A stretch of 45,324 nt of DNA from Anaerolineae bacterium (GTDB lineage Bacteria > Chloroflexota > Anaerolineae > B4-G1 > SLSP01). Below, piece after piece: positions 1 through 45,324 of this stretch. A program made the position numbers and the translations under genes. The DNA is taken from positions 1 to 45,324 of the forward strand of contig JALOOJ010000006.1 of NCBI GenBank assembly GCA_025454475.1. Reading direction: 5' to 3'. Below the pieces are notes generated by a model. The model had not been told where the DNA came from. It saw nothing but the letters and a program-made list of their open reading frames with translations, and made no database searches. Each line of letters starts with the position of its first letter. Within the stretch, counting starts at the first letter, position 1.

Positions 1-50
1 GAATCGCCTATGATGCATGTGCTGCTTGTCGTGTGCAGACGGAGTGTGTC

Positions 51-716
51 GTGCCCGAACACCTGCGAACCCACGATATCGTGCTGACCGGCAGACGCGT
101 CGCGCTCCGCCCGATGACGGAGGACGACTGGTCAACGCTGCTGCGCTGGAACCAGGATCCTGAGGTGCTCTACTTCTCGGAGGGCGATGATGTCCGGAGC
201 CGCACGCTCGTGGAGATCCAGGCCATCTACCGGGGGGTGTCGCAGCGGGCCCTCTGTTTCGTCGCCGAGTTGACCGGGCTGTTGCGCCGTGGCGAGCCGA
301 TCGGTGAGGGCTGGCTGCAAGAGATGAACTTGCCGCGGCTTCTCGAGCGGTTCCCAGGGGAGGACCTGCGCCGGATCGACTTGATGATCGGTGATAAGGG
401 GCTCTGGGGCAGGGGATTGGGCACCGAGATCATTGGCCTGCTGACGAGCTTCGCCTTCGAGCAGCAGGCCGTCGACCGGATCTTTGGGTGCGATATCGCC
501 GACTACAACCCGCGCAGCCTGCGGGCCTTTGAGAAGAATGGTTACGAGCTGTTCTACTGCATCCCGCAGTCGCCGGGCCACAAGGCGCAGGTGACATATG
601 ACGTGATGCTGACGCGCGAGCGCTACTACTGCATCCCGCAGTCGCCGGGCCACAAGGCGCAGGTGACATATGACGTGATGCTGACGCGCGAGCGCTATCT
701 GCGGCGGGCCAGGTGA
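51..716 (+). CDS. GNAT-family N-acetyltransferase with duplicated C-terminus
   Basis: This resembles RimJ/RimL-type GNAT enzymes, which move an acetyl group from acetyl-CoA to an amine; the substrate cannot be told. The N-terminus opens with a typical beta strand (TGRRVALRPMTEDDW), and the acetyl-CoA loop is visible in LWGRGLGTE, followed by the usual FAFEQQAVDRIF helix and NPRSLRAFEKNGY motif. I place the start at GTG 51 because GGAG at 41-44 is well spaced. The frame is open to the left edge, with another GTG at 33, so a longer protein is possible. The last 24 residues before the tail occur twice in perfect tandem (554-697). The single-copy version would have an ordinary family length, so the extra copy is probably a recent replication slip. 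Confidence 0.85.
   Translation: MPEHLRTHDIVLTGRRVALRPMTEDDWSTLLRWNQDPEVLYFSEGDDVRSRTLVEIQAIYRGVSQRALCFVAELTGLLRRGEPIGEGWLQEMNLPRLLERFPGEDLRRIDLMIGDKGLWGRGLGTEIIGLLTSFAFEQQAVDRIFGCDIADYNPRSLRAFEKNGYELFYCIPQSPGHKAQVTYDVMLTRERYYCIPQSPGHKAQVTYDVMLTRERYLRRAR
554..697 (+). repeat. Perfect 72-bp tandem duplication, two copies
   Basis: Bases 554-625 and 626-697 are identical, and the match ends exactly at both borders. The period is a multiple of three, so the frame is kept and 24 residues (starting YCIPQSPGHKAQ) are repeated at the acetyltransferase C-terminus. Confidence 0.97.
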
Positions 717-726
717 TGAGTGGTTG

Positions 727-764
727 GGGACTGGCGACTGGGTCCGGACCCAGTCGCCAGTCCC
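727..764. repeat. Perfect 38-bp palindrome built of heptad-like repeats
   Basis: The left half GGGACTGGCGACTGGGTCC (727-745) is the exact reverse complement of 746-764, with no loop. The flanks continue a roughly 7-base rhythm (GTTGGGG, ACTGGCG, ACTGGGT, then CAGTCGC, CAGTCCC, GAGTCAC, CAATCAC) up to base 781. It fills the gap between the acetyltransferase and pepF. No T-run follows, so it is not a classic terminator. The pattern recalls the short heptanucleotide repeats known from cyanobacterial genomes. Confidence 0.9.
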
Positions 765-796
765 GAGTCACCAATCACCAGACATAAGGAGTTGCC

Positions 797-2602
797 ATGC
801 CCACAAAGACCGTGCCACAGCGCAGTGAGATCGAGAAGAAGTACACCTGGAATGCCGAGAGCCTGTTTGCCTCGGATGCCGCGTGGGAGGTGGAGCTGAT
901 CTGCCTCATGGATGCGATCGCGACCCTGTCCGCCTTCGAGGGCCGGCTTGCGGAGGGGCCCGACGTGCTCGTCGCCGCGCTGGACGTGATGCGCGGTCTG
1001 ATCGACCGCGTGGGCAAGGTGTACACCTATGCCTCCTTCCACTACGCCGTCGACCTGCGTGACCAGGCGGCCGCGATGGCGGCCGGACAGGCCGAGGATG
1101 TCTTTGGGCGGTTTGCCGCAGCGCAGGCATTCGTCGATCCGGAACTGCTGGCGATCGGTGAGTCGACGCTGCACGCGTGGATGGCGGCGGAGCCGCGACT
1201 CGCGATGCTCGAGCATCATGTCGAGGATCTCTTCCGCCGGCAGGCCCACGTCCGGACGGCCGAGGTGGAGCAGCTAATTGGCATGCTCCAGGATCCCTTC
1301 GCAGGGGTGGGCCAGACCGCGGGTGTGCTGAGGGACGCCGACTTCACGTTCGCGCCCGCCGTCGCTTCGGATGGCACCACCGTCGAGGTGACTCAGGGCT
1401 CGCTGGATGGCATCTACGCGGGCGCTGACCGCGAGGCGCGGCGGACGGCCTACGCCTCGTACAACGGCAAGCACCTGGAGTACAAGAATACGCTCGCAAC
1501 AGCGCTCACAACTTCCATCAAGCAGAACGTCTTCGCGATGCGGGTGCGCCGCCACGGTTCGACGCTGGACATGGCGCTGTACAAGGAAGCTATCCCCACT
1601 GAGGTCTTCCACAATCTGATCGCGACGTTCCGGAAGAACTTGCCGACCTGGCATCGCTATTGGGCCGTGCGGCGCAAGGCCCTGGGGGTAGAGACGCTCC
1701 ATCCCTATGACATCTGGGCACCGCTGACCAGGGAACGTGCCGTCATCCCGTTCGAGCAGGCGATCGACTGGATCTCCGATGGGCTGGCGCCGATGGGGCA
1801 GACCTACGTGGCCACGCTGCGCAGGGGAGCACTCGAGCAGCGCTGGGTCGATGTGTATCCGAACCAGGGTAAGTCCGCCGGCGCCTTCTCCGGCGGCTTC
1901 CAGGGAACTCACCCCTTCATCGTGACCAACTACAACGGCGATATCTTCAGCCTGAGCACGCTCGCGCACGAGCTGGGGCACTCGATGCATTCTTATCTGA
2001 CGTGGGAGACTCAGCCCTTTATCTATGCCGACTATCCGCTATTCCTGGCCGAGGTGGCCTCAAACTTCCACCAGGCGATGGTGCGCGACCATCTACTGCG
2101 CACTCGGACCGACACCGCTTTCCAGATCAGCGTGATCGAGGAGGCGATGGACAATCTGCACCGGTACTTCTTCATCATGCCCACGCTGGCGCGATTCGAG
2201 CTCGAGGTGCACCAGCGCATCGAGCGAGGTCAGGGCCTGAGCGCGGAGGGCATGATCGACCTGATGGCCGACCTCTTTGCTGAGGGCTACGGCGGCGAGA
2301 TGGAGTTCGATCACGACCTGGTGGGCATCACGTGGGCCACTTTCGGTCATCTGTACATCGACTACTACGTCTACCAGTATGCGACCGGCATATCGGGCGC
2401 CAACGCGCTGGCGCAGCGCATCCTGACCGGCGTACCTGGCGCGGTGGACGCATACTTGGGCTTCCTGCGCAGCGGCGGGTCGCGGTACCCGTTGGACACG
2501 CTCAAGGCCGCGGGGGTCGATCTGAGGACACCGGAGGCGGTGGAGGTGACGTTCGGGGTGTTGGCGGGGATGGTGGATCGGCTGGAATCGCTGAATCGAT
2601 GA
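797..2602 (+). CDS. pepF: M3-family oligoendopeptidase F
   Basis: This is a cytoplasmic zinc metallopeptidase of the PepF/M3B family, which trims short peptides. The zinc site is explicit: HELGH at residues 391-395, with the third ligand in FLAEVASNF (Glu419). The length of 601 residues matches the family norm. The start ATG at 797 has AAGGAG about six bases upstream. The N-terminal half is the helical substrate-limiting region and the C-terminal half holds the catalytic core with the late motif HLYIDYYVYQYATG. The stop codon falls inside the left arm of an inverted repeat (2585-2724). Family assignment is firm; peptide preference is unknown. Confidence 0.95.
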   Translation: MPTKTVPQRSEIEKKYTWNAESLFASDAAWEVELICLMDAIATLSAFEGRLAEGPDVLVAALDVMRGLIDRVGKVYTYASFHYAVDLRDQAAAMAAGQAEDVFGRFAAAQAFVDPELLAIGESTLHAWMAAEPRLAMLEHHVEDLFRRQAHVRTAEVEQLIGMLQDPFAGVGQTAGVLRDADFTFAPAVASDGTTVEVTQGSLDGIYAGADREARRTAYASYNGKHLEYKNTLATALTTSIKQNVFAMRVRRHGSTLDMALYKEAIPTEVFHNLIATFRKNLPTWHRYWAVRRKALGVETLHPYDIWAPLTRERAVIPFEQAIDWISDGLAPMGQTYVATLRRGALEQRWVDVYPNQGKSAGAFSGGFQGTHPFIVTNYNGDIFSLSTLAHELGHSMHSYLTWETQPFIYADYPLFLAEVASNFHQAMVRDHLLRTRTDTAFQISVIEEAMDNLHRYFFIMPTLARFELEVHQRIERGQGLSAEGMIDLMADLFAEGYGGEMEFDHDLVGITWATFGHLYIDYYVYQYATGISGANALAQRILTGVPGAVDAYLGFLRSGGSRYPLDTLKAAGVDLRTPEAVEVTFGVLAGMVDRLESLNR

Positions 2603-2724
2603 TTACGCTGAAGGGCACTTGCCAGTGGTCAATGGCGGCCTGTCAGCGCCAGCAGACTGCCCGATGGGAAAACACCTGCCTCAAGAGTCAGCGTAATCAT
2701 CCCCCTCAGCGGAATCAGCGATTC
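2585..2724. repeat. Nested inverted repeat at the pepF 3' end
   Basis: The inner arms ATGATTACGCTGA (2599-2611) and TCAGCGTAATCAT (2688-2700) are perfect 13-bp complements. The outer arms GAATCGCTG (2585-2593) and CAGCGATTC (2716-2724) are perfect 9-bp complements. The interior of about 76 bp shows no reading frame of note. The left arm overlaps the pepF stop codon. A decayed MITE-like element or a long 3'-end hairpin would both fit. Confidence 0.75.
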
Positions 2725-2749
2725 GACCGTCTGCGATTCGGAGGGAGCT

Positions 2750-3910
2750 ATGGTCACCTACACTGATGGCATTCACGCACTGCCGCCGCGCGAGGCGATG
2801 AACCCGGCGGCGCGGCATCTGCGCGACACGTACGCGATCACGCCGGGGATCCCGCTGGTGAAGCGGGAGTTCGGCTACTACTCGCTGGAGGCTTGGGCGG
2901 AGCAGGGCATGCCCCAGGATGCCGATCTGGCGGAGCTGTTCGACTTCGACCCGCCGGGGAGGATCAGCCTTGGGCAGTTGGGGTGGTGCGAGGCAGGGCT
3001 GTGCCCGATCTTTGAGACGAAGGTACTGGAGGATCGCGGCGACTATGAGCTGGTTCAGGACTTCGCCGGGCGCCATGTGCTCTACTTCAAGGGCCGGCGC
3101 GATGGGTTCATGCCCGAGTATGTCGATCATCCGGTCAAGGATATGCGGACGTTCGAGGAGCGGATTCTGTGGCGCATGAACCCCGCGTCGCCTGAGCGGT
3201 ACACCGATCTCGATGACCGGATGGCGTGGGCGAAGGCCCAGGCGGGTATGGGGATGATGATCACGCAGAACCTCGTGGGCGGGTACATGTATCTCCGAAG
3301 CCTTATGGGTCCCGAGGAGCTGCTCTACGCGTTCTACGACAATCCCGCGGTGGTGCATGCGTGTATGCAGGCCTGGCTCGCGCTGGCGGATGCGGTCATC
3401 GCGCGGCATCAGGAGCACATCACCCTCGACGAAGTCTACATCGCTGAGGACATCTGCTACAAAGGGGGAGCGCTGATCTCGCCCCGGATGATGAGGACGT
3501 TCCTCTTCCCATACTACCAGCAACTGCTCGCCAATATAAGGGCGCGGCAGATCGACCGGTCGCGACACCTGTATGTTCAGGTGGACACGGACGGGTTCGC
3601 CGACCCCGTGATCCCGCTCTACCGCGAGGCCATTGGGATGGACGTGATGAGTCCTTTCGAGGTGGCGGCGGGCTGCGATGTCGTCAGGACCGCGCAGCAG
3701 TATCCGGACCTAGCGATCTTCGGCGGGATCGACAAGCGCGTCCTCGCCCAGGGACGCGAAGCGATCGATGCGATGCTGGAGCGCATCATCCCGGTGATGC
3801 GGGTACGTGGCGGCTACATCCCGACCTGCGACCACGGCGTGCCGGCGGAGGTGCCCTACGAGGACTACCTGTACTACCGGCGCCGGGTGGTGGAGCTGGG
3901 GAGCGCGTGA
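2750..3910 (+). CDS. Uroporphyrinogen decarboxylase-fold protein (not HemE), paralogue 1
   Basis: The 386-residue protein belongs to the URO-D/methionine-synthase-like TIM-barrel group, which includes HemE and corrinoid methyltransferases MtaA/CmuA. It lacks the HemE N-terminal arginine motif, so a heme role is unlikely. Family-style segments are visible: VYIAEDICYKGGALISP, HLYVQVDTDGFADP (His273) and GGIDKRVLA, then a late TCDHGVP at 359-365 typical of the divergent sugar-linked branch. It lacks the H-x-C-G zinc motif seen in the other two paralogues of this window. GGAGGGAGCT directly precedes ATG 2750. The substrate is unknown. Confidence 0.85.
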   Translation: MVTYTDGIHALPPREAMNPAARHLRDTYAITPGIPLVKREFGYYSLEAWAEQGMPQDADLAELFDFDPPGRISLGQLGWCEAGLCPIFETKVLEDRGDYELVQDFAGRHVLYFKGRRDGFMPEYVDHPVKDMRTFEERILWRMNPASPERYTDLDDRMAWAKAQAGMGMMITQNLVGGYMYLRSLMGPEELLYAFYDNPAVVHACMQAWLALADAVIARHQEHITLDEVYIAEDICYKGGALISPRMMRTFLFPYYQQLLANIRARQIDRSRHLYVQVDTDGFADPVIPLYREAIGMDVMSPFEVAAGCDVVRTAQQYPDLAIFGGIDKRVLAQGREAIDAMLERIIPVMRVRGGYIPTCDHGVPAEVPYEDYLYYRRRVVELGSA

Positions 3911-4081
3911 TCCAGGCTGGGTCGCCGCTTCTGAGCGCTCTGACCCGGCGAGGTTTCAAGGCGTCCTGCGCCGCAACGAGGCTCCAACACTGTACGGCGG
4001 CTTGTCGCGGGCGAACGCCCGTTCCGGGTGCAGGCAAGACAGCGCCGGTCGGAACCGGTCGCCGCACACGCGGATGCCGAC

Positions 4082-4110
4082 TTGATAAGGTAGCGAACAT
4101 CGTTTATAAT
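4082..4110 (+). promoter_or_regulatory. Sigma-70 type promoter for the aldo/keto reductase gene
   Basis: The -35 TTGATA (4082-4087) and the perfect -10 TATAAT (4105-4110) are separated by 17 bp. Transcription would start near 4117, giving a leader of about 80 nt. The rest of the 3911-4198 gap holds only small hairpins (such as GGGCGAACGCCC) and no convincing gene. Confidence 0.85.
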
Positions 4111-4198
4111 ACGCCCGTTGTCTTTTTGGGGCCACGAAGGCGCCTGGTCGACGACGCATTACCTAACGTTGTCATAACACTTGGAGGGAAAGGGAGCT

Positions 4199-5158
4199 AT
4201 GGAGTACACGCATCTGGGACGCACTGGGCTGTCGGTAAGCCGACTCTGTCTGGGGACGATGAACTTTGGGCGGCAGACTGCCGAGGAAGACAGTCACGCT
4301 ATTATGGATCACGCGCTGGAGCTGGGGATCAACTTCTTTGACACGGCGAACGTCTACGGCGGGCGCGGCTTGACCGAGACGATCATCGGCAATTGGCACG
4401 CCAAAGGTGGGCGCCGCGAGAAGATTGTGTTGGCCACCAAGGTGTACAACCGGATGGGCGATGGCCCGAACGATCGTGGGCTGTCGGCCTACCACATTCG
4501 GCAGGCAGCCGAGGACAGCCTCCGCCGCATGCAGACCGACCACATCGACCTTTACCAGATGCATCACGTCGAGCGCTCGACCCCGTGGGAGGAGATCTGG
4601 CAGGCCATGGAGCAGTTGGTTCGCGAGGGTAAGGTCCTCTACGTGGGCAGCAGCAACTTCGCCGGCTGGCACATCGCCAAGGCGCAGGCTTCGGCCAAGG
4701 CGCGCAACTTCATGGGCCTGGTCGCCGAGCAGAGCCTGTACAACCTGGATGCCCGGATGGTTGAGCTCGAGGTGCTTCCCGCTGCGGCGGACTACGGCCT
4801 GGGCGTGATCCCCTGGAGCCCGCTGGCTGGCGGTCTGCTGGGCGGCGTGCTGAAGAAGGCGACGGAAGGGCGCCGCGCGTCCGAGCGGATGCAGGAGCAG
4901 ATTGAGAAGAAGCGGCCCCAGCTCGAGGCCTATGAGGGGCTCTGCGCTGAACTGGGTGAGGAGCCCGCCGACGTGGCGCTGGCATGGCTGCTGCACAATC
5001 CAGCGGTGACCGCGCCGATCATTGGCCCTCGCACGATGGAACAGCTTGACGGCTCGCTCCGGTCTCTGGAGATCCAGCTATCCGACGAGGTGCTGGCACG
5101 CCTCGACACGATCTTCCCCGGACCTGGTGGCGCTGCGCCTGAGGCTTACGCCTGGTAG
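4199..5158 (+). CDS. Aldo/keto reductase
   Basis: This is an NADPH-dependent oxidoreductase of the AKR superfamily, 319 residues, of the YajO/KCNAB-like type. The catalytic tetrad is visible: Asp48 (FFDTA), Tyr53 (NVYG), Lys81 (ATKVY) and His112 (YQMHH). The C-terminal cofactor region VTAPIIGPRTMEQLD is also typical. I chose ATG 4199 because GGAGGGAAAGGGAG lies just upstream; an in-frame TTG at 4181 sits inside that ribosome site and is less likely. The gene has its own strong promoter and ends at a strong hairpin, so it is monocistronic. The substrate is unknown; an aldose or sugar lactone would suit the neighbourhood. Confidence 0.93.
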   Translation: MEYTHLGRTGLSVSRLCLGTMNFGRQTAEEDSHAIMDHALELGINFFDTANVYGGRGLTETIIGNWHAKGGRREKIVLATKVYNRMGDGPNDRGLSAYHIRQAAEDSLRRMQTDHIDLYQMHHVERSTPWEEIWQAMEQLVREGKVLYVGSSNFAGWHIAKAQASAKARNFMGLVAEQSLYNLDARMVELEVLPAAADYGLGVIPWSPLAGGLLGGVLKKATEGRRASERMQEQIEKKRPQLEAYEGLCAELGEEPADVALAWLLHNPAVTAPIIGPRTMEQLDGSLRSLEIQLSDEVLARLDTIFPGPGGAAPEAYAW

Positions 5159-5177
5159 TAGCGCACCCTGACACGGC

Positions 5178-5212
5178 AAACCGGGCGCGGAGATGCTCTC
5201 CGCGCCCGGTTT
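5178..5212. terminator. Strong bidirectional hairpin terminator
   Basis: AAACCGGGCGCGGAGA (5178-5193) and TCTCCGCGCCCGGTTT (5197-5212) form a perfect 16-bp stem around a 3-nt loop. It lies between two convergent genes. The stem ends in AAA/TTT, so both strands carry a short U-run. Confidence 0.92.
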
Positions 5213-5240
5213 CGTCTGCATAGCGACGCCAGCCTTGCAC

Positions 5241-5888
5241 CTATGCTTTGGCGCTGGCGGTCACGTAGGCCTGACCGTAGAAGTGGCCCATCACGGCCTG
5301 GTAGAGAGTCATCGTGAAGAAGACGCCAATGCCGCAGGCGATACCGCCCACGATTGAGGCGGCGAGTCCTGCCACGAAGTTGCCGACCAGGACGAGCAGG
5401 TAAGCTCCAGGAGCGGCAGCCACCAACCTCCAGACAGCGCCAAAGGCCAGCCCGTCCTTGATCGAGCCGAAGACCGCAGCCCGCGTAAGTGCTGCGGGCA
5501 GCATAATCCCCAAGGCGATCCCGAAGACCAAGCCCACCAACCCGACACAGATGCCACCGATCATCGCGACGGCCTCGGCTACGTCCGGATCGGCGTTGGA
5601 GGTCAGCGCAGCGATGAGGGCGAAGACGATGGATACCAGCCAGATCGGCGCCGTCCAGACCAGGCTCACGACGATGGCTTTGAGCCCCTGGCCCAGGTAT
5701 GCCCCGAAGTCGACCTCTGGGAGAAGCTCTGTGCTGCCCGTCGCGACGCGACGCGCCACCTCCAACCCCCAGCCCATCACGTAGATCTGGCCCACTAAGG
5801 GGATAAGGCCGATAAGGGCGTTGATGAACACCTTCTTGAGCCAATCGGGGTCCTCGAACGCGAATGTGAATGCCTTGCCGAAGTCCAT
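5241..5888 (-). CDS. DUF4013 domain membrane protein
   Basis: The 215-residue protein starts with the signature FEDPDWLKKVFINALIGLIP and continues VGQIYVMGWGLEVARR, the hallmark of DUF4013 proteins common in Chloroflexota, Actinobacteria and archaea. Several hydrophobic spans follow (about residues 70-100, 115-145, 150-185), giving a polytopic inner-membrane protein. The function of the family is not known. A promoter TTGCAT-17-TATAAT lies upstream on the minus strand, and GAAGGAG precedes ATG 5888. It is divergent from the GH4 gene across a gap holding a palindromic element. Confidence 0.85.
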   Translation of the reverse strand: MDFGKAFTFAFEDPDWLKKVFINALIGLIPLVGQIYVMGWGLEVARRVATGSTELLPEVDFGAYLGQGLKAIVVSLVWTAPIWLVSIVFALIAALTSNADPDVAEAVAMIGGICVGLVGLVFGIALGIMLPAALTRAAVFGSIKDGLAFGAVWRLVAAAPGAYLLVLVGNFVAGLAASIVGGIACGIGVFFTMTLYQAVMGHFYGQAYVTASAKA

Positions 5889-5929
5889 GAGTATGCTCCT
5901 TCTGCGCTAACTGGGATCTGACCTGACCC

Positions 5930-5958
5930 ATTATACCGAGGCTCAGAAAAGGATGCAA
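5930..5958 (-). promoter_or_regulatory. Promoter for the DUF4013 gene
   Basis: On the minus strand, -35 TTGCAT (5953-5958) is followed after 17 bp by a perfect -10 TATAAT (5930-5935). The leader is about 35 nt. Confidence 0.8.
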
Positions 5959-5991
5959 TCCAGTGGCGGGTCATCTCTGCCACCCTGCAAG

Positions 5992-6058
5992 CTGAGACCT
6001 TTGAGCTCACCGTCTCAGGATGCAGGCTGCACGAGGGGAGCTCAAAGGTCCTCCGGAC
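5992..6058. repeat. Imperfect palindromic element, copy 1
   Basis: The arms GACCTTTGAGCTC (5996-6008) and GAGCTCAAAGGTC (6038-6050) are perfect complements around a 29-nt centre, followed by CTCCGGA. A second, competing pairing is available: CTGAGAC (5992-5998) with GTCTCAG (6012-6018). The reverse complement of this element matches the copy at 26430-26498 across both arms and the flanking TCCGGAG. It lies between two divergent promoters, so it could be an operator or activator site for both genes. Confidence 0.85.
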
Positions 6059-6064
6059 TTAGGG

Positions 6065-6092
6065 TTGCAGCCAACAGCATTCGGCCTACACT
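6065..6092 (+). promoter_or_regulatory. Probable promoter for the GH4 gene
   Basis: TTGCAG (6065-6070) and TACACT (6087-6092) are separated by 16 bp. The match is moderate, but the position just upstream of the gene and just downstream of the palindromic element is suitable. Confidence 0.55.
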
Positions 6093-6128
6093 CCTGAGCA
6101 TCCCAAGATTGTGCCAAGTGGAGGTGCT

Positions 6129-7457
6129 ATGACCAAAATCGCTTTCATCGGTGCCGGAAGCTTCGGGTTCACGCGCAGCCTCGTGCGGGATATCCTGACC
6201 TTTCCATTGCTTGAGGACGCAACGCTTTCGCTGATGGACGTCGACCCTGAGCGCCTGGAGTTCTCGCGCCGGGCGGTGCAACGAATCGTGGATCAGGGCG
6301 GGTATCCCGCAAAGGTCGAGGCCACGCTTGATCGCGTTGAGGCGCTGACGGGCGCGGACGCCGTGTTGTGCACGATCCTGGCCGGTGGGGTCGATGTCTG
6401 GCAGCACGATATCCTGATCCCGAAGAAGTACGGCATTGACATCAACGTCGGCGATACGCGCGGCGTTTCGGGCATCTTCCGTGCGCTGCGTACGATCCCG
6501 GTGATGCTCGGTATCGTCAAGGACATGGAGCAGGTATGCCCCGGCGCGACGCTTCTCAACTACACCAATCCGATGGCGATGCTGTGCCGGGCGATGCAGC
6601 GCGAGTCCTTCATCCAGCTCACGGGTCTCTGCCACAGCGTGCAGGGCACGGCGATGATGTTGGCGCACTGGATCGGCGCCCCGTATGAGGAGGTGACCTA
6701 TACCTGCGCGGGCATCAACCACATGGCCTGGTACCTCGACTACAGGTGGAATGGCAAGGACGCCTACCCGCTGATCCGCAAGGCTGTGGAGGAGAACGAG
6801 GCGGTCTACAACGAGGAACAGGTCCGCAATGAGATGTTCCTGCACTTTGGGTATTACATCACCGAGTCGAGCGGCCATAACTCGGAGTACAACTGGTGGT
6901 TCCGCAAACGCCCCGACCTGATCGAGAAGTACTGTACGCACGGCACGGGATGGAACCCCGGCATCTACGCCTACATCCTTGACGAGTACCGCAAGCGCGG
7001 CGACTCGTGGCAGAAGGACATCCTTGCGTGGCTCGACGATCCGGACGCGCTGAACCTGGCGCGCGGCCACGAGTATGCAGCCTATATCATCAACGCGCTG
7101 CAGGGCGGCGAGCCGTTCCAGTTCAACGGCAACGTGCCCAACACAGGCCTGATCACGAACCTGCCCGAGGGCGCGTGTGTCGAGGTGCCGGTCTATGCCG
7201 ACAGGGGTGGCTTGCACTCGATTCATGTCGGTGCGCTGCCTGCGTCTGTGGCGCCGCTCAACCAGATCACCGTGGCCTCGGAGGAGATGGCCGTGCAAGC
7301 CGCCCTCACGGGCGACCCGACGCTTGTTTTCCAGTCGATCGCGTATGATCCGCTCACCGCGGCTATGCTGTCGCTGGCGGAGATCAAGCAGATGGTGAAC
7401 GAGATGCTGGCGCAGAACGCTGCTTATTTGCCGCAGTTCGGCAAGCTGGAGGCCTAA
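6129..7457 (+). CDS. GH4 family alpha-galactosidase/alpha-glucosidase-type glycosidase
   Basis: GH4 enzymes are cytoplasmic, NAD- and manganese-dependent glycosidases that work by redox elimination. The Rossmann motif [15 protein letters not shown] is at the start, [11 protein letters not shown] follows near 143-153, and the metal ligands appear as Cys168 in GLCHS and His198 in GINHMAW. The length of 442 residues fits. The sequence is closest in style to alpha-galactosidase (MelA-like) members rather than 6-phospho-glycosidases, but this is not certain. ATG 6129 follows GGAGGT; an in-frame GTG at 6111 is less likely. The LAL regulator begins 17 bases after its stop, suggesting co-transcription. 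Confidence 0.92.
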
Positions 7458-7474
7458 CCAGCCACAGGTGGTGA

Positions 7475-10321
7475 GTGGCGATTGAGAGTGTGTTGCGTAC
7501 CCGTCTGGTCGTCCCGCCCCTCCGCCCGGAGTGGGTGGCGCGTCCTGGCCTGCTCGCCCGGCTGGATGGTGTTCGTCAGCCGGGCGGGCGGTTAGCGCTG
7601 CTCTCAGCGCCGGCTGGGTATGGCAAGACTGCGCTGGCGAGCGCGTGGGCGCGCGATCTGGTGGCTCAGGGCTGGGCTATCGCGTGGGTCTCGCTGTCGC
7701 AGCGCGAGCGTGACTTCTCTCGTTTCATCCACTATCTAGCCGCTGCGCTCGGTACCTGTGGCATCGAGCCCCCTCCGGACATGCTGTTACCCCTGGGCTC
7801 GCCGCGCCCACCGGCGATCGACGAGGTGCTGACGCCGCTTCTGAACCAGGTGAACGCTGCCCTGGAGGGGGAGTCAGGTGACGCGTGCGCGGTCGACGGC
7901 CTGGTACTGTTGCTCGACGACTATCATCTGGCGGCTGCTCCGCGGGTTCAGGAGGCGGTCGCCTTCTTGCTGGAGGCCTTACCGGCGCGGATGCGCATCG
8001 CCTTAGCGACGCGCGTTGACCCGGCCCTGCCGCTGGCGCGGATGCGTGCGCGCGGCGAGCTGGTCGAGCTGCGAGCCACGGACCTGCGTCTCTCCGCTGA
8101 CGAGACCGCTGTGCTGCTGGCCAGCGCCGGGCTGGGCCACCTTCCGCCGGATGCGTGCGCGACGCTGGCGGCGCGAACCGAGGGTTGGCCCGCCGGCCTG
8201 TACCTGGCGGCGCTGTCCCTCCAGGGGCACGCGCGACCGACCGCGCTCGTGGGGGATCTGGCGGACACGCCCCGCTACCTGCTCGATTTCCTGCTCGAGG
8301 AGGTGCTCGAGCAGCAGCCGGCGCGCGTCCAGCAGTTCCTCCTCGCGACTTCGGTGTTGGATCAACTGAGTGCACCGCTCTGTGAAGGACTGGCTGATCT
8401 TCTGGCGACCGTGCCGGTCTCGCCGGCGAACCGGCAGTCGCCGGCGAACCGGCAGTCGCCGGCGAACCGGCAGTCGCCGGCGACTGCCAGTTCATCGGCG
8501 ACTGCCGATGACGCGGCACCGCCAGGGCCTGGCGCGGCGGCACTTCTGGCCTACCTGGAGTCGGCCAACCTGTTCCTTCTGCCGATGGATGAGGGCCGTA
8601 TCTGGTACCGCTATCACCAGCTTTTCCGCGATCTGTTGGTGAATCACCTTACGCAACGCGCCCCAGCGCTGCTGGCCGAATTGCACCGCCGGGCGAGCGC
8701 CTGGTATGAGGCCGAGGGTCTCGTGACCGAGGCGGTGGACCACGCCTTTGCCTCGCGCGATCTGGAGCGGGTTGCAGCGCTCCTGCTGAACCACGGAGAG
8801 GCCCTGCTCATGCGCAGTGAGACCGACGCCATGCGTGACTGGCTGTCGGCGCTTCCCGCATCGGTGTTCGTGGATCACCCGATGCTCGAAGTCTGGTATG
8901 CAGCCGCCCTGCTGTTCAGCGGTCAGCATGCCGATGAGGTGCGCCGTCATCTGGTGCAGGCTTCTTCAGGCGAGCCTTCAGCCGATGTCGCCGGCGCGAG
9001 CGCCGTCTTTCAGTCGATCATCGCGCTGCTCCAGGGCGATCCGGTGGGGGCTGCGGCTGAAGCGCGGCGGGGGCTGGCGCTGCTGCCCGAGGGCGGCGGC
9101 CTGGTGCGACTTCTCGGACAGAACAACCTCGGGATGGCCCAGATGGTCGCCGGCGATCTGACCGCCGCCGTGGCGACCTATGACCGGCTGCTCGCTGACG
9201 CGGGGCCTGATGGCCCGGTCGCAATGGTGCTTAGCCCGCTGGCGAACCTTGGTGGCCTTGCGATGATCCGTGGGGAGTTGCATCGCGCCGCGGCGCTTTA
9301 CGGGCGCGCTCTGGAGATCGGTCGCGATCGGCAGGGGCGACTCCTCACTGTGGCTGGCAAGGCACTGATGGGGCTGGGTGAGGTGGAGCGTGAGCAGGAC
9401 CATCTGGAGGCCGCCGCTGGGCATCTCGAGGAGGGCATTGCGTTGACGCGGCGGCTCATCGAGATGGGTGCTGTGGTCGGCTACGTCTCGCTCATGCGGA
9501 CGCGACAGGCACAGGGCGATGCCGCGGGTGCTGAGCAAGCTATTGGCGAGGCGCGCCGCATTGCGCTCCGCTCGCGCGTAACGGATCTCGACGATCGTTT
9601 CGTCGACTGCTTCGAGGCGTGGCTCTGGGTCCTGCAGGGCAACCTCGAGGCGCTGCGCCGCTGGGTGGCGGGGCCCGCGCGACGCCTCACTGAGGCCGTG
9701 ACCGGTGGTTGGCAGACGGCAGAGTTTCGTGAGCTGGCCGAGCTGATGCTGGCCCGCGCCCGCCTCGCGCTGGGAGAGCCTGAAGCAGCTCTGACGCTGC
9801 TGACGTCGCTGGAACCCGCGGTGGTGCATCGTCAGCGCATGCGTCGTGCGCTGGACATCTGGGTTCTGCAGGCGCTGGCGCTCCAGCAGTTGGGCCGAGG
9901 CGAGGCTGCGCTGGCGCCTATGGCCCGAGCCCTGGCCTTCGGCGAGTCTGAGGGTTTTGTGCGCGTCTTCGTCGATGACGGGCCGCCGCTAGCACGCTTG
10001 CTCTATGCGTGCATGGAGCAAGGCATCGCGTCCGCCTATGCCGCGCGGCTGCTCACGCGCTTCACTGGGGAAGCTGCCCCGGGCCACCGGCCGCCGGGGC
10101 CGGCGCCGAGTGACCTGGTCGAGGCTCTCAGTGTCCGGGAGCTGGAGGTCCTGGCGCTGATCGCGGAGGGCCTCACGAATGGCGAAATCGCGCGCAAGCT
10201 GGTGCTTGCCCTGAGCACGGTGAAGGGCCATACCTCCAACATCTATAGCAAACTCGGCGTCAGCACCCGCACGCAGGCCGTCGTGCGCGCCCGCGCCCTC
10301 GGTCTCCTGCAGCCACTCTAG
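7475..10321 (+). CDS. MalT-like LuxR-family (LAL) transcriptional regulator
   Basis: The 948-residue protein has the LAL layout. An N-terminal STAND-type NTPase carries Walker A SAPAGYGKT (44-52) and Walker B LVLLLDDYH; a winged-helix region and a long TPR-like alpha-helical region follow, ending in a LuxR helix-turn-helix (LSVRELEVLALIAEGLTNGEIARKL is split here as LSVRELEVLALIAEG and LTNGEIARKL). Such proteins are ATP-switched activators responding to a small ligand, as MalT does to maltotriose. The start is GTG 7475 behind AGGTGG. An in-frame 18-nt repeat array inserts SPANRQ units at about residues 316-339, between the NTPase and helical regions. Location after GH4 suggests, but does not prove, control of sugar genes. 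Confidence 0.9.
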   Translation: MAIESVLRTRLVVPPLRPEWVARPGLLARLDGVRQPGGRLALLSAPAGYGKTALASAWARDLVAQGWAIAWVSLSQRERDFSRFIHYLAAALGTCGIEPPPDMLLPLGSPRPPAIDEVLTPLLNQVNAALEGESGDACAVDGLVLLLDDYHLAAAPRVQEAVAFLLEALPARMRIALATRVDPALPLARMRARGELVELRATDLRLSADETAVLLASAGLGHLPPDACATLAARTEGWPAGLYLAALSLQGHARPTALVGDLADTPRYLLDFLLEEVLEQQPARVQQFLLATSVLDQLSAPLCEGLADLLATVPVSPANRQSPANRQSPANRQSPATASSSATADDAAPPGPGAAALLAYLESANLFLLPMDEGRIWYRYHQLFRDLLVNHLTQRAPALLAELHRRASAWYEAEGLVTEAVDHAFASRDLERVAALLLNHGEALLMRSETDAMRDWLSALPASVFVDHPMLEVWYAAALLFSGQHADEVRRHLVQASSGEPSADVAGASAVFQSIIALLQGDPVGAAAEARRGLALLPEGGGLVRLLGQNNLGMAQMVAGDLTAAVATYDRLLADAGPDGPVAMVLSPLANLGGLAMIRGELHRAAALYGRALEIGRDRQGRLLTVAGKALMGLGEVEREQDHLEAAAGHLEEGIALTRRLIEMGAVVGYVSLMRTRQAQGDAAGAEQAIGEARRIALRSRVTDLDDRFVDCFEAWLWVLQGNLEALRRWVAGPARRLTEAVTGGWQTAEFRELAELMLARARLALGEPEAALTLLTSLEPAVVHRQRMRRALDIWVLQALALQQLGRGEAALAPMARALAFGESEGFVRVFVDDGPPLARLLYACMEQGIASAYAARLLTRFTGEAAPGHRPPGPAPSDLVEALSVRELEVLALIAEGLTNGEIARKLVLALSTVKGHTSNIYSKLGVSTRTQAVVRARALGLLQPL
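8420..8490 (+). repeat. In-frame 18-nt tandem repeat array inside the LAL gene
   Basis: The unit TCGCCGGCGAACCGGCAG occurs three times exactly (8420-8437, 8438-8455, 8456-8473), followed by a variant 17-nt copy (8474-8490). It encodes SPANRQ repeats. The junction contains a 20-bp perfect palindrome (8469-8488), and a short hairpin CATCGGC-GACT-GCCGATG follows at 8493-8510. The core GGCGACTG/CAGTCGCC is shared with the palindrome at 727-764. Confidence 0.95.
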
Positions 10322-10339
10322 GGCAGCACCTCGCTGCCC
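10321..10339 (+). terminator. Weak hairpin at the end of the LAL gene
   Basis: GGGCAGC (10321-10327) pairs with GCTGCCC (10333-10339) around ACCTC. It overlaps the last base of the stop codon and has no T-run, so termination would be weak or Rho-aided. Confidence 0.4.
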
Positions 10340-10481
10340 CGGGCCGCCGTTCCACTAGCCCGGCCGGATCGGTCGCCCTTCCCTTCCCGACCACATTGGG
10401 TAACCGGCTGGGAACGGTCACACGGCCGTCTCCAGGAGGAATGCCGGCACTCAACCCATACCCCAACCCTACTTTCGTACG

Positions 10482-10511
10482 GTGACACCAGTACCCTCTT
10501 CGCGCTAGACT
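10482..10511 (+). promoter_or_regulatory. Probable promoter for the small protein/ABC operon
   Basis: GTGACA (10482-10487) and TAGACT (10506-10511) are spaced by 18 bp, with AAGGAGG shortly downstream. The remaining sequence between 10340 and 10481 shows nothing I can name. Confidence 0.55.
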
Positions 10512-10543
10512 GCAGGTGACATCGTGGAAGGAGGTTATGGAGG

Positions 10544-10798
10544 GTGAATGCAGCATCTGATTCGGCGACGATGGGGCGGCGGAAGGGGTCCGCGACAGAC
10601 AGTCCTCAGGCATACCGCATCGCGGTGAGAGGGAGCCTGGACCGCGATTGGCTCTCCTGGCTCGGGGAGGCAGCAATCGAGGTCGTGGGCGAGGTGACGC
10701 TGGTGTCGGTGACGCTGCCCGACCAGGTGGCACTCCGGGGGCTTCTGACGCGGCTCTGGGATCTCAATATGACGATTGTAGCGGTGAACCCGGCGTGA
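10544..10798 (+). CDS. Small conserved-type protein of unknown function
   Basis: The 84-residue protein begins with a low-complexity leader and then has a compact domain: YRIAVRGSLDRDW, VVGEVTLVSVTLPDQVALRGLL and LWDLNMTIVAVNPA. Small proteins of this pattern (RV.G.LD..W, ..DQ.AL.GLL..L.DL...I..V) are common in Actinobacteria and Chloroflexota, often near ABC transporter genes, and have no assigned role that I know. The start is GTG 10544 behind a double GGAGG region; ATG 10571 is an alternative. It sits 31 bases before the ABC ATPase and is probably in the same transcript. Confidence 0.7.
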   Translation: MNAASDSATMGRRKGSATDSPQAYRIAVRGSLDRDWLSWLGEAAIEVVGEVTLVSVTLPDQVALRGLLTRLWDLNMTIVAVNPA

Positions 10799-10829
10799 GC
10801 CGGGACAGCAGACAGTTAGCAGGAGGAAC

Positions 10830-11738
10830 ATGATGGCTGAGCAACTGGCACTGTCGGTACGGGGAATGACCAAATCCTACGGCAAGGTGCGCGCGTTACG
10901 CGGACTCGACCTCGATGTGCGGCGCGGCGAGATCTACGGCTTTCTCGGTCCGAACGGCGCCGGGAAAACCACGACAATCCGTTGTCTGCTTGACACGATC
11001 CGACCCGACGGCGGTTCGGCGCACGTGCTTGGGCTCGACCCGCGGCGAGACGCCGTTGCGGTGCACGCGCGCACGGGCTATCTGCCGGGCGAGTTGCATC
11101 TCGACGACAACATGTCGGGCGAGGGGCAGTTGCGCTACTTCAACGCGCTGCGCGGGGGGCGCGCCAGCTGGGCCTATGTCAGGCAACTGGCTGAGCAGTT
11201 CGACCTCGATCTCAAGCGGCCCATCAAGAACCTCTCCAGGGGCAACAAGCAAAAGGTCGGGGTCATCCAGGCTGTGATGCACCATCCGGAGCTGCTGATC
11301 CTCGACGAGCCGACGAGCGGGCTCGATCCCCTGATGCAGCAGGTGGCCCTGCGGCTCATCCGGGAGGCGCGGGCTGGGGGGGCCACAGTTTTCTTCAGCT
11401 CGCACATTATGAGCGAGGTCGAGGCGGTCGCCGACCGTGTGGGCATCATCCGCGATGGCGTGTTGGTGGAGGTGGCGGCCCCGGATTCGCTGGGCGCACG
11501 GGCCTTGCACCGGGCCACGGTGCGTTTCCACGAGCCGGTGTCGCTGGAGGGGCTGTTGAGTGTCGCGGGCGTGCGCCTTGTCTCTCAAGATGATGACACG
11601 CACGTGACGCTGGAGATTGTCGGTGACATGAGTCCCTTTGTTCGGGCGCTGGCAGCCTATCCGGTCCGCGATCTGCAGACCGCTCGCCCGTCACTAGAGG
11701 ACGTCTTCCTGGCCGCCTACGGCCATACGCAGATTTAG
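10830..11738 (+). CDS. ABC transporter ATP-binding protein (ABC-2/DrrA type)
   Basis: The ATPase subunit of an ABC-2 type exporter, 302 residues. Walker A is GPNGAGKTTT, the signature loop LSRGNKQKVGVIQAV, and Walker B LLILDEPTSGLDP, with the switch His in FSSHIMSEVE. The extended C-terminal segment is typical of the CcmA/DrrA group. Two adjacent ATG codons (10830 and 10833) follow AGGAGG; the second has the better spacing. The permease gene follows after 15 bases, so both subunits form one exporter. The cargo is unknown (lipid, antibiotic, polysaccharide or sodium are options). Confidence 0.94.
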   Translation: MMAEQLALSVRGMTKSYGKVRALRGLDLDVRRGEIYGFLGPNGAGKTTTIRCLLDTIRPDGGSAHVLGLDPRRDAVAVHARTGYLPGELHLDDNMSGEGQLRYFNALRGGRASWAYVRQLAEQFDLDLKRPIKNLSRGNKQKVGVIQAVMHHPELLILDEPTSGLDPLMQQVALRLIREARAGGATVFFSSHIMSEVEAVADRVGIIRDGVLVEVAAPDSLGARALHRATVRFHEPVSLEGLLSVAGVRLVSQDDDTHVTLEIVGDMSPFVRALAAYPVRDLQTARPSLEDVFLAAYGHTQI

Positions 11739-11753
11739 CCCAAGGAGGCAGTG

Positions 11754-12596
11754 ATGTTGACACATTTCCGTTACACGTTACGACGGATGCGCGGGCAGAT
11801 TCTGGGCTGGGGCGTGGGTGTTGCCCTGCTAGGTATGCTCATCATCCCCTTCTATGGCGTGTTCGCCGAAGATCAGGCCCAGCTTATGGCGATGCTGGAG
11901 AGCTATCCGCCCGAGTTCCTGGCCTTCTTTGGGGATGTCACGGACACCAGCGCTATGACGACACCGCGTGGCTTTCTGCAGTATTACTTCTTCTCGATGG
12001 TGCCGGTGCTGGCAGGCATCTTCGCCCTTGCGGCGGGGAGTGGCCTGTTGGCGAAGGACGAGGAGCACGGGCGACTGGACCTGATCATGGCGCATCCGGT
12101 GAGCCGGACGGCGCTGTTCGTTGGCCGGGTGCTGGCCCTTGCGGCGGGTTCGATGGCAGTTGTCTTCGTCGGCTGGTTGGGCTGCGCAATCGTGCTCCAG
12201 GGATCGTCGATGGACATCGGTGCGGGCGAGCTGGCCATGGCCTTTGTGCCGGTCCTGGCGCAGATCTGGATCTACGCTGCGATGGCGCTGCTTCTGAGCA
12301 TGCTGATGCCGGCGCAGCGATTCGCCTTGATGGTCACCGGGGTGCTGCTGGCGGCGAGCTACATCCTGTCGTCGCTGGGCAAGCTGAACCCGAACCTGAG
12401 CGCGGTCGCCGATCTGATGCCCTACGCCTACTACCAGGGCGCGGCGGCGCTGTCGGGGCTTGACTGGGGTAGCCTTCTGGGCCTCCTGGCGGTCGGCAAT
12501 CTCTGCGTCCTGCTGGCGTGGTGGCGTTTCGCCCATCGCGACATCCGCGTTGTGGGCGAGGGGAGCTGGCGGCTCTGGTTTCCTTCGCGGAGATAA
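11754..12596 (+). CDS. ABC-2 type transporter permease
   Basis: The 280-residue integral membrane partner of the upstream ATPase. The first hydrophobic helix (ILGWGVGVALLGMLIIPFYG) follows a short basic leader, and about five more follow, including ILAGIFALAAG-like, VLALAAGSMAVVFVGWLG and FALMVTGVLLAASYILSSLG segments. Between helices 2 and 3 lies the KDEEHGRLDLIMAHPVSR loop, the typical coupling motif of ABC-2 permeases for the ATPase. ATG 11754 is preferred over GTG 11751 because AAGGAGG is better spaced. A GC-rich hairpin follows the stop. Confidence 0.9.
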   Translation: MLTHFRYTLRRMRGQILGWGVGVALLGMLIIPFYGVFAEDQAQLMAMLESYPPEFLAFFGDVTDTSAMTTPRGFLQYYFFSMVPVLAGIFALAAGSGLLAKDEEHGRLDLIMAHPVSRTALFVGRVLALAAGSMAVVFVGWLGCAIVLQGSSMDIGAGELAMAFVPVLAQIWIYAAMALLLSMLMPAQRFALMVTGVLLAASYILSSLGKLNPNLSAVADLMPYAYYQGAAALSGLDWGSLLGLLAVGNLCVLLAWWRFAHRDIRVVGEGSWRLWFPSRR

Positions 12597-12613
12597 TGGC
12601 GCAAGGAAGCAAG

Positions 12614-12641
12614 CGAGGCGGCGCGAGTCTGCGCCGCCTCG
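12614..12641 (+). terminator. Hairpin terminator after the ABC operon
   Basis: CGAGGCGGCGC (12614-12624) and GCGCCGCCTCG (12631-12641) form a perfect 11-bp stem around GAGTCT. The downstream sequence CGGCTTTGG has only a short T-run. Confidence 0.7.
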
Positions 12642-12736
12642 CGGCTTTGGCAGTAACACGGTATACTCCTTCTGCGGACATCGATCCAGGTGTGATGTGG
12701 AACCTCTGGAGACTATACATGCTGTGGGAGGTCACT

Positions 12737-13306
12737 ATGCTGAGAGATCTGATCGCCAGGAGCCGGAGCTACCGTCGGTTCGATGAGAGCGTGCCAGTGC
12801 CGATGGAGACGCTGAAGAAACTGGTGGGGCTGGCGCGGCTATCGCCGTCGGCCTCGAACAAGCAACCACTCAAGTTCCGGCTGGTCAACGATCCAGACAC
12901 CAATGCCAAGGTGTTCTCGTGCCTGGCGTGGGCGGGATATCTGACCGACTGGAAGGGCCCAGCTGAGGGCGAGCGCCCGGCTGCCTATGTCGTGATGCTG
13001 GGCGACACCGTCCTGAGCAACGGATTTGCGACCGACGAGGGCATTATGGCGCAGAGCATGATGCTGGGCGCGGTGGAGGCGGGCTTCGGCGGGTGTATGC
13101 TCGGAGCTATCAACCGGCCCAGGCTGCGCGAGCTCCTTGAGATCCCCGAGCGCTATGAGATCCTGCTGGTGCTGGCGCTGGGCAAGCCCGTGGAGACCGT
13201 TGTGATTGACCCGGTAGATGAGGACGGGAGCATCAAGTACTGGCGCGATGCGCAGCAAGTCCATCATGTCCCAAAGCGCTCGCTTGACGAGCTCATCCTG
13301 GGCTAG
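12737..13306 (+). CDS. Nitroreductase-family protein
   Basis: A predicted FMN-dependent oxidoreductase of the nitroreductase superfamily, 189 residues. Typical parts are the N-terminal IARSRSYRRFDES, LVGLARLSPSASNKQPLKF (FMN contact), the central DEGIMAQSMMLGAVEAGFGGCML helix and the late YEILLVLALGKP strand. The frame is open far upstream, but GTGGGAGG in front of ATG 12737 and the conserved N-terminus set the start there. Only six bases separate it from the fucosidase gene, so the two are co-transcribed. The physiological substrate is unknown; some family members dehalogenate or reduce flavins and quinones. Confidence 0.9.
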   Translation: MLRDLIARSRSYRRFDESVPVPMETLKKLVGLARLSPSASNKQPLKFRLVNDPDTNAKVFSCLAWAGYLTDWKGPAEGERPAAYVVMLGDTVLSNGFATDEGIMAQSMMLGAVEAGFGGCMLGAINRPRLRELLEIPERYEILLVLALGKPVETVVIDPVDEDGSIKYWRDAQQVHHVPKRSLDELILG

Positions 13307-13312
13307 GGCACC

Positions 13313-14290
13313 ATGATGGACAACCGAGAGTGGTTTCGGCAAGCCCAATTTGGGATGATGGTGCACTGGGGGCTCTACTCGCTTCCAGCAGGGGAGTGGA
13401 AGGGCGAACGGATGCCGTTGATCGGTGAGTGGGCGCAGTCCTACTTCAGGATTAGGCACGCGGAGTACGGAAGGCTTGCCGATGTCTTCAACCCGATCCT
13501 GTTCGATGCCGAGGAGTGGGTGAAACTGGCTCTTGAGGCCAGCATGAAATACCTGGTGGTCACGAGTAAGCACCATGACGGTTTCGCCATGTACCGATCG
13601 CGCGTTGATCCTTACAACATCTACGACGGCTCTCCGTTTCGACGGGACGTGATCGGTGAGCTCGCGGAGGCCTGTGCCAAGCATGGGCTGAAGCTGGGGC
13701 TCTACTACTCGCAGGATCTGGACTGGCACGAGCCGAACGGGGGCGGTTACACCCGCGGACATACGAACGGCGGGGTGATGAGCTGGACCAACGACTGGGA
13801 CTACCCGAACAACGGAGCCAAGGACTACACGCAGTGTTTTGAGGCCAAGATCAAGCCCCAGGTCGAGGAGATCCTGCGGAACTACGGCGAGCTGTGCCTT
13901 ATCTGGTTCGACACCCCACTCACAGTGTCCCCGGAGCAGAGCACCGAGCTCTTCCAGATGGTCAAGCGCTACCAGCCCAATTGTTTGGTCAACTCGCGGA
14001 TCGGGAATGGGATGGGTGACTATCGTTCGTGGGGTGACAACCAGATCCCGGATGAGATGATGGGGGAGGGGCTGTTCGAGACACCGGCGACGCTGAACGA
14101 CACCTGGGGCTACAAGAGCTTCGACCAGAACTGGAAGAGCCCCGATGAGGTCCTTCGGCTCAAAAACCACCTGAACACCCGGGGGATCAACTACCTCCTG
14201 AACGTGGGCCCGGACTACCTCGGACGCATCCCTGCGCCATCGCAGCAGATCCTGAGGGAGGTTGGCCGGAGGCTCCGGGAGAACGAGTGA
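13313..14290 (+). CDS. GH29 alpha-L-fucosidase, catalytic domain only
   Basis: GH29 enzymes release alpha-L-fucose by a retaining mechanism. The start WFRQAQFGMMVHWGLYSLP is the family signature, followed by KYLVVTSKHHDGFAMY and LGLYYSQDLDWH. The probable nucleophile is the Asp of LCLIWFDTP. At 325 residues it ends after the barrel and lacks the C-terminal beta-sandwich found in many GH29 members. There is no signal peptide, so it acts inside the cell on imported oligosaccharides. It overlaps the next gene by four bases. ATG 13313 and ATG 13316 are both possible; neither has a strong ribosome site, which fits translational coupling to the nitroreductase gene. Confidence 0.93.
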   Translation: MMDNREWFRQAQFGMMVHWGLYSLPAGEWKGERMPLIGEWAQSYFRIRHAEYGRLADVFNPILFDAEEWVKLALEASMKYLVVTSKHHDGFAMYRSRVDPYNIYDGSPFRRDVIGELAEACAKHGLKLGLYYSQDLDWHEPNGGGYTRGHTNGGVMSWTNDWDYPNNGAKDYTQCFEAKIKPQVEEILRNYGELCLIWFDTPLTVSPEQSTELFQMVKRYQPNCLVNSRIGNGMGDYRSWGDNQIPDEMMGEGLFETPATLNDTWGYKSFDQNWKSPDEVLRLKNHLNTRGINYLLNVGPDYLGRIPAPSQQILREVGRRLRENE

Positions 14291-15390
14291 CTCTGACTCC
14301 TCGCGAACGATTCCTCACCTACGTTCGCCGCGTCCCCGGCGCGCGGCCGATAGTCTCGCCCTTCCTGCCGCATGCCGATGTGGTACAGGCGACGCTAGCC
14401 TATCTTGGCTTGCCTGTCACCAGAGATCTGGTTGAGGACGAGGTACGCCTGGCGCAAGCGCTCGACTACGAGCCGATGTTCATGACTGCTTGCCACGATC
14501 TGATCTTCCCGTGGGTGGAGGACGTCGGCGCGTCGGATGCCGAGTGGATCGTGATGAAGATGGATACGCCGGACGGTCCGTGGGCCCGGCGCGTGTCGCG
14601 GCGACTGGGGGTCTGGGGTGACGACGCGGGCTTCCCGGTGAAGACCGAGGACGATTATGCGCGCCTTGCGGTAGTGGCGGATGCTGTGGTCGAGCGTGAG
14701 GGCGAGATCCGCGCTTACTTCCGGGCATGGCGCGAGCGGGTAGGTGAGGATGGTGTCATCGTCATCGGTCATCCGCACGTCACGTGGATGGGCTACCAGG
14801 TGAGCCAGCGCAACCTGATCTTCCACGAGGTTGACTACCGCGATGCGTTCCGCCGTGGGATGGACGCGATCTATCGGGCGGCGTGCTTCGTCTTCGGGAT
14901 CGCGATGGCCGAGGGGATCGACTTCATGAGCGAGTCCTGCTCGGGGCTCGAGATGACGTCACCACGGGACTTCGACCGGCTGGATCTGCCCTACCTTCAG
15001 GCTTTCTCGGGATTTACCCATGCGCGTGACGGGCTCTTCTGGTACCACAACTGCGGGCTGACGCGCCGTCTCATCGCGACGGGACGCTTTGACCGCTTTG
15101 CGCCTGACGTCGTGGAGACCATCGCGCCACCGCCGGAGGGCGACAACGACCTGCGCGGGTCACGGCGAGCCCTGGATCCTGCGATCTGCTCCAAAGGTAA
15201 CCTAAGTCTGCTGTTGCTCCGGGATGGAACGGCCGTCGAAGTCGCCGAGGCCACGCGGCGTATGGTCGAGGCAGTGCGCGGCTACGCTCACATTCACTCG
15301 ACGGCCGACGCTGTGCTCACCGGCACGCCGCCGGAGAACTTCATAGCCTTTGTGCGTACCGCGCGCGAGGCGAGTTCCGGGCATAACTGA
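14287..15390 (+). CDS. URO-D-fold protein (methyltransferase-like), paralogue 2
   Basis: A 367-residue URO-D superfamily protein. The H-x-C-G motif YHNCG (His254, Cys256) matches the zinc-binding part of corrinoid-linked methyltransferases such as MtaA. The third ligand, a Cys in MtaA, is not evident in the late segment HIHSTADAVLTGTPPENF. It starts with GTG 14287, whose TGA overlap with the fucosidase stop indicates tight coupling. A role in handling a methylated or otherwise modified sugar from the same operon is an inference. Annotation as heme biosynthetic decarboxylase would be wrong because the HemE N-terminal motif is absent. Confidence 0.82.
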   Translation: MTLTPRERFLTYVRRVPGARPIVSPFLPHADVVQATLAYLGLPVTRDLVEDEVRLAQALDYEPMFMTACHDLIFPWVEDVGASDAEWIVMKMDTPDGPWARRVSRRLGVWGDDAGFPVKTEDDYARLAVVADAVVEREGEIRAYFRAWRERVGEDGVIVIGHPHVTWMGYQVSQRNLIFHEVDYRDAFRRGMDAIYRAACFVFGIAMAEGIDFMSESCSGLEMTSPRDFDRLDLPYLQAFSGFTHARDGLFWYHNCGLTRRLIATGRFDRFAPDVVETIAPPPEGDNDLRGSRRALDPAICSKGNLSLLLLRDGTAVEVAEATRRMVEAVRGYAHIHSTADAVLTGTPPENFIAFVRTAREASSGHN

Positions 15391-15395
15391 GGGCA

Positions 15396-15424
15396 CGGGC
15401 AGCGTTCGCACGAAGGCTTGCCCG
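15396..15424. terminator. Weak hairpin between convergent genes
   Basis: CGGGCAGC (15396-15403) can pair with GCTTGCCCG (15416-15424) with one bulge. It lies in the 46-bp gap between the URO-D and polymerase gene ends and has no T-run. Confidence 0.35.
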
Positions 15425-15436
15425 GCATCGCGTTCG

Positions 15437-18400
15437 CTACGGCACTGCCGTTTGCCATCGCTGCACGACGAACCGACCCATTCCCCACCGGTCAGACTGC
15501 CAGCTCCCGTGGAAGATGGCCGGATCCCAGCTCGGCGGCGCCTTCTGGCCTGGATCGGTCTCGGTCCACTCCCAGCTCTCCCCGTCCCATATCGCATAGC
15601 CACCGCGATGCCATCCGGGTAGGCGGACGCCCACGATAGCAGTGTTGCCCCTCGACCGTCCGAGGCGCTGGAGCGGGGTGGTGTGTGGCGCTTCGGTCCG
15701 TAGCTCCGCGAGCCACGCGTTGAGCGCATTCAGTGGATAGCCAACCAGGCGCCGCTCCCACGCTAGATGCTGCGCTCGCGACGCGGGAGGGGCATACCCT
15801 GCGGCAAAGTCGAAGGCCATCTGACGCGCAGTGCCGGCCCGCGCGAGCGTTTCCGCTTCTGCGAGCATCGATGGGCGGTTGGCGCCCAGCCCGTCGAGAG
15901 CACCAGCCTGGATTAGGTGGATGATCTCCTTATCCTGCAGGTCGACCCGAACCAGCAGATCCCGAAGGTCCGCGAAGGGTCCGTCTCGGCGAGCACGCAC
16001 GATACCTGCGATGGCCTGGCGCCGAAGGTCGCGTACGAGCTGCAGACCGAGCCAGAGCGTGGGCGCCATCTCCCACTTCAGTACCACGCTTGCGAAGCTG
16101 TGATTCACATGCGGGATCCGCACGTCGATCCCGAGTCGGATTGCCTCGGCCATATAGACCGCCGGATGGTGGTATCCCCCGAAATTGCGCAATCGGGCGA
16201 AGAAGAACTCTGCAGGAAAGTGCACCCGAATGTACGCCGAACGGTAGCTTACGTCGGCGTAGGCCGTCGCGTGGCCCTGGTTAAACCCGTAGCCCGAGAA
16301 GGCCGAGATCTGTTGCCAGAGTTGCTCGGCCTGCTGGTGCGACAACCCTGGGCCGCCGGGCCGCTGGCATCCGGCGACGAACGCCGTCTCGAGTTGGCGC
16401 ATCTCCGCGGGTCGCATCTTGCTCATGCCGCGCCTGATGTGGTCGGCCTCGGTCCACGAGAGGCCCGCGATTTGTGTGGCGACCTCCAGCACCTGCTCCT
16501 GGAAGATCAGCACACCCTTGGTGTGGGCAAGGATCGACCCAAGCGCCGGGTGCAGGTACTGGGTGGGCGCCTCGCCGCGATACCGCCGCACGAAAATGTC
16601 CGCCTGACCGCCAGTCGCGGGGCCGGGTTTGAAGAAGGCATTGGCAACAGCGAGATCCTGGATGGTTCGCGCCTTCAGCTTGCGCAGGGTGCGTCTCGCC
16701 CCGACGGAGTCGATCTGAAAACACCCGATCGTATCCCCGCGCATAAGGGCGTCGGCAGTTTGTGGATCATCGGGTGGAATCCGGCCCAATCTGAAGTCCG
16801 GATCGCGGAGGCGTATCTCCTCTGCCGCGTCTGCCAACACGGTGAGTGCGCGGATGCCCAGGAGGTCAAGCTTGGGGAGGCCCACGGCCTCGCAATCGCC
16901 GTGGTCGTATTGGGTCGTGAGATAGCCCTTGGGCGCCATCTGCACCGGGACCAGATCGGTCAGCGGTCCGGGCGTGATCACCATACCACAGGCATGAATG
17001 CTCAGATGGTGGGGAAAGTGCGCGATGCCATAGGCGGCGCGGATCACCTCCTTGAGCTTCTCATCGGCAACAGACGCAGCGGCGGTTTCGACATCCGGTG
17101 CATCGCGATGGCGCGGCCCATAGAAGCGCTCGGGGACCGCCGCAAGGACCGTCTCGGTCTCGGCGTCGTTCAGACTGAAGGCCTTCGCGGCCTCGCGTGC
17201 AGCGGATCGCAGTTGCAGTGTACTCATCGCGCCGACGAGCGCTACATGATCCGCGCCGTACGTGCGCCGGACGTACTCCTGGACCTCATCACGGCGGCGG
17301 CTGCAGAAGTCCAGATCGATGTCGGGCGGATCGGCGCGTCCGGGATTCAGAAAGCGCTCGAACAGCAACCCATGCGCGATCGGGTCCACGGTCGTGATGC
17401 CCAGTCCGTAGGCCACGAGCGAGTTGGCGACACTGCCACGGGTACTCACGGGGATATCCTGCTGATGGGCGTAACCAACGACATCCGCGACGACGAGGAA
17501 GAGCGGATCATAGCCGTGTACGGTGATTGCCGTGAGCTCGCGGACAAGTCGCTCCTGCACGGGTTTCGGAAGAGGTGTACCGTACAGGGCCAAGCAACCT
17601 GTCGTGGCCTGGCCGGCCAGGGCTGTTGCCGGTGTCTGCCCTTGTGGCAGGTTGAGGCTGGGCCACATGAGCTTTCCGGTGGGCAGGACGGATTGTGCGT
17701 CTGAGGTACACAGAGCTGCGACCAGGTTTGTGTTGGCAAGCGCGGCAGGGAAGGCGGCGAAACGCTCGCCCATCGCGTCGGGGCTCGGCCAGTGTACAGC
17801 CACGCCGGGATCCCCTTGGTCGGGTAGCGCCTCGGAAGGCACAGCTTCGAGCCTGCAATTCGCGCGGATGGCCGCAAGGAGCCTGAGGCGCGACCGTTCA
17901 CCAGGTTCCATCGCGTAGATGGGCTGCAAGGCGACGGTAGCGAGACCCAAGAACTCGGCCTTGCGAGTCAGCTCTGACGCGACTGCGGCATCCTGTGTGC
18001 CTCCACCTCGTGCGTTGGGCTGTAGTTCCAACCCGACGAACGTGTGCTCCGGCTCGTAGATGCCGCACAGCTTACCAATGTAGCGGTGCGCCAGTTGGTC
18101 CTTCCCAGACGCCAGACAGCGATACGCGAAATCGCGCCGCCCGCCGGTCAGACAGATCAGACCTGTGGCGTGCGTCCTAAGGTCGGAGAGTGACAATCCC
18201 TGGCCTGCGCGCCTTTCACGGTCTCGTGCGCCCTGGATGAGGCTCGAGAGCTCACAGAGTGAGCGGTAACCCGAAGGGTCGCGGGCAAGCAGCACGAGGT
18301 GCCCAGGCTCGTGGCCCGTGTCACCCCCTGGGCCGCCTGTCCCAGGGGGTGACAGCAGATCGTCAGGCCAGGCAACCGCCACGGTCATCCCGATGATGGG

Positions 18401-18583
18401 CTGCACGCCCACGGCCCTACACGCACGGTCAAATGTCACGACGCCGTAGAGTGCGTCGGTGTCGGTGAGAGCAAGGTGCGTCATCCCCTCGGCGGCGGCC
18501 TGGGCAGCAAGTGCCTCGGGCGATGGCGTCGCGCCCAACAAGCTGAAGAAGGAGTGCGCGTGAAGGTGTACGGCGGTGCTCAT
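15437..18583 (-). CDS. DnaE2-like DNA polymerase III alpha subunit
   Basis: A C-family polymerase of 1048 residues. The length and lack of a tau-binding C-terminus fit the error-prone DnaE2/ImuC group rather than the replicative DnaE. The catalytic Asp pair lies in PPDIDLDF (Asp423, Asp425) and the third in KLDLLGIRALTV (Asp573). FNQGHATAYADVSY replaces the usual FNKSHA. The N-terminal PHP domain keeps HLHAH (His8, His10) but has LTDTDALYG where LTDHG is expected and PIIGMTV where PIIG-E is expected, so its metal site looks eroded. No Shine-Dalgarno is obvious before ATG 18583; a -10 like TAAACT sits eight bases upstream, so leaderless translation is possible. No imuA/imuB partner is in the window. 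Confidence 0.9.
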   Translation of the reverse strand: MSTAVHLHAHSFFSLLGATPSPEALAAQAAAEGMTHLALTDTDALYGVVTFDRACRAVGVQPIIGMTVAVAWPDDLLSPPGTGGPGGDTGHEPGHLVLLARDPSGYRSLCELSSLIQGARDRERRAGQGLSLSDLRTHATGLICLTGGRRDFAYRCLASGKDQLAHRYIGKLCGIYEPEHTFVGLELQPNARGGGTQDAAVASELTRKAEFLGLATVALQPIYAMEPGERSRLRLLAAIRANCRLEAVPSEALPDQGDPGVAVHWPSPDAMGERFAAFPAALANTNLVAALCTSDAQSVLPTGKLMWPSLNLPQGQTPATALAGQATTGCLALYGTPLPKPVQERLVRELTAITVHGYDPLFLVVADVVGYAHQQDIPVSTRGSVANSLVAYGLGITTVDPIAHGLLFERFLNPGRADPPDIDLDFCSRRRDEVQEYVRRTYGADHVALVGAMSTLQLRSAAREAAKAFSLNDAETETVLAAVPERFYGPRHRDAPDVETAAASVADEKLKEVIRAAYGIAHFPHHLSIHACGMVITPGPLTDLVPVQMAPKGYLTTQYDHGDCEAVGLPKLDLLGIRALTVLADAAEEIRLRDPDFRLGRIPPDDPQTADALMRGDTIGCFQIDSVGARRTLRKLKARTIQDLAVANAFFKPGPATGGQADIFVRRYRGEAPTQYLHPALGSILAHTKGVLIFQEQVLEVATQIAGLSWTEADHIRRGMSKMRPAEMRQLETAFVAGCQRPGGPGLSHQQAEQLWQQISAFSGYGFNQGHATAYADVSYRSAYIRVHFPAEFFFARLRNFGGYHHPAVYMAEAIRLGIDVRIPHVNHSFASVVLKWEMAPTLWLGLQLVRDLRRQAIAGIVRARRDGPFADLRDLLVRVDLQDKEIIHLIQAGALDGLGANRPSMLAEAETLARAGTARQMAFDFAAGYAPPASRAQHLAWERRLVGYPLNALNAWLAELRTEAPHTTPLQRLGRSRGNTAIVGVRLPGWHRGGYAIWDGESWEWTETDPGQKAPPSWDPAIFHGSWQSDRWGMGRFVVQRWQTAVP

Positions 18584-18650
18584 AGGCCGTAGTTTACCCG
18601 AAAACGCCTCGTATTCACGGCGCCCGTACTGGCACCCGCTATAGTGCCTA

Positions 18651-18687
18651 TTGACATTTACACTAAAATAGTTACATTATTAGTAAC
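18651..18687 (+). promoter_or_regulatory. Promoter with overlapping palindromic operator, upstream of the PRC-barrel gene
   Basis: TTGACA (18651-18656) is followed after 16 bp by TACATT (18673-18678). A palindrome GTTAC-ATTATTA-GTAAC (18671-18687) covers the -10 and start region, a position fitting a repressor site. The surrounding 18650-18700 is much more AT-rich than the rest of the window. The same gap must also hold the polymerase gene promoter. Confidence 0.6.
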
Positions 18688-18743
18688 AATTATCCCCGGA
18701 CGACCGCTTCCTGGTTGGAAATGCCTGCAAGGAGTGATATCGC

Positions 18744-19466
18744 ATGGGTGATGGTAGACAGGACATAGGTGTAGCGGAGGTTGTGGGCGACCTGATGCAC
18801 GAGTCTCCGACGCTTGGCGAGGGCTGCGAGATACCACTCAGCTTCAACATCGGTGCTGCCGTCCGCTGTGACGATGGACGATGCGGGAGGTTATCTCGGG
18901 TCGTTATTGATCCCTCCACTGATCGCGTGACAGCGCTGATTGTGGAGAAGGGCTTTCTCCAGCGAGAGGATCGTGTGATCCCGGTCACAGCAGTCAAGGC
19001 CACTGCCGAAGACGAGATCGTGCTAGGACTACAAAGCAGCGCGCTGTCGGGTTTCAGGCAGTACCGGGAGGTGGACTTCCGCGTGCCTATCGAGGGGTGG
19101 GACAGCGGCAGGTACCAACCGGAGCACACACGGTATGCCGTGTCGCCCTACGAGGGCGTGATCGGGGCGGGCGTCGTGCCGTCGCGACGATACCGCCTTC
19201 ACGAGGGTGTGCCCTTCGACTATAACGTGATAGGTCGGGGAACGAAGGTGCGAGACGCCGACGGCAGCTTGGGCGAGGTCGATCACGTACTAGTGGACTG
19301 CGTCGGTCAACATGTCACCCACATGGTGGTGCACCAGGGCCTGTTTGGGGACTATGTGATCGTGCCCGTGGACGCGATCATCGATGTTGACGACTCCGGG
19401 ATCCTGCTCACGCTCGCACGAGAAGACGTACGAGCTCTGCCGCGGTATGAGCGGGGCAGAATATAG
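18744..19466 (+). CDS. Double PRC-barrel domain protein
   Basis: A 240-residue soluble protein with two PRC-barrel-like domains. The first (about 30-85) has IGAAVRCDDGRCGRLSRVVID, the second (about 160-235) GTKVRDADGSLGEVDHVLVD followed by VTHMVVHQGLFGDYVIVPVDAI. PRC-barrels are small beta barrels found in photosynthetic reaction centre H subunit, RimM and many stress proteins. The function of double-PRC proteins of this kind in Chloroflexota is not settled. ATG 18744 is preceded by AAGGAGTGATATCGC. It is divergent from the DnaE2-like gene, which may hint at a shared stress response. Confidence 0.85.
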   Translation: MGDGRQDIGVAEVVGDLMHESPTLGEGCEIPLSFNIGAAVRCDDGRCGRLSRVVIDPSTDRVTALIVEKGFLQREDRVIPVTAVKATAEDEIVLGLQSSALSGFRQYREVDFRVPIEGWDSGRYQPEHTRYAVSPYEGVIGAGVVPSRRYRLHEGVPFDYNVIGRGTKVRDADGSLGEVDHVLVDCVGQHVTHMVVHQGLFGDYVIVPVDAIIDVDDSGILLTLAREDVRALPRYERGRI

Positions 19467-19484
19467 CGACGGCCCTGTACTACG

Positions 19485-19518
19485 GCGCGGGCGGTGCCTT
19501 CCAAGGTGTCGCCCGCGC
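19485..19518. terminator. Hairpin between convergent PRC-barrel and VWA genes
   Basis: GCGCGGGCG (19485-19493) pairs with CGCCCGCGC (19510-19518); the inner region adds partial pairing of GTGCC with GGTGT. It is probably a bidirectional terminator. Confidence 0.65.
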
Positions 19519-19525
19519 TGTGGTG

Positions 19526-21406
19526 CTATGGAACGAGTCCCACGGCGAGGGGCACGAAGCCGCTTCGGGCACGTCCAAAGGTCTCAAGCGTATAGCGCAA
19601 TAGCGCCAGGGTGTCGGACGCCGCACGCGCGCCCAGGCGGCCTGTAGCTAGCGACTCGGCGAGGAGCGACAATCTGCGCATGGTTACGGTGTCGTCATCA
19701 AGCCAAGAGCGCTGCCATTCGTCGTGCGCAGCGGCGAGACTCGCGGCGTGCGCCGCCAGCCGGGCGGATGCGGTCTCGCGATCGTCCTGTGCCAGGTCGT
19801 CAAGCGTGTAGAAGGCGACGTCGCTGCTCCAGAGTCCAACGGCGTGCTGGATGATGACGTGGCGGCGCAGCGAGGTCGGCCTGTCTTCCAACGTGAGCAC
19901 CAACCCGTCCTCCACATGCTCGCCCGTAGCGGTGTCGACGTAGGTTACCGCGGCGGTTCCCAGCTCAGCCAGTAATGCCTCTGGCACGGCGACCTCCAGG
20001 ACGACCCAGTATGCCTCGCCCGCGGCTAGGTCGGGCACCGTAATCTGCAGTCCTTCCTCCTCCGTCCCGATGGAAGCCGACGGGGCCGAGCCAGCCTCGG
20101 CGCCGGAATCGACCGCCGCCCGCGCGATCGGCTCGGCGACCTGGTCGTGGCCGTAGAGATGGATGAGGGACACCGTCGGGTCGATCTCCAGCTTCAGGCG
20201 TATGTCTTTGGCCACGAGTATTTCGCGCCGCCCCAGGTCTTCAGCGAGATTGGCGCCCAGTGAAGCGGGATCAGACACGGGGGTGTAGGCGCCGCCGGTG
20301 ACACCGGCCAGTGCATCCAGCTCGCGACCGTTCGCGTCGGCACCAAATCCGAAGGTTGAGATGCGAATCGGCGTACCGCGCACGGCCTCCACCATCGCCG
20401 CGCGGATCTGAAGCCACTCTGTGATCCCGTCCGTCGGATTGCCATCGGAGAAGAGGAAGACATAGCTGATCGCAGCCGTGTCGGCATTGTTGGCCGCCTC
20501 TGCAATGCCGGCCTCCAGCCCCAGATAGAGGTCGGTCCCCCCTGCCGCGACAAGGCGCCCCAGGGCGGTGTTAAACGCCGCGGGTGTGAGCTCGCTAACC
20601 TGTGTGGCCGGCAGCACTGTCCGCGCCTGGACATCGAAGTCGATGATCCCGATCGTGTCCTGAGGTCGCATTGCCGCGAAGAGGGCCCGCATACCGGCCA
20701 GCACACCGCTGATCTTGGCACCCTCCATGGAACCGCTCGTGTCGATGACGAACACGAAATTGGCCGCGAGTGACTGGGCTTCATCAGAGCTGTCGGGACG
20801 CGATGTCGACCTCAGCGCTACCTCCAGGTAGTGGGTAGCCCGCGGATCGCGCTTCTGGGTCCAGGGGATCTCGGTCACACCATAGCGCAGGGCCAATCCA
20901 CTGCCCAAGCTCGGGCCGGGAACGGAATCGCTGGCGAAAGGTTCGATAGCATCGAAGCGGACCTGTGTGCCGTTCACATTGACACCGAGCTCAAGCAGGG
21001 ATTCGAGTCCTGTCGCCGGCGGCGCGGCAAAGTCGTTATGCCGGCGGATGAACAAGGCGTTGTGAGGCAGAAGCCCGCCACCAGCCACTAGCGGCAGGGG
21101 TGTCGCTGTGGATCCTGGGGGCGCGGTCGGCACCGGCGTGGTGGTAGCCTCCGGAACCTGTACCGCCGTCGGCGACGGCGTGGGTGACGGCGTGGTCGAT
21201 GGGGTCAGACTCGGGCGCAGCGTCGGCAGAGGTCCAAGTGTGCGCGAGGGCGGTGGCGTGGGCGAAGCCGCCAGCGTGGTAGTCTGCGACGGCGCGGGCT
21301 TCTCCGGCGGCTCAGGGAGCGCGAACATCGCCAGCACGGCTACGCTGAGGACCAGCAAGACCAGCAGCAAGACGATATCCAGCGTTCTGCCGTAGCCTCG
21401 GAACAT
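19526..21406 (-). CDS. Membrane-anchored VWA-domain protein with Thr/Pro/Ser stalk
   Basis: A 626-residue predicted extracellular protein. An N-terminal membrane anchor (residues 11-30) is followed by a Pro/Thr/Ser-rich stalk (about 31-106) with repeated TPSPT units, which would span the cell wall or be glycosylated. The VWA domain (about 216-390) has an intact MIDAS motif DTSGSMEG (Asp222, Ser224, Ser226), with a threonine in GGTDLYLG and Asp in FLFSDGNP. The last 150 residues hold a beta-rich region and helices. The layout resembles YfbK/inter-alpha-trypsin heavy-chain-like VWA proteins. Binding partner and role are unknown. AGGAGGTGTAGCGC precedes ATG 21406. Confidence 0.87.
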   Translation of the reverse strand: MFRGYGRTLDIVLLLVLLVLSVAVLAMFALPEPPEKPAPSQTTTLAASPTPPPSRTLGPLPTLRPSLTPSTTPSPTPSPTAVQVPEATTTPVPTAPPGSTATPLPLVAGGGLLPHNALFIRRHNDFAAPPATGLESLLELGVNVNGTQVRFDAIEPFASDSVPGPSLGSGLALRYGVTEIPWTQKRDPRATHYLEVALRSTSRPDSSDEAQSLAANFVFVIDTSGSMEGAKISGVLAGMRALFAAMRPQDTIGIIDFDVQARTVLPATQVSELTPAAFNTALGRLVAAGGTDLYLGLEAGIAEAANNADTAAISYVFLFSDGNPTDGITEWLQIRAAMVEAVRGTPIRISTFGFGADANGRELDALAGVTGGAYTPVSDPASLGANLAEDLGRREILVAKDIRLKLEIDPTVSLIHLYGHDQVAEPIARAAVDSGAEAGSAPSASIGTEEEGLQITVPDLAAGEAYWVVLEVAVPEALLAELGTAAVTYVDTATGEHVEDGLVLTLEDRPTSLRRHVIIQHAVGLWSSDVAFYTLDDLAQDDRETASARLAAHAASLAAAHDEWQRSWLDDDTVTMRRLSLLAESLATGRLGARAASDTLALLRYTLETFGRARSGFVPLAVGLVP

Positions 21407-21509
21407 GCGCTACACCTCCTGCGGCCTTGCCTGCCCGAATCCCATCAGCCACTAACGCGGGAGCGCTATGACAACAATTGCTAACGTGATTGCGCCGGGC
21501 TGCACATCC

Positions 21510-21538
21510 ACTATACGCCCAAATGCGCTGGAAGTCAA
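21510..21538 (-). promoter_or_regulatory. Promoter for the VWA gene
   Basis: On the minus strand, TTGACT (21533-21538) and TATAGT (21510-21515) are spaced by 17 bp. The leader is about 95 nt. A weaker plus-strand match (TTGCGC 21490-21495, TATACG 21512-21517) overlaps it and could serve the lipoprotein gene. Confidence 0.75.
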
Positions 21539-21614
21539 AAGCTACGTGCAAATCCAGCGAACTGGCCTATGCTGTGCTCAGCCGGCGTGGAACTGCTGCA
21601 GCGGGAGGCACGTG

Positions 21615-21830
21615 ATGACAAGGGTAGGGTGGCTTCGGATCTGGCTGGTTGTAACCCTCGTCGTTGTGTCTATGGTGGTGGCGGGATGCTCAGGCGCCTG
21701 GCGTCCTCCCAGGGTGACGATGCCGCGGACAGGCCCGGTTGATGTATTCCTGAACATCATAGATCAGGTATCGCGGCTGGGCGAGTCCATAGCGCGTCAG
21801 TTCCGGGGGCTCGCACGCGGCGGACCTTAG
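21615..21830 (+). CDS. Small predicted lipoprotein
   Basis: A 71-residue protein with a typical lipoprotein signal: a short basic start (MTRVGWLR), a hydrophobic core (LVVTLVVVSMVVAG) and a lipobox Cys at residue 25 (VAGCSG). The mature part of about 47 residues is rich in Arg and Pro and ends with a short helix FLNIIDQVSRLGESIARQF. I do not recognise a family. GGGAGG lies eight bases before ATG 21615; the frame is open upstream but with no better start. Phosphofructokinase begins 20 bases later, so the two may share a transcript. Confidence 0.7.
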   Translation: MTRVGWLRIWLVVTLVVVSMVVAGCSGAWRPPRVTMPRTGPVDVFLNIIDQVSRLGESIARQFRGLARGGP

Positions 21831-21850
21831 CGAAAGGAAGATGGGGGACT

Positions 21851-22822
21851 ATGCACAGGATCGCAGTATTGACCAGTGGAGGGGATGCACCCGGGATGAA
21901 CGCTGCGATTCGCGCAGTCGTGCGGACTGGGCTCGATCGCGGCTTTGAGGTCTTTGGTGTGCGTCACGGCTATTCGGGACTGATCGCTGACGAGATGAGT
22001 TCCATGACAGCCCGCGATGTCGGCGGCATCATTCAGGCGGGTGGCACTTTTCTGGGCAGCGCGCGCTGCCCAGAGTTCAAGACCGTAGAGGGTCGCCGGC
22101 AGGCGCTCGCGAACCTCGACCGGCGCGGCATCGAGGCGTTGGTCGTCATCGGCGGCAATGGATCCCAGACGGGGTCCTACGCGCTGTCGCAGATGGGCTA
22201 TCCAGTGGTGGGTGTGGCGTCAACGATCGACAATGACCTCTATGGCTCGGAGATCACGATCGGCGTTGACACGGCGCTGGACATCGCGCTCGAGGCGATC
22301 GACCGGCTCAAAGTGACCGCGGCGTCCCACCGGCGGGCGTTCCTGGTTGAGGTGATGGGCCGTGATTGCGGCTACCTGGCGCTCGTGTCCGGAATCGCGG
22401 GGGGCGCCGAGGCGATCGTTATCCCGGAGGTGCGGACGGATCCCGAGGCCGTCGCAGACGAGCTCATCGATGCCTACAGGCGAGGCAAGAGCAATGGCCT
22501 GGTCGTGGTCGCCGAGGGCTCGGAGTACAACGCGGCGGGTCTGGCGAAGTACTTCGCGCAGAACCAAGAGCGGCTTGGTTTCGACCTGCGGGTGACAGCG
22601 TTAGGGCATGTGCAGCGGGGTGGGGCTCCCGGAGCCTTCGACCGGCTCCTGGCCAGCCGACTGGGTGGCGGCGCTACAGCGGTACTGGAGCGAGGGGAGC
22701 ACGGCGTGTTGATGGGCCTTATCAAGGGCGAGATTGTGGCCACCCCTCTGGCCGAGGTTGTCTCGATGAAAAAGGCTCTGGACACGCGGCTCCTTGAGCT
22801 CGCGGCTATGCTGGCCAAGTAG
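21851..22822 (+). CDS. pfkA: 6-phosphofructokinase
   Basis: The glycolytic enzyme converting fructose 6-phosphate to the 1,6-bisphosphate; 323 residues, the normal length. Motifs are SGGDAPGMNAAIR (9-21), STIDND (124-129, catalytic Asp127), EVMGRDCGYLAL and LGHVQRGG. Gly104 and Ser124 fit an ATP-dependent rather than a pyrophosphate-dependent enzyme, which would have Asp104 and Lys124. The motif around 101-105 is GGNGS, so Asn103 replaces the metal-contacting Asp103 of the E. coli enzyme; numbering is the same in both proteins here. GAAAGGAAG lies upstream of ATG 21851. Confidence 0.95.
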   Translation: MHRIAVLTSGGDAPGMNAAIRAVVRTGLDRGFEVFGVRHGYSGLIADEMSSMTARDVGGIIQAGGTFLGSARCPEFKTVEGRRQALANLDRRGIEALVVIGGNGSQTGSYALSQMGYPVVGVASTIDNDLYGSEITIGVDTALDIALEAIDRLKVTAASHRRAFLVEVMGRDCGYLALVSGIAGGAEAIVIPEVRTDPEAVADELIDAYRRGKSNGLVVVAEGSEYNAAGLAKYFAQNQERLGFDLRVTALGHVQRGGAPGAFDRLLASRLGGGATAVLERGEHGVLMGLIKGEIVATPLAEVVSMKKALDTRLLELAAMLAK

Positions 22823-23009
22823 CTGTCAAGTTGCTCTCGATGGCGTCCTACTGAGGAGTCGGGCGGCGATCGGCAACAGCATCCAAGCGGTGGCAGAAGC
22901 CTCAGATCGTCTTTCTACCCGATGTACATCGGGATCTGCTGCAGGTTATCGAGCATATCGTCGAGAGCGTCAGCCGCCCACGGCTTCTCGTTACATCTGG
23001 GTAGCCGTC

Positions 23010-23498
23010 TTACCGTCGTCTCACAAGGGCCATCATTACGAAGGCGATGACAATGATGATTCCCAACCCTAGCGTGACACCCAACCACGGCGTGCTGTCC
23101 GGGCTTCCGGCTCCCGCCTGACCAACGACCAGGAGTCCGAGGATCACAGCGGCCAGCACACCCAGCATCACGGCGCCTGCAGCGATAGTGCGGGGCGAAC
23201 CGATCTGCGTGCGGTAGGGGTCGATCTCAGCGCCGCGCAGTGCGTCTCGGGATCGGGCGTCGCGAGGGCGGCGCAGAACCAGGCGCGCGTCGTCCAGTTT
23301 CATCACGAGCTCCCACTGGGCGCGCGACTCCTGCTCCAGCACACGCTGGAGGTGCTCCTGCCCGCGAAAGGCGGTCGGGCCACCGTGCAGGATCTTGAAC
23401 TCGTAGTGTTGTGCGGCGTCCTGTTGCACAAGCGACGCCAGGAGTCTGTCCTCTTCACCTCGCCTCGGGTCGGGACCGTTCGTCACTATGGGTATCAT
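23010..23498 (-). CDS. Small protein with soluble N-terminal domain and two TM helices
   Basis: A 162-residue protein. The soluble part contains YEFKILHGGPTAFRG and LEQESRAQWELVMKLDDARLVLRRP, a pattern like DUF4177-type domains (a Trp-Glu-Leu core after a short helix). Two C-terminal transmembrane spans follow (about 106-127 and 137-158), ending in a basic RRR tail. The frame is open for 50 codons upstream, but ATG 23498 with GAGGG just before it fits the domain start. No function is known. The gap to phosphofructokinase (22823-23009) shows nothing I can support. Confidence 0.7.
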   Translation of the reverse strand: MIPIVTNGPDPRRGEEDRLLASLVQQDAAQHYEFKILHGGPTAFRGQEHLQRVLEQESRAQWELVMKLDDARLVLRRPRDARSRDALRGAEIDPYRTQIGSPRTIAAGAVMLGVLAAVILGLLVVGQAGAGSPDSTPWLGVTLGLGIIIVIAFVMMALVRRR

Positions 23499-23653
23499 CA
23501 AGGCCCTCGCTTTGCTCCATCGAATGAGTGGTTCTTGTCCACTTCCATCATACGACACAATGAGTGAGCGCGCATTGTCACCTGGGACGAACCTCACCTG
23601 GTCCGGGGGACAAGAGGCCGGCTCGTCGCGTATGACACCAGGGAACACGAAAA

Positions 23654-23677
23654 GCGCCGCGCAGTTCTGCGCGGCGC
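23654..23677 (-). terminator. Rho-independent terminator of the LysM gene
   Basis: GCGCCGCGCAG (23654-23664) and CTGCGCGGCGC (23667-23677) form an 11-bp stem. Read on the minus strand it is followed by TTTTCG, placed 21 bases after the LysM stop. Confidence 0.85.
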
Positions 23678-23698
23678 CTCCGATCTGAGGGACTCCGG

Positions 23699-24256
23699 CT
23701 ATTCCTTGGGCAGCTTGAGTTCCTGCCCCACGCGGATCAGGTTGGGGTTGGCAATCTGGTCCTTGTTCATCTCGAAGATCTCAGGCCAGCGCGCGGCACT
23801 GCCAAGCTGCTCCTTGGCAATCTTGCTGAGGCTATCGCCGCCCTTCACCACGTACATGCGGGGCTTCGCCGCCTCTGCCGCTGCAGCTGCTGCTGCCGCT
23901 TCCGCCGCCTCCGCAGCCTGTTGGGCCTTGAAAGCCTCCATCCTCTGGCGAGCCTCTTCCTCCTTTTTCCTCAAGTCGGCGGCAAAAGCCGCTGCCTTCC
24001 GCTCAGCCTCCGCCTTGGCCAACTTCTCCTCAGCCTCCTTGAGCTTCGCTTCAGTCTCCGCCTTCTCCTTGGCAGCCTGGTTCGCAGCAATGGCGGCGCG
24101 GGATTCCTCGATTTGGCGCTGTGCCTGCTCGCGGGCGGCCTTTGCCTTGGCCTCTGCCTCAGCGGCGGAAGCGGCAGCGGCCGCTTTCTCGTCGCGGTCT
24201 GTCAGCGCGTCGAGTGCCTTCCCCAGAATGCCCTTCTTCGGTTTCTTGTCAGCCAT
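23699..24256 (-). CDS. LysM protein with long Ala/Lys/Glu coiled coil
   Basis: A 185-residue protein with no signal peptide. Residues about 20-130 form a charged Ala-rich helix (many AAEAEAKAK, KEKAETEAKLKEAEEKL runs), likely a coiled coil. The C-terminal 50 residues are a LysM domain: YVVKGGDSLSKIAKEQLGS, then WPEIFEMNKDQI, NPNLIRVGQELKLP. LysM usually binds peptidoglycan, but YgaU-like cytoplasmic LysM proteins of similar length also exist, and this one resembles them. It lies 33 bases after the DhaL-like gene and shares its promoter. AGGAGGTTTACTG precedes ATG 24256. Confidence 0.88.
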   Translation of the reverse strand: MADKKPKKGILGKALDALTDRDEKAAAAASAAEAEAKAKAAREQAQRQIEESRAAIAANQAAKEKAETEAKLKEAEEKLAKAEAERKAAAFAADLRKKEEEARQRMEAFKAQQAAEAAEAAAAAAAAEAAKPRMYVVKGGDSLSKIAKEQLGSAARWPEIFEMNKDQIANPNLIRVGQELKLPKE

Positions 24257-24289
24257 CAGTAAACCTCCTAATGTGTATACGAAACGGAC

Positions 24290-25216
24290 CTAGCGTCGGC
24301 CCAGCAGGGCCTTCAGCATACCTTGAGCGAGTGCTGCGCCCGCACCCTGGCGGGGGGTCTGCGCCTGCCCGGGTTGAACTCCCAACACGGCGCTGACCAG
24401 CGCGGCCTGGATCGCCTGTGAGGAGTCCGCGCCCGACTGCTTGGCCTGGAGATAGGCCAGCCCCGCGGGAAGCAGCTTCCCGAGCAGGTCGCCCATATCC
24501 AGACCGCCTTGATCGGGCTGCGCCGGCTGCGGCTGCGGTTGTGGGGTGCCCGTGCCGGCGAGCCCGGTGAGCATCTCGAGCAGTCCCCCGGCCTCGGGGG
24601 CCTGGGGCTGTGGCTGCGCGGCCCCCGCGCCAGTCATTCCGGTCAGCATGTCCAGCAAGCCGCCCGCCTGCGGTGCTTGGGGCTGCGGCTGGGGTGCAGT
24701 CCCGCCCGCCAGCCCCGTCAGCATCTCCAGCAACCCACCCGCGGACTGCTGTTGTGGCTGCTGGGAGGGCGTGGTCTGTGCCTGGGAGGCGGCTCCAGCC
24801 ATTCCCATGAACAGATCGAGGACACTCGGGGCAGTCTCCTCGGGCTTGGGGTAACCCTGGGCCGGAATCGCTCCGAGAAGCGACTGGATCAGGGAGATAC
24901 CGTCGGGAGCCTTGAGCTCGGTCTTTCCGGCGAGTTGGTCGGCAGCCTGGAACAGCCCACGCGAGTAGAACTGACTTGTCCCGCCCTGCCCTTGCTCATT
25001 CAGCTTGGCGCCGGCGAAGCGCAGCGCCTCGTCGGGTGGATCCGCCTTGTGCGCACGGAGTGCATCCGTCATGATGCGCACATTCTTAACCATGTTGTCG
25101 CCGTGGTTGCCGTTGAGACCATCGAGCGCGTTGATCTGGTCCTTCTGCGCGGCGACAGCCTGTGCGGCGGCTTCAAAGAGGCTTACGAGGTCTATCGATT
25201 CCTGAGACTCGGCCAT
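24290..25216 (-). CDS. DhaL/DAK2-like domain protein with three 25-residue repeats
   Basis: A 308-residue protein. Residues 10-120 resemble the DhaL/DAK2 domain: LNGNHGDNM (34-42) corresponds to the GDGDHGTNM metal loop, and GQGGTSQFYSRG (76-87) to the GGASGPLYG loop. Both metal-binding Asp positions are Asn here (Asn35, Asn37), so kinase activity is doubtful. Residues 159-233 are three 25-residue repeats of the form AGGLLEMLTGLAG plus a Pro/Gln tail, with a weaker fourth copy at 130-158. A C-terminal helix region (about 237-308) ends the protein. AGGAGGGTGT sets the start at ATG 25216. It leads a two-gene operon with the LysM gene. Confidence 0.75.
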   Translation of the reverse strand: MAESQESIDLVSLFEAAAQAVAAQKDQINALDGLNGNHGDNMVKNVRIMTDALRAHKADPPDEALRFAGAKLNEQGQGGTSQFYSRGLFQAADQLAGKTELKAPDGISLIQSLLGAIPAQGYPKPEETAPSVLDLFMGMAGAASQAQTTPSQQPQQQSAGGLLEMLTGLAGGTAPQPQPQAPQAGGLLDMLTGMTGAGAAQPQPQAPEAGGLLEMLTGLAGTGTPQPQPQPAQPDQGGLDMGDLLGKLLPAGLAYLQAKQSGADSSQAIQAALVSAVLGVQPGQAQTPRQGAGAALAQGMLKALLGRR

Positions 25217-25330
25217 ACACCCTCCTATCGAGTGGCATACTACGGGAACACAGCCCGCGTCAGTCCAACAGCGCCCGCGCCCGGCCAGCCTCCGGAGTGC
25301 GCGCAGGGGTCTGAGTGGACCACTGTGGCA

Positions 25331-25359
25331 ACTATAGGTCCATACGTGTAGAGTGTCAA
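25331..25359 (-). promoter_or_regulatory. Strong promoter for the DhaL-like/LysM operon
   Basis: On the minus strand, a perfect TTGACA (25354-25359) and TATAGT (25331-25336) are spaced by 17 bp. The leader is about 110 nt. Confidence 0.85.
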
Positions 25360-25370
25360 ATGCTAGCTGC

Positions 25371-25393
25371 ACCTCGCAGCTCTGGTGCGAGGT
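25371..25393 (-). terminator. Hairpin at the end of the endonuclease gene
   Basis: ACCTCGCA (25371-25378) and TGCGAGGT (25386-25393) form an 8-bp stem. It touches the stop codon and lies just upstream of the next minus-strand promoter. Confidence 0.5.
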
Positions 25394-26322
25394 CAGTCCT
25401 GGGGCATCAACTCGGTGAGGACACCACCGTGATCCGATGGCCAGAGCCAGCGGCCCTCCAAAGCCTGGGGCTGGTCGAGGATTGTCCGTGCCGCGTAGAC
25501 ACGAAGCTCCTCCAGACTCTCGCGGGTCAGGAGGATGTAATCGATGCGCTTGGCAAACGCTTGACCGGGATTTGCCAGGTCATCGATACAGCATGTGAGT
25601 CCCACGCCGTCCGGGTTCGCGCTTCGGTACGTATCGACCATCGACCTGGTAAGCAGCTCTACCTGCGCTGAGTCCTCTTCGGCGTTCAGGTCACCGCAGA
25701 CCACGGTAGGAAATGCGGTGTCACGCGCCAGCACGGCGAGCACTGTGGCCTGTTGCGCATTCGCCTCTGCTTTGCCATGGGTGAGGTGGGTGGAGATCAC
25801 GCGCAGCCTGCCGAGGGGCGTCTCTATAACCGCGATGAGCGCAATGCGATGTTCGAAACCTCCCGCGCGCGGTCGCAGCTCGACAACGTCCGTCTCGCGG
25901 ATTGGGTACCGGCTCAGGATCGCTTCACCTTCCTCGAAGAGGATGGCCCATCGGTTGCCGTTGGCACGTGCATAGACATAACCGTAGCCTGTGGCCTCGG
26001 CCAGGCGCGCTGCGCTGTTGCCACGCCTCGGCGTCCAGCCGACCTCCTGCAGGCAGACCACGTCGGGCTGCTCCAGGCGCATAGACTCGGCGATCAGGCC
26101 AAGGCGTGCATCGAGGTGCTCGAACCGGGGAAAGCCGTGGAGCATGTTGAGCGTGAGCAGGCGCAGCGTCGCGTCGTGCGACGTGCCGGAGATGTACCCA
26201 GGGACAGGATCCCCTTGGACGGGCGTGCCGATTCGGCTCACGTTGGCGAGCCACAGGGTGATGAGCAGCCCGCCCATCAGTACCCAATGCGAGCGCAACG
26301 GAAGTGTACGTACCTTGCTCAT
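25393..26322 (-). CDS. Endonuclease/exonuclease/phosphatase-family protein, membrane-anchored
   Basis: A 309-residue EEP-superfamily metal-dependent phosphoesterase. Core motifs appear in order: LLTLNMLHG, DVVCLQEVG (metal Glu), RVISTHLTHG, VVCGDLNAEED (Asp and Asn) and WPSDHGGV (catalytic His). A hydrophobic N-terminal span (about 13-26) suggests a membrane anchor or signal peptide, placing the domain outside the cytoplasm. Substrates of such stand-alone proteins range from nucleic acids to phospholipids and inositol phosphates, so the target cannot be told. It is divergent from the EamA transporter across a gap with the second palindromic element. Confidence 0.88.
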   Translation of the reverse strand: MSKVRTLPLRSHWVLMGGLLITLWLANVSRIGTPVQGDPVPGYISGTSHDATLRLLTLNMLHGFPRFEHLDARLGLIAESMRLEQPDVVCLQEVGWTPRRGNSAARLAEATGYGYVYARANGNRWAILFEEGEAILSRYPIRETDVVELRPRAGGFEHRIALIAVIETPLGRLRVISTHLTHGKAEANAQQATVLAVLARDTAFPTVVCGDLNAEEDSAQVELLTRSMVDTYRSANPDGVGLTCCIDDLANPGQAFAKRIDYILLTRESLEELRVYAARTILDQPQALEGRWLWPSDHGGVLTELMPQD

Positions 26323-26429
26323 GTCGTGTCACCTGCGGTGTGCAGCGAAGCGTCCGAACCTACACGAGGTGTCTTCCCACCGATGATACCATCGCTTGCC
26401 CGGCACGCGACATCGCGCGTTTGCGGCTC

Positions 26430-26498
26430 CGTCCGGAGGACCTTTGAGCTCTCTCTGGCCAGCAGGCGCCTTGTTGAGCCGAAGAGCTCAAAGGTCTA
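26430..26498. repeat. Imperfect palindromic element, copy 2
   Basis: The arms GACCTTTGAGCTC (26439-26451) and GAGCTCAAAGGTC (26484-26496) are perfect complements around a 32-nt centre, preceded by GTCCGGAG. In reverse complement it matches the element at 5992-6058 in arms and one flank, while the centre differs. It lies between divergent genes, 19-21 bases upstream of the -35 of the plus-strand promoter. Confidence 0.85.
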
Positions 26499-26517
26499 GT
26501 AACACAGACTCGGACGC

Positions 26518-26545
26518 TTGTACGAGCGCCCTTCGGCCCTATAAT
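26518..26545 (+). promoter_or_regulatory. Probable promoter for the EamA/URO-D operon
   Basis: TTGTAC (26518-26523) and a perfect TATAAT (26540-26545) are spaced by 16 bp. The leader is about 45 nt. Confidence 0.65.
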
Positions 26546-26597
26546 GCTCCCGGGCGACGCGGACGGGCGGCGCGACACTACGGGGTAAGGATCTGCT

Positions 26598-27482
26598 GTG
26601 CTGGCCAACGTCTTCCTGCTTCTGCTAAGCGTCTTCGCTGCCTCGACTGCCGTCATCATGATCAAGGCCAGCACAACACACCCGGTGGTGCTGGCGTCGC
26701 TGCGGCTCTTCGTGGCCGCGCTGGTGCTTCTGCCGCTGTTTGTGCGTGATCTCAGACGCTACCGGGGTTTGTACACGCGGAAGCATCTCGCGGGTTCGGT
26801 CTTGCCGGGGCTCGTTCTGGCTGTGCACTTGATGTCGTGGGTCGTCGGGGCGCGGATGACGCCGACAGCGAACGCAAGCCTCATCGTGAACCTGGTGCCA
26901 CTGGCCATGCCCTTCTTTCTGCTGTGGCTGGCACAGGAACCCCTGACGCGACGGGAAGCCCTGGCAACAGCGGTCGCGCTCGGCGGTGTCGTGCTGCTGA
27001 CCGCGTCGGACCTGAGCCTGAACCCGACGTACTTTGCGGGCGACCTAATAAGCTTCGGTTCAATGCTCTTCTACGCGCTCTATATGGCGCTTGGGCGGCG
27101 CAACCGGTCTTTTCCATCGGTATGGCTGTACCTGGTGCCGCTCTATGGGGTGGCTGCGGTCTCGAGCATGGCGGTCGCGCTCTTCTTTGTGAACCCGATC
27201 CAACCTTACAGTGCCCGGGAGGGGGCGCTGATCTTGGGTCTGGGTATCGTGCCCACGGTCATCGGACACTCACTGCTCAACCGCGCGATGCGCACCTTCC
27301 GGGGCCAGATTGTTAGCATCGTCAATATGGGCCAGTTCGTCTTTGCCGGGCTGATGGCCTACGTGCTCTGGCGCGAGGTGCCACACTGGCCGTTCTACGT
27401 TGCGAGCGTGCTTCTCGCGTGCAGTGCGTGGATGGTGGTCTCAGGCAGCTTGCAGCGTTCGGGTCCGGCAGACCGGCTTTAG
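26598..27482 (+). CDS. EamA-family (DMT superfamily) transporter
   Basis: A 294-residue membrane protein with about ten transmembrane helices arranged as two EamA repeats (about 1-140 and 150-290). Typical features are the first helix VFLLLLSVFAASTAVIMIKAS, the basic loop RDLRRYRGLYTRKH, ARMTPTANASLIVNLVPLAMP and the second-repeat end VASVLLACSAWMVVSG. DMT proteins carry amino acids, nucleotides or other metabolites; the cargo here is unknown. The start at 26598 is GTG, with the frame fixed by the first helix. The URO-D gene begins nine bases after its stop, suggesting a linked substrate. Confidence 0.9.
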   Translation: MLANVFLLLLSVFAASTAVIMIKASTTHPVVLASLRLFVAALVLLPLFVRDLRRYRGLYTRKHLAGSVLPGLVLAVHLMSWVVGARMTPTANASLIVNLVPLAMPFFLLWLAQEPLTRREALATAVALGGVVLLTASDLSLNPTYFAGDLISFGSMLFYALYMALGRRNRSFPSVWLYLVPLYGVAAVSSMAVALFFVNPIQPYSAREGALILGLGIVPTVIGHSLLNRAMRTFRGQIVSIVNMGQFVFAGLMAYVLWREVPHWPFYVASVLLACSAWMVVSGSLQRSGPADRL

Positions 27483-27490
27483 GAGGAGCA

Positions 27491-28504
27491 ATGACCAAAC
27501 GCGACGTCGTTCTTGCTGCGCTGGATGGCCAGGCGCCACCCTACGTCCCCTGGTCGATGGGGTTCACCGTGGAGGCAGCGGAGAAGCTTCGGGCGTACTA
27601 TGCCCCGCGGGCGCTCGAAGATGTGCTCGATAACCACCTAGGCGGAGCGGGCAGCGGGGTGGGATTCTTTACCGATCTGGGCGATGGCCACGTCCGGGAT
27701 GTCTTTGGCGTGGTCTGGGACCGCCGGATTGACAAGGACATCGGAAACGTCGTGGGCCAGGTGCTTCCGGAGCCCACGCTGCGGGGGTATGCGTTCCCTG
27801 ATCCCCGGGGGGCGTTGTTCTTCGATGGGATCGAGGCGCAGTTGGCGCGTCAGGCCGATCGGTATCGCGTCTTTAGTATCGGCTTCAGCCTCTACGAGCG
27901 TGCGTGGACGATGCGAGGGATGGCCGCCCTGATGATGGACTTCTACGACCATCCCGATTTCGTGCATGAGCTGCTGAACGCTATCGCAGATTGGAATGTC
28001 GACCAAGTTCGGAAGGCCGTTATGTACGACATCGACGCCGTCCACTTCGGCGATGATTGGGGCCAGCAGCGGGGACTGCAGATGGGCCCAAAGCTCTGGC
28101 ACGAGTTCATCTACCCACCGCTAAGCCGTATGTACGCCGCAGTCAGGGAGGCAGGGAAAGCCGTCTCTATTCACTCCTGCGGCGACGTGGACGAGCTATT
28201 CGACGATCTGATCGGGATCGGGCTAGATTGCTTCAATCCGTTCCAGCCCGAAGTGATGGACGTCTATGCGCTGATGGAGCATTACCGAGGCCGACTGAGC
28301 TTCCACGGCGGGATGTCCACCCAGCGCACCTTACCCTACGGCAGCGTCGACGATGTGGTAGCCGAGACGCGACGCCTGCTCACCGCCGGAGCGGGCGGCA
28401 ACTACATTTTTGCGCCCGCGCACGCGGTCGAGGGTGACGTGCCGGTGGAGAACATCGTGGCCATGATCGAGACGGTGCAGGCGCAGACCGGCTACGCCCA
28501 GTGA
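27491..28504 (+). CDS. URO-D-fold protein (methyltransferase-like), paralogue 3
   Basis: A 337-residue URO-D superfamily protein. It starts MTKRDVVLAALDGQAPPYVP, keeps IDAVHFGDDWGQQRGLQMGP and HSCGDVDEL (His228, Cys230), the H-x-C-G zinc motif of MtaA/CmuA methyltransferases, and ends IFAPAHAVEGDVPVENI, where His stands at the position of the third Cys ligand. It lacks HemE-specific motifs. AGGAGGAGCA directly precedes ATG 27491, which sits inside a longer open frame. It follows the EamA transporter and is probably co-transcribed with it. The reaction is unknown. Confidence 0.85.
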   Translation: MTKRDVVLAALDGQAPPYVPWSMGFTVEAAEKLRAYYAPRALEDVLDNHLGGAGSGVGFFTDLGDGHVRDVFGVVWDRRIDKDIGNVVGQVLPEPTLRGYAFPDPRGALFFDGIEAQLARQADRYRVFSIGFSLYERAWTMRGMAALMMDFYDHPDFVHELLNAIADWNVDQVRKAVMYDIDAVHFGDDWGQQRGLQMGPKLWHEFIYPPLSRMYAAVREAGKAVSIHSCGDVDELFDDLIGIGLDCFNPFQPEVMDVYALMEHYRGRLSFHGGMSTQRTLPYGSVDDVVAETRRLLTAGAGGNYIFAPAHAVEGDVPVENIVAMIETVQAQTGYAQ

Positions 28505-28526
28505 CAGAGACGTTGAGGGGGGGACG

Positions 28527-29008
28527 GTGCGGCGTCCGTGGGAACGGTTCCCAGTGTGTGTGGCACTCCTGAGTACGCAGACCACAGCGTGCGGCGCCGC
28601 TCGTAAGGCGCCGGATACCTCGCTGTGTGCCCTGGCGGATGCTCGTGGGCTCATGATCGGCACTGCGGTGAGTGCAGAGCCGCTGCACTCGGATGCGACG
28701 TAGTTACTAATATGAACCGCCTGTCTGATCTGGGGCTGGAAGTGCATGTCACCGAGTTGGATGTCCGGCTTCCCGACGATGGGGGTCCTGAGTTGCTTGA
28801 GGCTCAGGGTGCTGTCTACCGTGACATGCTGTCAGCCTGCTTGCGGGCTTCGTCGTGTATGGCATTCACGGCGTGGGGCTTCACAGACCGTTACTCTTGG
28901 ATTCCGCACTTCGATCCGGGCCGAGGTCGGGCGTTGATCTTCGATTCGGACTACTCTCCCAAGCCAGCCTATGGAGCGCTGCGCCTGGCACTCGCGACGG
29001 CGCCCTAG
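28527..29008 (+). pseudogene. Internally deleted GH10 endo-1,4-beta-xylanase
   Basis: Two pieces of a GH10 xylanase lie side by side in different frames. The first (GTG 28527 to TAG 28701-28703, 58 codons) has a secretion-signal-like start with VALLSTQTTAC, then the GH10 opening LADARGLMIGTAVSAEPLHSD. The second (from ATG 28712 to 29008) is the GH10 end: MNRLSDLGLEVHVTELDVRL with the catalytic nucleophile Glu, then AFTAWGFTDRYSW and the closing KPAYGAL. The middle of the barrel, about 200 residues including the acid/base Asn-Glu motif, is missing. The gene cannot make an active enzyme. The joins are abrupt, so a single deletion is likely. Confidence 0.85.
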
Positions 29009-29071
29009 TCGCCGCGGCCCTGCGCTATCGCCGATCCCCTATTACCTGTTACACTATCCATGGAGGACCCA

Positions 29072-31042
29072 GTGAGCAAGACCGAAAGCCGTTGGACCAG
29101 CGAGGCGCAGGTTGCATATCCCCTGATAACGGAGACGGCGCTGTCGCCCGATGGGGCGTGGATTGTCTACGTCGTGCGCGAGCCGCTGATGACCGAATCT
29201 GAGAGTCGGTTCCTGACCCATCTCTATCTCGTTTCGTCTGACGGCGGCGAGCCGATTCAGTTGACGTGCGGCAGTCACAGCAACTCTCGCCCGCGCTGGT
29301 CGCCGGATGGGCAGTACCTGGCTTTCCTTTCCGACCGTGGAGATGCGGGAAAGACCAACGTCTACGCAATGCGCATTGCCGGCGGAGAGGCGTGGGCGCT
29401 GACGGCGCACACAGAGACAAGTGTCCTGGACGTGAAGTGGTCGCCCAATGGGCAACACCTGGCCTTCTTGATGACTGAGCCGCCGCTCGCGGAACGAGTC
29501 GCCGCGCGCAAGGCCAAGGACGATGTGGTGCTGTGGGATCAGGACTTCGATTTCGTGCACCTCTTCACGGTGCCCTTCGCTGTGGCTCCGCGCGTGCTCC
29601 CAAAGGTCAGCCAACGTACACAGGGGCGCCTCCACATTGTCAAGCACGCTTGGATGCCCGATGGGAAGGCAATCGCTCTAGTGGCGCGCCCAACGCCGAC
29701 GGAGGATTCGTGGACTGAGACGCGCTTGTATGTGGCACCACTGGACCTTGTTGATCAAGCCGAGCCCCAAGGTACCGGCGCACTGGTCGAGCTTGGGTTG
29801 CTGGCGGCGTGGGCACCTGACCCTGTCCCCTCGCCCGATGGACAATGGATCGCCTGCGTCACCGGCGATCGTCCGGCGCGATGGGCCTTCGCCAGCCGTG
29901 TGGTGCTCTACCGCGCGGATGGGAGTGGATTGCTTCCGCTCGCGCCCACGCCCGACGGACAGTGCTGGTTGCTGGGTTGGTCGGCAGATGGGGCCAAGGT
30001 CTATGTGGGCCAGGTAGCTGGAATCGATACCCACATCTGGGCATTGCCCGCGTCCGGCGACGGCGGGACCCCAGTTGTTACAACGCCGACTGCCAAAGGC
30101 GCTATGCACACCCCGGGCAACGACAGGATCGTCTTCGCCGAGGAGACCTTTGCCGATCGCAACCGGGTCTGCATCTGGAGTGCGGCTGCATTGGAATCGC
30201 GCAGCGTAGTGGCGCCATCGCTGCCCGAAAGCTGGCCCGCGGGTGGGCTGCCGAAGGTTGAGGTGCTTCGTTGGCAGGCCCCTGATGGGCTGGAGGTGGA
30301 AGGCATTCTGATCTATCCGCTTGGGTACGAACCGGGCCGCGCCTGTCCACTGATCGTTGAGGTTCACGGCGGACCGGCAGGCGTGTTCCAGCGACGCTAC
30401 CTGGGTTGGCCCGACACCTACTGCGACGTGCTGGTGTTTGCCGAGGGTGGTTACGCGGTGCTTCGTGCGAACCCGCGTGGCTCGAGTGGCTACGGACGCG
30501 CCTTTCGCTTTGCCAACTATGGGGACTGGGGTGGGGGCGACTACGGCGACATCATCGCAGGCGTCGATGCGTTGATCGCGCAGGGTGTTGCCGATCCCGA
30601 CCGTCTGTTGATCATGGGTTGGAGCTATGGCGGCTATATGACGAGTTGGGCGATCACACAGACGCATCGGTTCCGTGCGTCCTGCATCCGAGCGGGCGTC
30701 ACCGACCTGGTGAGCTTCACAGGGACGGCTGACATTCCCGGATTCCTTCCGGACTACCTCGGCGCGGAGTTCTGGGTGGAGCCGAAGCTCTACCTTCAGC
30801 GCTCAGCGTTGTTCAACGCGCAGGGGGTCACGACACCGGCGTTGATCCAGCATGGGGCAGTTGACGCCCGTGTACCACTGAGTCAGAGCCTTGAGTTCTA
30901 CAATGCGCTGAAACGGCAGGGCGTTCCCGTTGAGATGATCATCTACCCGCGGCAGGCACACGACATGAGCGAGCCTCGGATGGCGATCGATGTGCGCAAA
31001 CGTCCCGTCGAGTGGTTCGCGAAGTGGGTCGAGTCCGAATGA
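29072..31042 (+). CDS. S9-family (acylaminoacyl/prolyl oligopeptidase-like) peptidase
   Basis: A serine peptidase of the alpha/beta-hydrolase fold, 656 residues. The N-terminal part is a beta-propeller with repeated SPDG or SPNG turns, such as LSPDGAWIVYV and RWSPDGQYLAFLS. The C-terminal hydrolase has VEVHGGPAG (oxyanion region), GWSYGGYM with nucleophile Ser518, Asp598 in GAVDARVP and His630 in QAHDMSEP. No signal peptide is seen, so it is cytoplasmic and likely clears short or acylated peptides. GGAGG at 29062-29066 favours GTG 29072; an in-frame ATG at 29060 would add four residues. Its stop overlaps the next start. Confidence 0.93.
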   Translation: MSKTESRWTSEAQVAYPLITETALSPDGAWIVYVVREPLMTESESRFLTHLYLVSSDGGEPIQLTCGSHSNSRPRWSPDGQYLAFLSDRGDAGKTNVYAMRIAGGEAWALTAHTETSVLDVKWSPNGQHLAFLMTEPPLAERVAARKAKDDVVLWDQDFDFVHLFTVPFAVAPRVLPKVSQRTQGRLHIVKHAWMPDGKAIALVARPTPTEDSWTETRLYVAPLDLVDQAEPQGTGALVELGLLAAWAPDPVPSPDGQWIACVTGDRPARWAFASRVVLYRADGSGLLPLAPTPDGQCWLLGWSADGAKVYVGQVAGIDTHIWALPASGDGGTPVVTTPTAKGAMHTPGNDRIVFAEETFADRNRVCIWSAAALESRSVVAPSLPESWPAGGLPKVEVLRWQAPDGLEVEGILIYPLGYEPGRACPLIVEVHGGPAGVFQRRYLGWPDTYCDVLVFAEGGYAVLRANPRGSSGYGRAFRFANYGDWGGGDYGDIIAGVDALIAQGVADPDRLLIMGWSYGGYMTSWAITQTHRFRASCIRAGVTDLVSFTGTADIPGFLPDYLGAEFWVEPKLYLQRSALFNAQGVTTPALIQHGAVDARVPLSQSLEFYNALKRQGVPVEMIIYPRQAHDMSEPRMAIDVRKRPVEWFAKWVESE

Positions 31043-31869
31043 CGTCAGGCAGCGCAGAGGATCATCTGCCGCATCCCGTGCCGGAGGTTGGGTGCTCAGA
31101 TCGGCGCATAGAGGCGCACCTGAGGACGCTGCGGGACTGCAACCAGCGCGGCGGGCGATTGCTGTCGTTGGTCGACCTGCTCGGTGCGGGGACGGTGGAT
31201 CTGCCAGTGGCGGGATACCTTGCAGCGATGATGCGGCGCGGCAGTTCGCTCATCGTCGGGGCGCAACCCGGTGGCGCCGGCAAGACGGCTGTGATGGTGG
31301 CGCTACTCAACCTGATACCCGACGATGTGGTGCTGCGCCCTATCGAGGGCCCGCTTACACTACGCGAGGGACTGGCAGACACGGTCTTCGGTCAGACGTG
31401 CTACCTGGCGCACGAGATCGGCAAGGGTTGGTACTATGCCTACCTCTGGGATGAACAGGCGCGCGCCTTCTTCCGGCTTGCGGGGCGTGGTCATCTGATT
31501 GCGTCCAACCTCCACGCTGATACCCTGGAGGAAGCTCAGGCGCAGTTGTGCGACGGTAATGGCGTGGCCCCGGATGATCTGCGGGCTGTGGTGCTGAAAG
31601 TCTTCCTGCGTGTGAGCCGGGGCGCGGACCTCAGGCCGCAGCGTCGGGTAAACACGGTCTACGAGTCCGACGGTGAGCAGGATCGGCTCGTATGGCAGTT
31701 GGCGGAGAAGGGGCGGTTCGCGCGTATGGCGGACAGTCGCTGGGTCTCGGGCGGCGATGAGCTGGCCGCTCGCGCGTTCCTGGAGCGACGGCTTGAGCGC
31801 CACGAGCACACCATCGAGGAGGTGCGACTCGCAGCGGTCCAGGAGTGGATGTATCATGGGGCTGCCTGA
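31039..31869 (+). CDS. Standalone P-loop ATPase, secretion/pilus ATPase-like
   Basis: A 276-residue protein with Walker A GAQPGGAGKT (74-83) and a later segment GHLIASNLHADTLEEAQ, which resembles the HxH/His-box region of PilT, CpaF and VirB11 type ATPases. The family's usual N-terminal domain is replaced by about 70 residues of different sequence, and a short helical C-terminus follows. No pilin, secretin or membrane partner is nearby. The ATG overlaps the peptidase stop as ATGA, so translation is coupled. I do not recognise a specific family; a role in moving or remodelling a target is possible. Confidence 0.65.
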   Translation: MTSGSAEDHLPHPVPEVGCSDRRIEAHLRTLRDCNQRGGRLLSLVDLLGAGTVDLPVAGYLAAMMRRGSSLIVGAQPGGAGKTAVMVALLNLIPDDVVLRPIEGPLTLREGLADTVFGQTCYLAHEIGKGWYYAYLWDEQARAFFRLAGRGHLIASNLHADTLEEAQAQLCDGNGVAPDDLRAVVLKVFLRVSRGADLRPQRRVNTVYESDGEQDRLVWQLAEKGRFARMADSRWVSGGDELAARAFLERRLERHEHTIEEVRLAAVQEWMYHGAA

Positions 31870-31918
31870 CGGGATCCGGAGCTGAAGTCTCAGGACAGGA
31901 GGTTGCGAGGAACTGCGC

Positions 31919-32566
31919 ATGTCTGAGGAGATCGAGTTCGTTCAGAACTACAATGATCTGAGTACCGACCGCGGGTTTCAGTTCGAGTTCGTGTGCAACC
32001 GGTGTGGCTCGGGGTTTCGTACCCCGTTCAAGCCGTGGGCGGTGGGTACCGCTTCGTCGGTGCTCGATACGGCTAGCAGCCTATTTGGCGGCATCTTTGG
32101 CGCGGCTGCGAACGTGGGTGAGCGGGTGCGATCGGCAGGCTGGCAGCGCGCACACGACGAGGCGTTTTCCGCCGCGATGGAATCGCTGAGGCCGCAGTTC
32201 ATCCAGTGCCCACGGTGCTCGGCCTGGGTCTGCCGGAAGAGCTGCTGGAACGAGCGGCGGGGGCTTTGCAAGGAGTGCGCCCCGGATATGGGCGTCGAGA
32301 TGTCCGCTGCACAGGCCAGCCGCAGCGTGGAGGAGGTATGGGCGCACGCGGCGATGGCAGAAGAGGACAAGAAGCTGGGCAAAGAGAACTGGCGGCAGAC
32401 GATTCGCGCCACATGCCCCAAGTGCGAGGCACCGCTCGATGCCAACGCCAAGTTCTGCCCAGAGTGCGGGGCTAAGCTCAAGGTGGAGACACGCTGCCCG
32501 CACTGTGAGGCTAAGATTCAGCCGACGGCGAAGTTCTGCCCCGAGTGTGGCGAGAAGATCGGGTAG
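31919..32566 (+). CDS. Multi-zinc-ribbon protein
   Basis: A 215-residue soluble protein. An N-terminal CNRCG (Cys26, Cys29) is followed by a Gly/Ala-rich helix, a central CPRC...CRKSCW...CKEC cluster (about 97-122), and two tandem C-terminal double-Cys ribbons: CPKCEAPLDANAKFCPECG and CPHCEAKIQPTAKFCPECG. Such double ribbons usually mediate protein or nucleic acid binding. The function is unknown; similar proteins in Chloroflexota are annotated only as zinc-ribbon proteins. An AGGAGG stands about 20 bases upstream, too far to be ideal, so the start is moderately sure. A strong terminator follows. Confidence 0.8.
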   Translation: MSEEIEFVQNYNDLSTDRGFQFEFVCNRCGSGFRTPFKPWAVGTASSVLDTASSLFGGIFGAAANVGERVRSAGWQRAHDEAFSAAMESLRPQFIQCPRCSAWVCRKSCWNERRGLCKECAPDMGVEMSAAQASRSVEEVWAHAAMAEEDKKLGKENWRQTIRATCPKCEAPLDANAKFCPECGAKLKVETRCPHCEAKIQPTAKFCPECGEKIG

Positions 32567-32602
32567 CGGTACACTCAACGGAACAGGGCTTGCTAGTTTG
32601 TG

Positions 32603-32635
32603 AAGGCCCCGGGGTGACATTCCCGGGGGCTTTTT
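32603..32635 (+). terminator. Rho-independent terminator after the zinc-ribbon gene
   Basis: AAGGCCCCGGG (32603-32613) pairs with CCCGGGGGCTT (32622-32632) with one mismatch, followed by TTTTT (32631-32635). Confidence 0.88.
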
Positions 32636-32779
32636 CATGGGACGTGTTGCTGGCGAAGACAGGGCTATGTACGCTGAGGGAGCATATGTGCGTGGGGTCA
32701 TCATATGGGCGCTGGGAGGTGATGGCCCAACAGACTATGCCCCCCAAGTGTTACGCGTTAGCCGGCGCTTCGGTGTCCG

Positions 32780-32788
32780 TGCTATAAT
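32780..32788 (+). promoter_or_regulatory. Extended -10 promoter for the APC/USP transporter
   Basis: TGCTATAAT has a perfect -10 (32783-32788) with the TGn extension; the best -35 (TTAGCC, 32758-32763) is weak and 19 bp away. Nothing else is visible in 32640-32780. Confidence 0.65.
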
Positions 32789-32833
32789 GGATAGCTTCCG
32801 GAAGCCATTCTGGAACCTCAGGAGACAGGAAGT

Positions 32834-35077
32834 ATGACCAAACGGAAACTGAAGCGGCAACTCAATCTGGCCCAAGTCATCATGCTTGGGACAGCCGGCA
32901 CACTCGCTGCAGAGATCTTTGTCCTCACCGGTCACGCGGCAGGGATGGCCGGACCGGGCGCCGTCGTGGCCCTGCTGATTGGGGGCATCCTGAGCTACAG
33001 CGTGGCCCTCAACTACTGTGAGCTGGCCACGACCTACCCGGTCGCCGGCGGCGCCATGAGCTATGTACGCGAGGCCTACGGCAACGGAATCCTCTCGTAC
33101 TTGGTAGGCTCGATGGACTGCATGTCCAGCACCTTCTATGCTGCCCTATCTGCGGTCGGTTTCGCCTATTCGCTGCAGGTGTTAGTGCCGATTCTGCCCA
33201 TTGTGCCTGTGGCCCTGATCGCCATTGGGGTATTCACGGTGCTCAATCTCCTGGGCGCCACCAAGGTGGGCAATGCACAGATCGTGTTGGGGGGCTTTCT
33301 CCTGGCGGTGTTCGCGTTGTTTGTGATCGCGGGCTTCTTAAGCCCCAACGGGTTTAGCTGGCAGACGTACACGCAGGGCAAGGGTATCCTGATCGGCGAT
33401 ACCTTTGCAGCGAGCATGTCGATGCTGTTGGGCACCATCGCCCTGGTGTACAACGCGTATGTCGGCTTCGAGGTGATCGCCGACGATGCCGAGGAGGTGT
33501 CGAATCCCAACCGCACCATCCCCGTGGGCATCCTGGTCAGCTTGACGTTGTGCACGTTGATCTATGTCACCGTGGCGCTCGTCGCCCTGGGTACGATTCC
33601 CTGGCAGCAGCTAGCCGGGTCTGAGACAACCCTCACGGATGTCGTGCGCCGTTTCCTGCCCGGCTTCGGTGTGCCGATGATGGCCGTGGCGGGCATGGTC
33701 GCCACGCTGACCTCGATCAACTCCGCGATGCTCAGCGCCACGCGGGAGGCTTTCACCCTTGGACGCGATGGGGTCTGGCCGCGCCCACTCACCAAGCTCA
33801 GCCGCTTGCGAACGCCGTATGTGGCGATCGTAGCGATCGGCGTGATCAGCAGCCTGATCGCGGTAATCGGCCTGGTCGACTTCCTCAGTTACATCTCCAG
33901 CGCGGGGTACCTATTTGTGCTCTTTTGGGGCAGTCTGTCTATGGTCCGCCTGCGCAAGCGTTACCCGGACATCGAGCGGCCGTTCAAGGCGCCTCTGTTT
34001 CCCCTCACCTCATACGCCGCAGGTGCGAGCTGTCTGCTGATCATCGCCTTTGCTGATGGGCAGGCCCTGATGTTTGGGGGGGGCGTTCTGGGCCTCTTTG
34101 CCTTTGCCTACTATGCCGCTCCGCGCGTCTCCAGGTGGGTCCAGAGTCGGTATAGGCCCGCCGGCTCCGACGGGAATCTGATCCTGGTTGCCGCTTCCAA
34201 TCCCAACACCGTCAAGAGTTTGGTGCATCTGGCCTCGATCATCGCCCAAGCAAGCGAGGATGCCTATATCTGTGTCACGTCAGTGGCGACCTCGAATAGA
34301 CCGGGCGTTATCGGCCGCAGGTCGCGCCCGGATGTTCAACACCGTCCGGGTGGAGATACGCCGTGGAGCCAAGTCGCGGCGGATGCGACCAGCAGGAACG
34401 TCGCGCTGTATACCAAGGTGCGGACCGCACTGTCCGTCTCCGAGGGGATCCTGGATGAAATCGCCAGCCATCGGAATGTTAAGCTGACCGTGATCGGGTG
34501 GCCCGGTATGCTGAACGGCCGAAACCTCGCTGACAACCCTGCGAAAGTGGCGCTGCAGAGGGCACACACGAACATAGCGGTGCTCCTTGACCGCGGTCTT
34601 GGCGAACCTCGGCGTATCCTGGTCCCGGTGGGCGGCGGGATCCATTCGCGACTGGCATTGCGTATGGCCAACGAGATTGCTATCAGTGACAACGCGCAGG
34701 TGACCGCGCTGCGACTTCTCACCAGTCCAGGTGCGGCGGACGAGGGCGAGGAGCTCGAAGACCAGACGGCACTCCTTGGTGAGATCATCGAGGAAGCCCT
34801 CGGGGGAGTGCCTACCGGTTACAGCTTGCAGGTCGTCCAGGCGCAGTCGGTGCAAGAGGGAATCCTCGGCGTGGCCGCTGGATCCGATTACGACCTGATC
34901 GTGTTGGGTTCCTCGGAGGAGTGGTCGCTGGACACTGGGCTCTTCGGCACGGTCGGCGACTGGATTGCTGAACGTGCGCCGTGTTCGGTCGTGTTCTGTC
35001 GGCGATATGAGCCTGTCGCGATGGCCTGGCTGCGCTATCGGGTGAAGATGATCGGCGACGCCTACGATCACGAGTAG
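32834..35077 (+). CDS. APC-family permease fused to two universal stress protein domains
   Basis: A 747-residue protein. Residues about 1-430 are an APC-superfamily amino acid/polyamine-type permease with 12 predicted helices (opening LNLAQVIMLGTAGTLAAEIFVLTGHAAGMAGPGA as two segments, then YPVAGGAMSYVREAYG in the first repeat). Residues about 450-585 and 590-735 are tandem USP-like domains; the second has ILVPVGGG and DLIVLGSSEEW with GLFGTVGDWIAERAPCSVV. The stress domains probably sense nucleotides and gate transport. AGGAGACAGGAAGT stands before ATG 32834. It is convergent with a second APC protein with a similar cytoplasmic tail. The substrate is unknown. Confidence 0.88.
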   Translation: MTKRKLKRQLNLAQVIMLGTAGTLAAEIFVLTGHAAGMAGPGAVVALLIGGILSYSVALNYCELATTYPVAGGAMSYVREAYGNGILSYLVGSMDCMSSTFYAALSAVGFAYSLQVLVPILPIVPVALIAIGVFTVLNLLGATKVGNAQIVLGGFLLAVFALFVIAGFLSPNGFSWQTYTQGKGILIGDTFAASMSMLLGTIALVYNAYVGFEVIADDAEEVSNPNRTIPVGILVSLTLCTLIYVTVALVALGTIPWQQLAGSETTLTDVVRRFLPGFGVPMMAVAGMVATLTSINSAMLSATREAFTLGRDGVWPRPLTKLSRLRTPYVAIVAIGVISSLIAVIGLVDFLSYISSAGYLFVLFWGSLSMVRLRKRYPDIERPFKAPLFPLTSYAAGASCLLIIAFADGQALMFGGGVLGLFAFAYYAAPRVSRWVQSRYRPAGSDGNLILVAASNPNTVKSLVHLASIIAQASEDAYICVTSVATSNRPGVIGRRSRPDVQHRPGGDTPWSQVAADATSRNVALYTKVRTALSVSEGILDEIASHRNVKLTVIGWPGMLNGRNLADNPAKVALQRAHTNIAVLLDRGLGEPRRILVPVGGGIHSRLALRMANEIAISDNAQVTALRLLTSPGAADEGEELEDQTALLGEIIEEALGGVPTGYSLQVVQAQSVQEGILGVAAGSDYDLIVLGSSEEWSLDTGLFGTVGDWIAERAPCSVVFCRRYEPVAMAWLRYRVKMIGDAYDHE

Positions 35078-35171
35078 CAGAATCGGCGACTGCCCCTGGC
35101 CACAAGTGGACTACGTGACCCCAACCGTACAAGCGTAGACCACGGCCTCCGTTCGAGGCGATGGTTGCCTC

Positions 35172-37010
35172 TCAGCGGTCGAGGTGGTATGGAACCTCGA
35201 TGATGGTGCGCTGGAAGCCGAGGGTGCGGCGCCTGTAGACCAAGGCCCTCCGGATCGCGAGGGAGGCATGGTTGTGCAGCACAGCCTGCCACCAGCGTGC
35301 CGGGACGACCTCAGGCAGGATGACGGTGGCCAGTTGGCTGTCATCACAGCAGCGATCGAGCTCATCCAGATAGGCAAAGAGCGGGCCCAAGAGCGAACGG
35401 TAGGGCGACGGGACCGCGACCAACGGCACTTCCGGGCAGATCAGCTGCCAGGCCTTGCGGACGCGGTCGGCGGAATCGGGCTCGATTTCGACGTAGACGG
35501 CGGTGACGTCGTCGGAAATCGAACGAGCGTAGGCAACGGCTTCGAGCGCACTGCGATGTGCACCTGAGACGGGGATGACAACACGCGGCCGCGCGTTCGT
35601 CGTCGATGGCATCGCACCGTCGGTGACAGCGAGCTGGGCTCTCACGGCGGCATAGTGTCTGCGGATGCCGCGAAAGGCTATGACCATCAGCGGGATCAAG
35701 AGAATGGTGATCCACGCTCCCTCTCTGAACTTGCTCATCCCGACCACGACTAGGGTCACGGCTGTTGCTGCCGCACCCATGCCGTTCAGAACTGCCTTCA
35801 GCCACCAGTTGGCACCTCGCTCATGCCACCAGTGGAGCACCATCCCGGTCTGTGAGAGTGTGAAGGCCATGAAGACGCCCACGGCGAAGAGCGGGATCAA
35901 CGCATGTGTGTCGCCACCGAAGGCGACGATCAGAAGTGCCGCGGCCAGGCTCAACGCCACAATGGCGTTGGCATAGACCAGCCGGTCGCCGAGTTGTCGG
36001 AACTGCTGAGGCACGAAGCCGTCCTCTGCCAGCACAGCAGCCAACCTGGGAAACCCCGCGAAGCTGGTGTTCGCGGCGACCGCGAGGATGAGCATGGTCG
36101 CGATCTGGATGAACCAATGAACCACACCAGAGCCCACGATCCGACGGGCCAGCGCGGATAGGATGGTCTCTTCGGGCCCCGAAACCACAGAGAATGCCTG
36201 CGTGAGAGCGATGCTACCGGCAAAGAGTAAGCCCATGAGCAAGGCCATAGCCAGAAGCGTCTGGGCGGCATTGCGTGACTTCGGAGGCACGAACGCCGGG
36301 ACACCATTGCTGATCGCCTCAACACCGGTCAATGCTGTGCAGCCGGCCGCGAAGGCCCTCAGGATGAGCGCCGTGGTCAGCGGCGCCACGGCCTGGGGCG
36401 GCGCGATGGGTGGCGTCTCTCCAGGCATGAAGAGGAGCCGGATCAGACCGTAACCCAACATGCCCAGGTAGCTTCCGATAAAGAGATACACTGGGACCGC
36501 CATCACGGTTCCGCTTTCCTTCGCGCCTCGCAGGTTGGCGATCGTGATGATGAACAAGAACAGCAGCGCCACTGTCACCCGGTAGGGCCACAGTACCGGG
36601 AACGCTGAGGCGATCGCAGCCACGGCTGCGGTCAGGCTGACGGCAGCGGTTAGTAGGTAGTCGATTAGCAGAGCGGCGGCAGCTAGAAGCCCCGGCAGCT
36701 CGCCGAGGTTAGCACGCGTGACGGCATAGGACCCACCCCCGGACGGGTAGGCATGCACTGTCTGAAGGTAGGAGATGGCCACCAGGACGAGGAGCGACGT
36801 GATCGCGAGGCCAACGGGAAGCGTGAGATTCAGCCCCGCACTGCCCGCCAGGACCAAGGCCAGGTAGATTTCTTGGTTGGCATAGGCGATGGAGGAAAGA
36901 GCGTCGGGGGAGAACGCCGCCAGTGCTCGCAGTTTACTGAGACTCTGACCTTCCAGTTCCCGGGTCGGCAGTGGCGGACCGATGACCCAGTGTCGGATGT
37001 GTATCAACAT
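35172..37010 (-). CDS. APC-family permease with C-terminal cytoplasmic stress-like domain
   Basis: A 612-residue protein. The N-terminus LSKLRALAAFSPDALSSIAYANQEIYLALVLAGSAG is split here as LSKLRALAAFSPDALSS and IAYANQEIYLALVLAG, the signature of the APC branch often called amino acid permease or KUP-like. Twelve or so helices follow to about residue 460. The final 150 residues have RPRVVIPVSGAHRSALEAV and the late RWWQAVLHNHASLAIRRAL, a USP-like cytoplasmic domain typical of this branch. ATG 37010 is chosen because GGAGGG lies ten bases before it; the frame runs further up, overlapping the zinc-ribbon gene. Substrate not known. Confidence 0.87.
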   Translation of the reverse strand: MLIHIRHWVIGPPLPTRELEGQSLSKLRALAAFSPDALSSIAYANQEIYLALVLAGSAGLNLTLPVGLAITSLLVLVAISYLQTVHAYPSGGGSYAVTRANLGELPGLLAAAALLIDYLLTAAVSLTAAVAAIASAFPVLWPYRVTVALLFLFIITIANLRGAKESGTVMAVPVYLFIGSYLGMLGYGLIRLLFMPGETPPIAPPQAVAPLTTALILRAFAAGCTALTGVEAISNGVPAFVPPKSRNAAQTLLAMALLMGLLFAGSIALTQAFSVVSGPEETILSALARRIVGSGVVHWFIQIATMLILAVAANTSFAGFPRLAAVLAEDGFVPQQFRQLGDRLVYANAIVALSLAAALLIVAFGGDTHALIPLFAVGVFMAFTLSQTGMVLHWWHERGANWWLKAVLNGMGAAATAVTLVVVGMSKFREGAWITILLIPLMVIAFRGIRRHYAAVRAQLAVTDGAMPSTTNARPRVVIPVSGAHRSALEAVAYARSISDDVTAVYVEIEPDSADRVRKAWQLICPEVPLVAVPSPYRSLLGPLFAYLDELDRCCDDSQLATVILPEVVPARWWQAVLHNHASLAIRRALVYRRRTLGFQRTIIEVPYHLDR

Positions 37011-37029
37011 CGTGTGGGAGCCCTCCGGG

Positions 37030-37443
37030 CTATTGGGGTGGCGGTTGTGATCGCTCGATCGGCTGTCCGCAATAGGGGCAGTTGCGCCATTGCTTGACCA
37101 GCGGGTGGTTGCAGTGCGGGCAGTGAAACACGTGCTCAAGGTCCGTGAACTTCGGTGGGCGGCTGACGCGGGCCGCTAACATGATGAGTAGGGCGAGGTG
37201 GCTCGCGGGCAGGGCGAAGATGACGAGGCTGATAAGCACGCTGCCTAGGACGTCGGTCAGGGTGATGGGCTGATCCGCTTCACACCACGGGCACAAAGCC
37301 CGCAGTCCCACGCCCGCGCCATCGGGCTCGAACCCGCGGGCAAGCGGCCCGCGATTCAACGCGAGCAACAGCAGTGTCACGATCGTGGCTCCCGTCAGGA
37401 TGGCGCCATAGGCCAGACGCTTATTGCGCTTGTGGTGCTTCAA
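37030..37443 (-). CDS. Small membrane protein with C-terminal zinc ribbon
   Basis: A predicted 137-residue protein with two hydrophobic spans (RLAYGAILTGATIVTLLLLAL and VLGSVLISLVIFALPASHL) separated by an extracytoplasmic loop with CPWC, then a C-terminal ribbon FHCPHCNHPLVKQWRNCPYCGQPI. The likely start is TTG 37443 with GGAAGGA upstream, four bases after the CNNM stop codon, which indicates coupling. Longer starts (for example ATG 37485) overlap the CNNM gene. The function is unknown. The protein lies between two membrane protein genes of the same operon. Confidence 0.65.
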   Translation of the reverse strand: MKHHKRNKRLAYGAILTGATIVTLLLLALNRGPLARGFEPDGAGVGLRALCPWCEADQPITLTDVLGSVLISLVIFALPASHLALLIMLAARVSRPPKFTDLEHVFHCPHCNHPLVKQWRNCPYCGQPIERSQPPPQ

Positions 37444-37447
37444 CGGC

Positions 37448-38803
37448 CTATCCTTCCGGGTCCCGTGAGCCACCGGGCGCACCATCGTGGGGAGGCTGTT
37501 CGTCGGGCAGGACGCGAGAGACGAGCACCTTGTCAATGCGCCGACCGTCCATGTCCATCACCTCGAAACGGATATCCCGCCAGATGAAGTGCTCACCCTC
37601 GATAGGAATGCCCTCAAGTTCGGTCATCACGAAGCCGCTGACCGTCTGGTAACCCCGGTAGGCAGTATCCATCTCTCCTTCCAGGTCCAGCAACTCCCAG
37701 AGGCGATCGACGCGCAGCATGCCATCGACGAGCCACGACCCGTCATCACGCGCAGCGATCCCCGGCTCCTCGGGCTCACCCTCGGCGGGGATCGCGCCCA
37801 CGATAGCCTCCAGGATGTCCATGTCCGTAACCATCCCCTGGACGCTGCCGTACTCGTCAGTGACCAGCGCGATGTGGTTGCCCTCCATCTTGAAGAGCTC
37901 GAGCACGCGCAGTGTGGACATGCTCTCCGGGACGAAGAGGACGGGGCGAAGCGTGGCCCGCACGTCGAACGGTTCGCCCTTGAGCTGGCGCACCACCAGG
38001 TCTTTGGCATAGAGGATGCCCAGGACGTTGTCGGCATCCCCCTCGATCACCGGGATTCGGGAGTGCTGGGCATCCAGCAACACCTCGCGCAGCTCATCCT
38101 CGGCATCCTCGAGGTCGAGCCAGCGGATCTGGGTGCGTGGCGTCATGAAGGCATCGACGCGTCGTTCGTCGAGACGCAGGACGCTCTCCAGCATGTCCTG
38201 TTCGGACTCCTCGAAGATACCGAGTTCCGTACCCTGATCGATGAGTACCTCGATCTCCTCGGAGGTGACATCAGGAACGTCCGATGGCTTGACGCCGAGT
38301 AACTTGAGTACGGCGTCGGTCGATACGCTCAGGAACCAAACGAAGGGCCGGGCAATCGCGTCGAGCGCCTTCATCGGGCCGGCAACCCATCCGGCTATAC
38401 GCTCGGCGTTGTTGAGGGCCAAGCGCTTGGGCACAAGCTCGCCGATCACAAGTGAAAGGTAGGTGACCCCAAGGACGACAACCGCGATGGCTAAAGCATC
38501 GGCATACGGCTCTAGAGCAGGAATCTTCGTGAGTTGGGAGGCCAGCGTCCGTGCAAGCGTCGCCTGACCGAAGGCACCGGCGAAGATGCCGATGAGGGTG
38601 ATGCCGATCTGGATGGTCGCGAGGAAGCGCGTGGGACTGGTCGCCAGGGCCAACGCCGCGGCGGCGCGGCGGTCTCCGCTCTCTGCGGCCTGCCTCAGCC
38701 GGGCTTTTCGGGCTGAGATGACGGCGGTCTCTGACATCGCAAGAGCGCCATTGAGCAACGCTAAGACAAGGATGATGACGAGTTGCCCTCCAGGATCCTC
38801 CAT
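37448..38803 (-). CDS. CNNM/CorC (HlyC/CorC)-family hemolysin-like protein
   Basis: A 451-residue CNNM-type transporter-like protein. The N-terminal DUF21 domain (about 1-195) has four hydrophobic spans (IILVLALLNGALAMSETAV, FLATIQIGITLIGIFAG and others). A CBS pair follows (about 215-335: VDAFMTPRTQIRWLDLED and LRVLELFKMEGNHIALVTDEYGS, split in two), and the C-terminal CorC_HlyC domain ends near residue 430. CNNM proteins are linked to magnesium or cobalt export. The GTG/ATG context agrees with ATG 38803. It heads the CNNM, zinc-ribbon and APC operon. Confidence 0.93.
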   Translation of the reverse strand: MEDPGGQLVIILVLALLNGALAMSETAVISARKARLRQAAESGDRRAAAALALATSPTRFLATIQIGITLIGIFAGAFGQATLARTLASQLTKIPALEPYADALAIAVVVLGVTYLSLVIGELVPKRLALNNAERIAGWVAGPMKALDAIARPFVWFLSVSTDAVLKLLGVKPSDVPDVTSEEIEVLIDQGTELGIFEESEQDMLESVLRLDERRVDAFMTPRTQIRWLDLEDAEDELREVLLDAQHSRIPVIEGDADNVLGILYAKDLVVRQLKGEPFDVRATLRPVLFVPESMSTLRVLELFKMEGNHIALVTDEYGSVQGMVTDMDILEAIVGAIPAEGEPEEPGIAARDDGSWLVDGMLRVDRLWELLDLEGEMDTAYRGYQTVSGFVMTELEGIPIEGEHFIWRDIRFEVMDMDGRRIDKVLVSRVLPDEQPPHDGAPGGSRDPEG

Positions 38804-38878
38804 GGACCTTTCTCACTCTCGGAATGCGTGCATGTTACGCGATGTCTTTGCTTAGTGTACTACAGTTATCGGTTTCCG

Positions 38879-39826
38879 CTAATGCGCGCGGTTCCGACCG
38901 CGCAAGGCGAGGATGCGTTCGACCACGGCCAGGTTCTCCGCGTAGAAGGGATCACGCGTGTCGGTGCGGCGCACGCACCACGCTAACCCGCCGACGGCGT
39001 TGTGCAACTGGTAGAGCGTCAGCGTGCGGCGGATCTCGGGGTGAGGGCGGACGCTGTCGTACCCCGACAAGAAGGCTTCCTGGGTGCCCGGCACCGCGTC
39101 CCAGACCTCGAGGCTGATCTTCACGAAGTCGTAGTCGGCAGACCCGCCGCGGGCGGATTCGAAGTCGATAAGGCCGGTGACGTGGGCATCGCTCACCAGG
39201 ATATTGCCCGGACGGAAATCGGCGTGGACCCAGCATGGCCCATCGGGTTCAGGGAGATCGGCGCAGAGCGACTCATAGGCTGCGACGGCTCTCCGCAGCA
39301 GGCTCTCGGCTACGACGCCTTCGCAGAAGCGCAGCCAATCCTCGAATCGCCGATGCACCACCTCCCACCAGTTCTGGGCAGCGGGGTCTGCGGGCTCGAA
39401 GGCCTCACCATACCATGGCAGCCGGTGTGTGTGCAATAACCCCAGGAGGACACCCAACTTGCGGGCCAGGTCAGGTGTCACAGGGTCCTCGATTACCGCA
39501 CCCGGCATGTGAGAGAGGAGCATGGCGCCGCCGTTCTGATGATCGTCATCCTCCGGCACCCAGGCGTCCACGACCAGAGGAACGGGCAGGCTGGGCTGGA
39601 GCGCTCGGAGCGCCGTCAGTTCGCGCAACAGCTTCTGGCGTGAATAGGGGATCTTCAGGATCAGGCGTCCCCCGTCGGGCAGCACGATGCGCCGCACCGT
39701 CGAGCTATAGGACTCGGGCACCGACTCCAGTCGCACGTCTCTTAGGCCGAAGTGACGGAGCATCCGCGTCACGAGGTCCGGGTCCGGCGAAGGTGCGCTT
39801 ACGGGAGATACAGCCACGTCTGACAC
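38879..39826 (-). CDS. APH-family phosphotransferase
   Basis: A kinase-like protein of 315 residues from the aminoglycoside phosphotransferase/choline kinase superfamily. The Brenner catalytic loop is CWVHADFRPGNILV (His-x-Asp-x4-Asn pattern) and the metal Asp is in GLIDFESARGG. The N-lobe shows RLILKIPYSRQKLLRE with the ATP-binding Lys. The substrate is unknown; many such genes in environmental bacteria phosphorylate metabolites and do not confer resistance. The start is GTG 39826 or GTG 39817; AGGAGGT upstream spaces better to the second. It is divergent from the DUF4405 gene. Confidence 0.88.
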   Translation of the reverse strand: MSDVAVSPVSAPSPDPDLVTRMLRHFGLRDVRLESVPESYSSTVRRIVLPDGGRLILKIPYSRQKLLRELTALRALQPSLPVPLVVDAWVPEDDDHQNGGAMLLSHMPGAVIEDPVTPDLARKLGVLLGLLHTHRLPWYGEAFEPADPAAQNWWEVVHRRFEDWLRFCEGVVAESLLRRAVAAYESLCADLPEPDGPCWVHADFRPGNILVSDAHVTGLIDFESARGGSADYDFVKISLEVWDAVPGTQEAFLSGYDSVRPHPEIRRTLTLYQLHNAVGGLAWCVRRTDTRDPFYAENLAVVERILALRGRNRAH

Positions 39827-40002
39827 CTCCTCTCGGTCTCCTCCCAGAGTCGGCGGGCATCGCCCGTCCCGGCGTTTGTTATACGGATTTCCCGCAGGAA
39901 GTCACGCGCGGCGCGGGAGTTCTACATACGATCTTCATACTCCCTTAACAGAGGTGCGGTATGCTTTCGAGCGATCCTATTATGTCGTGGGGGTGTTTTG
40001 CG

Positions 40003-40782
40003 ATGGCGAAGCCGAGAGTGAACTACTGGGTGGATGTCCTGATTGGGGTTGCGTTTCTGTTGAGTGCAGTAAGCGGGCTTGTGTTCCTGCTCCCGGTCGG
40101 CTCGGGCAGCACAAGCATTCTGGGATTGGCGTACGAGATGTGGGATGCCCTTCATCTGTGGGGAAGTCTGGCGATGATCGCCGGTGTGCTGACGCACCTG
40201 GTTCTGCACAGCAAGTGGATTGTGGCTATGACGCAGAAGACGTTCGGCCTGGACAAGCGGCTAGCGGTGCACGACCGTGTGGCGAGGCCAGCGCCTACGC
40301 CCGGAAGCGTCGTCAACCGTCGCCGGTTCCTGACGCTCGGGGCTGCCACGTTGGTGGTGGGAGCGATCCTCGCGGGTGGCAGCGCCGCCCTGGGCGCGGT
40401 CGCCAGGGCGCTGGTGTCAGTGGTTGACGATGAGGGCGATGAGGTCCGTGCACGCAAGGCGGCGTCGGCCAAGGAGAGAGTCGAGACGCACGATAATACC
40501 GTTGGTGGCGAATCGGAGAAGCTGAGCGCCACGGGCGAGCCCACAGCACCCGCACCGTCAGATGATCTGGTATCGCCAGACGATGTCACGCCTGAGCCTG
40601 AACCAGCCACTGAAGCCGAGGTCGCGGTCGACCCGACTGCGACGCCGGCGCCCGCGGTGAGGATGTGCCTCTCGTGTCCTCGCGGACTGGTGAACGATCC
40701 TTATCCCGGGCGGTGTCGGCTGTATGTTGACCGCGACAACGACCGGATTTGTGATCGCTCAGTCCCCGAACCGTGCGGATAG
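40003..40782 (+). CDS. DUF4405 membrane protein with twin-arginine segment and Cys-rich tail
   Basis: A protein of about 259 residues. The first 85 residues are a DUF4405 domain: KPRVNYWVDVLIGVAFLLSAVSG, WDALHLWGSLAMIAGVLTHLVLHSKWIV (split by line) with His residues suited to heme b binding. A second hydrophobic stretch follows NRRRFLTLGAATLVVG, resembling a Tat signal-anchor. The long acidic tail (TEAEVAVDPTAT) leads to a C-terminal motif CLSCPRGLVNDPYPGRC and DRDNDRICD, with four to five Cys and an EF-hand-like DxDxDxxxD. I prefer ATG 40003; ATG 39961 is also possible with AGAGGTG in front. Electron transfer is likely, role unknown. Confidence 0.72.
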   Translation: MAKPRVNYWVDVLIGVAFLLSAVSGLVFLLPVGSGSTSILGLAYEMWDALHLWGSLAMIAGVLTHLVLHSKWIVAMTQKTFGLDKRLAVHDRVARPAPTPGSVVNRRRFLTLGAATLVVGAILAGGSAALGAVARALVSVVDDEGDEVRARKAASAKERVETHDNTVGGESEKLSATGEPTAPAPSDDLVSPDDVTPEPEPATEAEVAVDPTATPAPAVRMCLSCPRGLVNDPYPGRCRLYVDRDNDRICDRSVPEPCG

Positions 40783-41234
40783 AGACATTTGATCATCTGC
40801 AGGCACGGATTGGCCTTGTCCCAGAGCTCCGGAAACTCCTCCAGCGGGCGGAAGCCCATAGCGAAGTAGAACTCGCGCGTCCTGGCATAGTTGGGATCAG
40901 GGTGCGTTGGGCTTAGCGTCTTGACCTGTAGAAAGCAGATGCCTGCGCCGCGCAAGTAGGTCTCGGCGGCGACAATCAGCGCGCGGCCCGCCCCGCGCCG
41001 CTGCTCGGACGGTATCACGCCCATCACGCTTATCTCGGCAGCGTATGCGCTGTGCAGACGCAGCGTCAGGAAACCAACCGGTCGCTCGTCCTGGGCCGCG
41101 ACAAACGTCGGCAGGTCGTCGGTCTGCTCGGCGTAGGCCTGCGTAGCCTCCTCGATGCCGAACCACTCGGGCAGGGCACGCAAGATAGGCTCGCAGACCG
41201 TTCGCTGCCCGGTGAGCGGGCCACGGGCAATCAT
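40701..41234 (-). CDS. GNAT-family N-acetyltransferase
   Basis: A 177-residue acetyltransferase-like protein. The acetyl-CoA motif ISVMGVIPSEQRRGAGRALI is clear (R-R-G-A-G-R), followed by LQVKTLSPTHPDPNYARTREFYFAMGF, a pattern close to family members that end soon after the motif. The ordinary domain ends near LQMIKCL; the last 26 residues (about 40701-40780) come from sequence lying opposite the end of the convergent DUF4405 gene. The ATG overlaps the uracil-DNA glycosylase stop codon (ATGA, 41231-41234), showing translational coupling. Substrate unknown. Confidence 0.8.
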   Translation of the reverse strand: MIARGPLTGQRTVCEPILRALPEWFGIEEATQAYAEQTDDLPTFVAAQDERPVGFLTLRLHSAYAAEISVMGVIPSEQRRGAGRALIVAAETYLRGAGICFLQVKTLSPTHPDPNYARTREFYFAMGFRPLEEFPELWDKANPCLQMIKCLYPHGSGTERSQIRSLSRSTYSRHRPG

Positions 41235-41854
41235 AGTGATCCGGCGAGCGCTGCGCGGATGTCCTCTGCGATCATCCGGCGCTTGCTCTTCTCGATGAAA
41301 AAGCTGGGCCCGGCCTGAAGGTACGACGGGAACACCCGCGCACCGCGCCACGTGTACGCCGCTCCGCGGAGCTTGTAGGTCGCGCCAGAGGGAATGACGC
41401 GACGCTCGCCGGCACGGCGCGCTATCGCGTTTACAGCCTTGATGGCCACATCGCCCATCAGAAGCAAGGTCTTGACATTGGGGAAGCGCGCCAGCTCCTG
41501 CGCCAGTAGCTCGGAACAGGCGGCGACCGTGGCGGTCTGGATTGTGTAGCCGATCTTCCCGCACTTAACTGCCGTAGTAAGATAGACGCCAAGGTCCAGT
41601 ACATCCTGTAGCGAGGTCACCTTGGCGCCGGCATCCTGGAACGCCAGCACCGTCGTCTGCGCGAAGAGCGCTCCGGCCTGGGGCTGGCCGTCCGCGAAGT
41701 AGTAATCCGCTGGGTCCCCGGGTGCAGCTTCGGATATCAGGACAATGCCGACCGACGTGGGATCCAAGTCGAGATCCGGGACCCTGTAAGCATCGTGGTC
41801 TACATTGGTGCACGGAAAGCCCTCACACCGTATGCAAGCGCTGATTGTAACCAT
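41231..41854 (-). CDS. Uracil-DNA glycosylase superfamily protein
   Basis: A 207-residue protein of the UDG superfamily (UDG4/5-like branch). Motifs are VLISEAAPGDPADYYFADG (motif A region), LTTAVKC, KTLLLMGDVAIKAVN (strand before motif B) and VFPSYLQAGPSFFIEKSKRRM (motif B-like, with Pro-Ser in the place of the usual His-Pro-Ser). The start has CIRCEGFPC (three Cys within nine residues), possibly an iron-sulfur or zinc site. A role in base-excision repair is likely by family, but the missing His of motif B leaves activity in doubt. GGAGAGGCC precedes ATG 41854. Confidence 0.78.
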   Translation of the reverse strand: MVTISACIRCEGFPCTNVDHDAYRVPDLDLDPTSVGIVLISEAAPGDPADYYFADGQPQAGALFAQTTVLAFQDAGAKVTSLQDVLDLGVYLTTAVKCGKIGYTIQTATVAACSELLAQELARFPNVKTLLLMGDVAIKAVNAIARRAGERRVIPSGATYKLRGAAYTWRGARVFPSYLQAGPSFFIEKSKRRMIAEDIRAALAGSL

Positions 41855-41881
41855 CGTTGGCCTCTCCGACAGGCTCGAGAC

Positions 41882-42586
41882 TTAGTGCCGCATCAACTCA
41901 TCGATCAGAGTAGGCAGCTCGCCGATCTGTGACAGCTCACGGTAGCGACTGTGGCCAGTAGGGGACTCGTCGACGTGCTCGTGGGACCACAGGAGATCGG
42001 AGGGGACGTAGATGCCGAAGCCTCCCAGCTCGAGCACGGGCAGGATGTCGGACTTGAGTGAGTTGCCGACCATCAGGAAACACTCCGCCACGATCCGGTG
42101 CTTTGCCAACAGACGCGCATACACGTCGCGTGTCTTGCTGTCCACCACCTCAACCATCTTGAAGGCATCGATCAGGCCGGAACGGTGCAGCTTGGGTACC
42201 TGCTCCGAGGCGTCGCCCTTCGTGATCACCATCAGCGTGTGCGTGCGTGACAGGTCACTGACGACGTCCCTCACGCCGTCAAGGAGGCGCACTTCGGCCA
42301 TCAGCATCTCGCGCGCGATGCCGACGACGCCCAGCACCTCCTCGCCCGTGACGCGGCCCTCGGTCAGCGTCACCGCGGCCTGCACCATCGATAGGGCGAA
42401 GGATTTGACGCCATAGCCATATAGGTCGAGGTTCGACAGCTCGATGGTCTCGAGGCCCTCGACAAGGGTCGTCGCGTCCGCATAGGCGCTCAGAAGCGTG
42501 CACAGCTTCTGCTTGGCGTCGGCGTAGAGGTACTCGGTGTGCCAGAGGGTGTCGTCAGCGTCGAAGGCGATGACGTCGAAGGTCAC
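41882..42586 (-). CDS. HAD-family hydrolase
   Basis: A 234-residue haloacid-dehalogenase-type phosphatase-like protein. Motif I is FDADDTLWH (nucleophile Asp9, acid/base Asp11), motif II TLMVITKGD, and the late GNSLKSDILPVLELG holds motif IV. A helical cap lies between motif I and II (about 20-100), typical of C1-cap enzymes. Phosphorylated substrate unknown. The frame is open to 42667, but GTG 42586 fits the motif I position and lies eight bases after the upstream acetyltransferase stop. The operon goes on to the glycosylase gene after 27 bases. Confidence 0.88.
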   Translation of the reverse strand: MTFDVIAFDADDTLWHTEYLYADAKQKLCTLLSAYADATTLVEGLETIELSNLDLYGYGVKSFALSMVQAAVTLTEGRVTGEEVLGVVGIAREMLMAEVRLLDGVRDVVSDLSRTHTLMVITKGDASEQVPKLHRSGLIDAFKMVEVVDSKTRDVYARLLAKHRIVAECFLMVGNSLKSDILPVLELGGFGIYVPSDLLWSHEHVDESPTGHSRYRELSQIGELPTLIDELMRH

Positions 42587-42593
42587 GGCTGTC

Positions 42594-43226
42594 TCACAGG
42601 ATGCGGCGTCCGAGGACGTCGTAGGCCTCGATCTCCGTGGACGCCGCAGGGCTACTGGGATAATCACTCGCCAACAGTGTCCAGATCATCGCGTCCCGGT
42701 AGGTGCCATCGCCTTCTGCGAGGCGTTGGCGGAGCGTCGCTTCGTGGGTGAAGCCCAGCTTGCGCGGGACCGCGGCGCTGCGCGCGTTGCTGGGCACGCA
42801 CCGTATCTCGACGCGGTTCACATAATCGACCTCGAAGGCCACCTTGGTCAATGCGGCAGACGCCTCCGTAGCATAGCCGTGGCCAACATGATCCACGTGG
42901 ATCCAGTAGCCGATCTCACGCGCGCCTTCGCCACGTCGCGTATGCAGGCCCGTGCTTCCCAGGATCGTGGTCTCATCACGACTGAGTATGCCATAGACGT
43001 AGTCCTCATCGCGGTCGAACTCAGCACGCCAGCGGCGCAGGCCCGCCACGGTGCTCTCCACCGATGGCCGATCACCGCGCGCCCAGGGCATCCACGGACT
43101 CAGATGATCCCAGCTCGCGACGATTGCGGCGTTGAACATAGGAGCATCTCGGGGTTCCCAACAGCGTACCACGAGACGCTGCGTCTCGACGCGGTAGGCC
43201 GGCCCGGTCCTCGAGTGGTGTGCCAT
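42594..43226 (-). CDS. GNAT-family N-acetyltransferase (RimJ/RimL-like)
   Basis: A 210-residue GNAT protein. The opening VETQRLVVRCWEPRDAPMF, the acetyl-CoA segment EIGYWIHVDHVGHGYATEA and the C-terminal VEIRCVPSNARSAAVPRKLGF with TLRQRLAEGDGTYRDAMIW are typical of the RimJ/RimL group, which acetylates protein N-termini or small amines. AGGAGGACCT before ATG 43226 decides the start, within a longer open frame. It is 19 bases after rmlA and eight before the HAD gene. Confidence 0.88.
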   Translation of the reverse strand: MAHHSRTGPAYRVETQRLVVRCWEPRDAPMFNAAIVASWDHLSPWMPWARGDRPSVESTVAGLRRWRAEFDRDEDYVYGILSRDETTILGSTGLHTRRGEGAREIGYWIHVDHVGHGYATEASAALTKVAFEVDYVNRVEIRCVPSNARSAAVPRKLGFTHEATLRQRLAEGDGTYRDAMIWTLLASDYPSSPAASTEIEAYDVLGRRIL

Positions 43227-43245
43227 AGGTCCTCCTAGTGAAGGG

Positions 43246-44133
43246 TCAGAGGCTCGGCTGCCCATCAGCATCCTCGGCTAGCCGGCGGAGGTAGCTGCAG
43301 TAGCCATTCTGGTCGGAGTAGCAGGCGATCTTCAGCAGTTCGTCGGTGCCGATGTAGCCCTTGCGGAACGCGATCTCCTCGATGCACCCGATTTTGAGTC
43401 CCTGCCGGTGTTCGATCGTCTGGACGAAGTCGCTGGCCTCAAGCAGGCTCTCGTGGGTGCCGGTATCGAGCCAGGCGAAGCCACGGCCCAGCACCTGCAC
43501 CTTGAGCTGGCCCCGCTTCAGGTACTCGTTGTTAAGGTCGGTGATCTCGAGTTCGCCGCGCGCAGAGGGTTTCAATGACTTCGCGAGCTCTACGACGTTC
43601 TTGTCGTAGAAGTAGAGGCCCGTCACGGCAAAGTTCGACTTAGGCCGACTGGGCTTTTCCTCGATGCTCATCGCGTTAAAGGCGTCGTCGAACTCCACAA
43701 CGCCGTACCGCTCGGGGTCCTGGACGTAGTAGGCGAAGACACGTGCTCCCTCGGTGATTCGTCCGGCCCGCTCCAGCATCTCGGAGAGGCCATGGCCATA
43801 GAGGAAGTTGTCGCCCAACATCAGCGCGCACGGCTGCCCGCCGACGAACTGCTCGCCAAGGATGAACGACTGCGCGATGCCCTCGGGCTTGGCCTGGATG
43901 ACGTAGTCGATATCCATCCCGAGCCGCGTTCCATCGCCGAAAAGCCCCTGGTAGAGCTCAATGTGCTGCGGTGTCGAGATGATGAGGATCTCGCGGATAT
44001 CGGCTAACATCAGCACCGACAGCGGGTAGTAGATCATTGGCTTGTCAAAGATCGGCAGGATCTGCTTGGACAGCGAGATGGTCAGTGGGTACAGACGCGT
44101 GCCCAAGCCGCCGGATAGGATGATCCCCTTCAT
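43246..44133 (-). CDS. rmlA: Glucose-1-phosphate thymidylyltransferase
   Basis: The first enzyme of dTDP-rhamnose synthesis, making dTDP-glucose from dTTP and glucose 1-phosphate. 295 residues, the usual length. The signature [11 protein letters not shown] (8-18), [30 protein letters not shown] (metal Asp) and [22 protein letters not shown] are all present. The motif is SGGLGTR rather than the common AGGSGTR, a minor variant. AAGGAGCC precedes ATG 44133. It is the first gene of a five-gene operon lacking rmlB, rmlC and rmlD, so other sugar nucleotide steps must be encoded elsewhere. Confidence 0.95.
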
Positions 44134-44171
44134 TTTGGCTCCTTGGCTCTATGTTCGGTGTGGCAACTTCG

Positions 44172-44199
44172 AGTATAGCGTTCCCTCGGGGTACGTCAA
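44172..44199 (-). promoter_or_regulatory. Promoter for the rmlA operon
   Basis: On the minus strand, TTGACG (44194-44199) and TATACT (44172-44177) are spaced by 16 bp, with a leader of about 35 nt. Confidence 0.75.
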
Positions 44200-44257
44200 C
44201 GCGCCGTGTCCCTCGTCCGGTAACAAAGCCATACCGGCTGGCACGGCGCGCGCGTCT

Positions 44258-44285
44258 TTGACCGGGGCACCGGAGGCGCTACACT
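44258..44285 (+). promoter_or_regulatory. Probable promoter for the Gfo/Idh/MocA gene
   Basis: TTGACC (44258-44263) and TACACT (44280-44285) are spaced by 16 bp. Divergent from the rmlA promoter, with 58 bp between the two -35 boxes. Confidence 0.65.
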
Positions 44286-44319
44286 ACGGCGGAAAAGCGC
44301 CTACGAGAGGGGGACGACG

Positions 44320-45318
44320 ATGGGTGACCAACCGGTTCGATGGGGAGTGCTGGGATGTGCGTCGATTGCGCTGGACCGCGTGATCCCGGCGATGGCGGGG
44401 GCGGACAAGGCGACATTGGTCGCAATCGCGAGCCGGGCATTGCCGAAGGCCGAGCAAGCCGCTGCGCGCTTGAGTATCCCGAAGGCCTACGGTTCGTATG
44501 AGGCTCTCCTGGCCGATCCTGAGGTCGAGGTCGTCTACATTCCGCTGCCCAATGGGCTGCACGTCGAGTGGGCGATCACCGCGATGCGTGCCGGGAAGCA
44601 CGTCTTGTGCGAGAAGCCGATTGCGGTGAACGCCGAGGAAGCGCGTGAGCTGGAGGCGGTGCGCGACGAGACGGGCCGGTATTGCCTTGAAGCCTATGCC
44701 TCGCGGTTCAACCCTGTGCAGGCGAGGGCTGTGGAGATCGCGCGATCCGGGGATCTGGGCGAGCTGCGTTTCATGCACACCGTGTCGAGTTTCCTGATGA
44801 CCGTACAGAATCCGGAGGATGTGCGGCTTCAGGCATCCATCGGTGGGGGCGCCTTGTACGATATGGGGTGCTACGCCCTGGATGCCCAGCGACTCGTGGC
44901 GGGGCGCCCGCCCATCCGGGCGTGGGCCACGATGCAGTGGTCGGAGCGCTTTGACGTCGACATTGCGGGCACCGCGATGCTGGACTACGGCGGCCTGATG
45001 GGGACGGTTCAGTGGGGTTTCAATGTGCCGTGGGGTGGGCCCTTCAGCGTCATCGGCGAGGCCGGGCGCCTCACCGGTCCCTACGGCTGGGGAGCACCTG
45101 CGGGGGAGCCGGCGATGCTGCTACAGGTGGGCGGCGCCACCGAGAGGATCGTCGTGGCGGAGACCATAAACGGCTATACCGCCGAGGTCCAGGATCTGAG
45201 CGAGGCAGTGCGCGGTCTGCATCCGCCGCGGTTCGTGGGCGAATCGCTAGTCGATAACATGCGCACGATCGATGCGTGCTATGAGTCCCAGCGCAGTGGG
45301 AGGGCGGAGGCGGTGTAG
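44320..45318 (+). CDS. Gfo/Idh/MocA-family oxidoreductase
   Basis: An NAD(P)-dependent sugar or inositol dehydrogenase-like protein, 332 residues. The Rossmann start VRWGVLGCASIA, VEVVYIPLPNGLHVEWAITAMRAGKHVLCEKPIAV (split here as VEVVYIPLPNGLHVEW and GKHVLCEKPIAV, with the conserved Lys) and GGGALYDMGCYALD with the catalytic-helix region are typical. The substrate is unknown; glucose, inositol or a hexose derivative are options. The ATG 44320 has a purine-rich GAGAGGGGGACG upstream. The stop is six bases from the window edge. Confidence 0.92.
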   Translation: MGDQPVRWGVLGCASIALDRVIPAMAGADKATLVAIASRALPKAEQAAARLSIPKAYGSYEALLADPEVEVVYIPLPNGLHVEWAITAMRAGKHVLCEKPIAVNAEEARELEAVRDETGRYCLEAYASRFNPVQARAVEIARSGDLGELRFMHTVSSFLMTVQNPEDVRLQASIGGGALYDMGCYALDAQRLVAGRPPIRAWATMQWSERFDVDIAGTAMLDYGGLMGTVQWGFNVPWGGPFSVIGEAGRLTGPYGWGAPAGEPAMLLQVGGATERIVVAETINGYTAEVQDLSEAVRGLHPPRFVGESLVDNMRTIDACYESQRSGRAEAV

Positions 45319-45324
45319 GGCGGA

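Follow-up and report, generated by a model that had tools for sequence, protein, structure and literature searches.

A REP-like family of dispersed, tagged palindromes, probably non-autonomous mobile hairpins, in an Anaerolineae genome

The palindrome that we describe, copy 1, lies between a DUF4013 protein gene (5241..5888, minus strand; Pfam PF13197) and a gene for a family 4 glycosyl hydrolase, GH4 (6129..7457, plus strand; Pfam PF02056/PF11975). These positions refer to the window, the whole stretch of 45,324 nucleotides analysed, taken from an Anaerolineae MAG of 4.8 Mb in 369 contigs (labelled G000). Copy 1 consists of a left arm, GACCTTTGAGCTC (5996..6008, plus strand), a variable centre of 29 nt (6009..6037), where the long form of the element usually has 32 nt, and a right arm on the minus strand (6038..6050), followed by a one-sided, unpaired tag, CTCCGG (6051..6056, plus strand), for which the family consensus is TTCYGG. 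Copy 2 carries the same arm at 26439..26451 (plus strand), a centre of 32 nt (26452..26483) and the other arm at 26484..26496 (minus strand), and its CTCCGG tag (26433..26438) reads outward on the minus strand, so that it is inverted relative to copy 1. The 13-bp inverted arms that a sequence-only reading had noticed in two distant gaps are thus exact in both copies. Within the window the 13-nt arm occurs five times with up to two mismatches, against 1.0 expected, and an inverted-repeat finder reports copy 1 as 94% identical over 16 nt (one mismatch) and copy 2 as 100% over 14 nt. When copy 2 is inverted the two are 78% alike over ~64 nt, a match that takes in the CTCCGG to the right of copy 1 and the CCGGAG to the left of copy 2. 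On both strands, the two copies fold better than dinucleotide shuffles (z −3.1 to −5.5). A competing pair in copy 1, CTGAGAC (5992-5998) with GTCTCAG (6012-6018), together spanning 5992..6018, had been suggested as an alternative RNA fold; the pair is present but private to copy 1, being absent from the other long copies. Templating of the centre of copy 1 from its own flank by hairpin-templated repair was considered and was not significant.

Copy 1 is flanked by two likely −10 boxes, a TATAAT for the DUF4013 gene (5930..5935, minus strand) and a TACACT for the GH4 gene (6087..6092, plus strand), the second within a stretch conserved in the sister species G003. The orthologous locus of G003 has the same two genes and keeps both boxes (as ATTATA and GCCTACACTCC) in a gap that is ~85 bp shorter and has no palindrome; neither promoter flanking copy 1 therefore needs the element. 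The promoters proposed from the sequence hold as far as these conserved −10 boxes go, but neither box has a good −35 hexamer and a sigma-70 scan lists neither of them. Standing upstream of both likely promoters, copy 1 is probably transcribed from neither, and in all likelihood it rides passively between them, with no specific role. Because the intergenic DNA has diverged, the insertion junctions at copy 1 are unreadable, and the difference between the two species may reflect loss in G003 as an alternative to gain in G000.

What had been taken for a two-copy element is one of a family of about 50 copies in G000, as found with covariance models. Exact matches to the 13-mer arm number 41 in the genome, each inversely paired with another or opposite a near match, and a pattern search gave 29 matches, compared with none for the reversed control pattern; an inside-out arrangement of the arms was seen as a single variant only. 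By the same models G004, a sister species, has about nine copies, G003 about six and G002 a few, and G001 has a longer, putative relative of ~145 nt. Beyond its own genome, the exact pattern occurs in one contig among the genome contigs searched, from a sister Anaerolineae MAG, and in none of the viral contigs searched. As far as searched, the family is confined to the genus, and six sources gave no Rfam match at the gathering score. Less closely related genomes within the bacterial family have hairpins with arms AGACCTCNGAGGTCT that carry no TTCYGG-like tag, and their kinship to the palindromes is uncertain. The ~145-nt repeat of G001 (L220-L227), possibly a longer kind of the same palindrome, shares its outer arms, is predicted to fold into a branched structure, has conserved flanks (GTGCGTCAGATTTCCGCAT and GAGGCGA) and sits mostly in wide intergenic gaps.

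Across the family the inverted arms are 13-14 nt long and the copies come in two sizes, one of ~33 bp with a loop of 5-7 nt and one of 58 bp with a centre of 32 nt. Of 39 copies, 24 have 5-7 nt between the arms and 12 have 29-33 nt; arm centres are ~18-20 bp apart in 24 of the 39 and 45 bp apart in most others (range 18-46 bp). The spacing of 42 bp in copy 1, which had been read as four helical turns, is thus correct for that copy (it is 45 bp in copy 2) but is no rule for the family. In the short form 98.5% of cells are paired, with 10 double, compensating changes against 2.9 in shuffles; in the long form the figures are 95.3% and 4 against 1.0. Judging from these compensating substitutions in the arms, the palindrome is a structured element. 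TT stands at one foot only in 28 of 38 copies (19.2 expected, P 0.005), and the foot opposite the tag is weakly T-A/C-G. Since the consensus TTCYGG came from the very copies counted here, it was then tried on held-out ones: 8 of 13 further copies are tagged in G000 and 7 of 10 in G004, compared with 3.6% of control positions nearby, and a tag at both feet is seen in one held-out copy of G000 and in none of G004. The length of the 32-nt centre is kept in G000, G003 and most copies of G004, and its sequence, oriented by the tag, is 47% alike against 35% when shuffled, the reverse orientation being no worse. No U-tract follows the stem on its 3' side; the consensus there is TTCYGG.

Genes around the copies were called with a home-made hexamer-based finder. 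In the first batch of loci, 42 of 43 paired matches were intergenic. Since the loci had been selected for holding copies, expected shares were taken from the same neighbourhoods, with gaps weighted by length. Among 36 mapped copies, 21 lie in tandem gaps and 10 in convergent gaps (7.5% expected; p 2e-4), while divergent gaps hold five, including both copies of the window, where 24.5% would be expected. In the tandem gaps 18 of 21 copies are closer to the upstream stop, at a median of 14 nt compared with 52 nt to the next start, and the TGA inside the arm serves as the stop codon of several genes (GAC CTT TGA). The copies are therefore found mostly behind stop codons and not in divergent gaps, the REP-type distribution that the sequence-only reading had itself named as contrary to a site acting between divergent promoters; of its proposal of a protein-binding or structured site, the structure stands and the divergent-promoter operator does not.

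Three positions are common to G000 and G003 (L048/L209, L050/L210, L065/L214), and there the arms have changed in step. Some copies must therefore be old, and not all are recent insertions. Where the sister species lack the palindrome, a strong hairpin is mostly absent from orthologous tandem gaps, while orthologous convergent gaps often hold strong but unrelated hairpins (L040, L052, L054, L059). These few loci suggest that a site at which a 3'-end hairpin is already at home tolerates the repeat or makes use of it. Two other hairpin families were seen in these genomes. One, with arms like GTGCCGGGGAC/GTCCCCGGCAC, occurs in G000 and G003 (L042 ~8466-8520, L049 2659-2802, L058 511-730, L062 8416-8705, L069 3120-3489 and, in G003, L141); its G003 copy has a T tail and lies at a site orthologous to one that holds a GACCTTTGAGCTC copy. 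The other, with arms like ACCCTCGCAAGGT (L054 2591-2884, L055 5657-5743, L075 1238-1320 and, in G003, L143), is repeated within one G003 gap.

A search for an enzyme that might move the palindromes covered 30 Y1_Tnp (RAYT-like) loci across the bacterial family, in MAGs that are incomplete, and neither covariance model found a credible copy there. Both Y1_Tnp genes of G000 are flanked by other REP-like palindromes, each by its own, different ones (GTAGCCCGGCGAT... at L107, contig C332; GCGGGCAAGGATGCCCGC at L108, contig C61), and on the evidence of these loci a RAYT partner was rejected. In G002 there are 26 Y1_Tnp matches, several of them broken by stops, compared with one or two in other species of the genus, which looks like an IS200/RAYT-like expansion. 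Direct repeats of 2-9 bp, such as target-site duplication would leave, are not in excess at the copies, and there is no clean insertion boundary. Proteins encoded between close copies were inspected by eye for a transposase and looked ordinary (TPR repeats, sugar isomerase-like, GH4-like, RecQ-like helicase). At one locus (L057 3800-6400) a gene for a TPR protein stands between two copies ~620 bp apart, with no transposase there.

Taken together, we are fairly confident that copy 1 belongs to a REP-like family of dispersed palindromic repeats, probably non-autonomous mobile hairpins. The element would have spread by way of a single-stranded or replication-borne intermediate, either moved by an enzyme that the search did not turn up or copied through single-stranded replication intermediates, and would survive where it is harmless, directly behind stop codons. 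Once transcribed, the hairpin would serve as a mark or a shield for mRNA 3' ends or aid termination between convergent genes, and in convergent gaps it is perhaps used as a 3'-end hairpin; simple intrinsic termination would be weak, because no U-tract follows the stem. One may speculate further, and with considerable doubt, that these palindromes represent a third tagged superfamily (TTC-tagged) in Anaerolineae, mobilised by a non-RAYT enzyme, that takes over gene 3' ends bearing unrelated hairpins in sister species and drifts between species by compensating changes.

The placement at 3' ends also fits an unlikely alternative, in which the copies are bidirectional terminators or mRNA 3'-end hairpins, made alike in sequence by recombination or conversion, and function rather than mobility sets where they lie. 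Strong unrelated hairpins in the convergent gaps of sisters, at the four loci named above, and the compensating changes at shared sites agree with it; but the stem has no U-tract behind it, copies occur in tandem gaps whose sister counterparts have no strong hairpin as well as in divergent gaps (copy 1 among them), and a terminator needs neither a tag nor a centre of 32 nt. Inverted termini, dispersal and the lack of coding capacity would suit a MITE moved through its terminal inverted repeats by a classical DDE transposase, which we hold to be very unlikely given the absence of target-site duplications and the fact that all arms form close pairs, none flanking a gene-sized element, even if a fragmented assembly could miss an insertion sequence. 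Least probable by far is an operator for a dimeric or looping regulator: both copies of the window do stand in divergent gaps with likely −10 boxes, but only 5 of 36 copies are so placed, their spacing is bimodal, the genes adjoining them are unrelated, and the promoters of copy 1 are present in the sister species G003 without the element.

A false regulatory lead is thereby removed, and the phylum, in which few such families have been described, gains a tagged palindromic one for which no RAYT was found. Covarying arms together with positions shared with a sister species make the family a usable case in which to ask by what route palindromic repeats spread when they have no dedicated transposase, and whether 3'-end hairpins are recruited from them. 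It is apparently undescribed, with no Rfam match and no counterpart in the open-access literature covered by a partial survey.

Among known systems, intrinsic terminators resemble the family in being strong hairpins right behind stops, some of them where sisters bear other hairpins, but the Anaerolineae palindromes have no U-tract, share their sequence among unlinked sites and are also found upstream of promoters. Unlike MITEs they lack a 2-9 bp target-site duplication, and unlike divergent-promoter operators they are neither concentrated in divergent gaps nor fixed in spacing. Like REPINs (PMC3116915), they are hairpins scattered over intergenic sites, in which a conserved oligomer and its inverted partner enclose a spacer that is less conserved; they differ in having ~50 copies and in that no RAYT flanked by the repeat was found. 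The REP repeats tagged with GTAG or CGTC are small palindromes whose tag, at one of the two ends, is left unpaired. They lie outside genes, for the most part in convergent or co-directional gaps and near 3' ends, where they sometimes supply the stop codon, and the CGTC type has no dedicated transposase (PMC3733652). The Anaerolineae family differs from both in its TTCYGG-like tag, neither GTAG nor CGTC, and in its stem of 13-14 bp with loops of 5-7 and ~32 nt, a distinction drawn from the described features of those repeats. As a short, dispersed, intergenic palindrome with an unpaired tag at one foot and the same placement, it behaves like these REP repeats (PMC3733652).
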